A stretch of DNA of 49,781 nt from NCBI GenBank assembly GCA_026710325.1, contig JAPORH010000003.1:1-49781 (forward strand). The letters are read 5' to 3'. The notes beneath the pieces are model-generated. The model saw only the letters and a program-made list of their open reading frames with translations, was not told the origin of the DNA and did no database searches. The number at the start of each line of letters is the position of its first letter. Position 1 is the stretch's first letter. Source of the DNA: Litoreibacter sp. Lineage in GTDB: Bacteria; Pseudomonadota; Alphaproteobacteria; Rhodobacterales; Rhodobacteraceae. Position numbers and translations under genes: made by a program. This document shows positions 1 to 49,781 of the stretch, piece by piece.

Positions 1-283
1 TGAGCCCATAAGCATGGGCGATGCGTCCCGCGACAAAACCCAACCCCAGCAGATGCACCAACCAACCAGGCGTGCCTTGAAGCTCGGCACACAGAAGAAG
101 GATCATGAAGAAGACAGAGTATTCAGCGCAATTGGCCTGTACGCGCATCGCGCGCTCCACGACTTTGCTGCCACCGGTCCCGATTGAGACACGCTCGCTC
201 CGGCGAGCCATAATCACGCGCACGGACAGAAAAAGGAACAACAGCGTCAAAACGCCTAAGTAGATCGGGGCAACAGTCAGCAT
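1..283 (-). CDS. MAPEG family membrane protein (C-terminal part outside window)
   Basis: The reverse strand opens with ATG at 283 and runs without a stop to the window edge, giving 94 visible residues. The N-terminus (MLTVAPIYLGVLTLLFLFLS) is a membrane helix. It is followed by RVIMARRSERVSIGTGG and then ERAMRVQANCAEYSVFFMI, which is the conserved loop and second helix of MAPEG proteins (membrane-associated proteins in eicosanoid and glutathione metabolism). Bacterial members are small four-helix inner-membrane proteins; the substrate of this one is unknown. It begins 12 bases after the metallophosphoesterase stop on the same strand, so the two are probably co-transcribed. The 3' end is missing, so the total length cannot be given. 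Confidence 0.85.
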   Translation of the reverse strand, partial: MLTVAPIYLGVLTLLFLFLSVRVIMARRSERVSIGTGGSKVVERAMRVQANCAEYSVFFMILLLCAELQGTPGWLVHLLGLGFVAGRIAHAYGL

Positions 284-295
284 TGGAAGACCTTT

Positions 296-1120
296 CTAGC
301 GGGACGCGGTATCACGCGAGGGTGTTGTGGCGGCGGCGATGGCAAAATCCTCGCTATGAGCAATAATGCCGCTCTCACCCGCAAGCACAATCCCATAAGC
401 GCCTGGCTCATCGACTGAATTTGCCGACCCGGCCCCGTCGAAAGGCATCGGTTGCTGATGGCAGGGGCTTTTGAAAATGGTGAACGGCACCCCTTCGGCA
501 AAGCCCGAAATGGTCCGGTGCACATGACCGCAAAGCAGGTGCAATGGCCCGCCATAGCTGCGCAGCATGTCCAATAGCGGTTCCGGGTTTTGCAATGCTA
601 TCCGGTCCATGCCGGCAAACCCTGTCATCACGGGCGGATGATGCATCGCCACAACCACAGGGCGCCCGGCGGCCCAAACCAGAGCGCGTTCCAGCCAGGC
701 CAGTCGCGATGGGCACAATACCCCGGAATGGCGCGGCTTGACCTGCAAATCCATCGTATCGAGTGTAATCAACACGCAGCCCGCAAATTCTTGCATTCGC
801 TGCACATGGCCGTCTGAAGTCACGTCTGCCTCGGGAAAAACACGCCTGAACACATCGCGATTGTCGTGATTGCCCAGCATATAGGTGATCGGCAGCGGAA
901 CATCTTTCAAAAGCCCGTACAGGCGCTCAAACTGGGAAGTGCGTCCGTGATGGGTCAAATCTCCCATCAAAATGATCCCGTCTGCATCGCCGTGATGGGT
1001 CAAAGCGTGGCTGAGCCCTTCCGAAAACCGCGCCCCAGGGTCCAGCCCAATGATCTCCCCCCCTTCCTCAACAATGTGAAGATCGGTAAACACCAATAGC
1101 TTGGTCCCAAACCCCTTCAT
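296..1120 (-). CDS. Metallophosphoesterase (calcineurin-like, CpdA/class III PDE type)
   Basis: A predicted 274-aa cytoplasmic phosphoesterase. The binuclear metal motifs occur in the expected order: FTDLHIV (D-x-H), MGDLTHHG (GD), GNHDNRD (GNHD), AMHHPP and GHVHRT (GHxH). The spacing is that of class III cyclic-nucleotide phosphodiesterases and related glycerophosphodiesterases; the true substrate cannot be read from sequence. An upstream in-frame ATG would add 13 residues (from 1159), but these are encoded by a GC hairpin that looks like the pyc terminator or a dispersed repeat. I therefore chose the ATG at 1120 (MKGFGTKLL). It lies downstream of pyc and upstream of the MAPEG gene on the same strand. 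Confidence 0.88.
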   Translation of the reverse strand: MKGFGTKLLVFTDLHIVEEGGEIIGLDPGARFSEGLSHALTHHGDADGIILMGDLTHHGRTSQFERLYGLLKDVPLPITYMLGNHDNRDVFRRVFPEADVTSDGHVQRMQEFAGCVLITLDTMDLQVKPRHSGVLCPSRLAWLERALVWAAGRPVVVAMHHPPVMTGFAGMDRIALQNPEPLLDMLRSYGGPLHLLCGHVHRTISGFAEGVPFTIFKSPCHQQPMPFDGAGSANSVDEPGAYGIVLAGESGIIAHSEDFAIAAATTPSRDTASR

Positions 1121-1142
1121 TGTTTCAGAAATATCCCGGGGT

Positions 1143-1159
1143 TTGGGGCAGAGCCCCAA
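1143..1159 (-). terminator. GC-rich hairpin after pyc
   Basis: TTGGGGC-AGA-GCCCCAA is a perfect 7-bp stem with a 3-base loop between pyc and the metallophosphoesterase gene. On the minus strand it is followed by AACCCCGGGATATTTC, with no clean T tract. I read it as a likely transcription-attenuating hairpin after pyc. I recall similar GGGGCTCTGCCCC elements lying between genes in many Rhodobacterales genomes, so it may also be a dispersed intergenic repeat. A second 12-bp palindrome (GCGCAGCTGCGC, 1177-1188) sits just beside it. Confidence 0.5.
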
Positions 1160-1195
1160 GCAAGCAATGTCGGGCAGCGCAGCTGCGCATTGGGG

Positions 1196-4100
1196 TTACT
1201 CCAGCTCCACCAGCAAATCCTTGGCGTCGATCTGACCGCCTGCGGAAACATGAACGGCCTTGATCACCGCATCGCGCTCGGCGTGGATTCCAGTTTCCAT
1301 CTTCATCGCCTCGATTGTCAGCAGCAGATCGCCCTCTTTAACCTCTTTTCCCGCCTGCGCCGCTACAGTCGCGACAACCCCCGGCATCGGCGCGCCGATG
1401 TGATTGGGGTTGCCGACTTCCGCCTTGGGCATCTTGGCGCTGACGGCGGCGGCCTTGCGGTCTGGCACGCGGATTGTGCGCGGCTGACCGTTCAGCTCAA
1501 AGAACACCTTAGCCTCACCGTCATCATTGGTCGCCGCCCGCGCCTGCATCCGAATTTCAAGGATTTTGCCCGGGTCGATCTCGACGCTGATCTCTTCGCC
1601 CGGTTCCATCCCATAGAAGAAAGTCCGCGTGGGCAGCGTGCGTACAGGGCCGTATGTCTCGTGACGGCGCGCATAGTCGAGGTAAACTTTAGGGTACATC
1701 AGATACCCGTTGAGGTCCTCGTTATCAATTTCCTTGCCATCCAGCTGGTCAGAGACATCCGCACGTACTGCCTCAAGATCAACGGGTTCCAGCTCCTCGC
1801 CGGGGCGTTTGGTTGATGGCTTCTCGCCCTTCAAGATTTTCTTCTGAATGGCTTTCGGCCAGCCACCCGGCGGTTGGCCAAGTGAGCCGCGCATCATGTC
1901 GACAACACTGTCGGGGAAGGCGACATCGGTCTTCGGGTCCTCGACCTCGTCGCGCGTGAGCCCTTGGCTGACCATCATCAAGGCCATGTCGCCGACCACT
2001 TTTGACGACGGGGTCACTTTGACGATGTCGCCGAACATCTGGTTCACATCCGCATAGGTCTGGGCGACCTCATGCCAGCGTTCTTCAAGTCCGACCGATC
2101 GCGCTTGTGCTTTGAGGTTGGTGAATTGCCCGCCCGGCATTTCGTGCAGGTAGACCTCGGATGCGGGGGCTTGCATGCCGCTTTCGAAGGCGCGGTACTG
2201 AGCGCGCACGGCCTCCCAATAATCGCTTATCTGGCGCACGGTTTTGATATCGAGCCCGGTGTCGCGCTCGGTATTGGCAAGGACCTCGACCACAGAGCCA
2301 AGCGTCGCTTGGGAGGTGTTCCCCGACAGCGCGTCCATGGCGCAATCTACCGCGTCCACTCCGGCGGCTGATGCCGCCACGATGGTCGCAACTGCGGTGC
2401 CTGCCGTGTCATGAGTGTGGAAGTGGATAGGCAGCCCGACCTCTTCCTTCAGCGCTTTGACAAGAATGCTTGCGGAGGCGGGCTTCATAAGCCCCGCCAT
2501 GTCTTTTAGCCCAAGGATATGCGCACCTGCCGCTTTCATCTCTTTGCCCATGTCGACGTAGTATTTCAGGTCGTATTTTGAGCGTTCAGGGTTCAGCAAA
2601 TCGCCTGTATAGCAGATTGTACCTTCGCAAATCTTGCCGCTCTCAACCACGGCATCCATCGCGACGCGCATGTTTTCGACCCAGTTGAGGCTGTCGAAGA
2701 CGCGGAAGATGTCCACTCCGGTTTCAGCCGCCTGGCGGACAAATTCTTGCACCACGTTGTCGGGGTAGTTGGTGTAGCCCACGCCGTTGGAGGCTCGCAA
2801 AAGCATCTGGGTCAATAGGTTCGGCATAGCTTTGCGCAGATCGCGCAGGCGCTGCCAAGGACATTCCTGCAAGAAGCGGTAGGCCACATCAAAGGTGGCA
2901 CCCCCCCAGCATTCCATTGAGAACAATCCTGGCATATTGGCCGCATAGGTCGGGGCCACCCGGATCATGTCGATGGAGCGCATGCGCGTGGCCAGCAAGG
3001 ATTGGTGCCCGTCACGCATTGTTGTGTCGGTGATCAGCAGCTGCTTTTGCTCGCTCATCCAATCGGCCACGGCTTGCGGCCCGTAATCTTCCAGAATGTT
3101 GCGGGTCCCATAGGCTGGATCACCCTTTGGCTCCGGTGCGCGCGGGATGCGGGTCTCGGTCGGCTCGGGTCTTCCTTCCGTCTCCGGATGCCCGTTCACG
3201 GTGATGTCGGCGATATAGGTCAGCACTTTGGTGCCGCGGTCGCGGCGCGGGGTGAAGTCAAACAACGCCGGCGTCTCGTCGATGAACTTTGTGTGGTACT
3301 CGTAGTTCAAGAAGGTCGGGTGTTTCAGAAGGTTCTCGACAAAGGCAATGTTGGTCGAAACCCCGCGAATACGGAACTCACGCAAAGCGCGGTCCATCCG
3401 TGAAATCGTGGCCTCTGGCGTCGGTGCCCAGGCCGTCACCTTTTCCAAAAGCGAGTCGTAATAGCGGGTGATCACAGCGCCCGAATAGGCCGTGCCGCCG
3501 TCGAGCCGAATACCCATCCCTGTGGCAGAGCGATAGGTCGTGATCCGGCCATAGTCCGGGATGAAATTGTTCTGTGGGTCTTCTGTGGTGACCCGGCATT
3601 GCAGCGCGTGGCCGTCGAGCTTCACGTCATATTGGCTGGCCACACCCGTGGCCTCGACCAAGCTTTTGCCTTCCGCGATCAGGATTTGTGCACGGACAAT
3701 GTCGATGCCAGTGACTTCCTCGGTCACCGTATGCTCAACCTGTACGCGCGGATTTACCTCGATGAAGTAAAACTCGCCTGAATCCATATCCATCAGAAAC
3801 TCGACCGTGCCTGCGCATTCGTAATTCACATGCTCGCAGATTTTCTTGCCGAGCGCGCAAAGCTGCTCTCGCTGCGTGCCGGACAGATACGGGGCAGGGG
3901 CACGTTCCACCACTTTCTGGTTGCGCCGCTGGACGGAGCAATCGCGCTCCCACAAATGATAAATCGCGCCATGGCTGTCGCCGAGGATTTGCACCTCCAC
4001 ATGGCGGGCGCGCATGATCATCTTTTCCAGATACCCCTCGCCATTGCCAAATGCGGCTTCTGCCTCGCGGCGCCCTTCCAGAACTTTCTCTTCCAGCTCA

Positions 4101-4633
4101 TCTTCGCCCATGATCGGCCGCATACCGCGCCCGCCGCCGCCCCAAGAGGCTTTGAGCATCAGCGGATAGCCGATCTCCTTGGCCTCTTTCTTAATTGCGG
4201 CCATATCATCGCCGAGCACATCCGTGGCTGGGATCACCGGAACACCAGCGGCAATCGCCACCTGCCGAGCAGAGGCTTTGTCGCCAAGCGCGCGCATGGT
4301 TTCTGCTTTGGGTCCGATGAATTTGATCCCATTGTCGTGGCAGGCATCTACAAATTCGGGGTTCTCGGAAAGGAGCCCGTAGCCCGGGTGGATCGCATCT
4401 GCGCCCGACATCTTGGCCACGCGGATGATCTCATCAATCGCCAGATAGGCTTGAACGGGGCCAAGCCCTTCGCCGATCTTGTAAGCCTCATCCGCTTTGA
4501 AGCGGTGCAGGCCCAGCTTGTCCTCTTCCGCGAAGACCGCGACCGTTTTCTTTCCCATCTCGTTGGCGGCGCGCATGACGCGGATCGCAATCTCGCCCCG
4601 GTTGGCAATGAGAATTTTCTTGAAATCGGCCAT
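1196..4633 (-). CDS. pyc: Pyruvate carboxylase
   Basis: An 1145-aa single-chain, biotin-dependent enzyme that converts pyruvate, bicarbonate and ATP to oxaloacetate, refilling the TCA cycle. The N-terminal biotin carboxylase domain begins KKILIANRGEIAIRV and has the ATP-grasp glycine loop KASWGGGGRGMR. The central carboxyltransferase domain starts near RDGHQSLLATRMR, which carries metal and pyruvate ligands. The C-terminal biotinyl domain has EAMKMETG with the biotinylated lysine at about residue 1111. Length matches the usual alpha4-type enzyme (about 1150 aa). No break or missing motif is visible. A weak promoter (CTTAAA-N16-TAATAA) can be placed 40-80 bases upstream on the minus strand. 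Confidence 0.98.
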   Translation of the reverse strand: MADFKKILIANRGEIAIRVMRAANEMGKKTVAVFAEEDKLGLHRFKADEAYKIGEGLGPVQAYLAIDEIIRVAKMSGADAIHPGYGLLSENPEFVDACHDNGIKFIGPKAETMRALGDKASARQVAIAAGVPVIPATDVLGDDMAAIKKEAKEIGYPLMLKASWGGGGRGMRPIMGEDELEEKVLEGRREAEAAFGNGEGYLEKMIMRARHVEVQILGDSHGAIYHLWERDCSVQRRNQKVVERAPAPYLSGTQREQLCALGKKICEHVNYECAGTVEFLMDMDSGEFYFIEVNPRVQVEHTVTEEVTGIDIVRAQILIAEGKSLVEATGVASQYDVKLDGHALQCRVTTEDPQNNFIPDYGRITTYRSATGMGIRLDGGTAYSGAVITRYYDSLLEKVTAWAPTPEATISRMDRALREFRIRGVSTNIAFVENLLKHPTFLNYEYHTKFIDETPALFDFTPRRDRGTKVLTYIADITVNGHPETEGRPEPTETRIPRAPEPKGDPAYGTRNILEDYGPQAVADWMSEQKQLLITDTTMRDGHQSLLATRMRSIDMIRVAPTYAANMPGLFSMECWGGATFDVAYRFLQECPWQRLRDLRKAMPNLLTQMLLRASNGVGYTNYPDNVVQEFVRQAAETGVDIFRVFDSLNWVENMRVAMDAVVESGKICEGTICYTGDLLNPERSKYDLKYYVDMGKEMKAAGAHILGLKDMAGLMKPASASILVKALKEEVGLPIHFHTHDTAGTAVATIVAASAAGVDAVDCAMDALSGNTSQATLGSVVEVLANTERDTGLDIKTVRQISDYWEAVRAQYRAFESGMQAPASEVYLHEMPGGQFTNLKAQARSVGLEERWHEVAQTYADVNQMFGDIVKVTPSSKVVGDMALMMVSQGLTRDEVEDPKTDVAFPDSVVDMMRGSLGQPPGGWPKAIQKKILKGEKPSTKRPGEELEPVDLEAVRADVSDQLDGKEIDNEDLNGYLMYPKVYLDYARRHETYGPVRTLPTRTFFYGMEPGEEISVEIDPGKILEIRMQARAATNDDGEAKVFFELNGQPRTIRVPDRKAAAVSAKMPKAEVGNPNHIGAPMPGVVATVAAQAGKEVKEGDLLLTIEAMKMETGIHAERDAVIKAVHVSAGGQIDAKDLLVELE

Positions 4634-4864
4634 GGCGTTTGTCCCCGACTGGTCGTTTATTATGCAGTTGCGGCATTCTTTAAGCCTGAATGAACGCGGC
4701 GTAAACTGGTTAGAAATGGGTACGCGATCAGCTTAAGCGGCGAAGCGGGAAGAGTGTTCCAAATTTTTGGCGCATCGATATGACTTGGCCGATTAACAAT
4801 CCAAGCGCCTTAGTACCGCCGCTTTTCAAGTTGATGTGGTTGGTCGGATAAAAAGGATTCACTT

Positions 4865-5272
4865 ATGACGAAACCCATTTTCGCTATCACAATTATGCTT
4901 TCATTGGCCTGTAGTGGTGCCGCAATAGCAGCAGAAAAGAAATTTGCCGGCTACGTGATCAAATCGAAAACCCAAACGGTCGAAGGTGTCATGCTGGCTG
5001 ATGGCTACACCCCCGCGGAAGTCATGGCGTTCATCCGCCAAGACTGTGCAAGCGGCCGTCTAGGCGCGCTTTCCTATGTTAACAAGCCATACAAAAGGCG
5101 CGGAAACCTGTTTCAAAAGTTCCGAACAAGCTGCGTCGGTGGTCCGAGCCCGAGCATAGGCAAAACCCGATCAGTGACGGTTGAGGTTGAGCGTATGCCA
5201 GATGGGCGCAACATGACGGAATATACCTACGGAGAAAACGGCGACGTTAAATACCGCCGCGTGATCCGGTAG
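4865..5272 (+). CDS. Small secreted protein of unknown function
   Basis: A 135-aa protein with an N-terminal signal peptide (lysine, hydrophobic stretch, then AAIAA before EKKF, a plausible signal peptidase I site). The mature part is about 110 residues, basic and without membrane helices. It has two cysteines (RQDCASGR and RTSCVGG) that could form a disulfide in the periplasm. The end is rich in charged residues (GENGDVKYRRVIR). AAAAAGGA lies about 7 bases before the ATG as ribosome binding site. I do not recognise the family. It is a single gene between divergently transcribed pyc and convergent lldD-like genes, so context gives no function. Confidence 0.75.
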   Translation: MTKPIFAITIMLSLACSGAAIAAEKKFAGYVIKSKTQTVEGVMLADGYTPAEVMAFIRQDCASGRLGALSYVNKPYKRRGNLFQKFRTSCVGGPSPSIGKTRSVTVEVERMPDGRNMTEYTYGENGDVKYRRVIR

Positions 5273-5289
5273 CCTCCAGCGGACTGAAG

Positions 5290-6420
5290 TCAGACGCGTC
5301 TATGCTGCAAATCCGCCAGGGTCTTGGTGCCCAATTGCCCCATATTGGCCTCGATATCCTTGCGCAGCATATCTGCCAAATGCGCCGGGCCGTTCTCGCC
5401 CGCGGCCCCAAGCGCGTAGTGCCACGCTCGGCCAAGCATCACAAAATCCGCGCCCAGTGCGAGCGCGCGGATGATGTCGAGCCCGCTTTCAATGCCGCTG
5501 TCAAACAGCACTGGCAGGGTCGTCGCGCGACACACCTGCGGCAGACACTCGATCGCGCCTTGTGCGCCGTCGAACTGCCTGCCTGCGTGGTTGGAGACCC
5601 AAAGCGCGTCGACGCCGGCTTCCTCCAGACGCACTGCGTCCTCAGTCTGCGTGACCCCTTTGACAATAAGCGGCCCGGTCCAGGCATCACGTAGCCGTTT
5701 CAGATAGTCCCAGTCTGGGGAGGTGCGCAGCAGGTAGCCGATATGCTCGGTCGAAGGCAGCTGCCCTTTGAAATCAGAATATTTGTCCAGCGTCTTCATA
5801 CGCGGCATGCCAGTCTGCCGGATGCCATTCAGCCAAGCCGGGCATTGTGCCGCCTGCATGGCCAAGCGCGGTGTCAGCTTAGGCGGCTGTGTAAGTCCCC
5901 CGCGTGTTTGCCGCTCTCGCCGTGAGGCCACAGGAACATCTACCGTCAGGATCAAGGTGCTGAACCCGGCCCCGCGCGCGCGGGAGATCATGTCGTCCCG
6001 GATCGCCTCATCTCGTGGCGGGTAAATCTGGAACCAGGCATGTTCGCCCAAATGCGGTGCAATATCTTCGGGTGTCTGCGTAGCCACTGTCGAAATGGCA
6101 TAGGGAATGCCAAGCTCCGCGCCTGTCTTGGCCAATGCCTTCTCAGCCCCCGGCCAAATCAGCCCCGACATCCCTACAGGTGAGATGCCAAAGGGCAGGG
6201 GAAAGCCACGCCCCAAAAGCATCGTCGTCAGGTCCGGCTTGAACTCCCCATGCAGGATCGAGGCTTTGAACAACACCCGGTCTAACCCTTCGCGGTTGCG
6301 CTGCGCGGTCCGTTCGTCGCCGGTAGCGCTGTCGAGATACTCCCACACGAAATGCGGGATGCGTTTGCGCGCGGCACGGCGCAGGTCGGAAATGGCGGGA
6401 AATTTCGAATGCAGGTCCAT
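5290..6420 (-). CDS. lldD: FMN-dependent alpha-hydroxy-acid dehydrogenase (L-lactate dehydrogenase type)
   Basis: A 376-aa TIM-barrel flavoenzyme that oxidises an L-2-hydroxy acid, probably L-lactate to pyruvate, and passes electrons to the respiratory chain or oxygen. Family features are FVWEYLDSATGDE near the N-terminus, the FMN-binding PFGISPVGMSG, LILTVDVP, the lysine in PLIVKGV that stabilises the flavin, and the catalytic histidine in SNHAGRQ. The usual SNHGGRQ is altered to SNHAGRQ, and the usual DSGIRxG is DSGIESG. It may therefore belong to a subfamily with another substrate, such as mandelate or glycolate. It is divergent from uvrD, sharing a short intergenic region with a SOS box. 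Confidence 0.85.
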   Translation of the reverse strand: MDLHSKFPAISDLRRAARKRIPHFVWEYLDSATGDERTAQRNREGLDRVLFKASILHGEFKPDLTTMLLGRGFPLPFGISPVGMSGLIWPGAEKALAKTGAELGIPYAISTVATQTPEDIAPHLGEHAWFQIYPPRDEAIRDDMISRARGAGFSTLILTVDVPVASRRERQTRGGLTQPPKLTPRLAMQAAQCPAWLNGIRQTGMPRMKTLDKYSDFKGQLPSTEHIGYLLRTSPDWDYLKRLRDAWTGPLIVKGVTQTEDAVRLEEAGVDALWVSNHAGRQFDGAQGAIECLPQVCRATTLPVLFDSGIESGLDIIRALALGADFVMLGRAWHYALGAAGENGPAHLADMLRKDIEANMGQLGTKTLADLQHRRV

Positions 6421-6450
6421 AGGCTGCGTTTCTCAGATCAATCTCTGCGC

Positions 6451-6478
6451 TTGTCCAGAGAAAGCTGTGGAACATAAC
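6451..6478 (+). promoter_or_regulatory. Possible uvrD promoter
   Basis: TTGTCC (6451-6456) and CATAAC (6473-6478) are spaced by 16 bases upstream of uvrD. The match is moderate, but the LexA box overlaps the -10, as expected for a repressed SOS promoter. Confidence 0.45.
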
Positions 6479-6484
6479 TAGAAC
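6470..6484 (+). promoter_or_regulatory. LexA (SOS) box, GAAC-N7-GAAC
   Basis: GAAC-ATAACTA-GAAC is a perfect match to the alphaproteobacterial LexA operator, a direct repeat written GTTC-N7-GTTC on the other strand. It lies 42 bases before the uvrD ATG and 50 bases before the divergent lldD-like ATG. It most likely places uvrD under SOS control; it could also affect the divergent gene. Confidence 0.8.
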
Positions 6485-6525
6485 ACCTCTTTCCCTGAAC
6501 CTCGCTTGGCGCTATCTTGAAACTC

Positions 6526-8928
6526 ATGAGCAGCTCAGACGATTTCGACGCCTTCGAGGCGGCCTCTTCCGTACCCTTGTCGCAGCGCGCCTTCGGGGCC
6601 GCCGTCGCCGCCCGTGCGACGCCCTATCTGGACGGGTTGAACCCCGCGCAGCGTGAGGCGGTGGAGACTTTGGACGGCCCTGTCCTGATGCTCGCAGGGG
6701 CGGGCACCGGCAAAACGCGAGCGCTGACGGCCCGGATCGCACATTTGCTGACGACGGGATCCGCCCGCCCGAATGAAATCTTGGCCGTGACCTTCACCAA
6801 CAAAGCCGCGCGGGAGATGAAAGACCGCGTCGGCAAATTGCTGGGCGAACAGGTGGAGGGCGTCCCATGGCTTGGCACCTTCCACTCGATTTGCGTCAAG
6901 CTTCTCCGCCGCCACGCCGAACTTGTTGGGCTAAAATCCAATTTCACCATCCTCGATACAGATGACCAGCTGCGCCTCTTGAAACAGTTGATTGCGGCCG
7001 AACAGATCGACGACAAACGCTGGCCCGCCCGGATGCTCGCGGGTCTCATCGACCAGTGGAAAAACCGCGCTTGGACGCCCGAAGCGCTGCCCGTCGCCGA
7101 GGCCGGGGCTTACAACAACCGCGGGGGCGAGTTCTACGCCGCCTACCAGCAGCGCCTGAAAACCCTAAACGCGGTCGATTTCGGCGACCTACTGTTGCAC
7201 ATGGTCACGATTTTCCAAAACCATGATGACGTACTGCAGCAATACCAGCGCTGGTTCAAATATATCCTCGTGGACGAATACCAAGATACCAACGTCGCGC
7301 AGTATATGTGGCTGCGGCTTTTGGCGGCGGGGCACAAAAACATCTGCTGCGTGGGCGATGATGACCAGTCGATCTATGGCTGGCGTGGGGCAGAGGTTGG
7401 CAACATTTTGCGCTTCGAAAAGGACTTTGAGGGCGCAAAAATTGTGAAATTGGAGCAAAACTACCGGTCCACCGAACATATCCTCGCTGCCGCTTCCGGT
7501 GTGATCGCGGGAAATAAAGGCAGGCTTGGAAAGACGCTCTTTACTGAGGCAAAGGGCGGCGAAAAGGTCCGCCTCATCGGCCATTGGGACGGGGAAGAGG
7601 AAGCCCGCTGGGTGGGCGATGAGATCGAAGCGATGCAGGTCGGCACGCGCGGCATGGACCCGATGTCGCTGAATGATATGGCCATTCTCGTGCGCGCCTC
7701 CCACCAGATGCGCGCCTTTGAGGACCGGTTCCTCACCATCGGCTTGCCCTACCGCGTCATCGGCGGCCCGCGCTTCTACGAGCGGATGGAAATTCGCGAC
7801 GCGCTTGCCTATTTTCGCCTTGCCGTCAGCCCCGATGATGATCTGGCGTTTGAGCGGATCGTGAACACGCCGAAGCGTGGCTTGGGCGACAAGGCGCAGC
7901 AAAAAATCCAGGTGACCGCCCGGACCAATGGCGTCTCTCTCCATGAAGGCGCGCGCATTCTGCTCATGGCCAAAGGGCTTGGCGGAAAAGGCGCGGTGGA
8001 GCTGCAAAAGCTCGTTGATGGCATCGATCGTTGGGCCGCGCAGGTTCGAAACGAGGCCGACACCCACATTGAAACCGCCGAGATGATCCTAGAGGAATCC
8101 GGCTACACCGAGATGTGGCAGAACGACAAAACGCCCGAAGCGCCAGGCCGGCTCGATAACCTCAAGGAACTGATCAAAGCGCTGGAAAGCTTTGAAAACT
8201 TGCAAGGGTTCCTCGAACATATCTCCCTTGTCATGGACAACGATACCGAGGCCCAGGGCGAGCAGGTCTCGATCATGACGCTGCACGGCGCTAAGGGCCT
8301 CGAATTCCCGGCTGTGTTCCTGCCGGGTTGGGAAGACGGCCTTTTCCCCTCACAGCGCTCCATGGATGAAAGCGGGCTCAAGGGGTTGGAGGAAGAACGC
8401 CGCCTCGCCTATGTCGGCATCACCCGCGCGGAGGAGCTGTGCACGATCAGTTTCGCGGGAAACCGTCGTGTCTACGGGCAATGGCAATCCCAACTACCCT
8501 CCCGCTTTATCGACGAACTGCCAGAAGCGCATGTCGAGGTTCTGACGCCCCCCGGGCTCTACGGCCATCAGGGTGGCAGCATGATGGGACAGGCGTCACC
8601 GGTGATGCAGGCTGCGTCCGAGAGCGATCTCCATGACAAAGCTGCCAACGCCAATGTCTACAACTCCCCCGGGTGGCGGCGCTTGCAAGAGCGTCAAAAC
8701 CTGCGTGGCACGTCTCAACCGCGCGAAAGCAAAAACATGGTGATCGACGCGCAGGCTGTCTCCAGCTTTACGACAGGGGAGCGGGTCTTTCACCAGAAAT
8801 TCGGCTACGGCACGGTCGAGGGGATCGAAGGCGACAAGCTCGACATCGCTTTTGACAAGGCGGGGTCAAAGAAGGTGGTTGGCAAGTTTCTTGTTGCAGC
8901 GGAAAGTGCGGGCGACGTGCCGTTCTAG
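6526..8928 (+). CDS. uvrD: ATP-dependent DNA helicase UvrD/PcrA type
   Basis: An 800-aa superfamily 1A 3'-5' helicase for nucleotide excision and mismatch repair. Motifs in order: LNPAQREAV (Q motif), GAGTGKTRAL (Walker A, lysine about residue 63), TFTNKAAREMKDRV, FHSICVKLLRR, VDEYQDTN (Walker B), GDDDQSIYGWRGA, LEQNYRST, MTLHGAKGLEFPAVFLPGWEDGLFP and VGITRAEE. The C-terminus (GERVFHQKFGYGTVEG) is the Tudor-like domain that contacts RNA polymerase in this family. I chose the ATG at 6526 over an in-frame TTG nine bases earlier. Its TAG stop lies inside a CTAG that also supplies the stop of the convergent LysE-type gene. Confidence 0.97.
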   Translation: MSSSDDFDAFEAASSVPLSQRAFGAAVAARATPYLDGLNPAQREAVETLDGPVLMLAGAGTGKTRALTARIAHLLTTGSARPNEILAVTFTNKAAREMKDRVGKLLGEQVEGVPWLGTFHSICVKLLRRHAELVGLKSNFTILDTDDQLRLLKQLIAAEQIDDKRWPARMLAGLIDQWKNRAWTPEALPVAEAGAYNNRGGEFYAAYQQRLKTLNAVDFGDLLLHMVTIFQNHDDVLQQYQRWFKYILVDEYQDTNVAQYMWLRLLAAGHKNICCVGDDDQSIYGWRGAEVGNILRFEKDFEGAKIVKLEQNYRSTEHILAAASGVIAGNKGRLGKTLFTEAKGGEKVRLIGHWDGEEEARWVGDEIEAMQVGTRGMDPMSLNDMAILVRASHQMRAFEDRFLTIGLPYRVIGGPRFYERMEIRDALAYFRLAVSPDDDLAFERIVNTPKRGLGDKAQQKIQVTARTNGVSLHEGARILLMAKGLGGKGAVELQKLVDGIDRWAAQVRNEADTHIETAEMILEESGYTEMWQNDKTPEAPGRLDNLKELIKALESFENLQGFLEHISLVMDNDTEAQGEQVSIMTLHGAKGLEFPAVFLPGWEDGLFPSQRSMDESGLKGLEEERRLAYVGITRAEELCTISFAGNRRVYGQWQSQLPSRFIDELPEAHVEVLTPPGLYGHQGGSMMGQASPVMQAASESDLHDKAANANVYNSPGWRRLQERQNLRGTSQPRESKNMVIDAQAVSSFTTGERVFHQKFGYGTVEGIEGDKLDIAFDKAGSKKVVGKFLVAAESAGDVPF

Positions 8929-9521
8929 GCCGCAAACAGAGCGGGATAGAGCGAGGCCATTAAAAGCGCTGCCATCGTCCAGTTGAACACACGCAGCCGC
9001 AAAGGGTTGGTCAGGACGCGCCGCAACTGCGTACCCAAAAGCGTCCAACTGCTCACCGCAGGCCCATTCACCAGCCCAAACGTCCCAGCTACCGCTGCGA
9101 CGGCCCATAAAGACGGGCCAAAGGAATAGACGGTCACCGCAGTCAACGCCATTGCCCAGGCCTTAGGGTTCACCCATTGAAACGCCGCCGCCTGCAAGAA
9201 TGTCATCGGCGTTCCACTTGCTTCGCCGTCACCCGGCGGTGCCGCATTGGCGATTTTCCACGCCAGCCAAGTCATGTAGACGACGCTCATGATCTTCAAC
9301 ACATCGTGCAGGACTGGGTAGGCGTCGAAAATCTGCGCCAGCCCAAGCCCCACCAAAAAGACCATCAAGGTGAAGCCCAGGGCGATCCCCAACATATGCG
9401 GCACAGTTCGCCAAAACCCGAAATTTGCGCCTGAAGCCATCAGCATCAGGTTGTTGGGCCCCGGTGTGATCGAGGAGACGAAGGCAAAGCCAATAAGGCC
9501 GTATAGGATTTCAATACTCAT
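8925..9521 (-). CDS. LysE/RhtB family amino acid exporter
   Basis: A 198-aa inner-membrane protein with about six helices. It has the family signature near the N-terminus, FVSSITPGPNNLMLMASG, then FQWVNPKAWAMAL in the middle. Members export amino acids such as lysine, homoserine, threonine or cysteine; the substrate is not readable here. The reading frame extends upstream to 9746, but that part lies antisense to the Lrp gene and lacks membrane character. I therefore start at ATG 9521 (MSIEILYG). It is divergent from an Lrp/AsnC regulator, the usual arrangement for such exporters. Confidence 0.9.
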   Translation of the reverse strand: MSIEILYGLIGFAFVSSITPGPNNLMLMASGANFGFWRTVPHMLGIALGFTLMVFLVGLGLAQIFDAYPVLHDVLKIMSVVYMTWLAWKIANAAPPGDGEASGTPMTFLQAAAFQWVNPKAWAMALTAVTVYSFGPSLWAVAAVAGTFGLVNGPAVSSWTLLGTQLRRVLTNPLRLRVFNWTMAALLMASLYPALFAA

Positions 9522-9545
9522 GGGCGCAACATTATGCTTGCTCTG

Positions 9546-9588
9546 ACGCATTTGAATTGCGTTCTTGCGCCAAATTGCAGTTTCTGCA
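9546..9588. promoter_or_regulatory. Candidate Lrp-type operators between exporter and regulator
   Basis: Two inverted repeats lie in the 82-base divergent intergenic region: ACGCA-N7-TGCGT (9546-9562) and TGCAG-TTT-CTGCA (9576-9588). The first has the 5-7-5 layout with an AT-rich centre typical of Lrp/AsnC sites. These are the probable binding sites of the adjacent regulator for itself and the exporter gene. Confidence 0.45.
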
Positions 9589-9603
9589 CAACTTGACGGC
9601 GCT

Positions 9604-10047
9604 ATGGATGAAATAAACCAGAAAATATTGCGCGAGTTGTCGCGCGACGGGCGGCTCAGCAATATCGAACTCGCTGATCGTGTCGGCCTTTCCCCTTCCG
9701 CGTGTCTGCGCCGTGTCCAAGACCTCGAAAAGCGCGGGGTGATCAAAGGCTACCGTGCCATTCTCGACCGCGACAAGATCGGAGCGGGCTTTGTCGCCTA
9801 TATCGCGGTCGGCCTGTCAGATCACTCCAAAGCGAGCCAAGAGGCGTTTGAGCGCGCGATCTCTCGCGCCCATGAGGTGCGGGAATGCCACAATATCACA
9901 GGAACGGTCGAATATATGCTGCGTGTCGAGTGTGCCGATCTGCCCAGCTACAAACATTTCCACACTGAAATCCTCGGCGTGCTGCCGCAGGTCAACGCAA
10001 TCACAAGCTATATCGTTATGGGGTCGCCGAAAGATGAGCGGGCCTAA
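9604..10047 (+). CDS. Lrp/AsnC family transcriptional regulator
   Basis: A 147-aa regulator. The N-terminal winged helix-turn-helix starts MDEINQKILRELSRDGRLSN and has IELADRVGLSPSACLRRVQ as the DNA-recognition part. The C-terminal RAM domain binds amino acids and multimerises (AYIAVGLSDHS, HNITGTVEYMLRVECADL). I chose the ATG at 9604 because the 13 earlier in-frame residues do not fit the family. Divergent to the LysE-family exporter, so it probably senses an amino acid and switches the exporter on. Effector identity is unknown. Confidence 0.93.
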   Translation: MDEINQKILRELSRDGRLSNIELADRVGLSPSACLRRVQDLEKRGVIKGYRAILDRDKIGAGFVAYIAVGLSDHSKASQEAFERAISRAHEVRECHNITGTVEYMLRVECADLPSYKHFHTEILGVLPQVNAITSYIVMGSPKDERA

Positions 10048-10064
10048 CATCCGGGCATAAAAAA

Positions 10065-10095
10065 ACGGTGGTGCCGGGAGGAGTGGCACCACCGT
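10065..10095 (-). ncRNA. CcsR-like hairpin 4, doubling as operon terminator
   Basis: An 11-bp stem (ACGGTGGTGCC with GGCACCACCGT) has a loop that reads ACTCCTCCC on the minus strand. On that strand it is followed by a run of seven T. It is therefore both the last of four C-rich-loop hairpins and a good intrinsic terminator for the DUF1127/CcsR transcript. It also lies just after the Lrp gene stop and may end that plus-strand transcript, although no T run follows on that side. Confidence 0.8.
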
Positions 10096-10104
10096 CCTTA
10101 TTGA

Positions 10105-10139
10105 TATGGTCTCCCCAGGGAGGAGGCGGGTCGACCATA
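10105..10139 (-). ncRNA. CcsR-like hairpin 3 with CCUCCUCCC loop
   Basis: A 7-bp stem (TATGGTC with GACCATA) plus an inner CCC/GGG helix encloses the exact motif CCTCCTCCC on the minus strand (10118-10126). This is the anti-Shine-Dalgarno motif that defines CcsR (cuckoo) RNAs of Rhodobacterales. Confidence 0.75.
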
Positions 10140-10141
10140 AG

Positions 10142-10181
10142 TGAAGCGCTCTTTTGGGAGGAAAGTAAAAGCTACGCTTCA
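10142..10181 (-). ncRNA. CcsR-like hairpin 2 with C-rich loop
   Basis: The stem TGAAGCG/CGCTTCA, with an inner CTTTT/AAAAG helix, encloses TTTCCTCCC on the minus strand (10156-10164). It has the same design as its three neighbours. Confidence 0.75.
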
Positions 10182-10183
10182 GA

Positions 10184-10225
10184 TTGTCCGGGCGATCAAT
10201 CGGGAGGAAATTTCGTCCCGGACAA
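10184..10225 (-). ncRNA. CcsR-like hairpin 1 with C-rich loop
   Basis: A 9-bp stem (TTGTCCGGG with CCCGGACAA) continues with CGA/TCG and encloses TTTCCTCCC on the minus strand (10202-10210). It begins five bases after the stop of the DUF1127 gene, as the first hairpin of the array. Confidence 0.75.
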
Positions 10226-10230
10226 AACTC

Positions 10231-10437
10231 TTAGTTCTTATATGCGGCCTCGTATGCGATCCGCTTGATCTCGGAGCGGTGAATGCCCAGGTCTGCCAAT
10301 TCGCGGTTGGAGAGAGCTTTGAGCTCGCCCAATGTTGTGCGATATACTTTGGCGCGGGCGGCGCGCTCGGTGAATTCTGCGATGACGGCGCGAACGCGGT
10401 CAAAGAGGCTGTTTGTCGTTGTGTTTGTGTATGCCAC
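10231..10437 (-). CDS. ccaF1: DUF1127 small protein, CcaF1-like
   Basis: A 68-aa basic protein whose C-terminal half is a DUF1127 (YjiS-like) domain: RTTLGELKALSNRELADLGI, then HRSEIKRIAYEA. In Rhodobacter sphaeroides the equivalent protein CcaF1 binds RNA and is made from the same transcript as four CcsR sRNAs; here four hairpins follow the stop codon. I start at GTG 10437, preceded by GAGAG at good spacing. A frame-matching ATG at 10512 would overlap the predicted -10 element, so it is unlikely. The role is presumably oxidative or heat stress adaptation through RNA turnover; this is inferred from the homologue. Confidence 0.85.
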   Translation of the reverse strand: MAYTNTTTNSLFDRVRAVIAEFTERAARAKVYRTTLGELKALSNRELADLGIHRSEIKRIAYEAAYKN

Positions 10438-10776
10438 TTTATTCTCTCTTTCGTTCGGTTGACTGATCGTTGGGCGGTCCCTGTCGTCAGCGTCTTGGTC
10501 GTTGTGTTTCATAATTAGGGTTTTGCTGCGCTGCCGCAAGACTTGCTGTGACAATGCTGCTATGCAGAAAATGCATGGCTTAAGTATCTGATTTATATGG
10601 TTAACCTTGGGGCAATCTGCTCAAAAAAGCGCCGCTTTATGGATGGGTTTTGTTTACAAAAAGTTCATATTTGCGGCGCGGCGCGGCGAATAGTTGGCAT
10701 TCTTGAGCCCATGGGGGTTGTTCTTTTGTTCTGTGCCCTACAAGTAAGCAAATGACCGAGTAGGAGGCATTTACCA
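10438..10776. other. Intergenic region between DUF1127 operon and apbC
   Basis: This divergent spacer holds the leader and promoter of the DUF1127 operon on the minus strand. It also holds a GGTTAACC palindrome (10599-10606) resembling CtrA half-sites, an AT-rich stretch, a GCGGCGCGGCGCGGCG run (10673-10688), and the apbC ribosome binding site. I see no further gene. Confidence 0.6.
10512..10540 (-). promoter_or_regulatory. Promoter of the DUF1127/CcsR operon
   Basis: On the minus strand, CTTGCGG (10540-10534) and CCTAATTA (10519-10512) form a -35/-10 pair about 75 bases before the GTG start. The CTTG at -35 and C-rich edge of the -10 fit RpoH-type promoters, which drive the Rhodobacter equivalent. 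A sigma-70 reading (TTGCGG, N16, TAATTA) is also possible. Confidence 0.5.
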
Positions 10777-11859
10777 ATGTCGGTGAGTAAAGAGCAGGTT
10801 TTGGCCGCGTTGAGCAGCCTCGGATTGCCCGATGGCGGCGACGTCGTGTCTCGTGACATGGTCCGCGCGCTGCAAATCGACGGCGGAACGGTACGATTCG
10901 TGCTCGAAGTCTCTCCCGAACAGGCCCCTAAATTCGCCGGTGTTCGTGACGCGGCCCAAGCCGTCGTTCAACGGTTGGAGGGCGTGGATAGTGTGTCGGT
11001 CGTACTTACGGCACACGGGCCTGCAGCAAAGCAAGCGACACCTGCAGGCGCGCCGCCCTCACTAAAAGTGGGCGGCCATCCCAAGCCTCAGGCCGAACCC
11101 ACCAAACCGTCCGGCGTCGACCGCATCGTTGCCATTGCGTCCGGCAAAGGAGGGGTAGGTAAATCCACCCTGTCCTCCAACCTGGCTGTGGCGCTGGCCA
11201 AGCAGGGCCGCAAAGTCGGGCTGCTCGATGCCGATATATACGGGCCGTCGCAGCCGCGCATGATGGGCGTCTCTGACCGGCCAAAATCGCCAGATGGCAA
11301 AACCATCATTCCGTTAACGGCACATGGCGTGACGATGATGAGCATTGGTTTGATGGTCGAGCCTGAGAAAGCCGTCGTCTGGCGTGGGCCCATGTTGATG
11401 GGCGCGCTTCAGCAAATGATGGGGCAGGTGGAATGGGGCGAGCTTGATATCTTGCTCGTCGACCTGCCGCCCGGCACTGGCGATGTGCAACTCACGCTGT
11501 GCACCAAAACCCAGATGACCGGCGCGATTGTGGTCTCAACCCCGCAAGATGTGGCGCTGCTGGATGCGCGCAAGGCGCTCGACATGTTCAAGACGTTGCA
11601 CACGCCGGTTCTGGGTCTCGTCGAGAACATGTCGCATTATATATGTCCAAGCTGCGGGCATGAGGCGCATATCTTCGGCCATGGCGGCGTGGCAGAAGAG
11701 GCGCAGAAACTTGGTCTTCCGTTCCTTGGGGAAATCCCGCTCGAGCTTGAGGTCCGCCTTGCGGGTGATGCAGGCACGCCGATCTCTGCGGGCGACAGCA
11801 AAGTGGCCGAAGCCTACGCCACCCTCGCCAAACGGCTCATTGACGGTGGTATGGCGTAA
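10777..11859 (+). CDS. apbC: Mrp/ApbC iron-sulfur cluster carrier ATPase
   Basis: A 360-aa P-loop NTPase that binds and transfers [4Fe-4S] clusters to apo-proteins in the cytoplasm. The N-terminal 80 residues form a MIP18/DUF59-like domain, followed by a proline- and alanine-rich linker. The Mrp core contains [20 protein letters not shown] (deviant Walker A, lysine about residue 129), [32 protein letters not shown], and the cluster-binding CxxC in [14 protein letters not shown]. The ATG has a strong ribosome binding site (TAGGAGG) nine bases upstream. It is the last gene before the dcw leader. Confidence 0.96.
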
Positions 11860-11983
11860 AAGCGCCACCGGACCTAACCCGCTTAATCACACTTGAACGA
11901 CGAATCAAATCGACTCATTTTTGGGTGATTCGGTTGTGTTTGGATGCTCCAATGCCTTCGTTTGGCGAAAAATCGCAGATTTA

Positions 11984-12000
11984 TTGGGAAAAAATGGGAA
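11984..12000 (+). promoter_or_regulatory. Pair of MraZ-box-like TGGGAA repeats
   Basis: TTGGGAA and ATGGGAA are spaced by exactly 10 bases, matching the TGGGN direct-repeat operators bound by MraZ in enterobacteria. They lie about 100 bases upstream of the larger inverse array. Whether MraZ binds this far upstream is not known. Confidence 0.4.
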
Positions 12001-12099
12001 AGCGCGCCGCTGCATGGGCGCCACTATATTTGGTGTTTCTGAATTTTCGAACCGCAAGCACGGCTAATTTTCCCGTTGTGGGAAGGGCTCGGCTGGTTT

Positions 12100-12159
12100 A
12101 GCTTTCCATTAAATCCCAGCATTGCCCATAAATTTCCATTGCTTCCCATAAGCTCCCAT
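12100..12159 (-). promoter_or_regulatory. Six-unit MraZ-box-like array, 10-bp period
   Basis: Six consecutive 10-base units carry TTCCAT, TCCCAG, GCCCAT, TTCCAT, TCCCAT and TCCCAT, with CCA starting at 12106, 12116, 12126, 12136, 12146 and 12156. Read on the minus strand the consensus is ATGGGA, the MraZ box core. MraZ is an octameric ring that binds such periodic repeats, and a 10-bp period places all units on one face of the helix. The array would overlap the -35 of the promoter proposed for UpsM/mraZ, so autorepression by MraZ is the simplest reading. Confidence 0.7.
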
Positions 12160-12167
12160 GGCACAAC
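12139..12167 (+). promoter_or_regulatory. Possible UpsM/mraZ promoter
   Basis: TTGCTT (12139-12144), a 17-base spacer and CACAAC (12162-12167) would start transcription near 12174. That gives an RNA of about 200 bases to the terminator, close to the size known for UpsM. Match to consensus is modest; a competing pair is TTGTGG-N17-TAGCTT (12077-12105). Confidence 0.35.
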
Positions 12168-12173
12168 AGTCCC

Positions 12174-12372
12174 ACGATGAGGACGGGCCACAACAAGGGG
12201 CATTTAAGAACCCCGAAGGCGACCAAAAGGTTTCATACAGGCACCCTTTCACATCGAAAGACGCTGAACCCTGCGCGAGCAGACATCCCCCCAGGTGGCG
12301 CGGGTTCAGCACTCCCCAAGTGGGAACACGCGGCGGATTGATCAGTGGCAGCAGATCAATCCGCCGTTTTCA
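12174..12372 (+). ncRNA. upsM: UpsM-like sRNA from the mraZ leader
   Basis: A structured RNA region ends at a strong terminator 62 bases before mraZ. It contains a long stem GCTGAACCC/GGGTTCAGC (12263-12271 with 12302-12310) extended by GCGC/GCGC, followed by the terminator hairpin. In Rhodobacter sphaeroides the abundant sRNA UpsM arises by premature termination in exactly this position and is processed by RNase E under stress. The 5' end here is an estimate from the proposed promoter. No protein gene fits this stretch. Confidence 0.7.
12331..12372 (+). terminator. Strong intrinsic terminator before mraZ
   Basis: A perfect 13-bp stem (12331-12343 with 12354-12366) has a 10-base loop and is followed by TTTTCATTT. 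It sits inside the dcw leader, so most transcripts starting upstream should stop here. Expression of the whole cluster then depends on readthrough. Confidence 0.9.
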
Positions 12373-12433
12373 TTTCTAAGGCCGGTTTCAATGGCGGCAC
12401 TGGGTGGGAAAAGGGACAAAGGGGTCACATCGC

Positions 12434-12943
12434 GTGGCACAACGGTTCAGAGGCGAAAGCGTCCACAAGGTGGACAGCAAGGGCAGGGTATCTATCCCGG
12501 CCCTCTATCGCCGTGTGCTGGAGGCCGGTGACCCGGATTGGACCGAAGGGCTGCAGCCCAATGTTGTGATCGTTTATGGCGGTGCCAACCAGAACTATCT
12601 TGAATGCTACACGCAAGAGGCCATTGCCGAGGTCGATGCGAAAATCTCAAAGCTCCCGCGCGGCTCCAAACGACGCCGCATTCTTGAGCGCATTTTTAAC
12701 GGCCAGGCCCTGCCCACGCAGACCGACGATACCGGTCGCCTCGTGCTGCCAGCAAAGCTGCGCGAAAAAATCGGCATCACGAATGAGGCGCAATTCACGG
12801 CCTCCGGCGACACGTTCCAGATCTGGGCCCCCGAGGCCTTCACAAAACGTGATGAAGACTTGGAGGAATTTATCGCCTTGGAGGGCGAGGATTTCGACCC
12901 GCTCACCTGGCTCGATGATGACCCGTTTGGAGCAGCGGAGTAG
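12434..12943 (+). CDS. mraZ: Transcriptional regulator MraZ
   Basis: A 169-aa DNA-binding protein with two SpoVT/AbrB-like domains that assembles as a ring and represses its own dcw promoter. The first domain begins [19 protein letters not shown] and the second has [19 protein letters not shown]. It ends with an acidic tail, slightly longer than E. coli MraZ (152 aa). I start at GTG 12434 (VAQRFRGES) because homologues begin there; an in-frame ATG 30 bases upstream would add an unusual basic stretch. AAAGGGG precedes it. rsmH begins two bases after the stop. Confidence 0.95.
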
Positions 12944-12945
12944 AG

Positions 12946-13944
12946 ATGGCCGCCCATGTGCACCAGCCCAAAAGCGATGCACCGCACCTGCCGGTCCTCA
13001 TTGATGCGATCCTGGAAAATGTAGACGTATCAGGGGTTTGGCTCGATGGGACCTTCGGTGCGGGGGGCTATAGCCGCGCGTTCCTGGAAGCAGGGTCGGA
13101 CACGGTTATTGGTGTCGACCGTGACCCAATGGTGTTCGAGATGGCGCAAACTTGGGCGGCCGAATATGGCGAGCGTTTGAAGCTTGTCGAAGGCACCTTT
13201 TCAGACCTCGATACGCTTGCCGCAGACCTCCAGCCGCTTGACGGTATCGTCCTCGACCTGGGCGTCTCCTCCATGCAGCTCGACCAAGCAGAGCGCGGTT
13301 TTTCCTTCCTGCGCGACGGCCCGCTCGACATGCGCATGGCGCAAGACGGCCCTTCGGCGGCTGATCTGGTCAATGGCGCGGACGAAGCGCTGATTGCCGA
13401 TATTCTCTTCCAATACGGCGAAGAACGCGCCTCCCGAAGGATCGCACGTGCCATCATTTCAGCCCGCCCGATCACCACTACGGCGCGTTTGGCCGAGGTG
13501 ATCGAAGGTGTGTTGCCCAAGTCCAAACCCGGCCAAAGCCATCCCGCGACACGGTCTTTTCAGGCAATCCGTATCGCGGTGAACGACGAATTCGGGCAAC
13601 TTATCAAGGGTTTGGAAGCCGCAGAACGCGCGCTCAAACCCGGCGGGCAGCTCGCTGTGGTCAGCTTTCATTCGCTCGAAGATCGCATCGTAAAAAAGTT
13701 CATGGCCGCGCGCGCCGGAGCGACAGGCGGCGGCTCCCGCTATGCGCCCGAAATTGAAAAAGACGACCCTACGTTCACCCTGACCCCGCGTCGTGCCATC
13801 GCAGCAGACAAAGATGAGCTTGCCCGCAACCCGCGTGCCCGCTCTGCCAAGCTGCGCGTGGCCACACGCACCGACACCCTGCCGCGCGCCTCAGACCGCG
13901 CCGGGTTGGGTCTGCCCAAACTCGCCTTGAAGGAGCTGTTTTAA
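12946..13944 (+). CDS. rsmH: 16S rRNA (cytosine-1402 N4) methyltransferase RsmH
   Basis: A 332-aa SAM-dependent enzyme (formerly MraW) that methylates C1402 of 16S rRNA in the ribosomal P site. The N-terminal [17 protein letters not shown] is followed by the SAM-binding loop [18 protein letters not shown]. Further family blocks are [52 protein letters not shown] and [15 protein letters not shown]. Length is usual. Its TAA overlaps the ATG of ftsL by one base. Confidence 0.97.
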
Positions 13945-14309
13945 TGCGTGGTTTTGTATTCGGTCTCTTCGCCCTTGCCGTGATGGGCCTTGCCTATTGG
14001 GCCTATTCCGAGAATTACAAAACGCAAGACGCGCTGCGCACCGCGTCTGATTTGCAGCGCGAGATTGGCAATTCCCGCGAAACCCTCGCCGTGCTTCAAG
14101 CCGAATGGGCCTATCTCAACCGCCCTGAGCGTCTGTCAGACCTTGCAAAGCTCAATTTCGACAAGCTGCAGCTTCTCCCCATCACCCGCGACCAGTTTGC
14201 GCTCGTCACCCAGGTCTCTTTCCCGCCGGTGGAATTCAATATCGAAGACCTGATCGGCGAGATTGAGGTCCAGGGCCGATTGACCTCCGAGAATGGGGAG
14301 CAACAGTAA
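13944..14309 (+). CDS. ftsL: Cell division protein FtsL
   Basis: A 121-aa bitopic protein of the divisome FtsQLB complex. It has a short cytoplasmic start, one membrane helix (residues 4-20, FVFGLFALAVMGLAYWA), then a periplasmic coiled coil (LRTASDLQREIGNSRETLAV) and the conserved NRPERLSDLAKLNF. Sequence conservation of FtsL is generally low; position between rsmH and ftsI plus this layout make the call firm. Start and stop overlap both neighbours by one base, indicating coupled translation. Confidence 0.92.
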   Translation: MRGFVFGLFALAVMGLAYWAYSENYKTQDALRTASDLQREIGNSRETLAVLQAEWAYLNRPERLSDLAKLNFDKLQLLPITRDQFALVTQVSFPPVEFNIEDLIGEIEVQGRLTSENGEQQ

Positions 14310-16090
14310 TGCGCACCCCCCTCCGCCCGCTCGCCCGTGTCTTGCAAGCCCGCCTGCGCGGCGAGAACCCTGACAAGATCGAGGCGGATAACATCCGCGC
14401 CCGGCATGAAGAAATGCGTGACAAGATGCGCGCCCGCGCGGAGTCGCGCCTGCTTTTCACCGCCGTTCTGTTCCTTGCGGGCTTCTCCGTTGTCGGCATC
14501 CGCATGACGGCGCTCGCCTCCTCGGAACCGGTTGAGCCACGCGCTTCCGCAAGCTCGGCCAGCATCGTCGCGCAGCGTGCAAATATCACCGATCGCAACG
14601 GCCGGGTTCTCGCCACCAACCTGATCACCAATTCGCTCTATGCCCAGCCCAAGCGGATGATCGAGCCCGAGCGCGCCGCGAAAGAGCTCGCAGCAATCTT
14701 CCCCGAGCTGAAAGAGGATGAGCTGCTCGAAGATTTCACCGGCACCCGTAAGTTCTTGTGGGTCAAACGAAAAATCAGCCCGGAGCAACAGCAAGCGGTC
14801 CATGACATTGGTGAACCGGGCCTCCTGTTTGGCCCGCGCGAAATGCGACTTTACCCCATTGGCAAACTAGCCCCCCACGTGCTGGGCGGGGCCAGTTTTG
14901 GTCGCGAAGGCGTGCATTCCGCCGAGGTGATTGGTACAGCGGGTGTCGAAAAAGCATTCGACGCCTATCTGCGCGATCCGGCCTATGGCGGCGCGCCGCT
15001 GGAGCTGTCCATCGACATGACGATCCAACAGGCCATGCGCCGCGTGCTTTATGGCGGCATGAAGCTGATGAACGCGCGAGGCGCGACGGCAGTCCTGATG
15101 AAGGTCGATACCGGCGAGGTCGTCTCAATGGTTTCACTGCCTGATTTCGATCCCAACACGCGCCCGCCCGGTCTTTTGAAGGGCGACCCGTCTGACAGCC
15201 CGCTTTTCAACCGCGCTGTTCAAGGCGTGTATGAGCTGGGGTCTACTTTCAAAGTTTTCACCGCAGCGCAAGCTCTCGAACTAGGTCTCGTTAACCCCTC
15301 CACAATGCTTGAGACCAAAGGCCCTATGAGATGGGGCCGCTATCGCATCCGCGATTTCCGCTACTATGGTGATGAAATGAGCGTGACGGATGTGATCGTA
15401 AAGTCCTCCAATATCGGTACCGCCAAAATGGCGCTCAACATCGGCGCCAAGCGGCAACGCGCCTTCCTGGATTCGCTTGGCTTCTTCGACCCCACCCCAG
15501 TGGAGCTCGTTGAGGCCCCGGGCGCACATCCGATCCTGCCGCGCAAATGGTCGGAAATCTCAACGATGACAATCTCTTACGGCCACGGCATGGCCGCCAG
15601 CCCACTGCACTTGGCGGCTGGTTTCGCGACGATGGTCGGCGGTGGCACCAAGGTGACACCCACGCTGGTGAAGACCGAAAATGCCGAGAAGGGGGAGCGG
15701 ATCATATCGGAGCGCACCTCCGCCCAAATCCGTCAGATGCTGCACAAGGTTGTCCAAGAAGGCACCGCCTCCTTCGCACGTGACACCGGCTATCTGGTGG
15801 GCGGTAAGACGGGCACGGCCGACAAGCCCAAACGTGAAGGCGGCGGATACCACAAGGACAAGGTCATCGCGACTTTCGCCTCGGCCTTCCCGATCACGAG
15901 CCCCGAATATGTGCTGGTGGTCACGCTAGATGAGCCGTCGGAGAATTCTGGTAAGGAGCCACGCCGCACCGCCGGTTGGACCGCCGTGCCCGTCGCCGCC
16001 GAAATCATCAAACGCACCGCGCCGCTTTTGGGTCTGAGACCGATTGAATTCGGCAGCCCGGATGCGGTAACACCCGTCAAATTTCAATGA
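14309..16090 (+). CDS. ftsI: Septal peptidoglycan transpeptidase FtsI (PBP3)
   Basis: A 593-aa class B penicillin-binding protein that crosslinks septal peptidoglycan. A basic cytoplasmic segment of about 45 residues precedes the membrane helix (LLFTAVLFLAGFSVVGI). The pedestal domain is followed by the transpeptidase with nucleophile STFK (serine about residue 312), SSN in VKSSNIGT, and KTG in VGGKTGTADK (about residue 500). It works with FtsW encoded downstream in the cluster. The gene begins inside the ftsL stop. Confidence 0.97.
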   Translation: MRTPLRPLARVLQARLRGENPDKIEADNIRARHEEMRDKMRARAESRLLFTAVLFLAGFSVVGIRMTALASSEPVEPRASASSASIVAQRANITDRNGRVLATNLITNSLYAQPKRMIEPERAAKELAAIFPELKEDELLEDFTGTRKFLWVKRKISPEQQQAVHDIGEPGLLFGPREMRLYPIGKLAPHVLGGASFGREGVHSAEVIGTAGVEKAFDAYLRDPAYGGAPLELSIDMTIQQAMRRVLYGGMKLMNARGATAVLMKVDTGEVVSMVSLPDFDPNTRPPGLLKGDPSDSPLFNRAVQGVYELGSTFKVFTAAQALELGLVNPSTMLETKGPMRWGRYRIRDFRYYGDEMSVTDVIVKSSNIGTAKMALNIGAKRQRAFLDSLGFFDPTPVELVEAPGAHPILPRKWSEISTMTISYGHGMAASPLHLAAGFATMVGGGTKVTPTLVKTENAEKGERIISERTSAQIRQMLHKVVQEGTASFARDTGYLVGGKTGTADKPKREGGGYHKDKVIATFASAFPITSPEYVLVVTLDEPSENSGKEPRRTAGWTAVPVAAEIIKRTAPLLGLRPIEFGSPDAVTPVKFQ

Positions 16091-16126
16091 GCGCCGATTT
16101 AAGCAAGTCGCGCTGATGGGGGCCAG

Positions 16127-17608
16127 ATGGGGCAAGGGACAAAATCGCTCAGTGATCTCGGCCTGACCGCAATGGCCGGGCGTGAAGCGCGCATCACCGG
16201 TCTCTCTGTCGACAGCCGTTTGCTCAAACCCGGCAATCTTTTCGCAGGTCTTCCTGGCACCAATGTCCACGGCGCGGAATTCATCAAATACGCATTGCGG
16301 ATGGACGCGGGCGCGATCCTGACTGATCCGGTCGGGGCCGAGATCGCGGAAGAAGAAATCAAAGCTGCGGACATTCCCCTTGTCGTCACCGAGGACCCCC
16401 GTCAAGCGTTGGCCTATGCCTCAGCCCTTTGGTTCGGCACCCAACCCGCGCACATGGCCGCCGTGACGGGGACCAACGGTAAGACCTCAGTGGCCAACTT
16501 TACCCGCCAAATCTGGTCCGAGCTGGGCCTTGATGCCGCCAATATCGGCACAACGGGCGTCGAAGGTGCTTTCACCGCCCCATCCTCGCACACCACGCCC
16601 GAACCGATCACGCTGCACGGGCTGCTTGCGCAGATGGCGGAAGCCGGCGTCAGCCACGCAGCGATGGAAGCCTCCTCCCACGGGCTCGAGCAGCGACGCC
16701 TCGATGGGGTTCGCCTCATGGCCGCAGGCTTCACCAATCTCAGCCAGGACCATCTCGACTACCACCCAACGTTTAACGACTACTTCAACGCCAAAGTGCG
16801 GCTTTTTTCTCGTGTTTTGCCCGCTGACGGCATCGCGGTCATCAACATGGATGACCCCTCAAGCCAGCGGATGGCTTCTTTGGCGCAATCGCGCGGGGCG
16901 AAGCTGCTGCGGGTTGGCGCACATGAAAGCTGCGAGCTACATCTGATCAGCCAACGCTTCGACGCCACGGGCCAAGAGCTGCGCTTCGCTTACGCAGGCG
17001 ACGTCCACCAAACCCGATTAGAGCTCATAGGCGGCTTCCAAGCCTCCAATGTCCTCGTAGCAGCAGGCCTCGCCATCGGCTGTGGCGCAAAACCGTCTGA
17101 GGTGTTCGAGACCTTCCCGATGCTGCAAACCGTACGGGGCCGTATGCAAAAGGCTGCGACCCGTATCAATGGGGCGGCTGTTTTCGTCGACTACGCCCAC
17201 ACTCCGGCGGCCTTGGAAACAGCGCTGCAAGCCATGCGCCCGCATGTCATGGGCAGGCTCGTTGTTGTATTTGGCGCGGGCGGTGACCGTGACCGGGGAA
17301 AGCGCCCGCTGATGGGTAAGGCCGCGCAGGACAATGCCGATTTGGTGTTTGTCACCGATGACAACCCGCGTTCGGAAGACCCCGCCGATATCCGCGCCGC
17401 CATCATGGAGGCCGTCCCAAACGCCAATGAAGTCGGCGACCGGGCCGAGGCCATCCTGCGCGGCGTGGACGCTTTGGGCCCGGGCGACACGCTGCTTATT
17501 GCAGGCAAAGGCCATGAAACAGGCCAATCCATTGGCGATTCAGTGCTGCCTTTTGATGATGTAGAGCAGGCCAGCATTGCGGTCGCTGCGCTAGACGGGG
17601 GTATTTAG
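16127..17608 (+). CDS. murE: UDP-MurNAc-tripeptide synthetase MurE (meso-DAP adding)
   Basis: A 493-aa cytoplasmic ligase that adds meso-diaminopimelate to UDP-MurNAc-L-Ala-D-Glu using ATP. It has VDSRLLKPGNLFAGLPG in the N-terminal UDP-binding domain, the P-loop VTGTNGKTSVA (lysine about residue 119), EASSHGLEQRRLDG and NLSQDHLDYHPTFNDYFNAK. The DNPR motif at residues 412-415 (TDDNPRSED) selects meso-DAP rather than lysine. A 36-base gap after ftsI is the widest in this part of the cluster. The start at 16127 fits homologous N-termini. Confidence 0.97.
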   Translation: MGQGTKSLSDLGLTAMAGREARITGLSVDSRLLKPGNLFAGLPGTNVHGAEFIKYALRMDAGAILTDPVGAEIAEEEIKAADIPLVVTEDPRQALAYASALWFGTQPAHMAAVTGTNGKTSVANFTRQIWSELGLDAANIGTTGVEGAFTAPSSHTTPEPITLHGLLAQMAEAGVSHAAMEASSHGLEQRRLDGVRLMAAGFTNLSQDHLDYHPTFNDYFNAKVRLFSRVLPADGIAVINMDDPSSQRMASLAQSRGAKLLRVGAHESCELHLISQRFDATGQELRFAYAGDVHQTRLELIGGFQASNVLVAAGLAIGCGAKPSEVFETFPMLQTVRGRMQKAATRINGAAVFVDYAHTPAALETALQAMRPHVMGRLVVVFGAGGDRDRGKRPLMGKAAQDNADLVFVTDDNPRSEDPADIRAAIMEAVPNANEVGDRAEAILRGVDALGPGDTLLIAGKGHETGQSIGDSVLPFDDVEQASIAVAALDGGI

Positions 17609-19033
17609 ATGGCGATCTGGACCGCCTCCGACGCCGCTGAAGCCACTGGCGGCGAGGCAACTACAGATTGGAGCGCAACAGGCGTCTCCATCGACACACG
17701 CACGCTCGCGCCAGGCGACCTGTTTGTTGCGCTCAAAGACATCCGCGACGGCCATGATTTCGTCGCTCAAGCTTTGGAAAAAGGGGCGGCGGCAGCCCTT
17801 GTTTCCCGCGTGCCCGATGGGGTCAGCGAAGGCGCGCCACTACTTTTCGTAGACGACGTGCTCACAGGCCTAGAAGCCCTCGGCCGCGCCGCCCGCGCGC
17901 GCACCAATGCGCAGGTCATAGGCGTCACCGGCTCCGTCGGCAAAACCTCCACCAAGGAGATGCTGCGCACCATGCTCAGCGCCCAAGGCAAAACCCATGC
18001 AGCGGAAAAGAGCTACAACAACCACTGGGGCGTCCCCCTGACGCTCGCGCGGATGCCCGCAGACAGCGCCTATGCGGTGATCGAGATCGGCATGAACCAC
18101 CCCGGCGAGATCGCGCCGCTCGCTCGCATGGCCCAGCTAGACGTTGCGATGATCACCACCGTGGCGCCTGCGCATCTGGAAGCCTTTGAAAGCATCGAAG
18201 GCATCGCCCATGAAAAAGCGAGCATCTTCCAAGGGTTGATGGAGACCGGCGGCGTTGCGATCATCAATGCGGACATTCCAACGACCGATCTTCTACTCGA
18301 TGCAGTTCCCTTCGGCTGTGAACGCTTCGGCAGGTCCAATAGCGCCGAATGGCAACTGACCGAGGTGATCGAAACCGAGCACGCCACCGCCTGCGCCGCC
18401 TTCCATCGTGGCGACAAGCTGCTCTTTAAAGTCAACGCCCCCGGCGGGCATTTCGCGATGAACGGGTTGGGCGCATTGGCCGCTTGCGTCGCAGCCGGTG
18501 CCGATCTCGGCCAGTCCGTCATCGCGCTTGGCCAATGGCAGCCGCCGCAGGGCAGGGGCGCGCGGCAGTTCATCTCCCTCGACAAGGCCACTGAAAAAAT
18601 CGATATCGATCTGATCGACGAGGCCTATAACGCAAACCCCGCCTCACTGGTCGCAGCCCTTGATGTGCTCGCCCAGATCACCCCACCCGGCAAGCGCGGC
18701 CGACGCGTCGCAATCGTCGGCGATATGAAGGAACTGGGGAAAACCGAGGCCGAGCTGCATCGCGCCATCGCGGATGAAACGGCAATAGAGGCGCTCGACC
18801 TCATTCATTGCGTCGGCCCCCTGATGAAACACCTGCACGCAGCCCTTCCGCCCGAAAAGCAAGGCCTCTGGGCCGAAACCTCAGATACGCTCGCCGCTCA
18901 ACCAAGCGCGCTGGTGCAGGCTGGGGACGTCGTCATGGCCAAAGGATCGCTCTCCATGAAAATGGCGCTGATCGTTGACGCCATACGCAATATGGGCGAC
19001 ATCACGCCCCAACAAGACGAGGGGCACCACTAG
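17609..19033 (+). CDS. murF: UDP-MurNAc-pentapeptide synthetase MurF
   Basis: A 474-aa ligase that joins D-Ala-D-Ala to the UDP-MurNAc tripeptide with ATP. Its N-terminal domain has VSIDTRTLAPGDLFVALKD. The P-loop GVTGSVGKTSTKEML has its lysine at about residue 112. SYNNHWGVPLTLARM, EIGMNHPGEIAPLARM and DEAYNANPASL are MurF signatures. The ATG follows the murE stop with no spacing and the stop abuts mraY, so all three are translated in sequence. Confidence 0.97.
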   Translation: MAIWTASDAAEATGGEATTDWSATGVSIDTRTLAPGDLFVALKDIRDGHDFVAQALEKGAAAALVSRVPDGVSEGAPLLFVDDVLTGLEALGRAARARTNAQVIGVTGSVGKTSTKEMLRTMLSAQGKTHAAEKSYNNHWGVPLTLARMPADSAYAVIEIGMNHPGEIAPLARMAQLDVAMITTVAPAHLEAFESIEGIAHEKASIFQGLMETGGVAIINADIPTTDLLLDAVPFGCERFGRSNSAEWQLTEVIETEHATACAAFHRGDKLLFKVNAPGGHFAMNGLGALAACVAAGADLGQSVIALGQWQPPQGRGARQFISLDKATEKIDIDLIDEAYNANPASLVAALDVLAQITPPGKRGRRVAIVGDMKELGKTEAELHRAIADETAIEALDLIHCVGPLMKHLHAALPPEKQGLWAETSDTLAAQPSALVQAGDVVMAKGSLSMKMALIVDAIRNMGDITPQQDEGHH

Positions 19034-20119
19034 ATGCTGTATTGGCTGACAGCCTTTTCCGATGGCGGGGATTTCTTTAACCTGTTCCGATACATCACTT
19101 TTCGGGCAGGCGGCGCCTTCTTCACCGCGCTGATCTTCGGATTCGTCTTCGGCCAGCCGCTGATCAACTTGCTCAAGCGCAAGCAGCGCAACGGTCAGCC
19201 GATCCGCGATGATGGCCCCGAAAGCCACCTGATCACAAAGCAAGGCACGCCCACCATGGGCGGGGTTTTGATCCTTGGCGCGCTCGTCGTCTCTACGCTT
19301 CTGTGGGCGCGGCTCGACAACGGGTTTGTCTGGGTGGTGCTCTTCGTCACCATGGGCTTCGGCACGATCGGCTTTATCGACGACTATGCCAAGGTGACGC
19401 AGAATACCCATGGCGGTATCTCCGCTCGCGTCAGGCTTATCGCGGGCTTCATCATTGCAGCCGTCGCAGGCTTCACGACGACCATGCTGCACCCTGAAGC
19501 GCTGACGAACCAACTGGCCCTGCCAGTTTTTAAAGATGTCCTTGTTAACTTGGGCTTTTTCTTCATCCCCTTCGCCATGTTTGTCATCGTTGGCGCGGCC
19601 AATTCTGTGAACCTGACAGACGGGCTAGATGGGCTGGCCATCATGCCCGTCATGATCGCCGCAGGCGCTCTTGGGGTCATTGCCTACGCCGTGGGCCGGG
19701 TCGACTTCACCGATTATCTGGGCCTGCATTACGTGCCCGGCACGGGCGAATTGCTGATCTTCGTTGCGGGCATCATCGGCGGTGGCCTTGGATTTCTTTG
19801 GTATAACGCACCCCCTGCCGCAGTCTTTATGGGCGATACTGGCTCGCTAGCCCTGGGCGGTGCGCTAGGCGCCATCGCTGTGACCACCAAGCACGAGTTG
19901 GTTCTGGGCATCATCGGCGGGCTCTTCGTGGTCGAGACCCTCTCCGTCATCATCCAGGTGCTTTACTACAAACGCACAGGCAAGCGCGTCTTCCTGATGG
20001 CCCCGATCCACCACCACTTTGAGAAGAAAGGTTGGGCCGAGCCGCAGATCGTGATTCGCTTCTGGATCATCTCGCTCATCCTCGCCATGATCGGCCTCGC
20101 AACGCTGAAAATCCGGTGA
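19034..20119 (+). CDS. mraY: Phospho-MurNAc-pentapeptide transferase MraY
   Basis: A 361-aa polytopic membrane enzyme that transfers phospho-MurNAc-pentapeptide from UDP to undecaprenyl phosphate, making lipid I. Conserved active-site segments are [18 protein letters not shown] (aspartate pair), [22 protein letters not shown] and the histidine loop [13 protein letters not shown]. About ten hydrophobic helices are visible. Length is that of the family (360 aa). The start codon directly follows the murF stop. Confidence 0.98.
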
Positions 20120-20122
20120 GCC

Positions 20123-20458
20123 ATGCCGCAGGCTGATCTTCTCTATTCCGCCGATCTCGACATCGACTCGACAGACATTTTGCAGGCGGTTGAAGCCGTC
20201 ATCCTCGCCCGCGACCCAGGCGCTGTGGCCTGCCGCGGTCGCGCCTATCCTGCCTCTGACTTCCACCACACCCATGTGACTTTGCGCGTGACTTTCCTGC
20301 CCAAAGCACACCGCGATGCGGAGTTCATGAACGCTATGCATGCGGAGATTGAGGCCGTCCTCAAAGCCCGCATCCACCAGCCTTGCGGCCTTGCTGTTGG
20401 CCTAACGTTCACTGGCGATTATTACAAAACCACCAAACATGACGGCGCGCCGAGATGA
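20123..20458 (+). CDS. Unknown 111-aa protein inside the dcw cluster
   Basis: A small soluble protein of 111 residues with no signal peptide or membrane helix. Visible features are an acidic N-terminus ([20 protein letters not shown]), a central histidine-rich patch ([16 protein letters not shown]), two cysteines far apart, and a helical segment [17 protein letters not shown] do not recognise the family. It starts three bases after mraY and its stop overlaps the murD start as ATGA, so it is translated as part of the cluster. That context suggests, but does not prove, a role in precursor synthesis or its control. GC and codon use resemble the neighbours. Confidence 0.8.
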
Positions 20459-21867
20459 TCCCGGTCCAAGGCTATAAAGGCGCAAAAGTTGCCGTGCTGG
20501 GCCTTGGCCGCTCGGGCCTGTCTGCCGCCAAAGCATTGCGCGAAGGCGGCGCAGAACCGGCGGTCTGGGACGACAACGCGGATGCGCGCGCCAGGGCGGA
20601 AGCAGAGGGCTTCACTCCGAAGGACCTCTCCAAACAGGGGGCGTTCGAAGGCATCGCCGCGCTAATTACCTCCCCCGGCATCCCGCATCTCTACCCCGCG
20701 CCGAACCCAATCATCGCCGCCGCGCAAGAGGCCGGCGTTCCGGTCGACAATGACATTTCGCTTTTCTTCCAAAGCTTCGCCACGCGCGATTGGGACAGCT
20801 TTGACCAGATGCCAAAGGTTGTGGCCATCACCGGCTCCAACGGCAAATCCACGACCTCCGCTTTGATCCACCACATCCTTGAAAGCGTAAACCGTCCGAC
20901 CCAGTTGGCGGGAAATATCGGCCGTGGCGTGCTGGATCTGGACCCTGCAATTGACGGTGAAGTGATCGTGCTTGAGCTCTCCAGCTACCAGACCGAGCTT
21001 GCCCGAAACCTGACCCCTGACGTCGCCGTTTTCACTAACCTGACCCCAGACCACCTGGATCGCCATGCGGGCTTCGGCGGGTATTTCGCGGCCAAACGCC
21101 GCCTGTTTGCCGAAGGCGGGCCTGACCGCGCTGTGATCGGCGTGGACGAGCCAGAGGGGCGCTACCTCGCGGGCCAGCTGTCGAGCAACGCCGCCGATGA
21201 CCGCGTTGTGCGCATCTCGTCTGGCACCAAACTGACCGGCCCCGGCTGGGCGGTCTTTGCAAAGAAAGGCTTTCTGGCAGAAACCCGCAAAGGCAAGCAA
21301 ATCGCTTCAATCGACTTGCGTTGCATCGCTGGCTTGCCCGGCGCTCATAACCACCAAAACGCCTGCGCCGCCTATGCCGCCTGCCGCACCCTTGGGCTCG
21401 CTCCGCGCGTGATCGAGCAAGCGTTTCACAGCTTCAAAGGCTTGCCGCATCGCTCCCAACTGGTGGCCGAAAAAGACGGCATCTGTTTCGTAAATGACAG
21501 CAAAGCCACCAATGTCGATGCTGCCGCCAAAGCGCTGTCGGCCTTCAAGAATATCCGCTGGATATGCGGCGGGCTTGAAAAAGAGGGCGGCCTTGACGGG
21601 CTGAAACCAGCACTGGGTGACGTCAAAAAAGCCTATGTCATAGGGCGGGAGGCGGCTGGTTTCGCCCTTCAACTCGGCAACACCCCGCATGAGGTTTGTA
21701 CGACCATGGCGAACGCGGTCGCTCTCGCTGCATCCGAGGCGGAAAAAGGCGAAACGGTCCTGTTGGCTCCGGCCGCGGCCAGTTTCGACCAATATGACAG
21801 TTTCGAGAAACGCGGTGACGATTTCATCGCGGAAGTCGAAAAGCTGCTCCGCCCACAGATCTCCTGA
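20455..21867 (+). CDS. murD: UDP-MurNAc-L-alanine:D-glutamate ligase MurD
   Basis: A 470-aa cytoplasmic ligase adding D-glutamate to UDP-MurNAc-L-Ala. The N-terminal Rossmann-like domain has [15 protein letters not shown], then [14 protein letters not shown]. The P-loop is [15 protein letters not shown], with [27 protein letters not shown] and [17 protein letters not shown]-terminal motifs are [14 protein letters not shown] and [19 protein letters not shown]. The sequence shows no defects. It overlaps the preceding unknown gene by four bases; the following gene lies on the opposite strand. Confidence 0.97.
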
Positions 21868-21872
21868 GTGCG

Positions 21873-22463
21873 TTAAGCCTTATAGGCAGCAGCCCGCTCA
21901 TCCGCGCTTAGAACCACCGGCTTTGAGACAGCCAAACCGGTCGTCGCATCAAAGAACGGCGTCTTGCGCCAGCCACCCGTCATCAAAGCAATAGCGGCAT
22001 TGCGCAAGGTGCGAACCGCAAAAAAGGCCAGGTTGCCCGGCGGCTCTTCTACAGGTGCCAAAGCCTGTTCGGGCTTGTGACGAAACTGCACTGGGCCAAG
22101 CCCATCCTTGGGCTCCATGTTCTCGACGACCAGCCCGACAAAGGAAAACTTCGCCTTGCCCAAAGTGTTGCACAAAGAAGTCCCACAACAGCTGGTATGC
22201 CAACGATAAAGGCCTTTCGGCGCGAGCCGCATAACGGCCAGCTTGTCCGCGCCTTCGACGATTTCCAGCTTCTCTGGAACGGTCTGGTAAATCTCGGTCC
22301 CGCCCTTTTCGTCCGTGATCCGGTCCCACTCGCCCAAATGGCGCGCGGCCGCTTGGCAGTCGACGCAGTAGCAGACCGCGTGGTTGCAGCGGTCCGGTCT
22401 GTCATGGTTCAGCACCGCTTTGAAAGCGCCGCATTTGCAGCTGATCGAAATCTTGTCGGCCAT
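21873..22463 (-). CDS. DUF6151/GFA-like cysteine-rich protein, antisense in the dcw cluster
   Basis: A 196-aa protein with zinc-binding cysteine motifs of the CENP-V/GFA fold: SCKCGAF, CNHAVCYCVDCQAAARHLG and HTSCCGTSLCN. I believe it matches the family annotated DUF6151. GFA-fold proteins bind zinc, and the founding member acts on S-hydroxymethyl-glutathione, but this subfamily has no assigned reaction. It lies on the opposite strand between murD and ftsW, five bases from the murD stop, so it interrupts the cluster and converges on murD. The ribosome binding site is weak. A possible promoter is TTGTCA-N15-TAAGAT on the minus strand. Confidence 0.85.
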   Translation of the reverse strand: MADKISISCKCGAFKAVLNHDRPDRCNHAVCYCVDCQAAARHLGEWDRITDEKGGTEIYQTVPEKLEIVEGADKLAVMRLAPKGLYRWHTSCCGTSLCNTLGKAKFSFVGLVVENMEPKDGLGPVQFRHKPEQALAPVEEPPGNLAFFAVRTLRNAAIALMTGGWRKTPFFDATTGLAVSKPVVLSADERAAAYKA

Positions 22464-22607
22464 AGCTGCGATCTTAACCGAAAGCCCTGTATGACAACAG
22501 CAAAACTCAGGCTGGATTGGCGCGCCAAATACCGCTACACTGACGGGATAGACCCGAAAAATCGGGCATCCGAGCGATCGGAAGAGGCAGTAAATGGCGG
22601 TATTCTC

Positions 22608-23777
22608 ATGACTGAGATGGTGTATGGCACCGTAACGGCGCGCCCGGGCGAGCCGATCCTTCCCCGTTGGTGGCGCACGGTGGACAGCTGGTCGCTGTTT
22701 TGCGTCTTCGCATTATTCGGCATTGGGCTTCTTCTGGGCCTCGCAGCGTCGCCACCTTTGGCGGAGAAGAACAACCTCGACCCGTTTCACTATGTCTCAA
22801 AGCAAGCCGTGTTCGGCTGCATGGCCATGGGGGTGATGATCACAATCTCGATGATGTCGATTGATCTGGTCCGTCGCCTCGCCGTGTTGAGCTTTTTCGC
22901 AGCTTTTGTCGCGCTCGCATTGCTCCCTGTCTTTGGTACCGATTTCGGTAAGGGGGCCACGCGTTGGTACTCTTTGGGCTTTGCTTCGGTCCAGCCGTCA
23001 GAGTTCCTCAAGCCCGTTTTCATCGTCTTCTCCGCCTGGCTCATCGCCGCCAGCCAAGAGATTAACGGCCCGCCGGGTAAAACCATTTCCTTTGCGGTGA
23101 CCTGTGTGATCGTGGCCTTCCTTTCCCTCCAGCCTGATTTCGGCCAAGCCTGCCTGATCCTGTTTGCTTGGGGCGTGGTGTATTTCATCGCGGGCGCGCC
23201 GCTGACATTGTTGATCGGCATGGCGGGCGCGGTGGTTGCGGCTGGCATGGCTGCTTACAATTTCTCTGAACACTTCGCGCGCCGCATCAACGGGTTCCTC
23301 TCGGCGGAGGTCGACCCAACGACGCAACTCGGCTACGCGACCAACGCGATCCGGGAGGGGGGCTTTTTCGGGGTAGGTGTCGGCGAGGGATCGGTCAAGT
23401 GGTCTCTGCCTGACGCGCATACGGATTTCATCATCGCCGTCGCGGCGGAGGAATATGGGTTGGTGCTGGTCCTGGCCATCATCGCGCTCTACGCGATTTT
23501 CACCACGCGATCCCTGCACCGTCTGACCAAGGAGCGTGACCCGTTCATCCGCCTGGCAGGCACCGGGCTCGCTGCCATGTTCGCTATGCAAGCGATCATC
23601 AATATGGGCGTCGCGGTGCGGCTGCTGCCTGCCAAAGGCATGACGCTTCCTTTCGTCTCCAATGGCGGCTCGTCTCTGATTGCGGGCGGCATTGCGCTTG
23701 GCATGTTGTTGGCCTTCACCCGCAAGCGCCCGCAAGGCGACATGCGTGACATCATGATCAAGCGGGGCCGCGGGTGA
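22608..23777 (+). CDS. ftsW: Septal peptidoglycan glycosyltransferase FtsW
   Basis: A 389-aa SEDS-family membrane protein that polymerises lipid II at the septum with FtsI. About ten helices are visible. Conserved parts are [32 protein letters not shown] read through [20 protein letters not shown], and [17 protein letters not shown] with the catalytic aspartate region. The C-terminal loop has [13 protein letters not shown]-like [13 protein letters not shown]. The open frame extends upstream to 22077 but is antisense to the DUF6151 gene; ATG 22608, with GGCGG seven bases before, fits. The stop overlaps the murG GTG start. Confidence 0.96.
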
Positions 23778-24871
23778 GCGCGCCGCTTCTGGTTATCGCC
23801 GCGGGCGGTACAGGCGGGCATATGTTCCCGGCGCAATCGCTGGCGGAGGTGATGCTGGCGCAAGGCTGGCGGGTGAAACTGACCACGGACGCGCGCGGTG
23901 CGCGCTATGTCGGTGGGTTTCCGGACACGGTGCAGATCGAAGAGCTGAAATCAGCCACCTTTGCACATAGCGGTGCCGCTGCGAAGCTGAGCGCGCCTTT
24001 TAAGCTGGCGGCGGGCGTCCTGTCCGCCATGATGAATTTCCGCCGCGACCGGCCCAATGTCGTCGTAGGCTTTGGCGGCTACCCGTCCTTCCCTGCCATT
24101 TCCGCGGCTTGGCTGATGAAGCTGCCGCGCATGATCCATGAGCAAAACGGGGTGCTGGGCCGGGTGAATCAAGCCTTTGCGAAACGGGTCGACGCCATCG
24201 CCTGCGGTACTTGGCCGACCGAGTTGCCAGATGGTCTGGACGGCCATTTCACGGGCAACCCGGTCCGTGCCTCGATCCTGGAACGCCAAGGTGCGCCTTA
24301 CATTCCGCCGGGCGATTACCCCATGAGCGTCGTTGTTATTGGCGGCAGTCAGGGTGCGCGCATTTTGGGGGAGGTCGTCCCACAAGCCATCGCGCTATTG
24401 CCCGAGGACCTGAAGAAAAACATCCGGGTGGCCCAGCAGGCCCGCGACGAGGACGCAGCTCAGGCGGAGAGAGTTTACGCCGAAGCCGGGATCATGGCCG
24501 AGGTCGCGCCTTTTTTCCATGACATTCCCAGCCGGTTTTCCGAGGCACAGCTCGTCATCGCACGTTCTGGCGCGTCCACGGTTGCAGACCTGTCCGTCAT
24601 TGGCCGTCCCTCTATTCTTGTCCCGCTTGCCGCCGCCATTCGCGATGAGCAAACCGCCAATGCACGCGGGTTGGTCGAAGCAGGCGCTGCGATCATGATG
24701 CCCGAAAGCACCTTCACACCAGAGGCGTTGGCCGAGCAGATCGGCCTGATCTTGAGTCAGGAAAAGGGCTCCGTCCATATGGCCAATGCAGCACTGTCGC
24801 AAGGCAAGCCTGATGCGGCGGAGGCGCTTGCCGACCTCGTCCACCAACTCAACCAGAAGAATAAGACATGA
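23774..24871 (+). CDS. murG: Lipid II synthase MurG
   Basis: A 365-aa peripheral inner-membrane glycosyltransferase (family 28) that adds GlcNAc to lipid I. The N-terminal glycine loop is [50 protein letters not shown] and the second glycine loop [17 protein letters not shown] follow. The UDP-GlcNAc-binding region has [15 protein letters not shown] and [15 protein letters not shown]. It uses a GTG start overlapping the ftsW stop by four bases and ends in an ATGA overlap with murC. Confidence 0.97.
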
Positions 24872-26277
24872 ACGCAGACAGCACCAAACTGCCCTTAGAG
24901 CTCGGCGCGATCCATTTTGTTGGTATCGGCGGGATCGGCATGTCGGGCATCGCGGAGGTGCTGTTGAACCTGGGCTACACGGTGCAAGGATCGGATCTGA
25001 AAGCCTCCAAAATCACCGATCGTTTGGCGAAACTTGGCGCGACCATTTTTGAAGGTCAACGCGCCGAAAACCTTGAAAACGCCGATGTCGTTGTGATCTC
25101 CTCCGCCATCAAACCCGGCAACCCGGAGCTCGACGCCGCGCGGCTACAAGGCCTACCCGTCGTGCGGCGCGCCGAAATGCTGGCGGAGCTGATGCGGATG
25201 AAATCCAACATCGCCGTCGGCGGCACCCATGGCAAAACCACCACGACGACCATGGTGGCCGCGCTGCTGGACGCTGGCAATATCGATCCAACCGTGATCA
25301 ATGGCGGCATCATACACGCCTATGGCTCCAACGCGCGCGTGGGGCAGGGGGAGTGGATGGTCGTCGAGGCCGACGAGAGCGACGGCACCTTCAACCGCCT
25401 CCCCGCCACTATTGCCATCGTCACCAATATCGACCCCGAGCATATGGAGCATTGGGGCGATTTCGACACGCTGCGGCAGGGCTTCCTCGATTTCGTCTCC
25501 AACATCCCCTTCTATGGGCTGGCCGTTTGCTGCACCGACCATCCGGAGGTCCAAGCGCTCGTTGGCAAGATCACCGACCGCCGCGTCGTGACCTTCGGTT
25601 TCAACGCGCAGGCCGATGTGCGCGCGGTGAACCTCACCTACAAAGCGGGTACCGCGCATTTCGACATTGCGCTCCAGAATGACGAGATGGTCATCGAAGG
25701 CTGCACCCTGCCGATGCCCGGGGACCACAATGTCTCCAACGCGCTATCCGCTGTGGCCGTCGCGCGGCATCTGGGCATGAAGGCCGAAGAGATCAAAGAG
25801 GCGCTCGCCAGCTTCGGCGGGGTAAACCGCCGTTTCACAAAGGTTGGCGAAATAGACGGCGTCACCATCATCGATGATTACGGCCACCACCCAGTGGAAA
25901 TCGCCGCCGTCCTGAAAGCCGCCCGCCAGGCGACAGAGGGACGGGTGATCGCCGTGCACCAGCCGCATCGCTACACGCGGCTGCATTCGCTCTTTGACGA
26001 TTTCTGCAGCTGTTTCAACGATGCTGACGTGGTCGGCATCTCGGAGGTCTTCGCAGCCGGCGAGGACCCCATCCCCGGCGCAGGTCGCGATGATCTGGTT
26101 GCTGGCCTCATCCGCCACGGCCATCGCCACGCCCGCATCGTCGAGGATGAAGCCGCGCTCGTCGCTTTGGTCAAAGAGCAGGCCAAGCCCGGCGATATGG
26201 TCGTGTGCCTCGGGGCGGGTACGATCAGCACTTGGGCGAATGCTTTGCCGGAGCGGTTGACCAAAGGGGCAGCGTAA
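24868..26277 (+). CDS. murC: UDP-MurNAc:L-alanine ligase MurC
   Basis: A 469-aa cytoplasmic ligase catalysing the first amino acid addition to UDP-MurNAc. The N-terminal [19 protein letters not shown] binds UDP-MurNAc. The P-loop [39 protein letters not shown] and [16 protein letters not shown] are MurC signatures, with [16 protein letters not shown] in the C-terminal domain. It overlaps murG by four bases. A 193-base gap with its own promoter follows, so this is the end of a tightly coupled run. Confidence 0.98.
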
Positions 26278-26399
26278 GCCTTCCCAAGATGCCGAAAGCC
26301 TGCGCAAGACATTGCCACCGGTCTCTATTTTCGTGAGCCTTCGGCCTCGGTTCTCTGCTTTCTTCACCCTGTGTTAACCATAAAATTGACGCAAAGGTA

Positions 26400-26418
26400 T
26401 GAAAAGTCTGACTTTTCA
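26400..26418. promoter_or_regulatory. 19-bp perfect palindrome upstream of the DUF2484 pair
   Basis: TGAAAAGT-CTG-ACTTTTCA has 8-bp arms and a 3-base centre. It overlaps the -35 element of the promoter proposed for the DUF2484-murB group, the position expected for a repressor site. The regulator is unknown. A GTTAACCAT motif (26374-26382), like CtrA half-sites of Rhodobacterales, lies just upstream. Confidence 0.5.
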
Positions 26419-26444
26419 ACGCGCGTGAACAGATGCAATATACT
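26415..26444 (+). promoter_or_regulatory. Internal dcw promoter before the DUF2484 genes
   Basis: TTCAAC (26415-26420), an 18-base spacer and TATACT (26439-26444) lie 27 bases before the first DUF2484 start. The -10 is strong. It would drive DUF2484, DUF2484 and murB, and perhaps the genes beyond. Confidence 0.5.
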
Positions 26445-26470
26445 GACATATCCGTGCTGGAGTAAGATCT

Positions 26471-26725
26471 GTGAGTTTGTCGCTTACATTGGCCGCCCTT
26501 TGGGCGATTGCAGCCACGATCGTGGCCCTTCTACCGATGCGTCTGCAATATCTGCCGGGCGTGACGCTGCTGGTGGCTGCGCCATTTCTGCTAGGCTTCA
26601 TTGGTTTTGAGCATGGGGTTCGGGTCGCGGCATTGGGGCTTGCAGGTTTTGTCTCCATGTTCCGCAATCCGCTGCGCCATTTCTACCGTCGCGCACGGGG
26701 CGAAATGCCGGAGATACCGCAATGA
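26471..26725 (+). CDS. DUF2484 family small membrane protein (first copy)
   Basis: An 84-aa hydrophobic protein with two or three membrane helices (LSLTLAALWAIAATIVALLP, then VTLLVAAPFLLGFIGF and VAALGLAGFVSMF) and a basic C-terminal tail (NPLRHFYRRARGE). I believe this is the family named DUF2484, known mainly from Rhodobacterales and without assigned function. Start is GTG with GGAG nine bases before. The stop overlaps the next gene as ATGA. Sitting between murC and murB suggests a role in envelope growth, which is inference only. Confidence 0.8.
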   Translation: MSLSLTLAALWAIAATIVALLPMRLQYLPGVTLLVAAPFLLGFIGFEHGVRVAALGLAGFVSMFRNPLRHFYRRARGEMPEIPQ

Positions 26726-26994
26726 GCTTTTCCCTGATTGCAGCGTTGCTTTGGATAGTGATCGCTAATTTCGTGGCGATGCTGCCCTCGCGCGATCACC
26801 ACTGGAAGGCCGCGTACGCCTTCATCGCCATCGGCGTGCCGATCCTGGGTTGGCTGACTTGGGAGAATGGCCCTTGGATTGGACTGCTCGCTCTGGCTGC
26901 TGGTGTCTCCATCCTGCGCTGGCCCGTCCGCTACCTCGGCCGTTGGATGCGCCGCAAAGCAGGGCTGGACAAGCCCGTACATCCCGCCGAATAA
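26722..26994 (+). CDS. DUF2484 family small membrane protein (second copy)
   Basis: A 90-aa paralogue of the preceding protein with the same layout: SLIAALLWIVIANFVAMLPS, a loop with RDHHWKAAY, two more hydrophobic segments, and a basic tail with SILRWPVRYLGRWMRRKAG matching the position of SMFRNPLRHFYRRARG in copy one. The four-base overlap with the first copy points to tandem duplication and coupled translation, so a heteromeric membrane complex is possible. murB follows 45 bases later. Confidence 0.8.
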   Translation: MSFSLIAALLWIVIANFVAMLPSRDHHWKAAYAFIAIGVPILGWLTWENGPWIGLLALAAGVSILRWPVRYLGRWMRRKAGLDKPVHPAE

Positions 26995-27039
26995 AGACCA
27001 TCCGCATTCAACGCGGGATGGATAGAGGCGGGCGATCTC

Positions 27040-27972
27040 ATGCAAGACAACTGGCCAGAGCTGCGCGGCGCGCTGACACCGGGCAGGGAGCTCGCGGAGC
27101 TCACATGGCTGCGCGTCGGCGGTCCCGCCAAAGCATTGTTTCAACCTGCCGACCGGGACGATCTCGTACATTTCCTCAAATCCTATACCGGTCCAGTTTT
27201 CACCATGGGCGTTGGCTCCAACCTGATCATCCGCGATGGCGGGCTCGACGCTGTGGTGATCCGGCTCGGGCGCGGCTTTAACGGCTTCTCCGCCCAAGGC
27301 AACCGCATCACCTGCGGCCCGGCACTGCTTGATGCCCATGCCGCCCGCAAGGCGGCGGATGCTGGGCTCGATCTGACCTTTCTGCGTACCATCCCCGGCG
27401 CCATTGGTGGGGCGGTGGCGATGAATGCGGGGTGCTATGGAACCTATATGGCAGATGTGTTCGTCGAAGCGACTGTGGTGCTGCGCTCGGGCGAGACCGT
27501 CACGTTGGACAAAGACGCGCTGAAATTCGCCTACCGCCAGTCCGCTTTGCCCGAAGGCGCGGTGATCGTTGAGGTGGTGATGGAGGCGCCGAAAGGTGAT
27601 CCGAAAGAGCTGCACGCCCGCATGGACGATCAGCTCGCCAAACGCGACGCGACCCAGCCCACCAAAGACCGCACTGCCGGGTCAACCTTCAGAAATCCTG
27701 CCGGTTTCAGCTCGACGGGTCGTGAGGATGACACGCATGAGCTGAAGGCCTGGAAGGTGATTGATGACGCAGGGCTACGTGGCCACACGCTCGGAGGGGC
27801 GCAGATGAGTGAGAAACACCCCAATTTTCTGATCAACACCGGCGACGCCACCGCCGCCGATCTGGAAGATTTGGGGGAGCTGGTGCGGAAAAAGGTTTTC
27901 GAGCACTCCGGAATAGAGTTACACTGGGAAGTGCTTCGCATCGGGAACAGGCTCCCGCACGAAGACGCATAA
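27040..27972 (+). CDS. murB: UDP-N-acetylenolpyruvoylglucosamine reductase MurB
   Basis: A 310-aa FAD enzyme that reduces UDP-GlcNAc-enolpyruvate to UDP-MurNAc with NADPH. The FAD-binding core has [36 protein letters not shown] and [17 protein letters not shown]. The proton-donating serine is in [12 protein letters not shown], and the C-terminal part has [19 protein letters not shown]. Length is that of the shorter MurB type. A 72-base gap separates it from ddl. Confidence 0.97.
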
Positions 27973-28044
27973 AAACGCGGCCAAAAGGCTGCTCCGAATA
28001 AGGCCCACCAATAAGGGCTGATAAAGAAGAAACACGAGGCGGCG

Positions 28045-28959
28045 ATGTCGAGCAGGGCATACCGTAAAGTGGCAGTTTTGATGGGCGGCCCCTCCGCTGA
28101 GCGGGAGGTGTCTCTGTCAACCGGGCGCGCCTGCGCCGCCGCGTTGCGGGACGAAGGATATGAGGTGGTGGAGCTGGACGCGGGTCCGGACCTTTCTGCG
28201 CGCCTGTCCGAGATCAAACCCGATTGCTGTTTCAACGCGCTCCATGGTCGATGGGGGGAAGATGGCTGCGTGCAAGGCCTTCTGGAATGGATGCGTGTGC
28301 CTTACACCCATTCGGGCGTCGCGGCCTCTGCGCTCGCGATGGACAAAGAACGCACGAAGGAGGTCTACCGCCGCCACGGGCTTCCAGTCGCCGAAAGCGT
28401 ATTGGCCGATAAATCCGACGTCATGTCGCGCCACGTGATGGACGCGCCCTACGTGGTGAAACCCTATAATGAGGGTTCTTCTGTCGGCGTCTATTTGGTG
28501 CAAGAGGGCGCCAATAGCCCGCCGCAACTGGCCGAGGATATGCCCGACACAGTGATGGTCGAGGCTTTTGTGCCAGGCCGGGAACTGACCGTGTCGGTCC
28601 TCGATGACCGCGCGCTTGAGGTGACCGACATCATCACCGATGGCTGGTATGACTATGAAGCGAAATACTCCGAAGGCGGCTCGCGCCACGAGGTGCCTGC
28701 CGATATTCCAAGCAACATTCGCGAACTCTGCCGCGCCCATGCCGTGGCCGCGCATAAGGCGCTTGGCTGCCGCGGGGTGACGCGCACCGATTTTCGCTGG
28801 GACGAGGCCAAAGGCGCGGACGGCTTGATCCTGCTCGAGACCAACACCCAACCCGGAATGACCGGCACCTCGCTGACGCCCGAGCAGGCGCAGGCGGCGG
28901 GGATGTCCATGGGCGCGCTTTGCGCCTGGCTGGTGGAGGATGCCTCATGCGACCGCTGA
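28045..28959 (+). CDS. ddlB: D-alanine-D-alanine ligase
   Basis: A 304-aa ATP-grasp ligase producing the D-Ala-D-Ala dipeptide used by MurF. Features are VLMGGPSAEREVSLSTGRAC (N-terminal glycine loop with Ser-Ala-Glu), FNALHGRWGEDGCVQGLLEW, VVKPYNEGSSVGVYLV, MVEAFVPGRELTVSVLDD, and the metal and substrate loop LLETNTQPGMTGTSL. GAGGCGGCG precedes the ATG. The gene overlaps ftsQ by 13 bases, so ftsQ translation likely depends on ribosomes finishing here. Confidence 0.97.
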   Translation: MSSRAYRKVAVLMGGPSAEREVSLSTGRACAAALRDEGYEVVELDAGPDLSARLSEIKPDCCFNALHGRWGEDGCVQGLLEWMRVPYTHSGVAASALAMDKERTKEVYRRHGLPVAESVLADKSDVMSRHVMDAPYVVKPYNEGSSVGVYLVQEGANSPPQLAEDMPDTVMVEAFVPGRELTVSVLDDRALEVTDIITDGWYDYEAKYSEGGSRHEVPADIPSNIRELCRAHAVAAHKALGCRGVTRTDFRWDEAKGADGLILLETNTQPGMTGTSLTPEQAQAAGMSMGALCAWLVEDASCDR

Positions 28960-29837
28960 AATTCTTCAAACGCGAAGGCCACGACCCCGCGCCCAGCAAA
29001 TGGGCCTACCGGTGGGAACGGCTCTGGCTGCGCCCCGGCTTCCGCAAGCTGGTTCGCGTCTTCGCGCCCATGGGGCTCGCCTGCGCGCTCGGCATCGCCT
29101 ATTTCGGCCAGCCGGAGCGGCAGCAAGCCATGGTCGACTGGGTGATGGAGGCGCGCGCGTCGATCGAGACCCGGCCCGAATTCATGGTCAACCTGATGGC
29201 CATCGATGGCGCGTCCGAGCTTCTGGACAGCCATATACGGGAGGTGATGCCGGTGGACCTGCCGGCCTCCTCCTTCGACCTAGACCTCGAAGCCATGCAG
29301 GCGCAGGTCGAAAGCCTGGATGCGGTCAAAAAGGTCGATCTGCGCATCGTCGCGGGTGGGCTGTTGCAGGTCAATGTCGAGGAACGCATCCCCGCCATCA
29401 TCTGGCGCGGGCCTGATGGGTTAGAGCTGCTGGATGCGGGCGGGCACCGGGTGGCGTCGCTTGCGCGGCGCATGGACCGGGCTGACCTGCCAATCATTGC
29501 GGGCGAGGGTGGCAACGTGGCGGTGCCGGAATCTCTGCAACTCATCGAAGCCGCGGAGCCGATCAAGGACCGGGTCATCGGGTTGGTGCGCGTGAGCGAG
29601 CTTCGCTGGGACCTCGTCCTCGACCGCGACCAGCGCATCATGCTGCCGCAAAACGGCGCGCTGGACGCGCTTGATCGGGTGCTGGCGCTGAATGAAGCCA
29701 AAGAGCTTTTGAAGCGCGACATTGCCCGCGTCGACATCCGAAATGCGCAGCGCCCGACGCTGCGGCTGACCACCAGCGCACTGGAAGATATGCGCCTTCT
29801 CAAAGGCATAGAGATCAAAGGAAGCACTGAAGAATGA
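28947..29837 (+). CDS. ftsQ: Cell division protein FtsQ
   Basis: A 296-aa bitopic protein that anchors the FtsQLB divisome complex. It has a basic cytoplasmic N-terminus, one membrane helix around residues 35-50 (VFAPMGLACALGIAYF), then a POTRA domain (FMVNLMAIDGASELL, LDAVKKVDLRIVAGGLLQV, VEERIPAIIW) and the FtsQ beta domain (ELRWDLVLDRDQRIMLP). An earlier in-frame TTG at 28920 was rejected; ATG 28947 has GGAGG at correct spacing. The stop overlaps the ftsA ATG by four bases. Confidence 0.94.
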   Translation: MRPLKFFKREGHDPAPSKWAYRWERLWLRPGFRKLVRVFAPMGLACALGIAYFGQPERQQAMVDWVMEARASIETRPEFMVNLMAIDGASELLDSHIREVMPVDLPASSFDLDLEAMQAQVESLDAVKKVDLRIVAGGLLQVNVEERIPAIIWRGPDGLELLDAGGHRVASLARRMDRADLPIIAGEGGNVAVPESLQLIEAAEPIKDRVIGLVRVSELRWDLVLDRDQRIMLPQNGALDALDRVLALNEAKELLKRDIARVDIRNAQRPTLRLTTSALEDMRLLKGIEIKGSTEE

Positions 29838-31168
29838 CCGATCTTTATCACACACAACGGGCCATGCGGAACAAACGGCAGGCAGCGATGCAACGCGGCG
29901 TCATCGCGGTTTTGGATGTGGGTTCCTCCAAAATCGCCTGTTTCGTTTTGCGCTTCGACGGCCCGGAACGGTTTGAGGACAGCGATGGCATCGGTACGAT
30001 GGCCGGTCAGTCCGCCTTCCGCGTCATTGGGGCAGCGACCACCCGGTCCCGCGGCGTGCGTTTTGGCGAGATCGAAACGATGCACGAGACCGAACGCGCC
30101 ATCCGTACCGCCGTGCAGGCCGCCCAAAAGATGGCAAATGTCCGCGTCGACCATGTCATCGCCTGTTTCTCCGGTGCCAAACCGCGTTCCTACGGGCTGG
30201 CTGGCAAGGTGGAGCTGCATGACGGGCAGGTCAGCGAAAACTGCGTTGCCCGTGTGCTGGCCAATTGCGATCTGCCGGACTACGGCGCGGATCGGGAGGT
30301 GCTGCATGCCCAACCTGTCAATTTCGCAGTTGACCATCGCTCGGGCCTTGGCGATCCGCGCGGGCAGGCGGGCAATGAGCTGTCGACCGATCTGCATATG
30401 CTGACCGTCGACCGCACACCTATTGAAAACCTGCTCTATTGCATCAAACGCTGCGATCTGGATGTGGCGGGGATTGCGTCCTCGGCCTATGCCGCTGGCA
30501 TTTCCTCTCTGGTTGAGGATGAGCAGGAACTTGGCGCGGCCTGTATTGACCTGGGCGGTGGCGCCACGGGTATTTCGATCTTCATCAAGAAACACATGAT
30601 CTACGCCGACACTGTGCGGATGGGGGGCGATCATGTGACCTCCGACATCTCTCAAGGGCTGCAGGTGCCAATGCCAACAGCTGAGCGGATCAAAACCTTC
30701 TATGGCGGCGTCGTCGCAACCGGCATGGATGACCGCGAAATGATCGACCTTAGCTCTGACACCGGCGATTGGGAGCATGACCGCCGCACCGTCTCCCGCG
30801 CTGAAGTTATCGGCGTGATGCGCCCGCGCATGGAAGAAATCCTGGAGGAAGTCCGCACCCGGCTCGACGCCGCCGGATTTGAACACCTGCCGTCGCAGCG
30901 CATCGTGCTAACAGGCGGTGCATCCCAACTGCCCGGCCTCGACGGGTTGGCTACGAAAATCCTGGGCCAGCAGGTGCGCCTTGGCCGACCGTTGCGGGTG
31001 CAGGGCCTGCCTCAATCGGTAACGGGGCCAAGCTTCGCCGCCGCCGTTGGAACCTGCCTGTTTGCCGCGCACCCACAGGATGAGTGGTGGGATTTTGACG
31101 TGCCGGTGGACAGCTATCCCGCGCGGTCTTTGAAGCGCGCGATGAAGTGGTTCAAGGACAACTGGTAG
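29834..31168 (+). CDS. ftsA: Cell division protein FtsA
   Basis: A 444-aa actin-fold ATPase that tethers FtsZ filaments to the membrane. The phosphate-1 loop is AVLDVGSSKIACFVLRF, the phosphate-2 loop is ACIDLGGGATGISIFI, and the adenosine motif is VLTGGASQLPGLDGLA. The C-terminus (RSLKRAMKWFKDNW) is the amphipathic membrane-targeting helix. The N-terminus is about 20 residues longer than in E. coli FtsA. ftsZ does not follow directly: two unrelated genes intervene. Confidence 0.97.
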   Translation: MTDLYHTQRAMRNKRQAAMQRGVIAVLDVGSSKIACFVLRFDGPERFEDSDGIGTMAGQSAFRVIGAATTRSRGVRFGEIETMHETERAIRTAVQAAQKMANVRVDHVIACFSGAKPRSYGLAGKVELHDGQVSENCVARVLANCDLPDYGADREVLHAQPVNFAVDHRSGLGDPRGQAGNELSTDLHMLTVDRTPIENLLYCIKRCDLDVAGIASSAYAAGISSLVEDEQELGAACIDLGGGATGISIFIKKHMIYADTVRMGGDHVTSDISQGLQVPMPTAERIKTFYGGVVATGMDDREMIDLSSDTGDWEHDRRTVSRAEVIGVMRPRMEEILEEVRTRLDAAGFEHLPSQRIVLTGGASQLPGLDGLATKILGQQVRLGRPLRVQGLPQSVTGPSFAAAVGTCLFAAHPQDEWWDFDVPVDSYPARSLKRAMKWFKDNW

Positions 31169-31295
31169 GGTTTTTGAGCTGATCTGGTAACGGTTTTTGT
31201 AGGAGCGCCGAACTGGCGCAGTGGCGGAAACAATGCCGTAAATTGACCTAAATACCGTGAAAATTTTCTCTTGTTCATCTGACCTTTGAAGGCAT

Positions 31296-31328
31296 GGCGC
31301 GCCTCGCTTGATGCGCGCCGTCTCATTT
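31296..31328 (+). terminator. Possible terminator after ftsA
   Basis: GGCGCGC (31296-31302) and GCGCGCC (31313-31319) form a 7-bp stem with a 10-base loop, followed by GTCTCATTTTT. A smaller hairpin GCGCC-GAACT-GGCGC lies at 31205-31219. Together they could end the ftsA transcript before the VPLPA gene, though the T run starts five bases late. Confidence 0.45.
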
Positions 31329-31343
31329 TTGAAAGGTAGAGAT

Positions 31344-31928
31344 ATGAGATTTCTTGCAACACTTGCTCTGGCGGCCAGCTTGCCCTTTGCGGTGCAAGCT
31401 GCGGTGGTCCAGGAAGGAAGCACGCAAGTCGGTGACACGAATAATATCCTGGGCGTGAGAGGGACGAGCATTGCCTCTGATAACCCAGCTTATGATCCAA
31501 CACCGACCGGCATTGCATCCGACTGGGTCTGGCTCGGCGACATTAACGATAATGATTTTGCCAGTTTTGAGATGACGTTCGACCTGACGGGGTTTGACGT
31601 TTCCACGGCCTCACTGTTCGGGTTTTGGGGCGTCGACAACGCCGGCGTCATAACGCTGAACGGGACCCAGATTGCGGAGCTTTCGGGCCTGTCGGAGCTG
31701 AATTTTGCCGCGCTCAGCCCCTATGGCACGTTCGACAGCTCGCTGTTTCTGGCTGGCGAAAACTCGCTGCGCTTTGAGCTACAGGACTTAGGCGGCCCCG
31801 CTGCGTTTCGAGCGACGGCGCGTGTCACTGCTGAGCCCTTAAGCGCGGTACCGTTGCCAGCTGGCGCACCTTTGCTTCTTGCAGGCATTGCCGGGCTCGC
31901 ATTGTTGCGCAGCCGCCGTCAGCGCTGA
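31344..31928 (+). CDS. VPLPA-CTERM sorting domain protein
   Basis: A 194-aa exported protein. A signal peptide (MRFLATLALAASLPFAVQA) precedes a mature part rich in Asp, Asn, Thr and Gly. The C-terminus has the tripartite sorting signal: VPLPAGAPLLL, a hydrophobic helix LLAGIAGLALL and a basic tail RSRRQR. VPLPA-CTERM is a PEP-CTERM-type signal thought to be processed by an exosortase-like enzyme and linked to surface or exopolysaccharide-associated proteins. The middle part lacks a family I recognise, but short motifs such as NAGVITLNGTQIAEL resemble beta-sandwich repeats. Start is ATG 31344 with AAAGG upstream. It lies between ftsA and ftsZ and overlaps the end of the antisense hcp gene. Confidence 0.85.
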   Translation: MRFLATLALAASLPFAVQAAVVQEGSTQVGDTNNILGVRGTSIASDNPAYDPTPTGIASDWVWLGDINDNDFASFEMTFDLTGFDVSTASLFGFWGVDNAGVITLNGTQIAELSGLSELNFAALSPYGTFDSSLFLAGENSLRFELQDLGGPAAFRATARVTAEPLSAVPLPAGAPLLLAGIAGLALLRSRRQR

Positions 31929-32479
31929 CCACATTGCGGCGGGGGCAACCCCGCCGTGAACCCACGGGCCGGAGACAGGATCGGCCGGGCGCTTGACGCA
32001 ACTGCGGCTACGTCGCATTCGGTTTCATGTTCTGCCGCCGACGAGCCATCGGGGTGGCGCACCATGTATTCAATTTTGATCTTTTGCGCGGCGATGCTGA
32101 CGGTTTCAGCCAATGTGCCGCTTGTCTCATCCTCGATACCGTCCATCTGGTAGCCTGTGACAAAGCAATCGCTCGAGGTGACGACCAGAAAATCGGTGGG
32201 CGTTGTGCCGACAGGGTTTCGCGCTGTGAAAACAACCTCATCAAAACTGCGACCCGTGCTGCACACCTCTGCCAGATAGGGGGAGGACGCGTCCGTGAAT
32301 TTCCTGAATTCAAAATCGGTGGCGATGGCGCGCCCGCGTGCGCGGCCCGATCCGCGCGCCCCTGCGCTCGGGCGCTCTATGTCCCACATCACGTCGAAAA
32401 CGTCGATCTCATCACTGTGGCCAGCGACGGTCGATTCGCCTTGAATTTCGTCGATCTCGAGAAAGCCCATGAATGGCAT
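31919..32479 (-). CDS. hcp: Type VI secretion tube protein Hcp (orphan)
   Basis: A 186-aa protein of the Hcp family, which forms hexameric rings of the type VI secretion tube. MPFMGFLEIDEIQGES at the start, then VFDVMWDIERPSAGARGSGR, FEFRKFTDASSPYLAEVC and a core ending KIKIEYMV match Hcp blocks. The 30 or so residues after this core (ending PPPQCGQR) are an unusual extension. I chose ATG 32479, preceded by CAGGAG. No other type VI gene is in the window, so it is an orphan. It faces the VPLPA gene and overlaps its 3' end by 10 bases. Confidence 0.85.
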   Translation of the reverse strand: MPFMGFLEIDEIQGESTVAGHSDEIDVFDVMWDIERPSAGARGSGRARGRAIATDFEFRKFTDASSPYLAEVCSTGRSFDEVVFTARNPVGTTPTDFLVVTSSDCFVTGYQMDGIEDETSGTLAETVSIAAQKIKIEYMVRHPDGSSAAEHETECDVAAVASSARPILSPARGFTAGLPPPQCGQR

Positions 32480-32506
32480 GAAAACACTCCTGAAAAATAA
32501 TCGTCT

Positions 32507-32535
32507 CAAATAGAGCTTCATTTTGCCTGCGCCAA
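32507..32535 (-). promoter_or_regulatory. Promoter of the orphan hcp
   Basis: On the minus strand TTGGCG (32535-32530), a 17-base spacer and TATTTG (32512-32507) precede the hcp start by 27 bases. The match to a sigma-70 promoter is fair. Confidence 0.4.
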
Positions 32536-32914
32536 GCGCCCCTGTCTACGGGGTTGAGCGCATGGCGTTGTCGCGGTAAGCTACGGTTCAAGGCGTGGAA
32601 AGACGCCACGATGGGCCGAGCAGTGGTCCCGAAAATTCAAAGAAAAATAACCGTGTGGGCGCGCGTCCTAAAGTGCTGGCTAGTCGCCTTGTGTCCGAAA
32701 CACCCCGAAAGGCGAAATCTTGTGAGTTTGGCAAGATACCGCTGGCTCTGCCAAAGTTTTCCCCAGATTTTGTGACAAAATTGCCTTTTTCGCGTGACGT
32801 CGCCTATGCGTTTCGATAGCATCTCCGCCAAAGAGGCGAATTATAAGGGTCAAAAGGCCCACTCAAACGGTGACAGATACCACTCAATTTGTGACAGACA
32901 GGCGGACAGAACAA
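32536..32914 (+). other. ftsZ upstream region
   Basis: About 380 bases without a gene. Contents: a TTTGGCA/TGCCAAA inverted repeat (32727-32733 with 32749-32755), a palindrome ATTTTG-TGA-CAAAAT (32767-32781), and a weak promoter TTGCCT-N18-TATGCG (32781-32810). Two GTGACAGA repeats (32870 and 32891) lie just before the ATG. This is where ftsZ-specific control should act, because ftsZ is cut off from ftsA by two genes. Confidence 0.55.
32767..32810 (+). promoter_or_regulatory. Possible ftsZ promoter with palindromic operator
   Basis: ATTTTG-TGA-CAAAAT (32767-32781) abuts a TTGCCT/TATGCG pair with an 18-base spacer. The -10 match is poor, so the promoter is tentative; the palindrome is exact. 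Confidence 0.35.
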
Positions 32915-34516
32915 ATGACACTCAACCTTCGGATGCCCGAGCAACCAGAACTGAAACCACGCATCACCGTCTTCGGTGTGGGCGGCGCTGGCGGCAACGC
33001 GGTCAATAACATGATCGAAAAGCAGCTCGACGGGGTTGAGTTTGTCACGGCCAACACCGACGCACAGGCCCTGCAGCACTCCAAGGCGCAGGCCAAAATC
33101 CAGATGGGCGTCAAGGTTACCGAGGGTCTTGGCGCAGGCGCGCGCCCGACCGTCGGCGCGGCAGCGGCCGAGGAGACTATTGAAGATATCGTCGACCATT
33201 TGGCTGGCGCGCATATGTGCTTCATCACCGCCGGTATGGGCGGTGGCACCGGCACCGGCGCGGCCCCGATCATCGCGCAAGCGGCCCGCGAACTGGGTGT
33301 TCTTACCGTCGGCGTCGTGACCAAGCCTTTCCAGTTCGAAGGCGGCAAGCGTATGCGCCAGGCCGATGAGGGCATCGACGCGTTGCAAAAAGTCGTTGAC
33401 ACGCTGATCATTATTCCAAACCAGAACTTGTTCCGCCTGGCCAATGAGAAAACCACCTTCACCGAGGCGTTTTCTATGGCCGATGATGTGCTCTATCAGG
33501 GCGTCAAAGGCGTGACCGACCTGATGGTGCGCCCCGGCCTGATCAACCTCGACTTTGCAGATGTGCGCGCCGTGATGGACGAGATGGGCAAGGCGATGAT
33601 GGGCACCGGCGAGGCCGATGGCGAAGATCGTGCGGTTCAAGCCGCCGAAAAGGCAATTGCCAACCCACTGCTGGACGAGATCTCACTGCGCGGCGCCAAA
33701 GGCGTACTGATCAACATCACCGGCAGCCACGACCTGACCCTGTTCGAGCTGGACGAGGCCGCGAACCGCATTCGCGAAGAGGTCGATCCAGACGCCAACA
33801 TCATTGTGGGCTCCACGTTGGACACGGATATGGAAGGCAAGATGCGTGTCTCCGTCGTGGCAACCGGCATCGAAGCCTCCGAGGAATTGCTGGCACAGCC
33901 TGTGCAGCGCCGTTCGCTGGCAGAACCGCTGCGTCAGGAGCGTATCGAAGAACCTGTACTGGCTGCTACGCCGGTCGCCGCACCGGCACCACAGCCAGCG
34001 GTGGCTCCGGCAGCTGCCTTTGCGGCATCCCAGCCCGCGGCACAGGAACCCGTGGCCGCGCAGGCACAAATCGAAGAGCCATCGCTCTTTGAAAATATGG
34101 CAGCCGCACCAGAACCAGCGCCGGAGGTTGTTGCCGATGACGGATTGCCCGCGCCGGTCTACCAGCCCGCACCGCAACAACCCGCGATGACTGCGGCCGA
34201 AGACCCGGCAGCCTTCGCCCGTCCAGCGCCCGCCGGAACGCCAACGCCTGAGGCCATGGAGCGCCTGCGTGCCGCGGTCAACAAAGCGCCCGTGACAGAA
34301 CCCGTAACAGCTCCGGCACCAGCCGCCCCTGCCGCGGAATCCAAGGCACGTTTCGGGATCAATTCGCTGATCGGTCGCATGACTGGCGCCGCCGAGGACG
34401 CCCCTCAAGCGCCACGCCAGCAGCCGCAAATGAGCGCGCTGCGCCCGTCAGAAGAGGTCGATCCAGAGCAGGAAAAAATCGAGATTCCGGCCTTTTTGCG
34501 ACGTCAGGCAAACTGA
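32915..34516 (+). CDS. ftsZ: Cell division protein FtsZ
   Basis: A 533-aa tubulin-like GTPase that forms the Z-ring. The GTP-binding core has [22 protein letters not shown] and the tubulin signature [13 protein letters not shown], then the T7 loop in [13 protein letters not shown]. After about residue 315 there is a long low-complexity linker rich in Pro, Ala, Gln and Glu. It ends with the conserved terminal peptide [12 protein letters not shown] that binds FtsA and other partners. An in-frame GTG at 32870 would add 15 residues; ATG 32915, preceded by AGGCGGA, matches homologues ([19 protein letters not shown]). Confidence 0.98.
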
Positions 34517-34541
34517 CTTATCCACAAGTGACGTAACGTTT

Positions 34542-34570
34542 AGGGTCAGGCATTGCCTGACCCTTTTCTA
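34542..34570 (+). terminator. Intrinsic terminator after ftsZ
   Basis: AGGGTCAGGC-ATT-GCCTGACCCT (10-bp stem, 3-base loop) is followed by TTTCTATTT, 25 bases after the ftsZ stop. It separates ftsZ from lpxC transcription. Confidence 0.92.
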
Positions 34571-34653
34571 TTTGAAATCAATGTCTTGCTGCAGTTGCAA
34601 AATCAATTTTTCTAAAGATGACAGTATTGTTGCAAACCGTCACAAAGAGTGAG

Positions 34654-34682
34654 TTGAGACACGCGACCCGGACCCCTATTTT
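34654..34682 (+). promoter_or_regulatory. Promoter of lpxC
   Basis: TTGAGA (34654-34659), a 17-base spacer and TATTTT (34677-34682) form a good sigma-70-type promoter about 70 bases before the lpxC GTG start and after the ftsZ terminator. Confidence 0.65.
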
Positions 34683-34752
34683 CTCATCAACCGCGCACTG
34701 GGGCGTGGACGACTGCCAACCAACACGGTGCTCACACAAAGGGGCCAACAAC

Positions 34753-35673
34753 GTGCAAACGACTTTGAAGACAGATGTCACTTTTGAAGGTGTCGGGCTG
34801 CATTCCGGCATCTCCACAAGGATGACGCTGCGCGCTGCAGAAGCGGATCATGGCGTTTGGTTCAAACGTTTGGATGTGGCAGGCAGCGATCAGATGGTGC
34901 CCGCGCTCTATGACGCGGTGGACCCGCAACCTCTGCGCACCCGCATCGTGAATGCGGCCGGCGTCGAAGTCATGACCATTGAACACATCATGGCCGCTCT
35001 CGCCGGGTGTGGCGTGCACAACGTACTGGTCGAGATTGATGGACCGGAAGTGCCGATCATGGATGGCGCTTCTGCGGAGTTCGTGCGCGGCATTCTTGCG
35101 GCCGGGCTGGGGTATCTCGATGCGGCGCTTTACGCCGTCGAAGTGCTGCGCCCAGTGAGTGTCGCACAAGGAGAAGCGCGCGCAACGCTTGCGCCTGCAA
35201 GCGCGCTGGAAATTGACTTCGAGATCGAGTTTGACGACGCCGCCATCGGCGCGCAATCCAAGCGTCTGAACATGGCCAATGGTACTTTCGTACGTGAGCT
35301 GTCCGACAGCCGGACCTTCTGCCGCAAATCGGATATCGATATGATGCACGCCAATGGCATGGCTTTGGGCGGCACGTATGACAATGCCGTCGTGGTTGAT
35401 GGGGACGCGGTCCTTAGCCCTGGCGGGTTGCGTCACGCAGACGAAGCGGTGCGCCACAAGATGCTTGATGCATTGGGTGATTTGTCGTTGGCAGGGGCTC
35501 CGATCCTTGGCCGCTATCACGGTGTGAAGGCGGGGCATGCGCTGACCAATCAGCTGTTGCGCGCGCTCTTTGCGGATGAGCGCAACTACCGGATCGTGCG
35601 GTGCTCGCCAGAGCAGCAAAGCCGCCTGCCAGGTGTTGGCGTAAAACCTGCCGACTTGGCTCTGGTTGCCTGA
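34753..35673 (+). CDS. lpxC: UDP-3-O-acyl-N-acetylglucosamine deacetylase LpxC
   Basis: A 306-aa zinc enzyme that performs the committed step of lipid A synthesis. Early motif VTFEGVGLHSGISTRMTLRA; zinc ligands are the histidine in MTIEHIMAALAG and the histidine and aspartate in EAVRHKMLDALGDL. The catalytic histidine is in KAGHALTNQL. The open frame reaches back to 34618, past the predicted promoter, so I start at GTG 34753 (VQTTLKTDVTFEG), as in homologues. Co-location with ftsZ is common in Proteobacteria. Confidence 0.97.
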   Translation: MQTTLKTDVTFEGVGLHSGISTRMTLRAAEADHGVWFKRLDVAGSDQMVPALYDAVDPQPLRTRIVNAAGVEVMTIEHIMAALAGCGVHNVLVEIDGPEVPIMDGASAEFVRGILAAGLGYLDAALYAVEVLRPVSVAQGEARATLAPASALEIDFEIEFDDAAIGAQSKRLNMANGTFVRELSDSRTFCRKSDIDMMHANGMALGGTYDNAVVVDGDAVLSPGGLRHADEAVRHKMLDALGDLSLAGAPILGRYHGVKAGHALTNQLLRALFADERNYRIVRCSPEQQSRLPGVGVKPADLALVA

Positions 35674-35829
35674 CGTCCTCTAAGCTCTTGATTGCTTTGT
35701 GATCGTCGTCGTTTGCAAAAACCTCCTCAAACCCGTTTTGCCCGGCAAACTCTTGTGCTAGAGCTGTTGGGTAGGTGCCGGAACCTCTTGTTTTGGGGTG
35801 GGTGGAGCAGCAGGGTGTACGGTCTGGGA

Positions 35830-36708
35830 ATGCCGAGCAAGAGATTTTTCAAGACGGTGATTGCTTTATCACTGATGGCCAGCCTTGCCGCTTGTGGCGG
35901 GCGCGGTGGCGGCGAACGTGACGGCTTCTTTCGTAGCCTTTTCGTAGGCCCCAACGAAATTCCGCTGGAACAAGTAGCTCCGCAAGAGATTTTCAAACGC
36001 GGCGAGGCGGAGCTCGAATCCGGCGATGTGGATGAGGCCGTGCGCCTTTTCGCCGAGATTGAGCGCCTTTACCCTTATTCCGAATGGGCCAAACGCGCGC
36101 TGATCATGCAGGCCTTCGCCTATCATGCCGACCGCGAATACGAACAGTCTCGCGGTGCCGCGCAACGGTTCATCGATTTTTACCCGGCCGATGAGGACAC
36201 GCCCTACGCGCAATATCTGCTTGCGATCAGTTACTACGATCAGATCGACCAGGTTGGCCGTGACCAGGGCCTAACCTTCCAAGCGCTGCAAGCCCTGCGC
36301 ACTGTGATTGAGCGGTACCCGGACAGCGAATATGCGCGCTCCTCGATACTCAAATTCGACCTCGCCTTTGACCATCTGGCCGGTAAGGAGATGGAGATCG
36401 GGCGCTACTACCTCAAGCGCGGGCATTTCCCGGCGGCCATCAACCGGTTCCGCGTCGTGGTTGAGGAGTTCCAAACCACGACCCACACGCCCGAAGCTCT
36501 GCACCGTCTGGTTGAGAGCTATTTATCCCTCGGTTTGACGGATGAAGCCCAGACGGCGGCGGCGATCCTGGGGTTCAACTATCAATCCGACCCGTTCTAT
36601 CAGGACAGCTTCAACCTGCTACAAGGGCGCGGTCTTGAGCCTGCGCCGCGCGGCACGGGTTGGCTGGTGGACATCTACCGGCAGGTGATCCGGGGCCGCT
36701 GGCTCTAG
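35830..36708 (+). CDS. bamD: Outer membrane assembly lipoprotein BamD
   Basis: A 292-aa outer-membrane lipoprotein of the BAM complex. The signal peptide ends in the lipobox SLAACGG with the lipidated cysteine at residue 22. Five TPR-like repeats follow: FKRGEAELESGDVDEAVRLF, YPYSEWAKRALIMQAFAY, FYPADEDTPYAQYLLAISYYD, YLKRGHFPAAINRFRVVV and ALHRLVESYLSLGLTDEA. I start at ATG 35830 since the upstream in-frame extension lacks signal character. It ends 11 bases before recN on the same strand. Confidence 0.95.
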   Translation: MPSKRFFKTVIALSLMASLAACGGRGGGERDGFFRSLFVGPNEIPLEQVAPQEIFKRGEAELESGDVDEAVRLFAEIERLYPYSEWAKRALIMQAFAYHADREYEQSRGAAQRFIDFYPADEDTPYAQYLLAISYYDQIDQVGRDQGLTFQALQALRTVIERYPDSEYARSSILKFDLAFDHLAGKEMEIGRYYLKRGHFPAAINRFRVVVEEFQTTTHTPEALHRLVESYLSLGLTDEAQTAAAILGFNYQSDPFYQDSFNLLQGRGLEPAPRGTGWLVDIYRQVIRGRWL

Positions 36709-36719
36709 CGACCGCACCC

Positions 36720-38363
36720 ATGCTCAGATCGCTCGACATTCGGGACATGTTGATCATCGACCGGCTTGTGTTGGAGTTCCAGCCAGGCCTCAATGTGCTG
36801 ACCGGGGAGACGGGCGCCGGTAAATCTATCCTATTGGATTCGCTTGGTTTTGTGCTCGGCTGGCGCGGTCGCGCGGAGCTGGTGCGCAGCGGAGCGGAGC
36901 GCGGTGAAGTGGTGGCGGAGTTTGATCTGCCCGCCGGTCACGCGGCGCATTCGGTTTTACAAGAGGCTGGGTTTGAACCGACGGGTGAGCTGATCTTGCG
37001 GCGCGTGAATTACCCGGACGGGCGCAAGCAAGCCTGGGTGAATGACCGCCGCGCAAGCGGGGAGGTGCTGCGCGCTCTGTCTGACGCGCTGGTCGAGCTG
37101 CATGGTCAGCATGACGACCGAGGGCTTCTAAACGCACGCGCGCACCGGGCTCTGTTGGATCAATTTGCGGGCGTTGATTTGGGGCCGGTACGGACCTCTT
37201 GGCATCAGCTCTCCAAGGCGCGCAAAGCTTTGGAGACGGCTCAAGCGGAGCTCGCGCGCATGAGTGCTGAGGAAGACTTTTTGCGACATGCCGTTGAAGA
37301 GCTCGAAGCGCTCGACCCGCAACCTGGTGAAGAGCCAGAGCTTGATGCAAAACGGCGTTTCATGCAGGCAGGCGCGCGGATCCGCGAAGACATTTCCAAA
37401 GCAGAACAAGCGCTTGGTCCCTCAGGGGCAGAGGGCATGATGGGGGACGCCGCACGTTGGCTCGATGCAGTGGCCGACAAGGCCGACGGGCATCTGGAAG
37501 CCCCCTTGGCCGCGTTGGAGCGCGCGATGGCGGAGCTGGGGGAGGCCGTGCAGGGCGTTGAAGGTGCGTTGGAGGTATTGTCCTTCGACCCGTTCGAGCT
37601 GGAGCGCGTGGAAGAACGGCTTTTTGCGATCCGGGGGCTCGCGCGCAAACATGACGTCCTTCCCGAGGAGCTGGCAGAGCTTTGCGTAAGCTATCGCACA
37701 CGCCTAGATGCGCTGGATGGCGGCGCGGCGGAGATCGAAGGGCTCGAACGCGCCGTCGCTGACGCGGAGGACTCGTATGGCGACGCCGCCGAAGCGCTGC
37801 GCGCGGCACGGATTGAGGCTGCAGCGCGGCTGGATGCGGCCATGATGGAAGAACTGGCGCCGCTCAAGATGGAGCGCGCGATCTTCAAGACCCAAATCAC
37901 CGATGAGGCATACGGACCTGACGGACGCGATGCCGTGGCCTTCACTGTAGCGACTAACCCGGGCACACCGGCCGGACCTTTGAACAAGATCGCATCAGGC
38001 GGGGAGCTGTCGCGGTTTTTGCTTGCCTTGAAAGTGTGCCTGTCCAGTACCAACGGTGGTGTGACGATGATTTTCGACGAGATTGACCGCGGCGTCGGCG
38101 GCGCTACTGCGGACGCTGTCGGGCGGCGCTTGGCGAGCCTGTCTGACGGCGGGCAGGTGTTGGTTGTCACGCACTCGCCGCAAGTCGCCGCCTTGGGCGG
38201 TCATCATTGGCGGGTGCAAAAAAGCGTCGAAGGGGAGCAGACCCTGTCTACGGTGGTGCCTTTGGATGCGGGTGCGCGGGTGGATGAAATCGCGCGGATG
38301 GTCTCGGGCGATACGGTCACGGATGCGGCGCGTGAGGCCGCGAAGGCCTTGCTCAGCGGGTGA
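36720..38363 (+). CDS. recN: DNA repair protein RecN
   Basis: A 547-aa SMC-like ATPase in double-strand break repair. The N-terminal Walker A is LTGETGAGKSILLDSLGFVLG, reading GETGAGKS as the P-loop. A central coiled coil spans roughly residues 150-370 with the hinge region between. The C-terminal half has the signature ASGGELSRFLLALK, Walker B MIFDEIDRGVGG and VVTHSPQVAALGGHHW. The first ATG consistent with homologues is at 36720 (MLRSLDIRDMLIIDRL). recN is usually SOS-regulated, but I found no LexA box directly upstream; it probably shares transcription with bamD. Confidence 0.96.
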   Translation: MLRSLDIRDMLIIDRLVLEFQPGLNVLTGETGAGKSILLDSLGFVLGWRGRAELVRSGAERGEVVAEFDLPAGHAAHSVLQEAGFEPTGELILRRVNYPDGRKQAWVNDRRASGEVLRALSDALVELHGQHDDRGLLNARAHRALLDQFAGVDLGPVRTSWHQLSKARKALETAQAELARMSAEEDFLRHAVEELEALDPQPGEEPELDAKRRFMQAGARIREDISKAEQALGPSGAEGMMGDAARWLDAVADKADGHLEAPLAALERAMAELGEAVQGVEGALEVLSFDPFELERVEERLFAIRGLARKHDVLPEELAELCVSYRTRLDALDGGAAEIEGLERAVADAEDSYGDAAEALRAARIEAAARLDAAMMEELAPLKMERAIFKTQITDEAYGPDGRDAVAFTVATNPGTPAGPLNKIASGGELSRFLLALKVCLSSTNGGVTMIFDEIDRGVGGATADAVGRRLASLSDGGQVLVVTHSPQVAALGGHHWRVQKSVEGEQTLSTVVPLDAGARVDEIARMVSGDTVTDAAREAAKALLSG

Positions 38364-38479
38364 CGCGGAAGTTCTACGCCTGCCATTGGTCCATTAACCT
38401 TATGTGAGATCCGTATTTGGTTAAGGGCGGCGCTGCCATGTAATTTGCCTCAAACTTTATTCAACTGATTGGGTTCAAG

Positions 38480-39016
38480 ATGCGACGCAAGACCTCTTTC
38501 TTTGATGTCCTGGGTGTTACACCAGAAGATGATGCTGGCAAAATTCGGCAGGCTTGGCGGAGGAAGGTCAAAACGCTGCACCCCGATATTGCCAAAGACA
38601 AGGATCGGTCGGGCAAATTGCTCGCTCAAGTCAACGCTGCTTTTGACGAGTTGAAATCCCACACGCCATTTGCCGAAAGACGCAGGGGAGATCGCCGTAA
38701 GACGTGGCGCAGCACCCGTATCTGGTCCGCATCTGAAAGAGCGCATAAGCGCGCCGTCGCGAGACAAGCGCGCCAGCGCGATCAGCAAGCAGGATGCGAG
38801 GCAGCAAAACGCAAAGCCCTCGTAGAAAAGCAACAACGTCGAGAGCAAGCCAAGGCATTTGCCCGCCGAAAGGCAGCTGAGCTTGCGCGTCAGGAAGCTG
38901 CAGCGCGCGCCAGGCGCGCGATGCGAAAACGCGCATTCTCTACCCAGGAAGTGGAGGCCCATATGGCCGCCAATCTCGGCTACGCAAATGCGCGTCAGGC
39001 CATGTCAGCCTTGTAG
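38480..39016 (+). CDS. J-domain protein with basic coiled-coil tail
   Basis: A 178-aa protein. Residues 5-62 form a J domain: FFDVLGVTPEDDAGKIRQAW, then the HPD tripeptide in KTLHPDIAKDK, which stimulates Hsp70 (DnaK) ATPase. The remainder lacks the G/F region and zinc fingers of DnaJ; it is a highly charged Arg/Lys/Ala/Gln helix (ARQARQRDQQAG, KQQRREQAKAFARRKAAE) of about 90 residues. A TTAACC/GGTTAA inverted pair (38394 and 38419) lies upstream. The client is unknown; the basic tail might bind nucleic acid or ribosomes. Confidence 0.85.
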   Translation: MRRKTSFFDVLGVTPEDDAGKIRQAWRRKVKTLHPDIAKDKDRSGKLLAQVNAAFDELKSHTPFAERRRGDRRKTWRSTRIWSASERAHKRAVARQARQRDQQAGCEAAKRKALVEKQQRREQAKAFARRKAAELARQEAAARARRAMRKRAFSTQEVEAHMAANLGYANARQAMSAL

Positions 39017-39092
39017 GTCTGGCGCCTGCGTCGCTGTTCTATTCGCTCGGCGACCTTCTCACAGGTCAGGTAGGGGGTATAAGAAAGGCGGG

Positions 39093-40466
39093 TTAGTTGA
39101 CCTGCACCAACTTGCCCGGGTTCATAATGTTTTGCGGATCAAGGCTGCGCTTGATGTCAGCCATCACGGACCAGGCCTCCCCATGTTCGCGGGCCATGTA
39201 TTTCATCTTGCCCATACCCACACCATGTTCGCCCGTCACCGTGCCGCCCATCTCCAGCGCGCGCTCCGCCATGCGGTCGGCCAGGCGTTTGGCCTCTTTC
39301 AGCTCTTCGGGGCTGTCGGGGTCCATCATCAGGATCGCATGGAAATTGCCGTCGCCCACATGACCCAGGATCGGCCCGTCAAGTGGGCTGTCTGCGATGT
39401 CTTTCTGGGTCTCAGTGACGGCCTCGGCCAGCCGCGAGATCGGCACGCAAATATCGGTCGACATGGCCGTCGCTCCTTTGCGTGAGGCCAGGATCGCGTA
39501 ATAGCCGTCATGGCGCAGCTGCCAGAGCGCGTTGCGATCCTCGGTCTTGGTGGCCCATTCGAATTCTGACCCGCCATGCTCCGCGACGATCTCCCCAAAC
39601 CGCTCTGACTGTTCAGTCACGGCCTGGTCCGAACCGTTGAATTCGACCAGCAGATGCGGCTGCGCGGGCATATCGCGCCCTGCATAGGCGTTGAAGGCCA
39701 GCGTGGTGGCTGCGTCCACAAACTCAATCCGCGCCATCGGGATACCCATCTGGATAGTCTCCATCACGCAATTCACCGCGCTCTCCATATCGGGAAAGGC
39801 GCAAATCCCGGCCGATACCGCCTCTGGCTGGCCCTGCAATTTCAGCGTCAGCTCGGTGATCAACCCAAGCGTCCCTTCAGCCCCAACAAAAAGATGCGTC
39901 AGATCATACCCGGCGGAGGTTTTGCGCGCGCGGGAGCCGGTGCGGATGATGCGCCCATCCGCTAACACAACCTCAAGCCCGCGAATATTGTCCGCCATCG
40001 TCCCATAGCGCACCGTCGTCGTGCCGGAGGCGCGGGTCGAGGCCATGCCGCCGATGGACGCATTCGCGCCGGGATCGACCGGGAAAAACAATCCTGTCGC
40101 GCGCAGCTCCTCATTCAAGGCCATTCGGGTAATGCCGGGCTGGACGCGCACATCCATGTCCTCGGCATTCACCTCTACCACATGGTTCATCTTCGCAAAA
40201 TCCACCGTGACCCCGCCTTTCAAGGCCAAGGCATGCCCCTCCAGCGAGGTGCCGGTACCCCAGGGAACAATCGGGCAGTCATGGCGCGCGCAGATTTTTA
40301 CAATTTCGCTCACCTCTTCAGCGCTTGTCGGGTAGACGACCGCGTCGGGGGGCATAGGTGCGTAATAGACCTCGGATCGGCCATGGATCTCGCGATCCGA
40401 CTTGGAGGTCGTGCAGCTTTCCCCTAAGAGGGTTTTGAGCTCTTCTATGGCGGCCGCGATGGTCAT
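39093..40466 (-). CDS. FAD-binding D-lactate/glycolate-type dehydrogenase
   Basis: A 457-aa flavoprotein of the GlcD/D-lactate dehydrogenase (cytochrome) family. The PCMH-type FAD domain has PIVPWGTGTSLEGHALAL, VQPGITRMALNEEL, PVDPGANASIGGMASTRASG and HLFVGAEGTLGLITELTL. The C-terminal cap has the metal histidines in LGHVGDGNFHAILMMDP and VTGEHGVGMGKMKYM. It probably oxidises D-lactate (or D-2-hydroxyglutarate or glycolate) and feeds electrons to the chain. No glcE or glcF partner is adjacent, which favours the single-chain D-lactate type. Together with the lldD-like gene the window offers enzymes for both stereoisomers. Confidence 0.9.
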   Translation of the reverse strand: MTIAAAIEELKTLLGESCTTSKSDREIHGRSEVYYAPMPPDAVVYPTSAEEVSEIVKICARHDCPIVPWGTGTSLEGHALALKGGVTVDFAKMNHVVEVNAEDMDVRVQPGITRMALNEELRATGLFFPVDPGANASIGGMASTRASGTTTVRYGTMADNIRGLEVVLADGRIIRTGSRARKTSAGYDLTHLFVGAEGTLGLITELTLKLQGQPEAVSAGICAFPDMESAVNCVMETIQMGIPMARIEFVDAATTLAFNAYAGRDMPAQPHLLVEFNGSDQAVTEQSERFGEIVAEHGGSEFEWATKTEDRNALWQLRHDGYYAILASRKGATAMSTDICVPISRLAEAVTETQKDIADSPLDGPILGHVGDGNFHAILMMDPDSPEELKEAKRLADRMAERALEMGGTVTGEHGVGMGKMKYMAREHGEAWSVMADIKRSLDPQNIMNPGKLVQVN

Positions 40467-40538
40467 GTGGTCTGTGTCCTGTGCAAGAGTGGGGTGATGT
40501 TAGGCCGCTCAAGGCCGCAAGGAAAGCGCAAGGCGGGT

Positions 40539-42227
40539 ATGGCCGAGCCGAAAAAATCCATAGTCGGTGACCAGCTCAACGAGGTCGTTCAGAGCTGCAA
40601 GCAGGGCTGGGCGGTGCTGCGCCATCAGGGACCTTCCGCGCTACAATTTTGGTTTATCGCGCTTTTGGTCGGGATCGCAGCGGGGCTTGCGGCCTGCGGG
40701 TTCCGCATCGCCATCGAATGGCTTCAAGGCGTGCTCTACGACGCCAAGGACATCCGCTCCCTTCAAGAACTGATTACCGATCTGGACTGGTATTTCATCC
40801 TGACCATCCCAATCATGGGCGGCCTGATCACCGGCGCGATCTTGCATCATTTCACGCCCGACGGGCGGGCGCGTTCGGTGGCGGAAGTGATCCACGGCGC
40901 TGCGATGAACAACGGGCGGGTCGAAAAGCGCGCCGGCCTCGCCTCTGCAGTCGCCTCGATGATCACGCTATCGACGGGCGGCTCGACGGGCCGGGAGGGG
41001 CCGGTTGTCCACCTCGCCGGCGTGATCTCCAGCTGGGTTTCGGGCCTTATCAAAGCCGACGGGATCACCGGGCGCGATCTTCTGGGGTGCGCCGTTGCGG
41101 CGGCCGTTTCCGCAAGTTTCAACGCTCCTATAGCCGGCGCGCTCTTCGCGCTGGAGGTCGTGCTGCGCCATTTCGCAGTGCATGCTTTCGCGCCCATTGT
41201 GATCGCCAGCGTCGCGGGCACCGTGATCAGCCGCTCCGTCTTTGGCGATGTGCCGGAATTTGTGCTGCCCGATGGTTCGGTCCTTGGCTTTTACCGGGAG
41301 CTCCCTGCTTACCTGATCCTCGGACTTCTAAGCGGGCTCGTTGCTGTGATCATGATGCGCACGGTCTTCTGGGCCGACAATGTCGGCACCTGGTTTCAAA
41401 ATGCGGTCGGGCTGCCGCGTTGGCTGCGCCCTGCCGTGGCCGGGCTGTTTCTGGGCGCGATCGCGATCTTCTTCCCCCATATCATCGGGGTAGGTTATGG
41501 AACGACCTTTGCGGCGCTGACCGGCGAGTTCTTGTTTTACGAGGCGGTGGTGTTCACCATAGTCAAGGTCATTGCCGTGGCCATCACCATGGCGGGGCGC
41601 ATGGGCGGCGGCATTTTCTCCCCCGCGCTGATGGTCGGCGCACTGACCGGCCTGGCTTTCGGAATGATCGCCACCAGCATCTTCCCGGAGGTATCCGGCA
41701 CACTCACCATCTACGCTTTGGCGGGCATGGGCGCTGTGGCCGCGGCGGTTCTGGGCGCGCCGATCTCGACCACGCTTATCGTGTTTGAGCTGACGGGCGA
41801 CTGGCAGCTCGGCCTCGCCGTGATGGTCGCCGTGTCTCTCTCGAGCGCGGTGTCCAGCAAACTGGTTGACCGCTCCTTCTTCCTCACGCAGTTGGAACGA
41901 CGTGGCATTCATCTGGCTGCAGGGCCGCAGGCCTATCTGCTGTCTATGTTCCGGGTGGCCAGCGTGATGCGCCCGCCCGACCATCCGCGCGCGGCGCCGG
42001 AGGAGGAGTGCCTGGCGATGGTGCAAGACGGCATTTATCTCAGCCCGAACGCGACCCTTGAGGACGCGATGCCGATTTTTGAGGACACGAACAATATTTT
42101 CCTACCCGTCGCGCGTTTGGGGCCGGAAGGTGAGGCCCCGGTGATCCTTGGGGCGCTTTTCCAGGTTGATGCGCTCAAGCAATATAGCCGCGCTCTGGCA
42201 GCCACCGCCGCTGAGGAGCATTCTTAG
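40539..42227 (+). CDS. ClC family chloride channel or transporter
   Basis: A 562-aa membrane protein with about 16 helical segments and a truncated CBS-like C-terminus. The gating glutamate is present (GGSTGREGPVVHLAG). The helix with the inner proton glutamate of H+/Cl- exchangers reads ALFALEVVLRHF, with valine in place of the second glutamate, as in ClC channels. The usual GSGIPE chloride-binding motif is replaced by RARSVAEV. Further ClC blocks are MGGGIFSPALMVGA and GAPISTTLIVFELTGD. I start at ATG 40539; an ATG at 40497 would add 14 residues. The stop overlaps the convergent DUF427 gene by four bases. Confidence 0.92.
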   Translation: MAEPKKSIVGDQLNEVVQSCKQGWAVLRHQGPSALQFWFIALLVGIAAGLAACGFRIAIEWLQGVLYDAKDIRSLQELITDLDWYFILTIPIMGGLITGAILHHFTPDGRARSVAEVIHGAAMNNGRVEKRAGLASAVASMITLSTGGSTGREGPVVHLAGVISSWVSGLIKADGITGRDLLGCAVAAAVSASFNAPIAGALFALEVVLRHFAVHAFAPIVIASVAGTVISRSVFGDVPEFVLPDGSVLGFYRELPAYLILGLLSGLVAVIMMRTVFWADNVGTWFQNAVGLPRWLRPAVAGLFLGAIAIFFPHIIGVGYGTTFAALTGEFLFYEAVVFTIVKVIAVAITMAGRMGGGIFSPALMVGALTGLAFGMIATSIFPEVSGTLTIYALAGMGAVAAAVLGAPISTTLIVFELTGDWQLGLAVMVAVSLSSAVSSKLVDRSFFLTQLERRGIHLAAGPQAYLLSMFRVASVMRPPDHPRAAPEEECLAMVQDGIYLSPNATLEDAMPIFEDTNNIFLPVARLGPEGEAPVILGALFQVDALKQYSRALAATAAEEHS

Positions 42228-42565
42228 ATTTTTTCGACGGTCACTTTGTCAGTGTAAAAGGCCAGATGGCCCGCGATTTGCTCCAGCCCTTCTTTTGGGC
42301 TCTCGTAGGACCAGGTCGCATTCATGATCGGACCGCTCTTGGCTTGCAATGTGAAATAGGTCGCATCGCCCTTATGCGGGCAATGGGTGCTGTGTTCGGT
42401 CTGATCAAAGAAGGCCATAGCAAGGTCTTCCCGCGGGACGTAGAGCACCGGCTCGTAGTCGCCCTCTTTCAGCACGATCACATTGGCGCTTTCGCCCAAC
42501 ACAGCGCCCGCCGCGCGGATAGAAAACGTGTCGGTGGCTTTGGACAAAGTGATGTGATCGGACAT
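42224..42565 (-). CDS. DUF427 domain protein
   Basis: A 113-aa protein matching the DUF427 family. HITLSKATDTFSIRAAGAVL at the start is followed by LKEGDYEPVLYVPREDLAM, the signature STHCPHKGDATYFTL, and WSYESPKEGLEQIAGHLAFY. The fold is a small beta structure; the function is not known. It is a stand-alone gene with a recognisable promoter. Its stop overlaps that of the ClC gene on the other strand. Confidence 0.92.
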   Translation of the reverse strand: MSDHITLSKATDTFSIRAAGAVLGESANVIVLKEGDYEPVLYVPREDLAMAFFDQTEHSTHCPHKGDATYFTLQAKSGPIMNATWSYESPKEGLEQIAGHLAFYTDKVTVEKI

Positions 42566-42610
42566 GGGACCGCCCCTTTCAATCTTAGTGCAGCTCTCAG
42601 TAGAGCGGAT

Positions 42611-42639
42611 GTATGACAGTTTTACGTAGACTTTGACAA
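42611..42639 (-). promoter_or_regulatory. Promoter of the DUF427 gene
   Basis: On the minus strand TTGTCA (42639-42634), a 17-base spacer and TCATAC (42616-42611) lie 46 bases before the ATG. Confidence 0.45.
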
Positions 42640-42653
42640 GCGCGCTGTTGTCA
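42634..42653. promoter_or_regulatory. TGACAA-N8-TTGTCA inverted repeat
   Basis: A 6-bp-arm inverted repeat with a GC-rich 8-base centre overlaps the -35 of the DUF427 promoter and lies six bases past the pepP stop. It could be an operator or part of a weak pepP terminator. Confidence 0.35.
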
Positions 42654-42658
42654 CAGGT

Positions 42659-44434
42659 TTACAGTGGCGCTGTCGCTTGCTTTAGCCAGTCCGCAGTGGC
42701 GCCTTCGAAGCTCAGGCGTTGTGCGACCTGCGCATGGTAGTCATTGATCCAGCTGCGTTCCGCGGGGCTCAGCATTTCAGTCACGATGAGACGGCGGTCG
42801 ATCGGCACATAAGTCAGCGTCTCAAAGCTAAGTTGGTCACGTTTGTCACCCATCTCGGGCGCGTCCTGCACCACGATCAAGTTTTCGATCCGGATGCCAA
42901 ACGCGCCTTCGCGGTAGTAGCCCGGTTCATTGGAGAGGATCATGCCGGGTTGCAGCTTGACCTCGCTCACGCGGCTGAGGCGTTGCGGGCCCTCATGCAC
43001 CGACAAATACGCGCCGACCCCGTGCCCCGTGCCATGGTCATAATCCATGCCGTCCGCCCAAAGCGGTGCGCGAGCGAGCGCGTCCAGATCGCGCCCTGCG
43101 AGCCCACGCGGGAACCGCGCGCGCGAAATAGCGATCATGCCCTGCAACACCAGCGTGAAGCACTTGCGTTGCTCTCCTGTTGGCTGGCCGATGGCGATGG
43201 TGCGGGTGATATCAGTGGTGCCATCCACATATTGCCCGCCGCTATCGACAAGCAGCAGACCTTCCTCGACCGGCGCATTCGTGTCTTCGGTGACGCGGTA
43301 ATGCACAATCGCGCCATTGGCGTTCGCGCCTGAGATCGTCTCGAAGCTGATGTCGCGCAAGGCGTTGGTACCCATGCGAAAGCCTTCGAGGGTTTTGGCC
43401 ACGTCGATCTCTGTCAGGCTGCCAACGGGTTGCGCGTCGAGCCACGCCAGGAACTCGACCATCGCATGGGCGTCACGCAGATGCGCCGCGCGCGCGCCTT
43501 CGATCTCGGTCTTGTTTTTGCAGGCCTTTGGAAGGATGCAGGGGTCCTCAGCGTAAGCGATCTCGATACCCGCGTCAGTGAGCGCGCGGCTCACAGCAAG
43601 GGGGGCGCTGTCGCGGTCCACCCGAACGGGGCCTTCGAGCTTGCTGAGCGCGCTTTCGAAATCTTCAAACGAATGCGTTGTGACGTCTGGATCAGGCGGC
43701 AAGCCTTCCAACTTCACCGGGTCAATAAACAGGTCTGTTTTGCCATTTGCGTGCATAACGCCCATGCAATGGACCACCGGATTGCGTGGAATATCGGTGC
43801 CCCGGATATTCAAAAGCCAACATAGACTGTCGGGCAAGGTCAGCACTGCGGCGCCTTGCTTGTCCTTTTGCAACATTTCCACGATCCGCGCGCGTTTCGC
43901 ACCGCTTTTCTCTCCAGACAGTTCCAGCGGGTAGAACTCCACCTTGCCTTGCGGGGCGGCGGGACGGTCTGACCAGGTCTCATCGACAAAATTTGGGCTC
44001 GGATGCAGGGTGATGGCGCTGCCTTTCAACCCTTTCTCAAGAGCCTCGATCTGGCCTTTGGTGTAAAGCCATGGGTCGTAGGCGATGCGCCCTTCGGTGA
44101 GCTGCTCCTTCAGCCAATCGGCGAGTTTCACCTCAGGCCAATCGACCGGCGTAAAGTGCTCCAGCGCGACTTGCTCTTTCACCTGCACTCGGTAGCGGCC
44201 ATCCACAAAGACGCCTGCCACATCATCCAAAGCCGCGCAAAATCCAGCCGAGCCAGTAAAGCCCGTCAGCCAGGCCAGCCGCGCGTCACAGTCGGCGACA
44301 TACTCGCCTTGGTAGGCATCCGCCCGAGGCACCAGAAACCCATCAAACCCTTGAGTTTTGTAGGCCTTGCGCAAGGCCTCAAGCCTGGCAGGGCCTTGAT
44401 CGGGGGAGGTCGTGGCCTCATAGGTTTGGAACAT
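42659..44434 (-). CDS. pepP: Xaa-Pro aminopeptidase (M24B, APP1-like)
   Basis: A 591-aa cytoplasmic metallopeptidase that removes N-terminal residues before proline. Two creatinase-like N-terminal domains (RKAYKTQGFDGFLVPRADAY, RLAWLTGFTGSAGF, DGRYRVQ) precede the pita-bread catalytic domain. The metal ligands are the two aspartates in LVDSGGQYVDGTTDITRT, the histidine region GTGHGVGAYLSVHEGP, and glutamates in ILSNEPGYYREG and FGIRIENL. Its length and three-domain plan match eukaryote-like aminopeptidase P1. It begins within the cobT stop codon (TGATG). Confidence 0.95.
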   Translation of the reverse strand: MFQTYEATTSPDQGPARLEALRKAYKTQGFDGFLVPRADAYQGEYVADCDARLAWLTGFTGSAGFCAALDDVAGVFVDGRYRVQVKEQVALEHFTPVDWPEVKLADWLKEQLTEGRIAYDPWLYTKGQIEALEKGLKGSAITLHPSPNFVDETWSDRPAAPQGKVEFYPLELSGEKSGAKRARIVEMLQKDKQGAAVLTLPDSLCWLLNIRGTDIPRNPVVHCMGVMHANGKTDLFIDPVKLEGLPPDPDVTTHSFEDFESALSKLEGPVRVDRDSAPLAVSRALTDAGIEIAYAEDPCILPKACKNKTEIEGARAAHLRDAHAMVEFLAWLDAQPVGSLTEIDVAKTLEGFRMGTNALRDISFETISGANANGAIVHYRVTEDTNAPVEEGLLLVDSGGQYVDGTTDITRTIAIGQPTGEQRKCFTLVLQGMIAISRARFPRGLAGRDLDALARAPLWADGMDYDHGTGHGVGAYLSVHEGPQRLSRVSEVKLQPGMILSNEPGYYREGAFGIRIENLIVVQDAPEMGDKRDQLSFETLTYVPIDRRLIVTEMLSPAERSWINDYHAQVAQRLSFEGATADWLKQATAPL

Positions 44435-46311
44435 CAGCTGGCCCGTTTCATGCCCATGATGCGTGCGCGGGCACGTGGGTCGCTGTCAAACAGCGCGGCG
44501 AGTTGCTCCGTCATGGCCCCGGCCAATTGCTCCACATCCGTGATTGTCACCGCGCGGTCGTAATACCGCGTCACGTCATGACCGATGCCAATCGCGATCA
44601 GCTCCACCGCCTTGCGCTTCTCGACCATGGCGATCACGTCTCGCAGGTGCTTCTCCAGATAATTCGCGGGGTTCACCGACAAGGTGGAATCGTCTACCGG
44701 CGCCCCGTCGGAGATGACCATAAGCACCTTCCGGCTCTCAGGTCTGCCAAGCATCCGCCGATGCGCCCATTCCAGCGCCTCGCCGTCGATATTCTCTTTC
44801 AGCAAGCCTTCTTTCATCATCAGGCCCAGATTAGGCCGGGTCCGACGCCATGGCGCGTCCGCGCCTTTGTAGATGATGTGGCGCAGGTCGTTCAGGCGGC
44901 CGGGCTGTTGGGGGCGGCCGTCATTGAGCCAGTTCTCACGGCTTTGGCCGCCTTTCCAGGCGCGGGTGGTGAAGCCCAGGATTTCTGTTTTTACCTGGCA
45001 ACGCTCGAGCGTGCGCGCCAGAACATCCGCGCAGATCGCGGCAATCGAAATTGGTCGTCCTCGCATCGAGCCGGAATTGTCCAGAAGCAGCGTCACGCAG
45101 GTGTCGCGGAACTCCATGTCTTTTTCCTGCTTGAAGCTGAGCGGGGTTGTGGGGTTGGCAACGACGCGGGCAAGGCGGCCCGCATCGAGGATCCCTTCCT
45201 CCAGATCAAATTCCCAAGACCGGTTTTGCTGCGCTTGCAAGCGGCGCTGAAGTTTGTTGGCCAGGCGCGAAACAGCCCCTTTCAACGGCTCAAGCTGCTG
45301 GTCCAGATAGGCCCGCAGGCGCTCCAACTCGGCGGGTTCGGCCAAATCCTCGGCTTTGATCTCCTCGTCAAATTCGGTCGAGAATACGATATAGTTCTCG
45401 TCGGCCTCTGAGTGTGGCGGGGGCGGGGGCGGCTCCATCGGTGCCTCGCCCTCAGGCAGCTCCGCCTCATCCCCCATTTCAGCATCGGCCATATCGTCAA
45501 GCTGAACCGTCGCTTGTGAGGCGTCTTGCTCTTCGTCCTGGCTTTGCTCAGGCGAGGCTTCCGCATCCTCGGAATTGTCTTCCTTATCCGCGTTGGATTG
45601 GTCGTCCTGTTCGGCCTCTTCCTGTTCGTCGTTGGCCTCGTCCTGCTGATCCTCGTCGATATCATCCGGGTCATCGCCCAGTTGGTCGCCATAGCCGAGA
45701 TCATCGATGATCTGACGGGCGAATTTGGCGAACTTCGCCTGATCGGACAGAACCTCTTGCAGATCCTCCAGCGTCCCGCCGGCAGCGCCTTCGATGAAAT
45801 CCTTCCAAAGGTTCATGACATTCGCGGCGGACGGCGGCAGGTCGCGGCCCGTGGCCAAATGCCGGATCAGATAGCCTGCGGCGACAGAAAGTGGCGCTTG
45901 TGCGTTCTCGGTGATCTGGCCGTAGCCTTTCCGGTCAGCTTCCGATCCGATTTTGGCGTCGATATTGCCCGCGGTGCCTGGCATTGTGCGTGCACCCATG
46001 GCCTCGCAGCGGGCGGTTTCCATCGCGTCATAGAGATCGCGCGCCATGTTGCCTTGCGGCAGGTATTTATTGGCTGTGGCTGCGTTGTGGAACCTGCGGC
46101 GCAGCGCATAGGCGTCCGCGGTGCCGCGGGCGAGCAGAACCTCGTCCTTGGTCATACGCCGCGTAACTTGCGGCAGCCGCACCTGATCATTGGTCATGCC
46201 CGGCGGGTCGACCGAGAAGCTGACGCCAAGATCACTATCATTGGCCAGCGTTTTCGTCGCCTCGGCGAGCGCTTTCTTGAACGGATCAGCAGGGTTGTCG
46301 TTTTGCGCCAT
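44434..46311 (-). CDS. cobT: Aerobic cobaltochelatase subunit CobT
   Basis: A 625-aa subunit of the CobNST complex that inserts cobalt into hydrogenobyrinate a,c-diamide during aerobic vitamin B12 synthesis. The N-terminal domain ([20 protein letters not shown]) is followed by a long acidic region (about residues 215-300, e.g. [20 protein letters not shown]) and a proline stretch. The C-terminal von Willebrand A domain has the MIDAS motif [13 protein letters not shown], with [15 protein letters not shown]-like [10 protein letters not shown]. It works with CobS, encoded upstream on the same strand beyond two unknown genes. cobN is not in the window. Confidence 0.97.
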
Positions 46312-46393
46312 GGCGATTGCAGCCTTTGTCGATTTCGCTGCAATTTAGGGCGCGCGGGCGCAAATGACCATGCCTTGACGGCGGTTTTTTGGG

Positions 46394-46804
46394 CTAGGTC
46401 AGGATCAGCCTACGGCATTCTTCGATCATACGCTCCGACGCTGCGCGCGCGGATTTGGCACGTCGCTCGTCGAGCGAATAATTCGCATCATTCAGGATCG
46501 CGGCATGGCTGCGCCAGGCGTCAAATTTCCAATTTGCGGCTTGGCGTTCCGGCATGCCGTATGCGATGGCTGCGGGCAGGATTGCGTCCAACATCAGATC
46601 AAAAAGCGCGAGCCGATCGCGCACGGTCTCATACGTCTCGGAGCTGGCTGAGGTGATATGGTTGACCATGGCCGAATATCGCCCCGAACATTGCGCAAAA
46701 GCCTGCGCACGCTCGGACGGTGAAACAGGGACAACGGCGAGGGCGGGGCCTGCGATCAGGCCGAGCCAAAAACTGGCAATCAGGGTCTGTCGTAGTAGTC
46801 TCAT
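46394..46804 (-). CDS. Secreted protein of unknown function between cobS and cobT
   Basis: A 136-aa protein with a signal peptide (MRLLRQTLIASFWLGLIAGP, then ALA as cleavage site). The mature part is mostly helical, with FAQCSGRYSAMVNHI near the start and RMIEECRRLIL at the end, two cysteines that may pair. I do not recognise the family. The start codon has no good ribosome binding site and lies in the loop of an 11-bp inverted repeat, so translation may be controlled by RNA structure. It is followed by cobT 82 bases later on the same strand. Confidence 0.75.
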   Translation of the reverse strand: MRLLRQTLIASFWLGLIAGPALAVVPVSPSERAQAFAQCSGRYSAMVNHITSASSETYETVRDRLALFDLMLDAILPAAIAYGMPERQAANWKFDAWRSHAAILNDANYSLDERRAKSARAASERMIEECRRLILT

Positions 46805-46823
46805 ATTTTAAGACTACGACAGA
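46786..46823 (-). promoter_or_regulatory. Stem-loop holding the start codon of the secreted protein
   Basis: TCTGTCGTAGT (46786-46796) and ACTACGACAGA (46813-46823) are perfect 11-base inverted repeats with a 16-base spacer. The ATG (46804-46802 on the minus strand) is in the loop. An overlapping 7-bp pairing, GTAGTCT with AGACTAC, is also possible, so two alternative folds exist. Confidence 0.6.
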
Positions 46824-46993
46824 ATTAACCACGCCAAAGTAAATTCTGCCTGAAAAATAGGCAAAATGAAAACTAAATTGTCTTGATGCAAAAGGGTGAC
46901 AATTTTGGCCAGTTTTGCTGCGCACGCACACCATATTTGCGGTGTAAATCACCCGCCGCCCCCACAAATTGTGGCCCTTAGGGGCCTTGGGAC

Positions 46994-47362
46994 TTAGGCG
47001 TCCTCCTCGAATTCTTCCTGTTCAAAGCTGACTTTGGCCTCTGGGTCGATCTCAAAAGGCTCGGCTACCAGCTCGTTGAAATTATCCATTTCGGCAGCAC
47101 CTGGCACGACTTGGCCGGCATCATCGATGAAGGCCAGCCGCGGGCGATAGGTCTTGCCGCCGATCGTGATTTCACCCTCATCAAGGGCAAAGGCCAACTC
47201 GGTCATGATGCCTTCGACATTTGCCTTGGCCAGTTGTTCGCCCATGGCGTCTTTAAACATGGGCAAAAGGCTATGCGCGATAAGCGTGTTCGCCGCTGAG
47301 GCAAGATCCTCATGGGCGGGCTCATAATCCGCAGGCAGCTCGGCACCGATCGTCATTTTCAT
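46994..47362 (-). CDS. Acidic protein of unknown function between cobS and cobT
   Basis: A 122-aa acidic cytoplasmic protein with no signal peptide or membrane helix. It has a helical N-terminal half (LASAANTLIAHSLLPMFKDA, ANVEGIMTELAFALDEGE), a short basic beta-like stretch (ITIGGKTYRPRLAFIDD), and an acidic C-terminal tail (FEQEEFEEDA). AGAGG precedes the ATG. I do not recognise a family. It has its own transcription start region, because a terminator follows cobS. The position suggests a link to cobaltochelatase, but nothing in the sequence proves it. Confidence 0.75.
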   Translation of the reverse strand: MKMTIGAELPADYEPAHEDLASAANTLIAHSLLPMFKDAMGEQLAKANVEGIMTELAFALDEGEITIGGKTYRPRLAFIDDAGQVVPGAAEMDNFNELVAEPFEIDPEAKVSFEQEEFEEDA

Positions 47363-47482
47363 CTTAGGCCTCTTTCGTCACGCAGTAAGAAACGTATAAC
47401 GTCCTGCGTGCCGCGCCAATCGGACGAAAATAGGGCAGATTTTGGGATAATTTGAAACAGTCGGCCGAAGCGCATTCACCCC

Positions 47483-47511
47483 AAAGAAAAGGGCGCACCA
47501 TTGGCGCGCCC
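47483..47511 (-). terminator. Intrinsic terminator after cobS
   Basis: On the minus strand the stem GGGCGC/GCGCCC with an inner helix around CCAATGG is followed by TTTTCTTT, 27 bases after the cobS stop. Confidence 0.85.
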
Positions 47512-47537
47512 AAAAGACTGTCACTTCAAAGGCTTGT

Positions 47538-48524
47538 CTAGCCCAGGCTGATGCTCGCCGCGCTTTCGGGCAGCTCCTCGTCAAAGCAGCGTTGGTAGAA
47601 CTCGGCCACAGTTTCACGCTCCAGCTCATCGCATTTGTTAAGAAACGAGGTGCGGAACGCATAGCCCACATCGTTGAAGATCAGCGTGTTCTGCGCCCAG
47701 GCAATCACCGTCCGCGGGCTCATAAGCGTGGACAGGTCGCCATTCATAAACGCGGTGCGGGTCAGGTCGGCTACGGTCACCATCTGGCCCACGGTCTTGC
47801 GCCCGCTCTCAGTGTTGTAATTCGGGTTCTTGGCCAGCACGATCGCGGCCTCCGCGTCGTGGCTGAGGTAGTTCAGCGTCGTGACCAGCGACCAGCGGTC
47901 CATCTGGCCTTGGTTGATCTGCTGGGTGCCGTGGTACAGCCCGGTTGTGTCGCCCAAACCGACGGTGTTGGCGGTCGCAAAAATACGGAAATAGGGGTGC
48001 GGTTCGATCACCTTGTTCTGGTCGAGAAGCGTCAATTTTCCGTCCACTTCCAGCACGCGCTGGATCACGAACATCACGTCCGCGCGGCCCGCGTCATATT
48101 CGTCGAACACGATTGCGGTCGGGTTGCGCAGCGCCCAGGGCAAGATGCCTTCCTGGAATTCGGTGACCTGCACGCCGTCTTTCAGCTTGATTGCGTCCTT
48201 ACCGATCAAGTCGATCCGGGAGATATGGCTGTCGAGGTTCACCCGCACACACGGCCAGTTCAGACGGCTCGCCACCTGTTCGATATGGGTCGACTTACCG
48301 GTGCCGTGATAGCCTTGGATCATCACCCGGCGGTTCCAGTTGAACCCGGCCAGAATGGCCAGCGTGGTGTCTGGGTCGAACTTGTAGGTGCTGTCGATCT
48401 CCGGCACGCGGTCGGTGCGGTCGGCGAACGCCTTCACCTTCATATCGCTGTCGATGCCAAAGACCTCGCGAACCGAAATCTCTTCCGTGGGTTTCGCGTT
48501 CAAATCCATGCCGCCATCCGCCAT
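47538..48524 (-). CDS. cobS: Aerobic cobaltochelatase subunit CobS
   Basis: A 328-aa AAA+ ATPase subunit of CobNST cobaltochelatase. Its N-terminal [19 protein letters not shown] is characteristic. Walker A is [15 protein letters not shown], Walker [16 protein letters not shown], sensor 1 lies in [20 protein letters not shown], and the arginine region is [14 protein letters not shown]. An internal ATG at residue 6 is an alternative start. GAGGA is seven bases before the chosen ATG. Length equals that of characterised CobS. Confidence 0.97.
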
Positions 48525-48848
48525 CTGCGTGTCCTCATTCTGCTACTGGCGGGGATGCAACAAAACGCGGGGGAGGGCAAGGGGCAGCGGCTGCGATGTC
48601 GCGTCACGGCAAAGATAAGGCTGTACGCCGCGTATGCAGAGCCTGCGCCCAACGTTGATGTGATGCGATTTGAGGCTAACTCACGCGTTAAGCCGATATG
48701 TATTGTGTTGAGCGGGCATTCCCTCGCGCCCGCATCGCCTCCGGCTGGTTCTGGAAGGGAGGACAGGGGCGGCCGGTTGGGAGCGTGGCTCAGGGCAGGG
48801 GCCTAAGGCCCGCTCCCTCTTCCTTGTTTAAGGCGTCAGCGTAGGGTC
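48525..48848. other. Intergenic region upstream of cobS
   Basis: 324 bases without a gene. It contains the cobS ribosome binding site, no clear promoter, and one hairpin: GGGAGCG (48779-48785) with CGCTCCC (48811-48817), containing an inner GGCC pair. I saw no cobalamin riboswitch B12-box (GCCACTG), although such a switch might be expected near cobalt genes. Confidence 0.5.
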
Positions 48849-49577
48849 TTAGGAGACCTTTTTAGGTCCCTTGATCTCTCGGCAGGTTGTCACAAGCTGC
48901 GAAAAAGCGCTCCAAATTTCGGAGGCCTTGCCCGCGTTGGCTGGATGAACCATCACAAAGTCGAAGACCTGATCTTCGCGATCTGGCAGTTGAGCGACGA
49001 CCTCATTGACATAGTCTGCCATTGGCATGCGGGCCGATTTGGAGGGAAAGTTCTGCATATTTGAATCGAGCTCCAAACCACCCCGCATTTTGGCGCGCGC
49101 GCCGATATCCATCACACCTTTTGAGAAGGGCGCTTGGCTCGATTGCGCGTGAGAGGCCTGATCGAACTGAAGCTGCGCGGCGTTGAACTCTACACTTATG
49201 ATGTCGATGGTCGACACGTTGCGCCGGCTGATATGAAAGTAATTGTCGTAATAGGTGACGTTCAGCATGCAGCCGTCAGCTGCAATGACAAGTCCTGAAC
49301 CCTCATCTTTGTACTGTGCAAGACTTTGCAAGCTCTCAAGGTTTTGAGTGATCGTCGCCTCGCCGTCTTGTGCGCCAGAGGCCTGCTCCTCGAGCATCTT
49401 GGACAGTGAACTGAAGCAAGCCACTTGGGCCTCAGGGTCGCCTTTGATGCTTTTGCAATTCTCCATTAAGGTCGAAAGCGGGACCTCAGCCCCATCGACC
49501 ATGACCTTGACCTCTGCGGTCGCGCTGCCAGCCATTGTGGCAAGCGAAAGGGCCAGGCCCAGAAATAACGGTTTCAT
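48849..49577 (-). CDS. Secreted protein of unknown function
   Basis: A 242-aa protein with a clear signal peptide (MKPLFLGLALSLATMAGSATA). The mature part has MVDGAEVPLSTLMENCKSIK, an acidic helical stretch, a central beta-rich part (LNVTYYDNYFHISRRNVSTI, then IDIISVEFN), and a C-terminal helix with TTCREIKGPKK. Four cysteines are visible in the mature part. I do not recognise the family. The start ATG is at 49577. It stands alone at the window edge, with no neighbour that suggests its role. Confidence 0.78.
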   Translation of the reverse strand: MKPLFLGLALSLATMAGSATAEVKVMVDGAEVPLSTLMENCKSIKGDPEAQVACFSSLSKMLEEQASGAQDGEATITQNLESLQSLAQYKDEGSGLVIAADGCMLNVTYYDNYFHISRRNVSTIDIISVEFNAAQLQFDQASHAQSSQAPFSKGVMDIGARAKMRGGLELDSNMQNFPSKSARMPMADYVNEVVAQLPDREDQVFDFVMVHPANAGKASEIWSAFSQLVTTCREIKGPKKVS

Positions 49578-49781
49578 TTACTCGTCTCCGATACAGGTAC
49601 CGTTGTACTTTTAAACACTCCCAAACGCCGGGTACTGGTGGTCGCTTGGGTCTTCGGGTGCCGGGGCGGATGCAAAACCCGCCACGGCGAGGGCCCTGTG
49701 AGGGGCCAAAATTTTGTGCCGTGCTCCACGGTACACGACTCACGGCGAAATAGCCTTCGATTTTGGGCTTGAAAGCGCCCG
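49578..49781. other. Right-edge non-coding stretch
   Basis: No convincing gene begins here. GGCCCTGTGAGGGGCC-type pairing (about 49690-49707) followed by AAAATTTT looks like a hairpin with an AT tail and might end a transcript entering from the left or right. Confidence 0.3.

Follow-up and report, generated by a model that had tools for sequence, protein, structure and literature searches.

A DUF1127 gene with an array of anti-Shine-Dalgarno-type hairpins and a conserved PhaR-type box in its promoter region in Litoreibacter

The DUF1127 gene and its four hairpins

The window (the whole stretch of DNA analysed, 49,781 nucleotides from Litoreibacter sp.) carries on its minus strand a short ccaF1-like DUF1127 gene (10231-10437; GTG start at 10437, stop at 10231) that encodes 68 amino acids. 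Its product matches PF06568 with 44.5 bits against a cut-off of 23.3 and is 66-74% identical to its counterparts in the seven closest genomes of the genus. The divergent neighbour, mrp, encodes an Mrp/ApbC-type Fe-S carrier ATPase (10777-11859, plus strand; PF10609, 331.9 bits), the convergent neighbour encodes an Lrp/AsnC regulator (9601-10047, plus strand; PF13412 and PF01037), and a LysE-type transporter gene also neighbours the locus. Four stem-loops follow the DUF1127 gene on the same strand, as a sequence-only reading of this DNA had described, and the hairpin region gave a folding z-score of -5.61, with an equally good fold in none of 200 shuffles. The folds also confirmed that CCUCCC lies in all four loops and that one loop is exactly the complete nine-base motif CCUCCUCCC.

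Hairpin 1 (10184-10225, minus strand) has the loop UUUCCUCCC with UCCUCCC at 10208-10202 and a single-hairpin z-score of -4.5; a weak two-pair helix formed within this loop when it was folded freely. Hairpin 2 (10142-10181, minus strand; z -3.3) shares the loop UUUCCUCCC on a stem with compensatory changes, while hairpin 3 (10105-10139, minus strand; z -2.6) presents CCUCCUCCC at 10126-10118 and aligns to the middle hairpin of Rfam ar14. Hairpin 4 (10061-10099, minus strand; z -6.5) has the loop CUCCUCCC and runs into seven T at 10065-10059, which bears out the proposal that it doubles as an intrinsic terminator. UAAG in the linker between hairpins 3 and 4 (10100-10097, minus strand) is invariant in eight near genomes and is a possible cleavage site. 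The anti-Shine-Dalgarno (aSD) character ascribed to the loop motif has been shown for the ar14 RNA NfeR1 (PMC10746234), and we refer to hairpins of this type as aSD hairpins.

Within hairpin 1, the segment UCCUCCCGAUUGAU (10208-10195, minus strand) shows no variation across eight near genomes, the own genome included, and this invariance extends beyond the loop motif. It may reflect conservation for the inner stem of hairpin 1 instead of target pairing. Complements of UCCUCCCGAUUGAU were searched for in eight genomes at up to one mismatch and in the own genome, where the matches were inspected, at up to two. The own genome gave 30 matches, and of the 20 with loci a few precede start codons, one example being a gene for a probable TRAP-transporter binding protein (named by eye). 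The sole exact match was the locus itself. No specific target for hairpin 1 was taken from the own-genome matches inspected; a target common to the eight genomes may exist.

The genome contains four DUF1127 matches, with four aSD hairpins at the window locus versus 0, 0 and 1 elsewhere, so that an array is present at the window locus only. A hairpin behind another DUF1127 gene (L004) was excluded, TCCTCCTCC sitting there in a weakly closed loop.

Covariance models, the check that the sequence-only reading had named, found both known RNA families here at scores below their gathering thresholds: ar14 (RF02344) over hairpins 2-4 (10060-10185, minus strand; 57.0 bits, E 7.4e-9, threshold 58.8) and CcsR1 (RF02791) over hairpins 3-4 (27.9 bits, threshold 65.3). 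We therefore leave the locus outside both Rfam families. The ar14 match in the window is the best of three genome-wide; another ar14-like match (C207, 30.6 bits) covers GC-rich hairpins after a frame for a small secreted protein and was rejected by eye as not of the aSD type.

The locus is of the CIN1 type (ccaF1-CcsR, or cuckoo RNA), a kind already known. A short DUF1127 gene lies immediately 5' of CcsR-like hairpins on one strand, and the hairpins are neighbours that combine the motif in their loops with variable stems, the full CCUCCUCCC standing in one of the four. CIN1 loci as usually described have two to four hairpins. The operon type proposed by the sequence-only reading thus agrees with the CIN1 locus as described for alphaproteobacteria, DUF1127 plus CcsR-like RNAs (PMC10253847). 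Its placement in a genus other than Rhodobacter also holds, the closest of the 80 promoter-scan matches listed (see below) being two uncultured Litoreibacter records. Its equation of the four hairpins with CcsR1, 2, 3 and 4 had to be given up, because the CcsR1 consensus in the Rfam alignment itself has two stem-loops, with the motif in each; the four hairpins look like about two CcsR-type units, with a hairpin pair as the unit of the array.

Hairpin arrays across the family

DUF1127 genes similar to that of the window were found in 152 of 198 sampled family genomes and in all 21 genus genomes. Rfam ar14 proved a poor probe for arrays, since as a class-wide probe it matched 9 of 190 genomes and none above the cut-off, and a hairpin script was used instead. 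It was applied to 89 unique best-hit loci, namely the 69 highest-scoring of the 152 family genomes (the own genome included) and 20 further genus genomes, with the duplicates L002 and L096, the second hits L055 and L056 and the own genome's other DUF1127 genes excluded. A chain of 2-17 aSD hairpins lies 3' of the DUF1127 gene in 85 of these 89 loci. No chain of at least two was found at L057, L079, L090 and L091, L079 having two in another count.

The loci together contributed 613 hairpins, of which 540 carry CCTCCTCCC, 42 carry CTCCTCCC, 29 have another form of TCCTCCC and 2 have something else. This upholds the earlier suggestion that selection acts on the loop, but the stems cannot be regarded as free to change: across the eight close genomes, the own included, double changes that preserve pairing occur in 15 of 42 predicted stem pairs, a rough count in that the alignment misplaces some hairpin 3 loops. 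These pair-keeping changes argue that the hairpins are selected as RNA.

In arrays of six or more hairpins the gaps alternate, with medians of 40 and 63, and therefore the unit looks like a hairpin pair; this points to growth of the arrays by duplication of such pairs. Hairpin numbers ranging from 2 to 17 would be consistent with a dosage of one seed. The longest arrays, with 14-17 aSD hairpins after one DUF1127 gene, are those of L022, L071, L067, L012, L025, L030, L065 and L094, in some of which the repeat spacing is near-equal.

A conserved promoter with a PhaR-type box

Upstream of the DUF1127 gene lies a conserved 25-bp dyad, ATGCATTTTCTGCATAGCAGCATTG (10552-10576, minus strand; consensus ATGCAATTGCTGCATRGCAGCATTG). 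When the best match anywhere in a locus on either strand was scored, 83 of the 89 loci came within 6 of 25 mismatches of this consensus, and shuffles (one per locus) never fell below 7. The core of the dyad, CTGCATAGCAG (10557-10567, minus strand), is a CTGC-N3-GCAG box that fits CTGCNNNGCAG, the published binding sequence of Rhodobacter sphaeroides PhaR (introduction of PMC12542648), a repressor that senses the storage bioplastic PHB. Of 88 loci with two or more hairpins within 1 kb (L055 and L056 included; 320 nt examined), 62 have an exact box, against a Markov expectation of 1.2 and a maximum of 5 in 200 simulations, and 26 have none. Its centre is nearly fixed, as 58 of 63 exact boxes read CTGCATAGCAG or CTGCATGGCAG. 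Two DUF1127 genes that lack an array, L057 and L090, likewise have an exact box upstream.

A second element, TTGCGGCAGCGCAGCA (10524-10539, minus strand), overlaps the -35 region and takes the form TTGTGCA-N3-GCAGCA in most of the promoter-scan relatives listed; the N7 of TTG-N7-GCAGCA starts with TGCA in 74 of 79 promoter-scan loci among the matches listed. The candidate -10 element, CCTAATTAT (10511-10519, minus strand), begins 17 nt past the TTG at 10539-10537 and was called by consensus only. Both the -35 and the -10 are termed RpoH-like by comparison with the RpoH consensus. In the 79 loci among the matches listed the majority profile is TTG-N17-CCTATNTT (TTG-N17-CCTAT), the window having TTG-N17-CCTAAT, and the -10 is variable, with a stricter expression fitting 31 of the 79. 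The ccaF1-CcsR promoter of R. sphaeroides is given as dependent on RpoHI/RpoHII (Figure 1 legend of PMC10253847).

The composite promoter was then sought in contigs of 84,980 species (257 billion bases), which yielded at least 116 stretches, 80 loci being read. By record name these 80 listed loci presumably all belong to Rhodobacterales, except one named Pseudomonadota only. Among the matches listed, a DUF1127 frame with its stop 257-383 nt downstream occurs in 72 of the 80 loci, as recognised by a profile that was built from family and genus loci partly on the same contigs (for example L084 and L189) and is therefore not independent of them. At least two hairpins follow in 66 of these 72; of the remaining six, five end no more than 159 nt past the gene, and at L222 the hairpins lie 139 nt apart, beyond the chain limit. 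Of the eight listed loci without DUF1127, three have just 60-163 nt of DNA left and five have aSD hairpins. Four of them (L195, L242, L259 and L265) present the promoter and then 5-7 aSD hairpins, with none or one on the opposite strand and no DUF1127 gene detected, while L215, the weakest fit, has four scattered aSD hairpins and again no detected DUF1127. Among the matches listed, all 77 readable loci thus lead into DUF1127, aSD hairpins or both.

These loci bear on the view that the hairpins are only mRNA stabilisers plus a terminator, their loop motif being a protein site, for instance for the DUF1127 protein, and not an aSD seed. The DUF1127 protein CcaF1 of R. sphaeroides does bind RNA (PMC10253847, PMC12501420), which would suit such a site. 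However, arrays stand behind the promoter with no DUF1127 gene detected between, and an ntrB reporter is lowered by NfeR1, an ar14 RNA that carries this motif, but not by a variant with mutations in all three of its motifs (PMC10746234). We consider a protein site improbable, and take the loops as probable aSD seeds in what follows.

A second alternative is that the dyad is an operator of the divergent mrp gene and lies near the RNA operon by chance. It draws on the frequency of mrp, which was found in 63 of the 80 promoter-scan loci among the matches listed and in 57 of 96 family, genus and own-genome loci, 40 of the 96 offering only about 0.4 kb of upstream sequence. The dyad is nevertheless retained, with 0-4 mismatches, in eight loci without mrp in the 1.5 kb upstream (L007, L008, L010, L027, L028, L032, L053 and L054), and hence follows the RNA operon. 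It stands 12 or 13 nt from the second element (TTG-N7-GCAGCA) in all 81 cases among the matches listed, the pattern having permitted 11-14, and the box also precedes the array-less DUF1127 genes L057 and L090. An mrp operator is accordingly very improbable, and the dyad is treated below as part of the promoter of the RNA operon.

The phasin gene, PhaR and the proposed working of the operon

PhaR is encoded in the own genome (C61; PF07879, 95.7 bits; PF05233, 40.8 bits). It was also found in 20 of 21 genomes of the genus and, within the family, in 59 of 61 and in 43 of 44 genomes; with such near-universal occurrence, the presence of PhaR is hardly informative. Three array genomes without a PhaR match decide nothing on PhaR control: G003, a complete genome, has a broken box core, while G098 and G207, which are 84% and 57% complete, have intact boxes.

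In the own genome, the gene that precedes phaR has no Pfam match and is phasin-like by eye. Two exact boxes lie upstream of it, and CTCCTCCC occupies a hairpin loop 28 nt past its stop (L187 in C61, minus strand, about 1863-1833). By strict criteria (a loop with TCCTCCC, 8 or more enclosing pairs, an energy below -10 kcal/mol, at most 100 nt from the stop), an aSD hairpin lies behind the phasin gene at 20 of 20 phaR loci of the genus but behind only 1 of 416 control genes, which were of at least 150 amino acids and came from the window and from the 80 promoter-scan loci among the matches listed. Although these 20 genomes are relatives, their phasin hairpins have different stems. Under a looser test in the wider family, the hairpin lies behind 9 of 13 recognised phasin genes and a box upstream of 12 of the 13; no phasin was recognised in 16 of 29 loci.

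A second phasin gene of the own genome (C78), beside phaC, has no aSD hairpin. Two TGCTGCATTGCAGCA palindromes lie between it and phaC (L174; C78:976-1019), and palindromes of the same type are found between phaC and a phasin gene in G213 and G214 (Pfam assignments being those of the own genome).

A different regulator at the dyad, for instance of the LysR type, would leave the CIN1-type RNA operon as it is and take PHB out of its control. The dyad exceeds a PhaR box in length, and its centre is nearly fixed, whereas the phasin boxes vary in theirs; an additional regulator, or another one, may therefore act here. The box is moreover retained in G098 and G207, two incomplete genomes without a PhaR match, and in Rhizobiales the LysR-type regulator VtlR/LsrB controls small RNAs together with a small hypothetical protein (PMC7486931). 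Yet the core of the dyad agrees exactly with the box published for R. sphaeroides PhaR (PMC12542648), palindromes of the same type stand between phaC and a phasin gene in the own genome, G213 and G214, and the phasin gene beside phaR has an aSD hairpin too. VtlR/LsrB itself was set aside, as its box, GCAT-N3-TG-N3-T (PMC7486931), is unmatched in the dyad when judged by eye. Control by another regulator in place of PhaR is, on balance, rather unlikely.

We therefore regard as probable a CIN1-type operon with an RpoH-like promoter that is repressed by PhaR through the dyad, released by PHB, and equipped with aSD loops that lower translation. A single transcript would comprise the mRNA of the small CcaF1-like DUF1127 protein and four 3' hairpins that are cut into small RNAs. 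By analogy with work in R. sphaeroides (PMC10253847, PMC8625941, PMC8307010), RNase E would excise the hairpins, probably helped by the DUF1127 protein. The exposed UCCUCCC loops would then pair with GGGAGGA-like Shine-Dalgarno sequences and lower the translation of many mRNAs, as the NfeR1 results suggest. Transcription would start at the RpoH-like promoter through the stress sigma factor RpoH, in keeping with the RpoHI/RpoHII promoter of R. sphaeroides, and PhaR would hold the operon down by binding the CTGC-N3-GCAG dyad and perhaps also the related element across the -35. PHB granules, which in other species titrate PhaR, would free the operon and, with it, the phasin mRNA, which has a 3' aSD hairpin of its own. 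An sRNA under PhaR is already known from Sinorhizobium meliloti, where PhaR represses MmgR (PMC12542648, PMC8401924). For Litoreibacter, we infer PhaR binding at the dyad, the direction of control and the mRNA targets from sequence.

For the Rhodobacteraceae, a broader proposal, to which we give even chances, is that stored PHB controls a two-part aSD RNA network. PhaR would release both the DUF1127-hairpin array, with its 2-17 hairpins and a dosage tuned by pair duplication, and the phasin mRNA with its 3' hairpin, and RpoH would add a stress input. The conserved core would then lie in the array rather than in the DUF1127 protein, given the four loci in which promoter and array occur with DUF1127 undetected. 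If this is true, carbon storage sets the translation of many Shine-Dalgarno-dependent genes, and the regulon has in the phasin hairpin another source of this RNA motif that is not linked to the array.

Earlier work connects CcsR RNAs and DUF1127 proteins with stress, C1 and pyruvate metabolism and phosphate control, and a clear metabolic input was not found in the literature searched. That search, which did not extend to the primary papers on the locus, also returned no relevant link of PhaR or phaP to CcaF1, CcsR or cuckoo RNAs; the conserved PhaR-type box in the promoter and the phasin 3' aSD hairpin were found in no paper searched, and the sequence-only reading mentions neither. The box, common to much of the family, offers a candidate metabolic input that can be tested through PHB and the loss of phaR.

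Among known systems, the closest in organisation is the ccaF1-CcsR1-4 operon of R. sphaeroides (PMC10253847), which shares the DUF1127 gene, the CcsR-like 3' hairpins, the terminator at the end and putatively the RpoH-like promoter; the R. sphaeroides locus was not identified among the loci examined here. The four hairpins of the window amount to about half of four two-hairpin CcsRs, and three of its four loops are shorter than CCUCCUCCC. The account of the R. sphaeroides promoter in PMC10253847, as represented by its description of the locus, names only RpoHI/RpoHII and leaves a PhaR-type box unmentioned, whereas the window has such a box. The ar14 RNAs (NfeR1 of S. meliloti, RF02344) have three aSD-loop hairpins, and their model gives a full-length match of 57.0 bits to hairpins 2-4 of the window. 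NfeR1 is under LsrB and NtrC (PMC10746234); the window hairpins instead follow a DUF1127 gene and include a fourth.

The remaining parallels concern control. MmgR (ar8) of S. meliloti is an sRNA controlled by PhaR (AniA), and its operator CAATTGTGCACCGCAGCATTA (PMC12542648) is similar to the second promoter element found in most relatives, while in the window the halves of the second element stand one base further apart than those of the mmgR site. MmgR is a stand-alone RNA of 77 nt (PMC8401924), and the parallel with the window operon is one of operator and of proposed PhaR control. With the PhaR regulon of phasin and depolymerase genes the locus shares the CTGC-N3-GCAG box, found at 10567-10557 in the promoter region of a genome that encodes PhaR beside a phasin gene. 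It differs in that an aSD RNA operon lies behind the box of the window and that an aSD hairpin follows the phasin gene itself.
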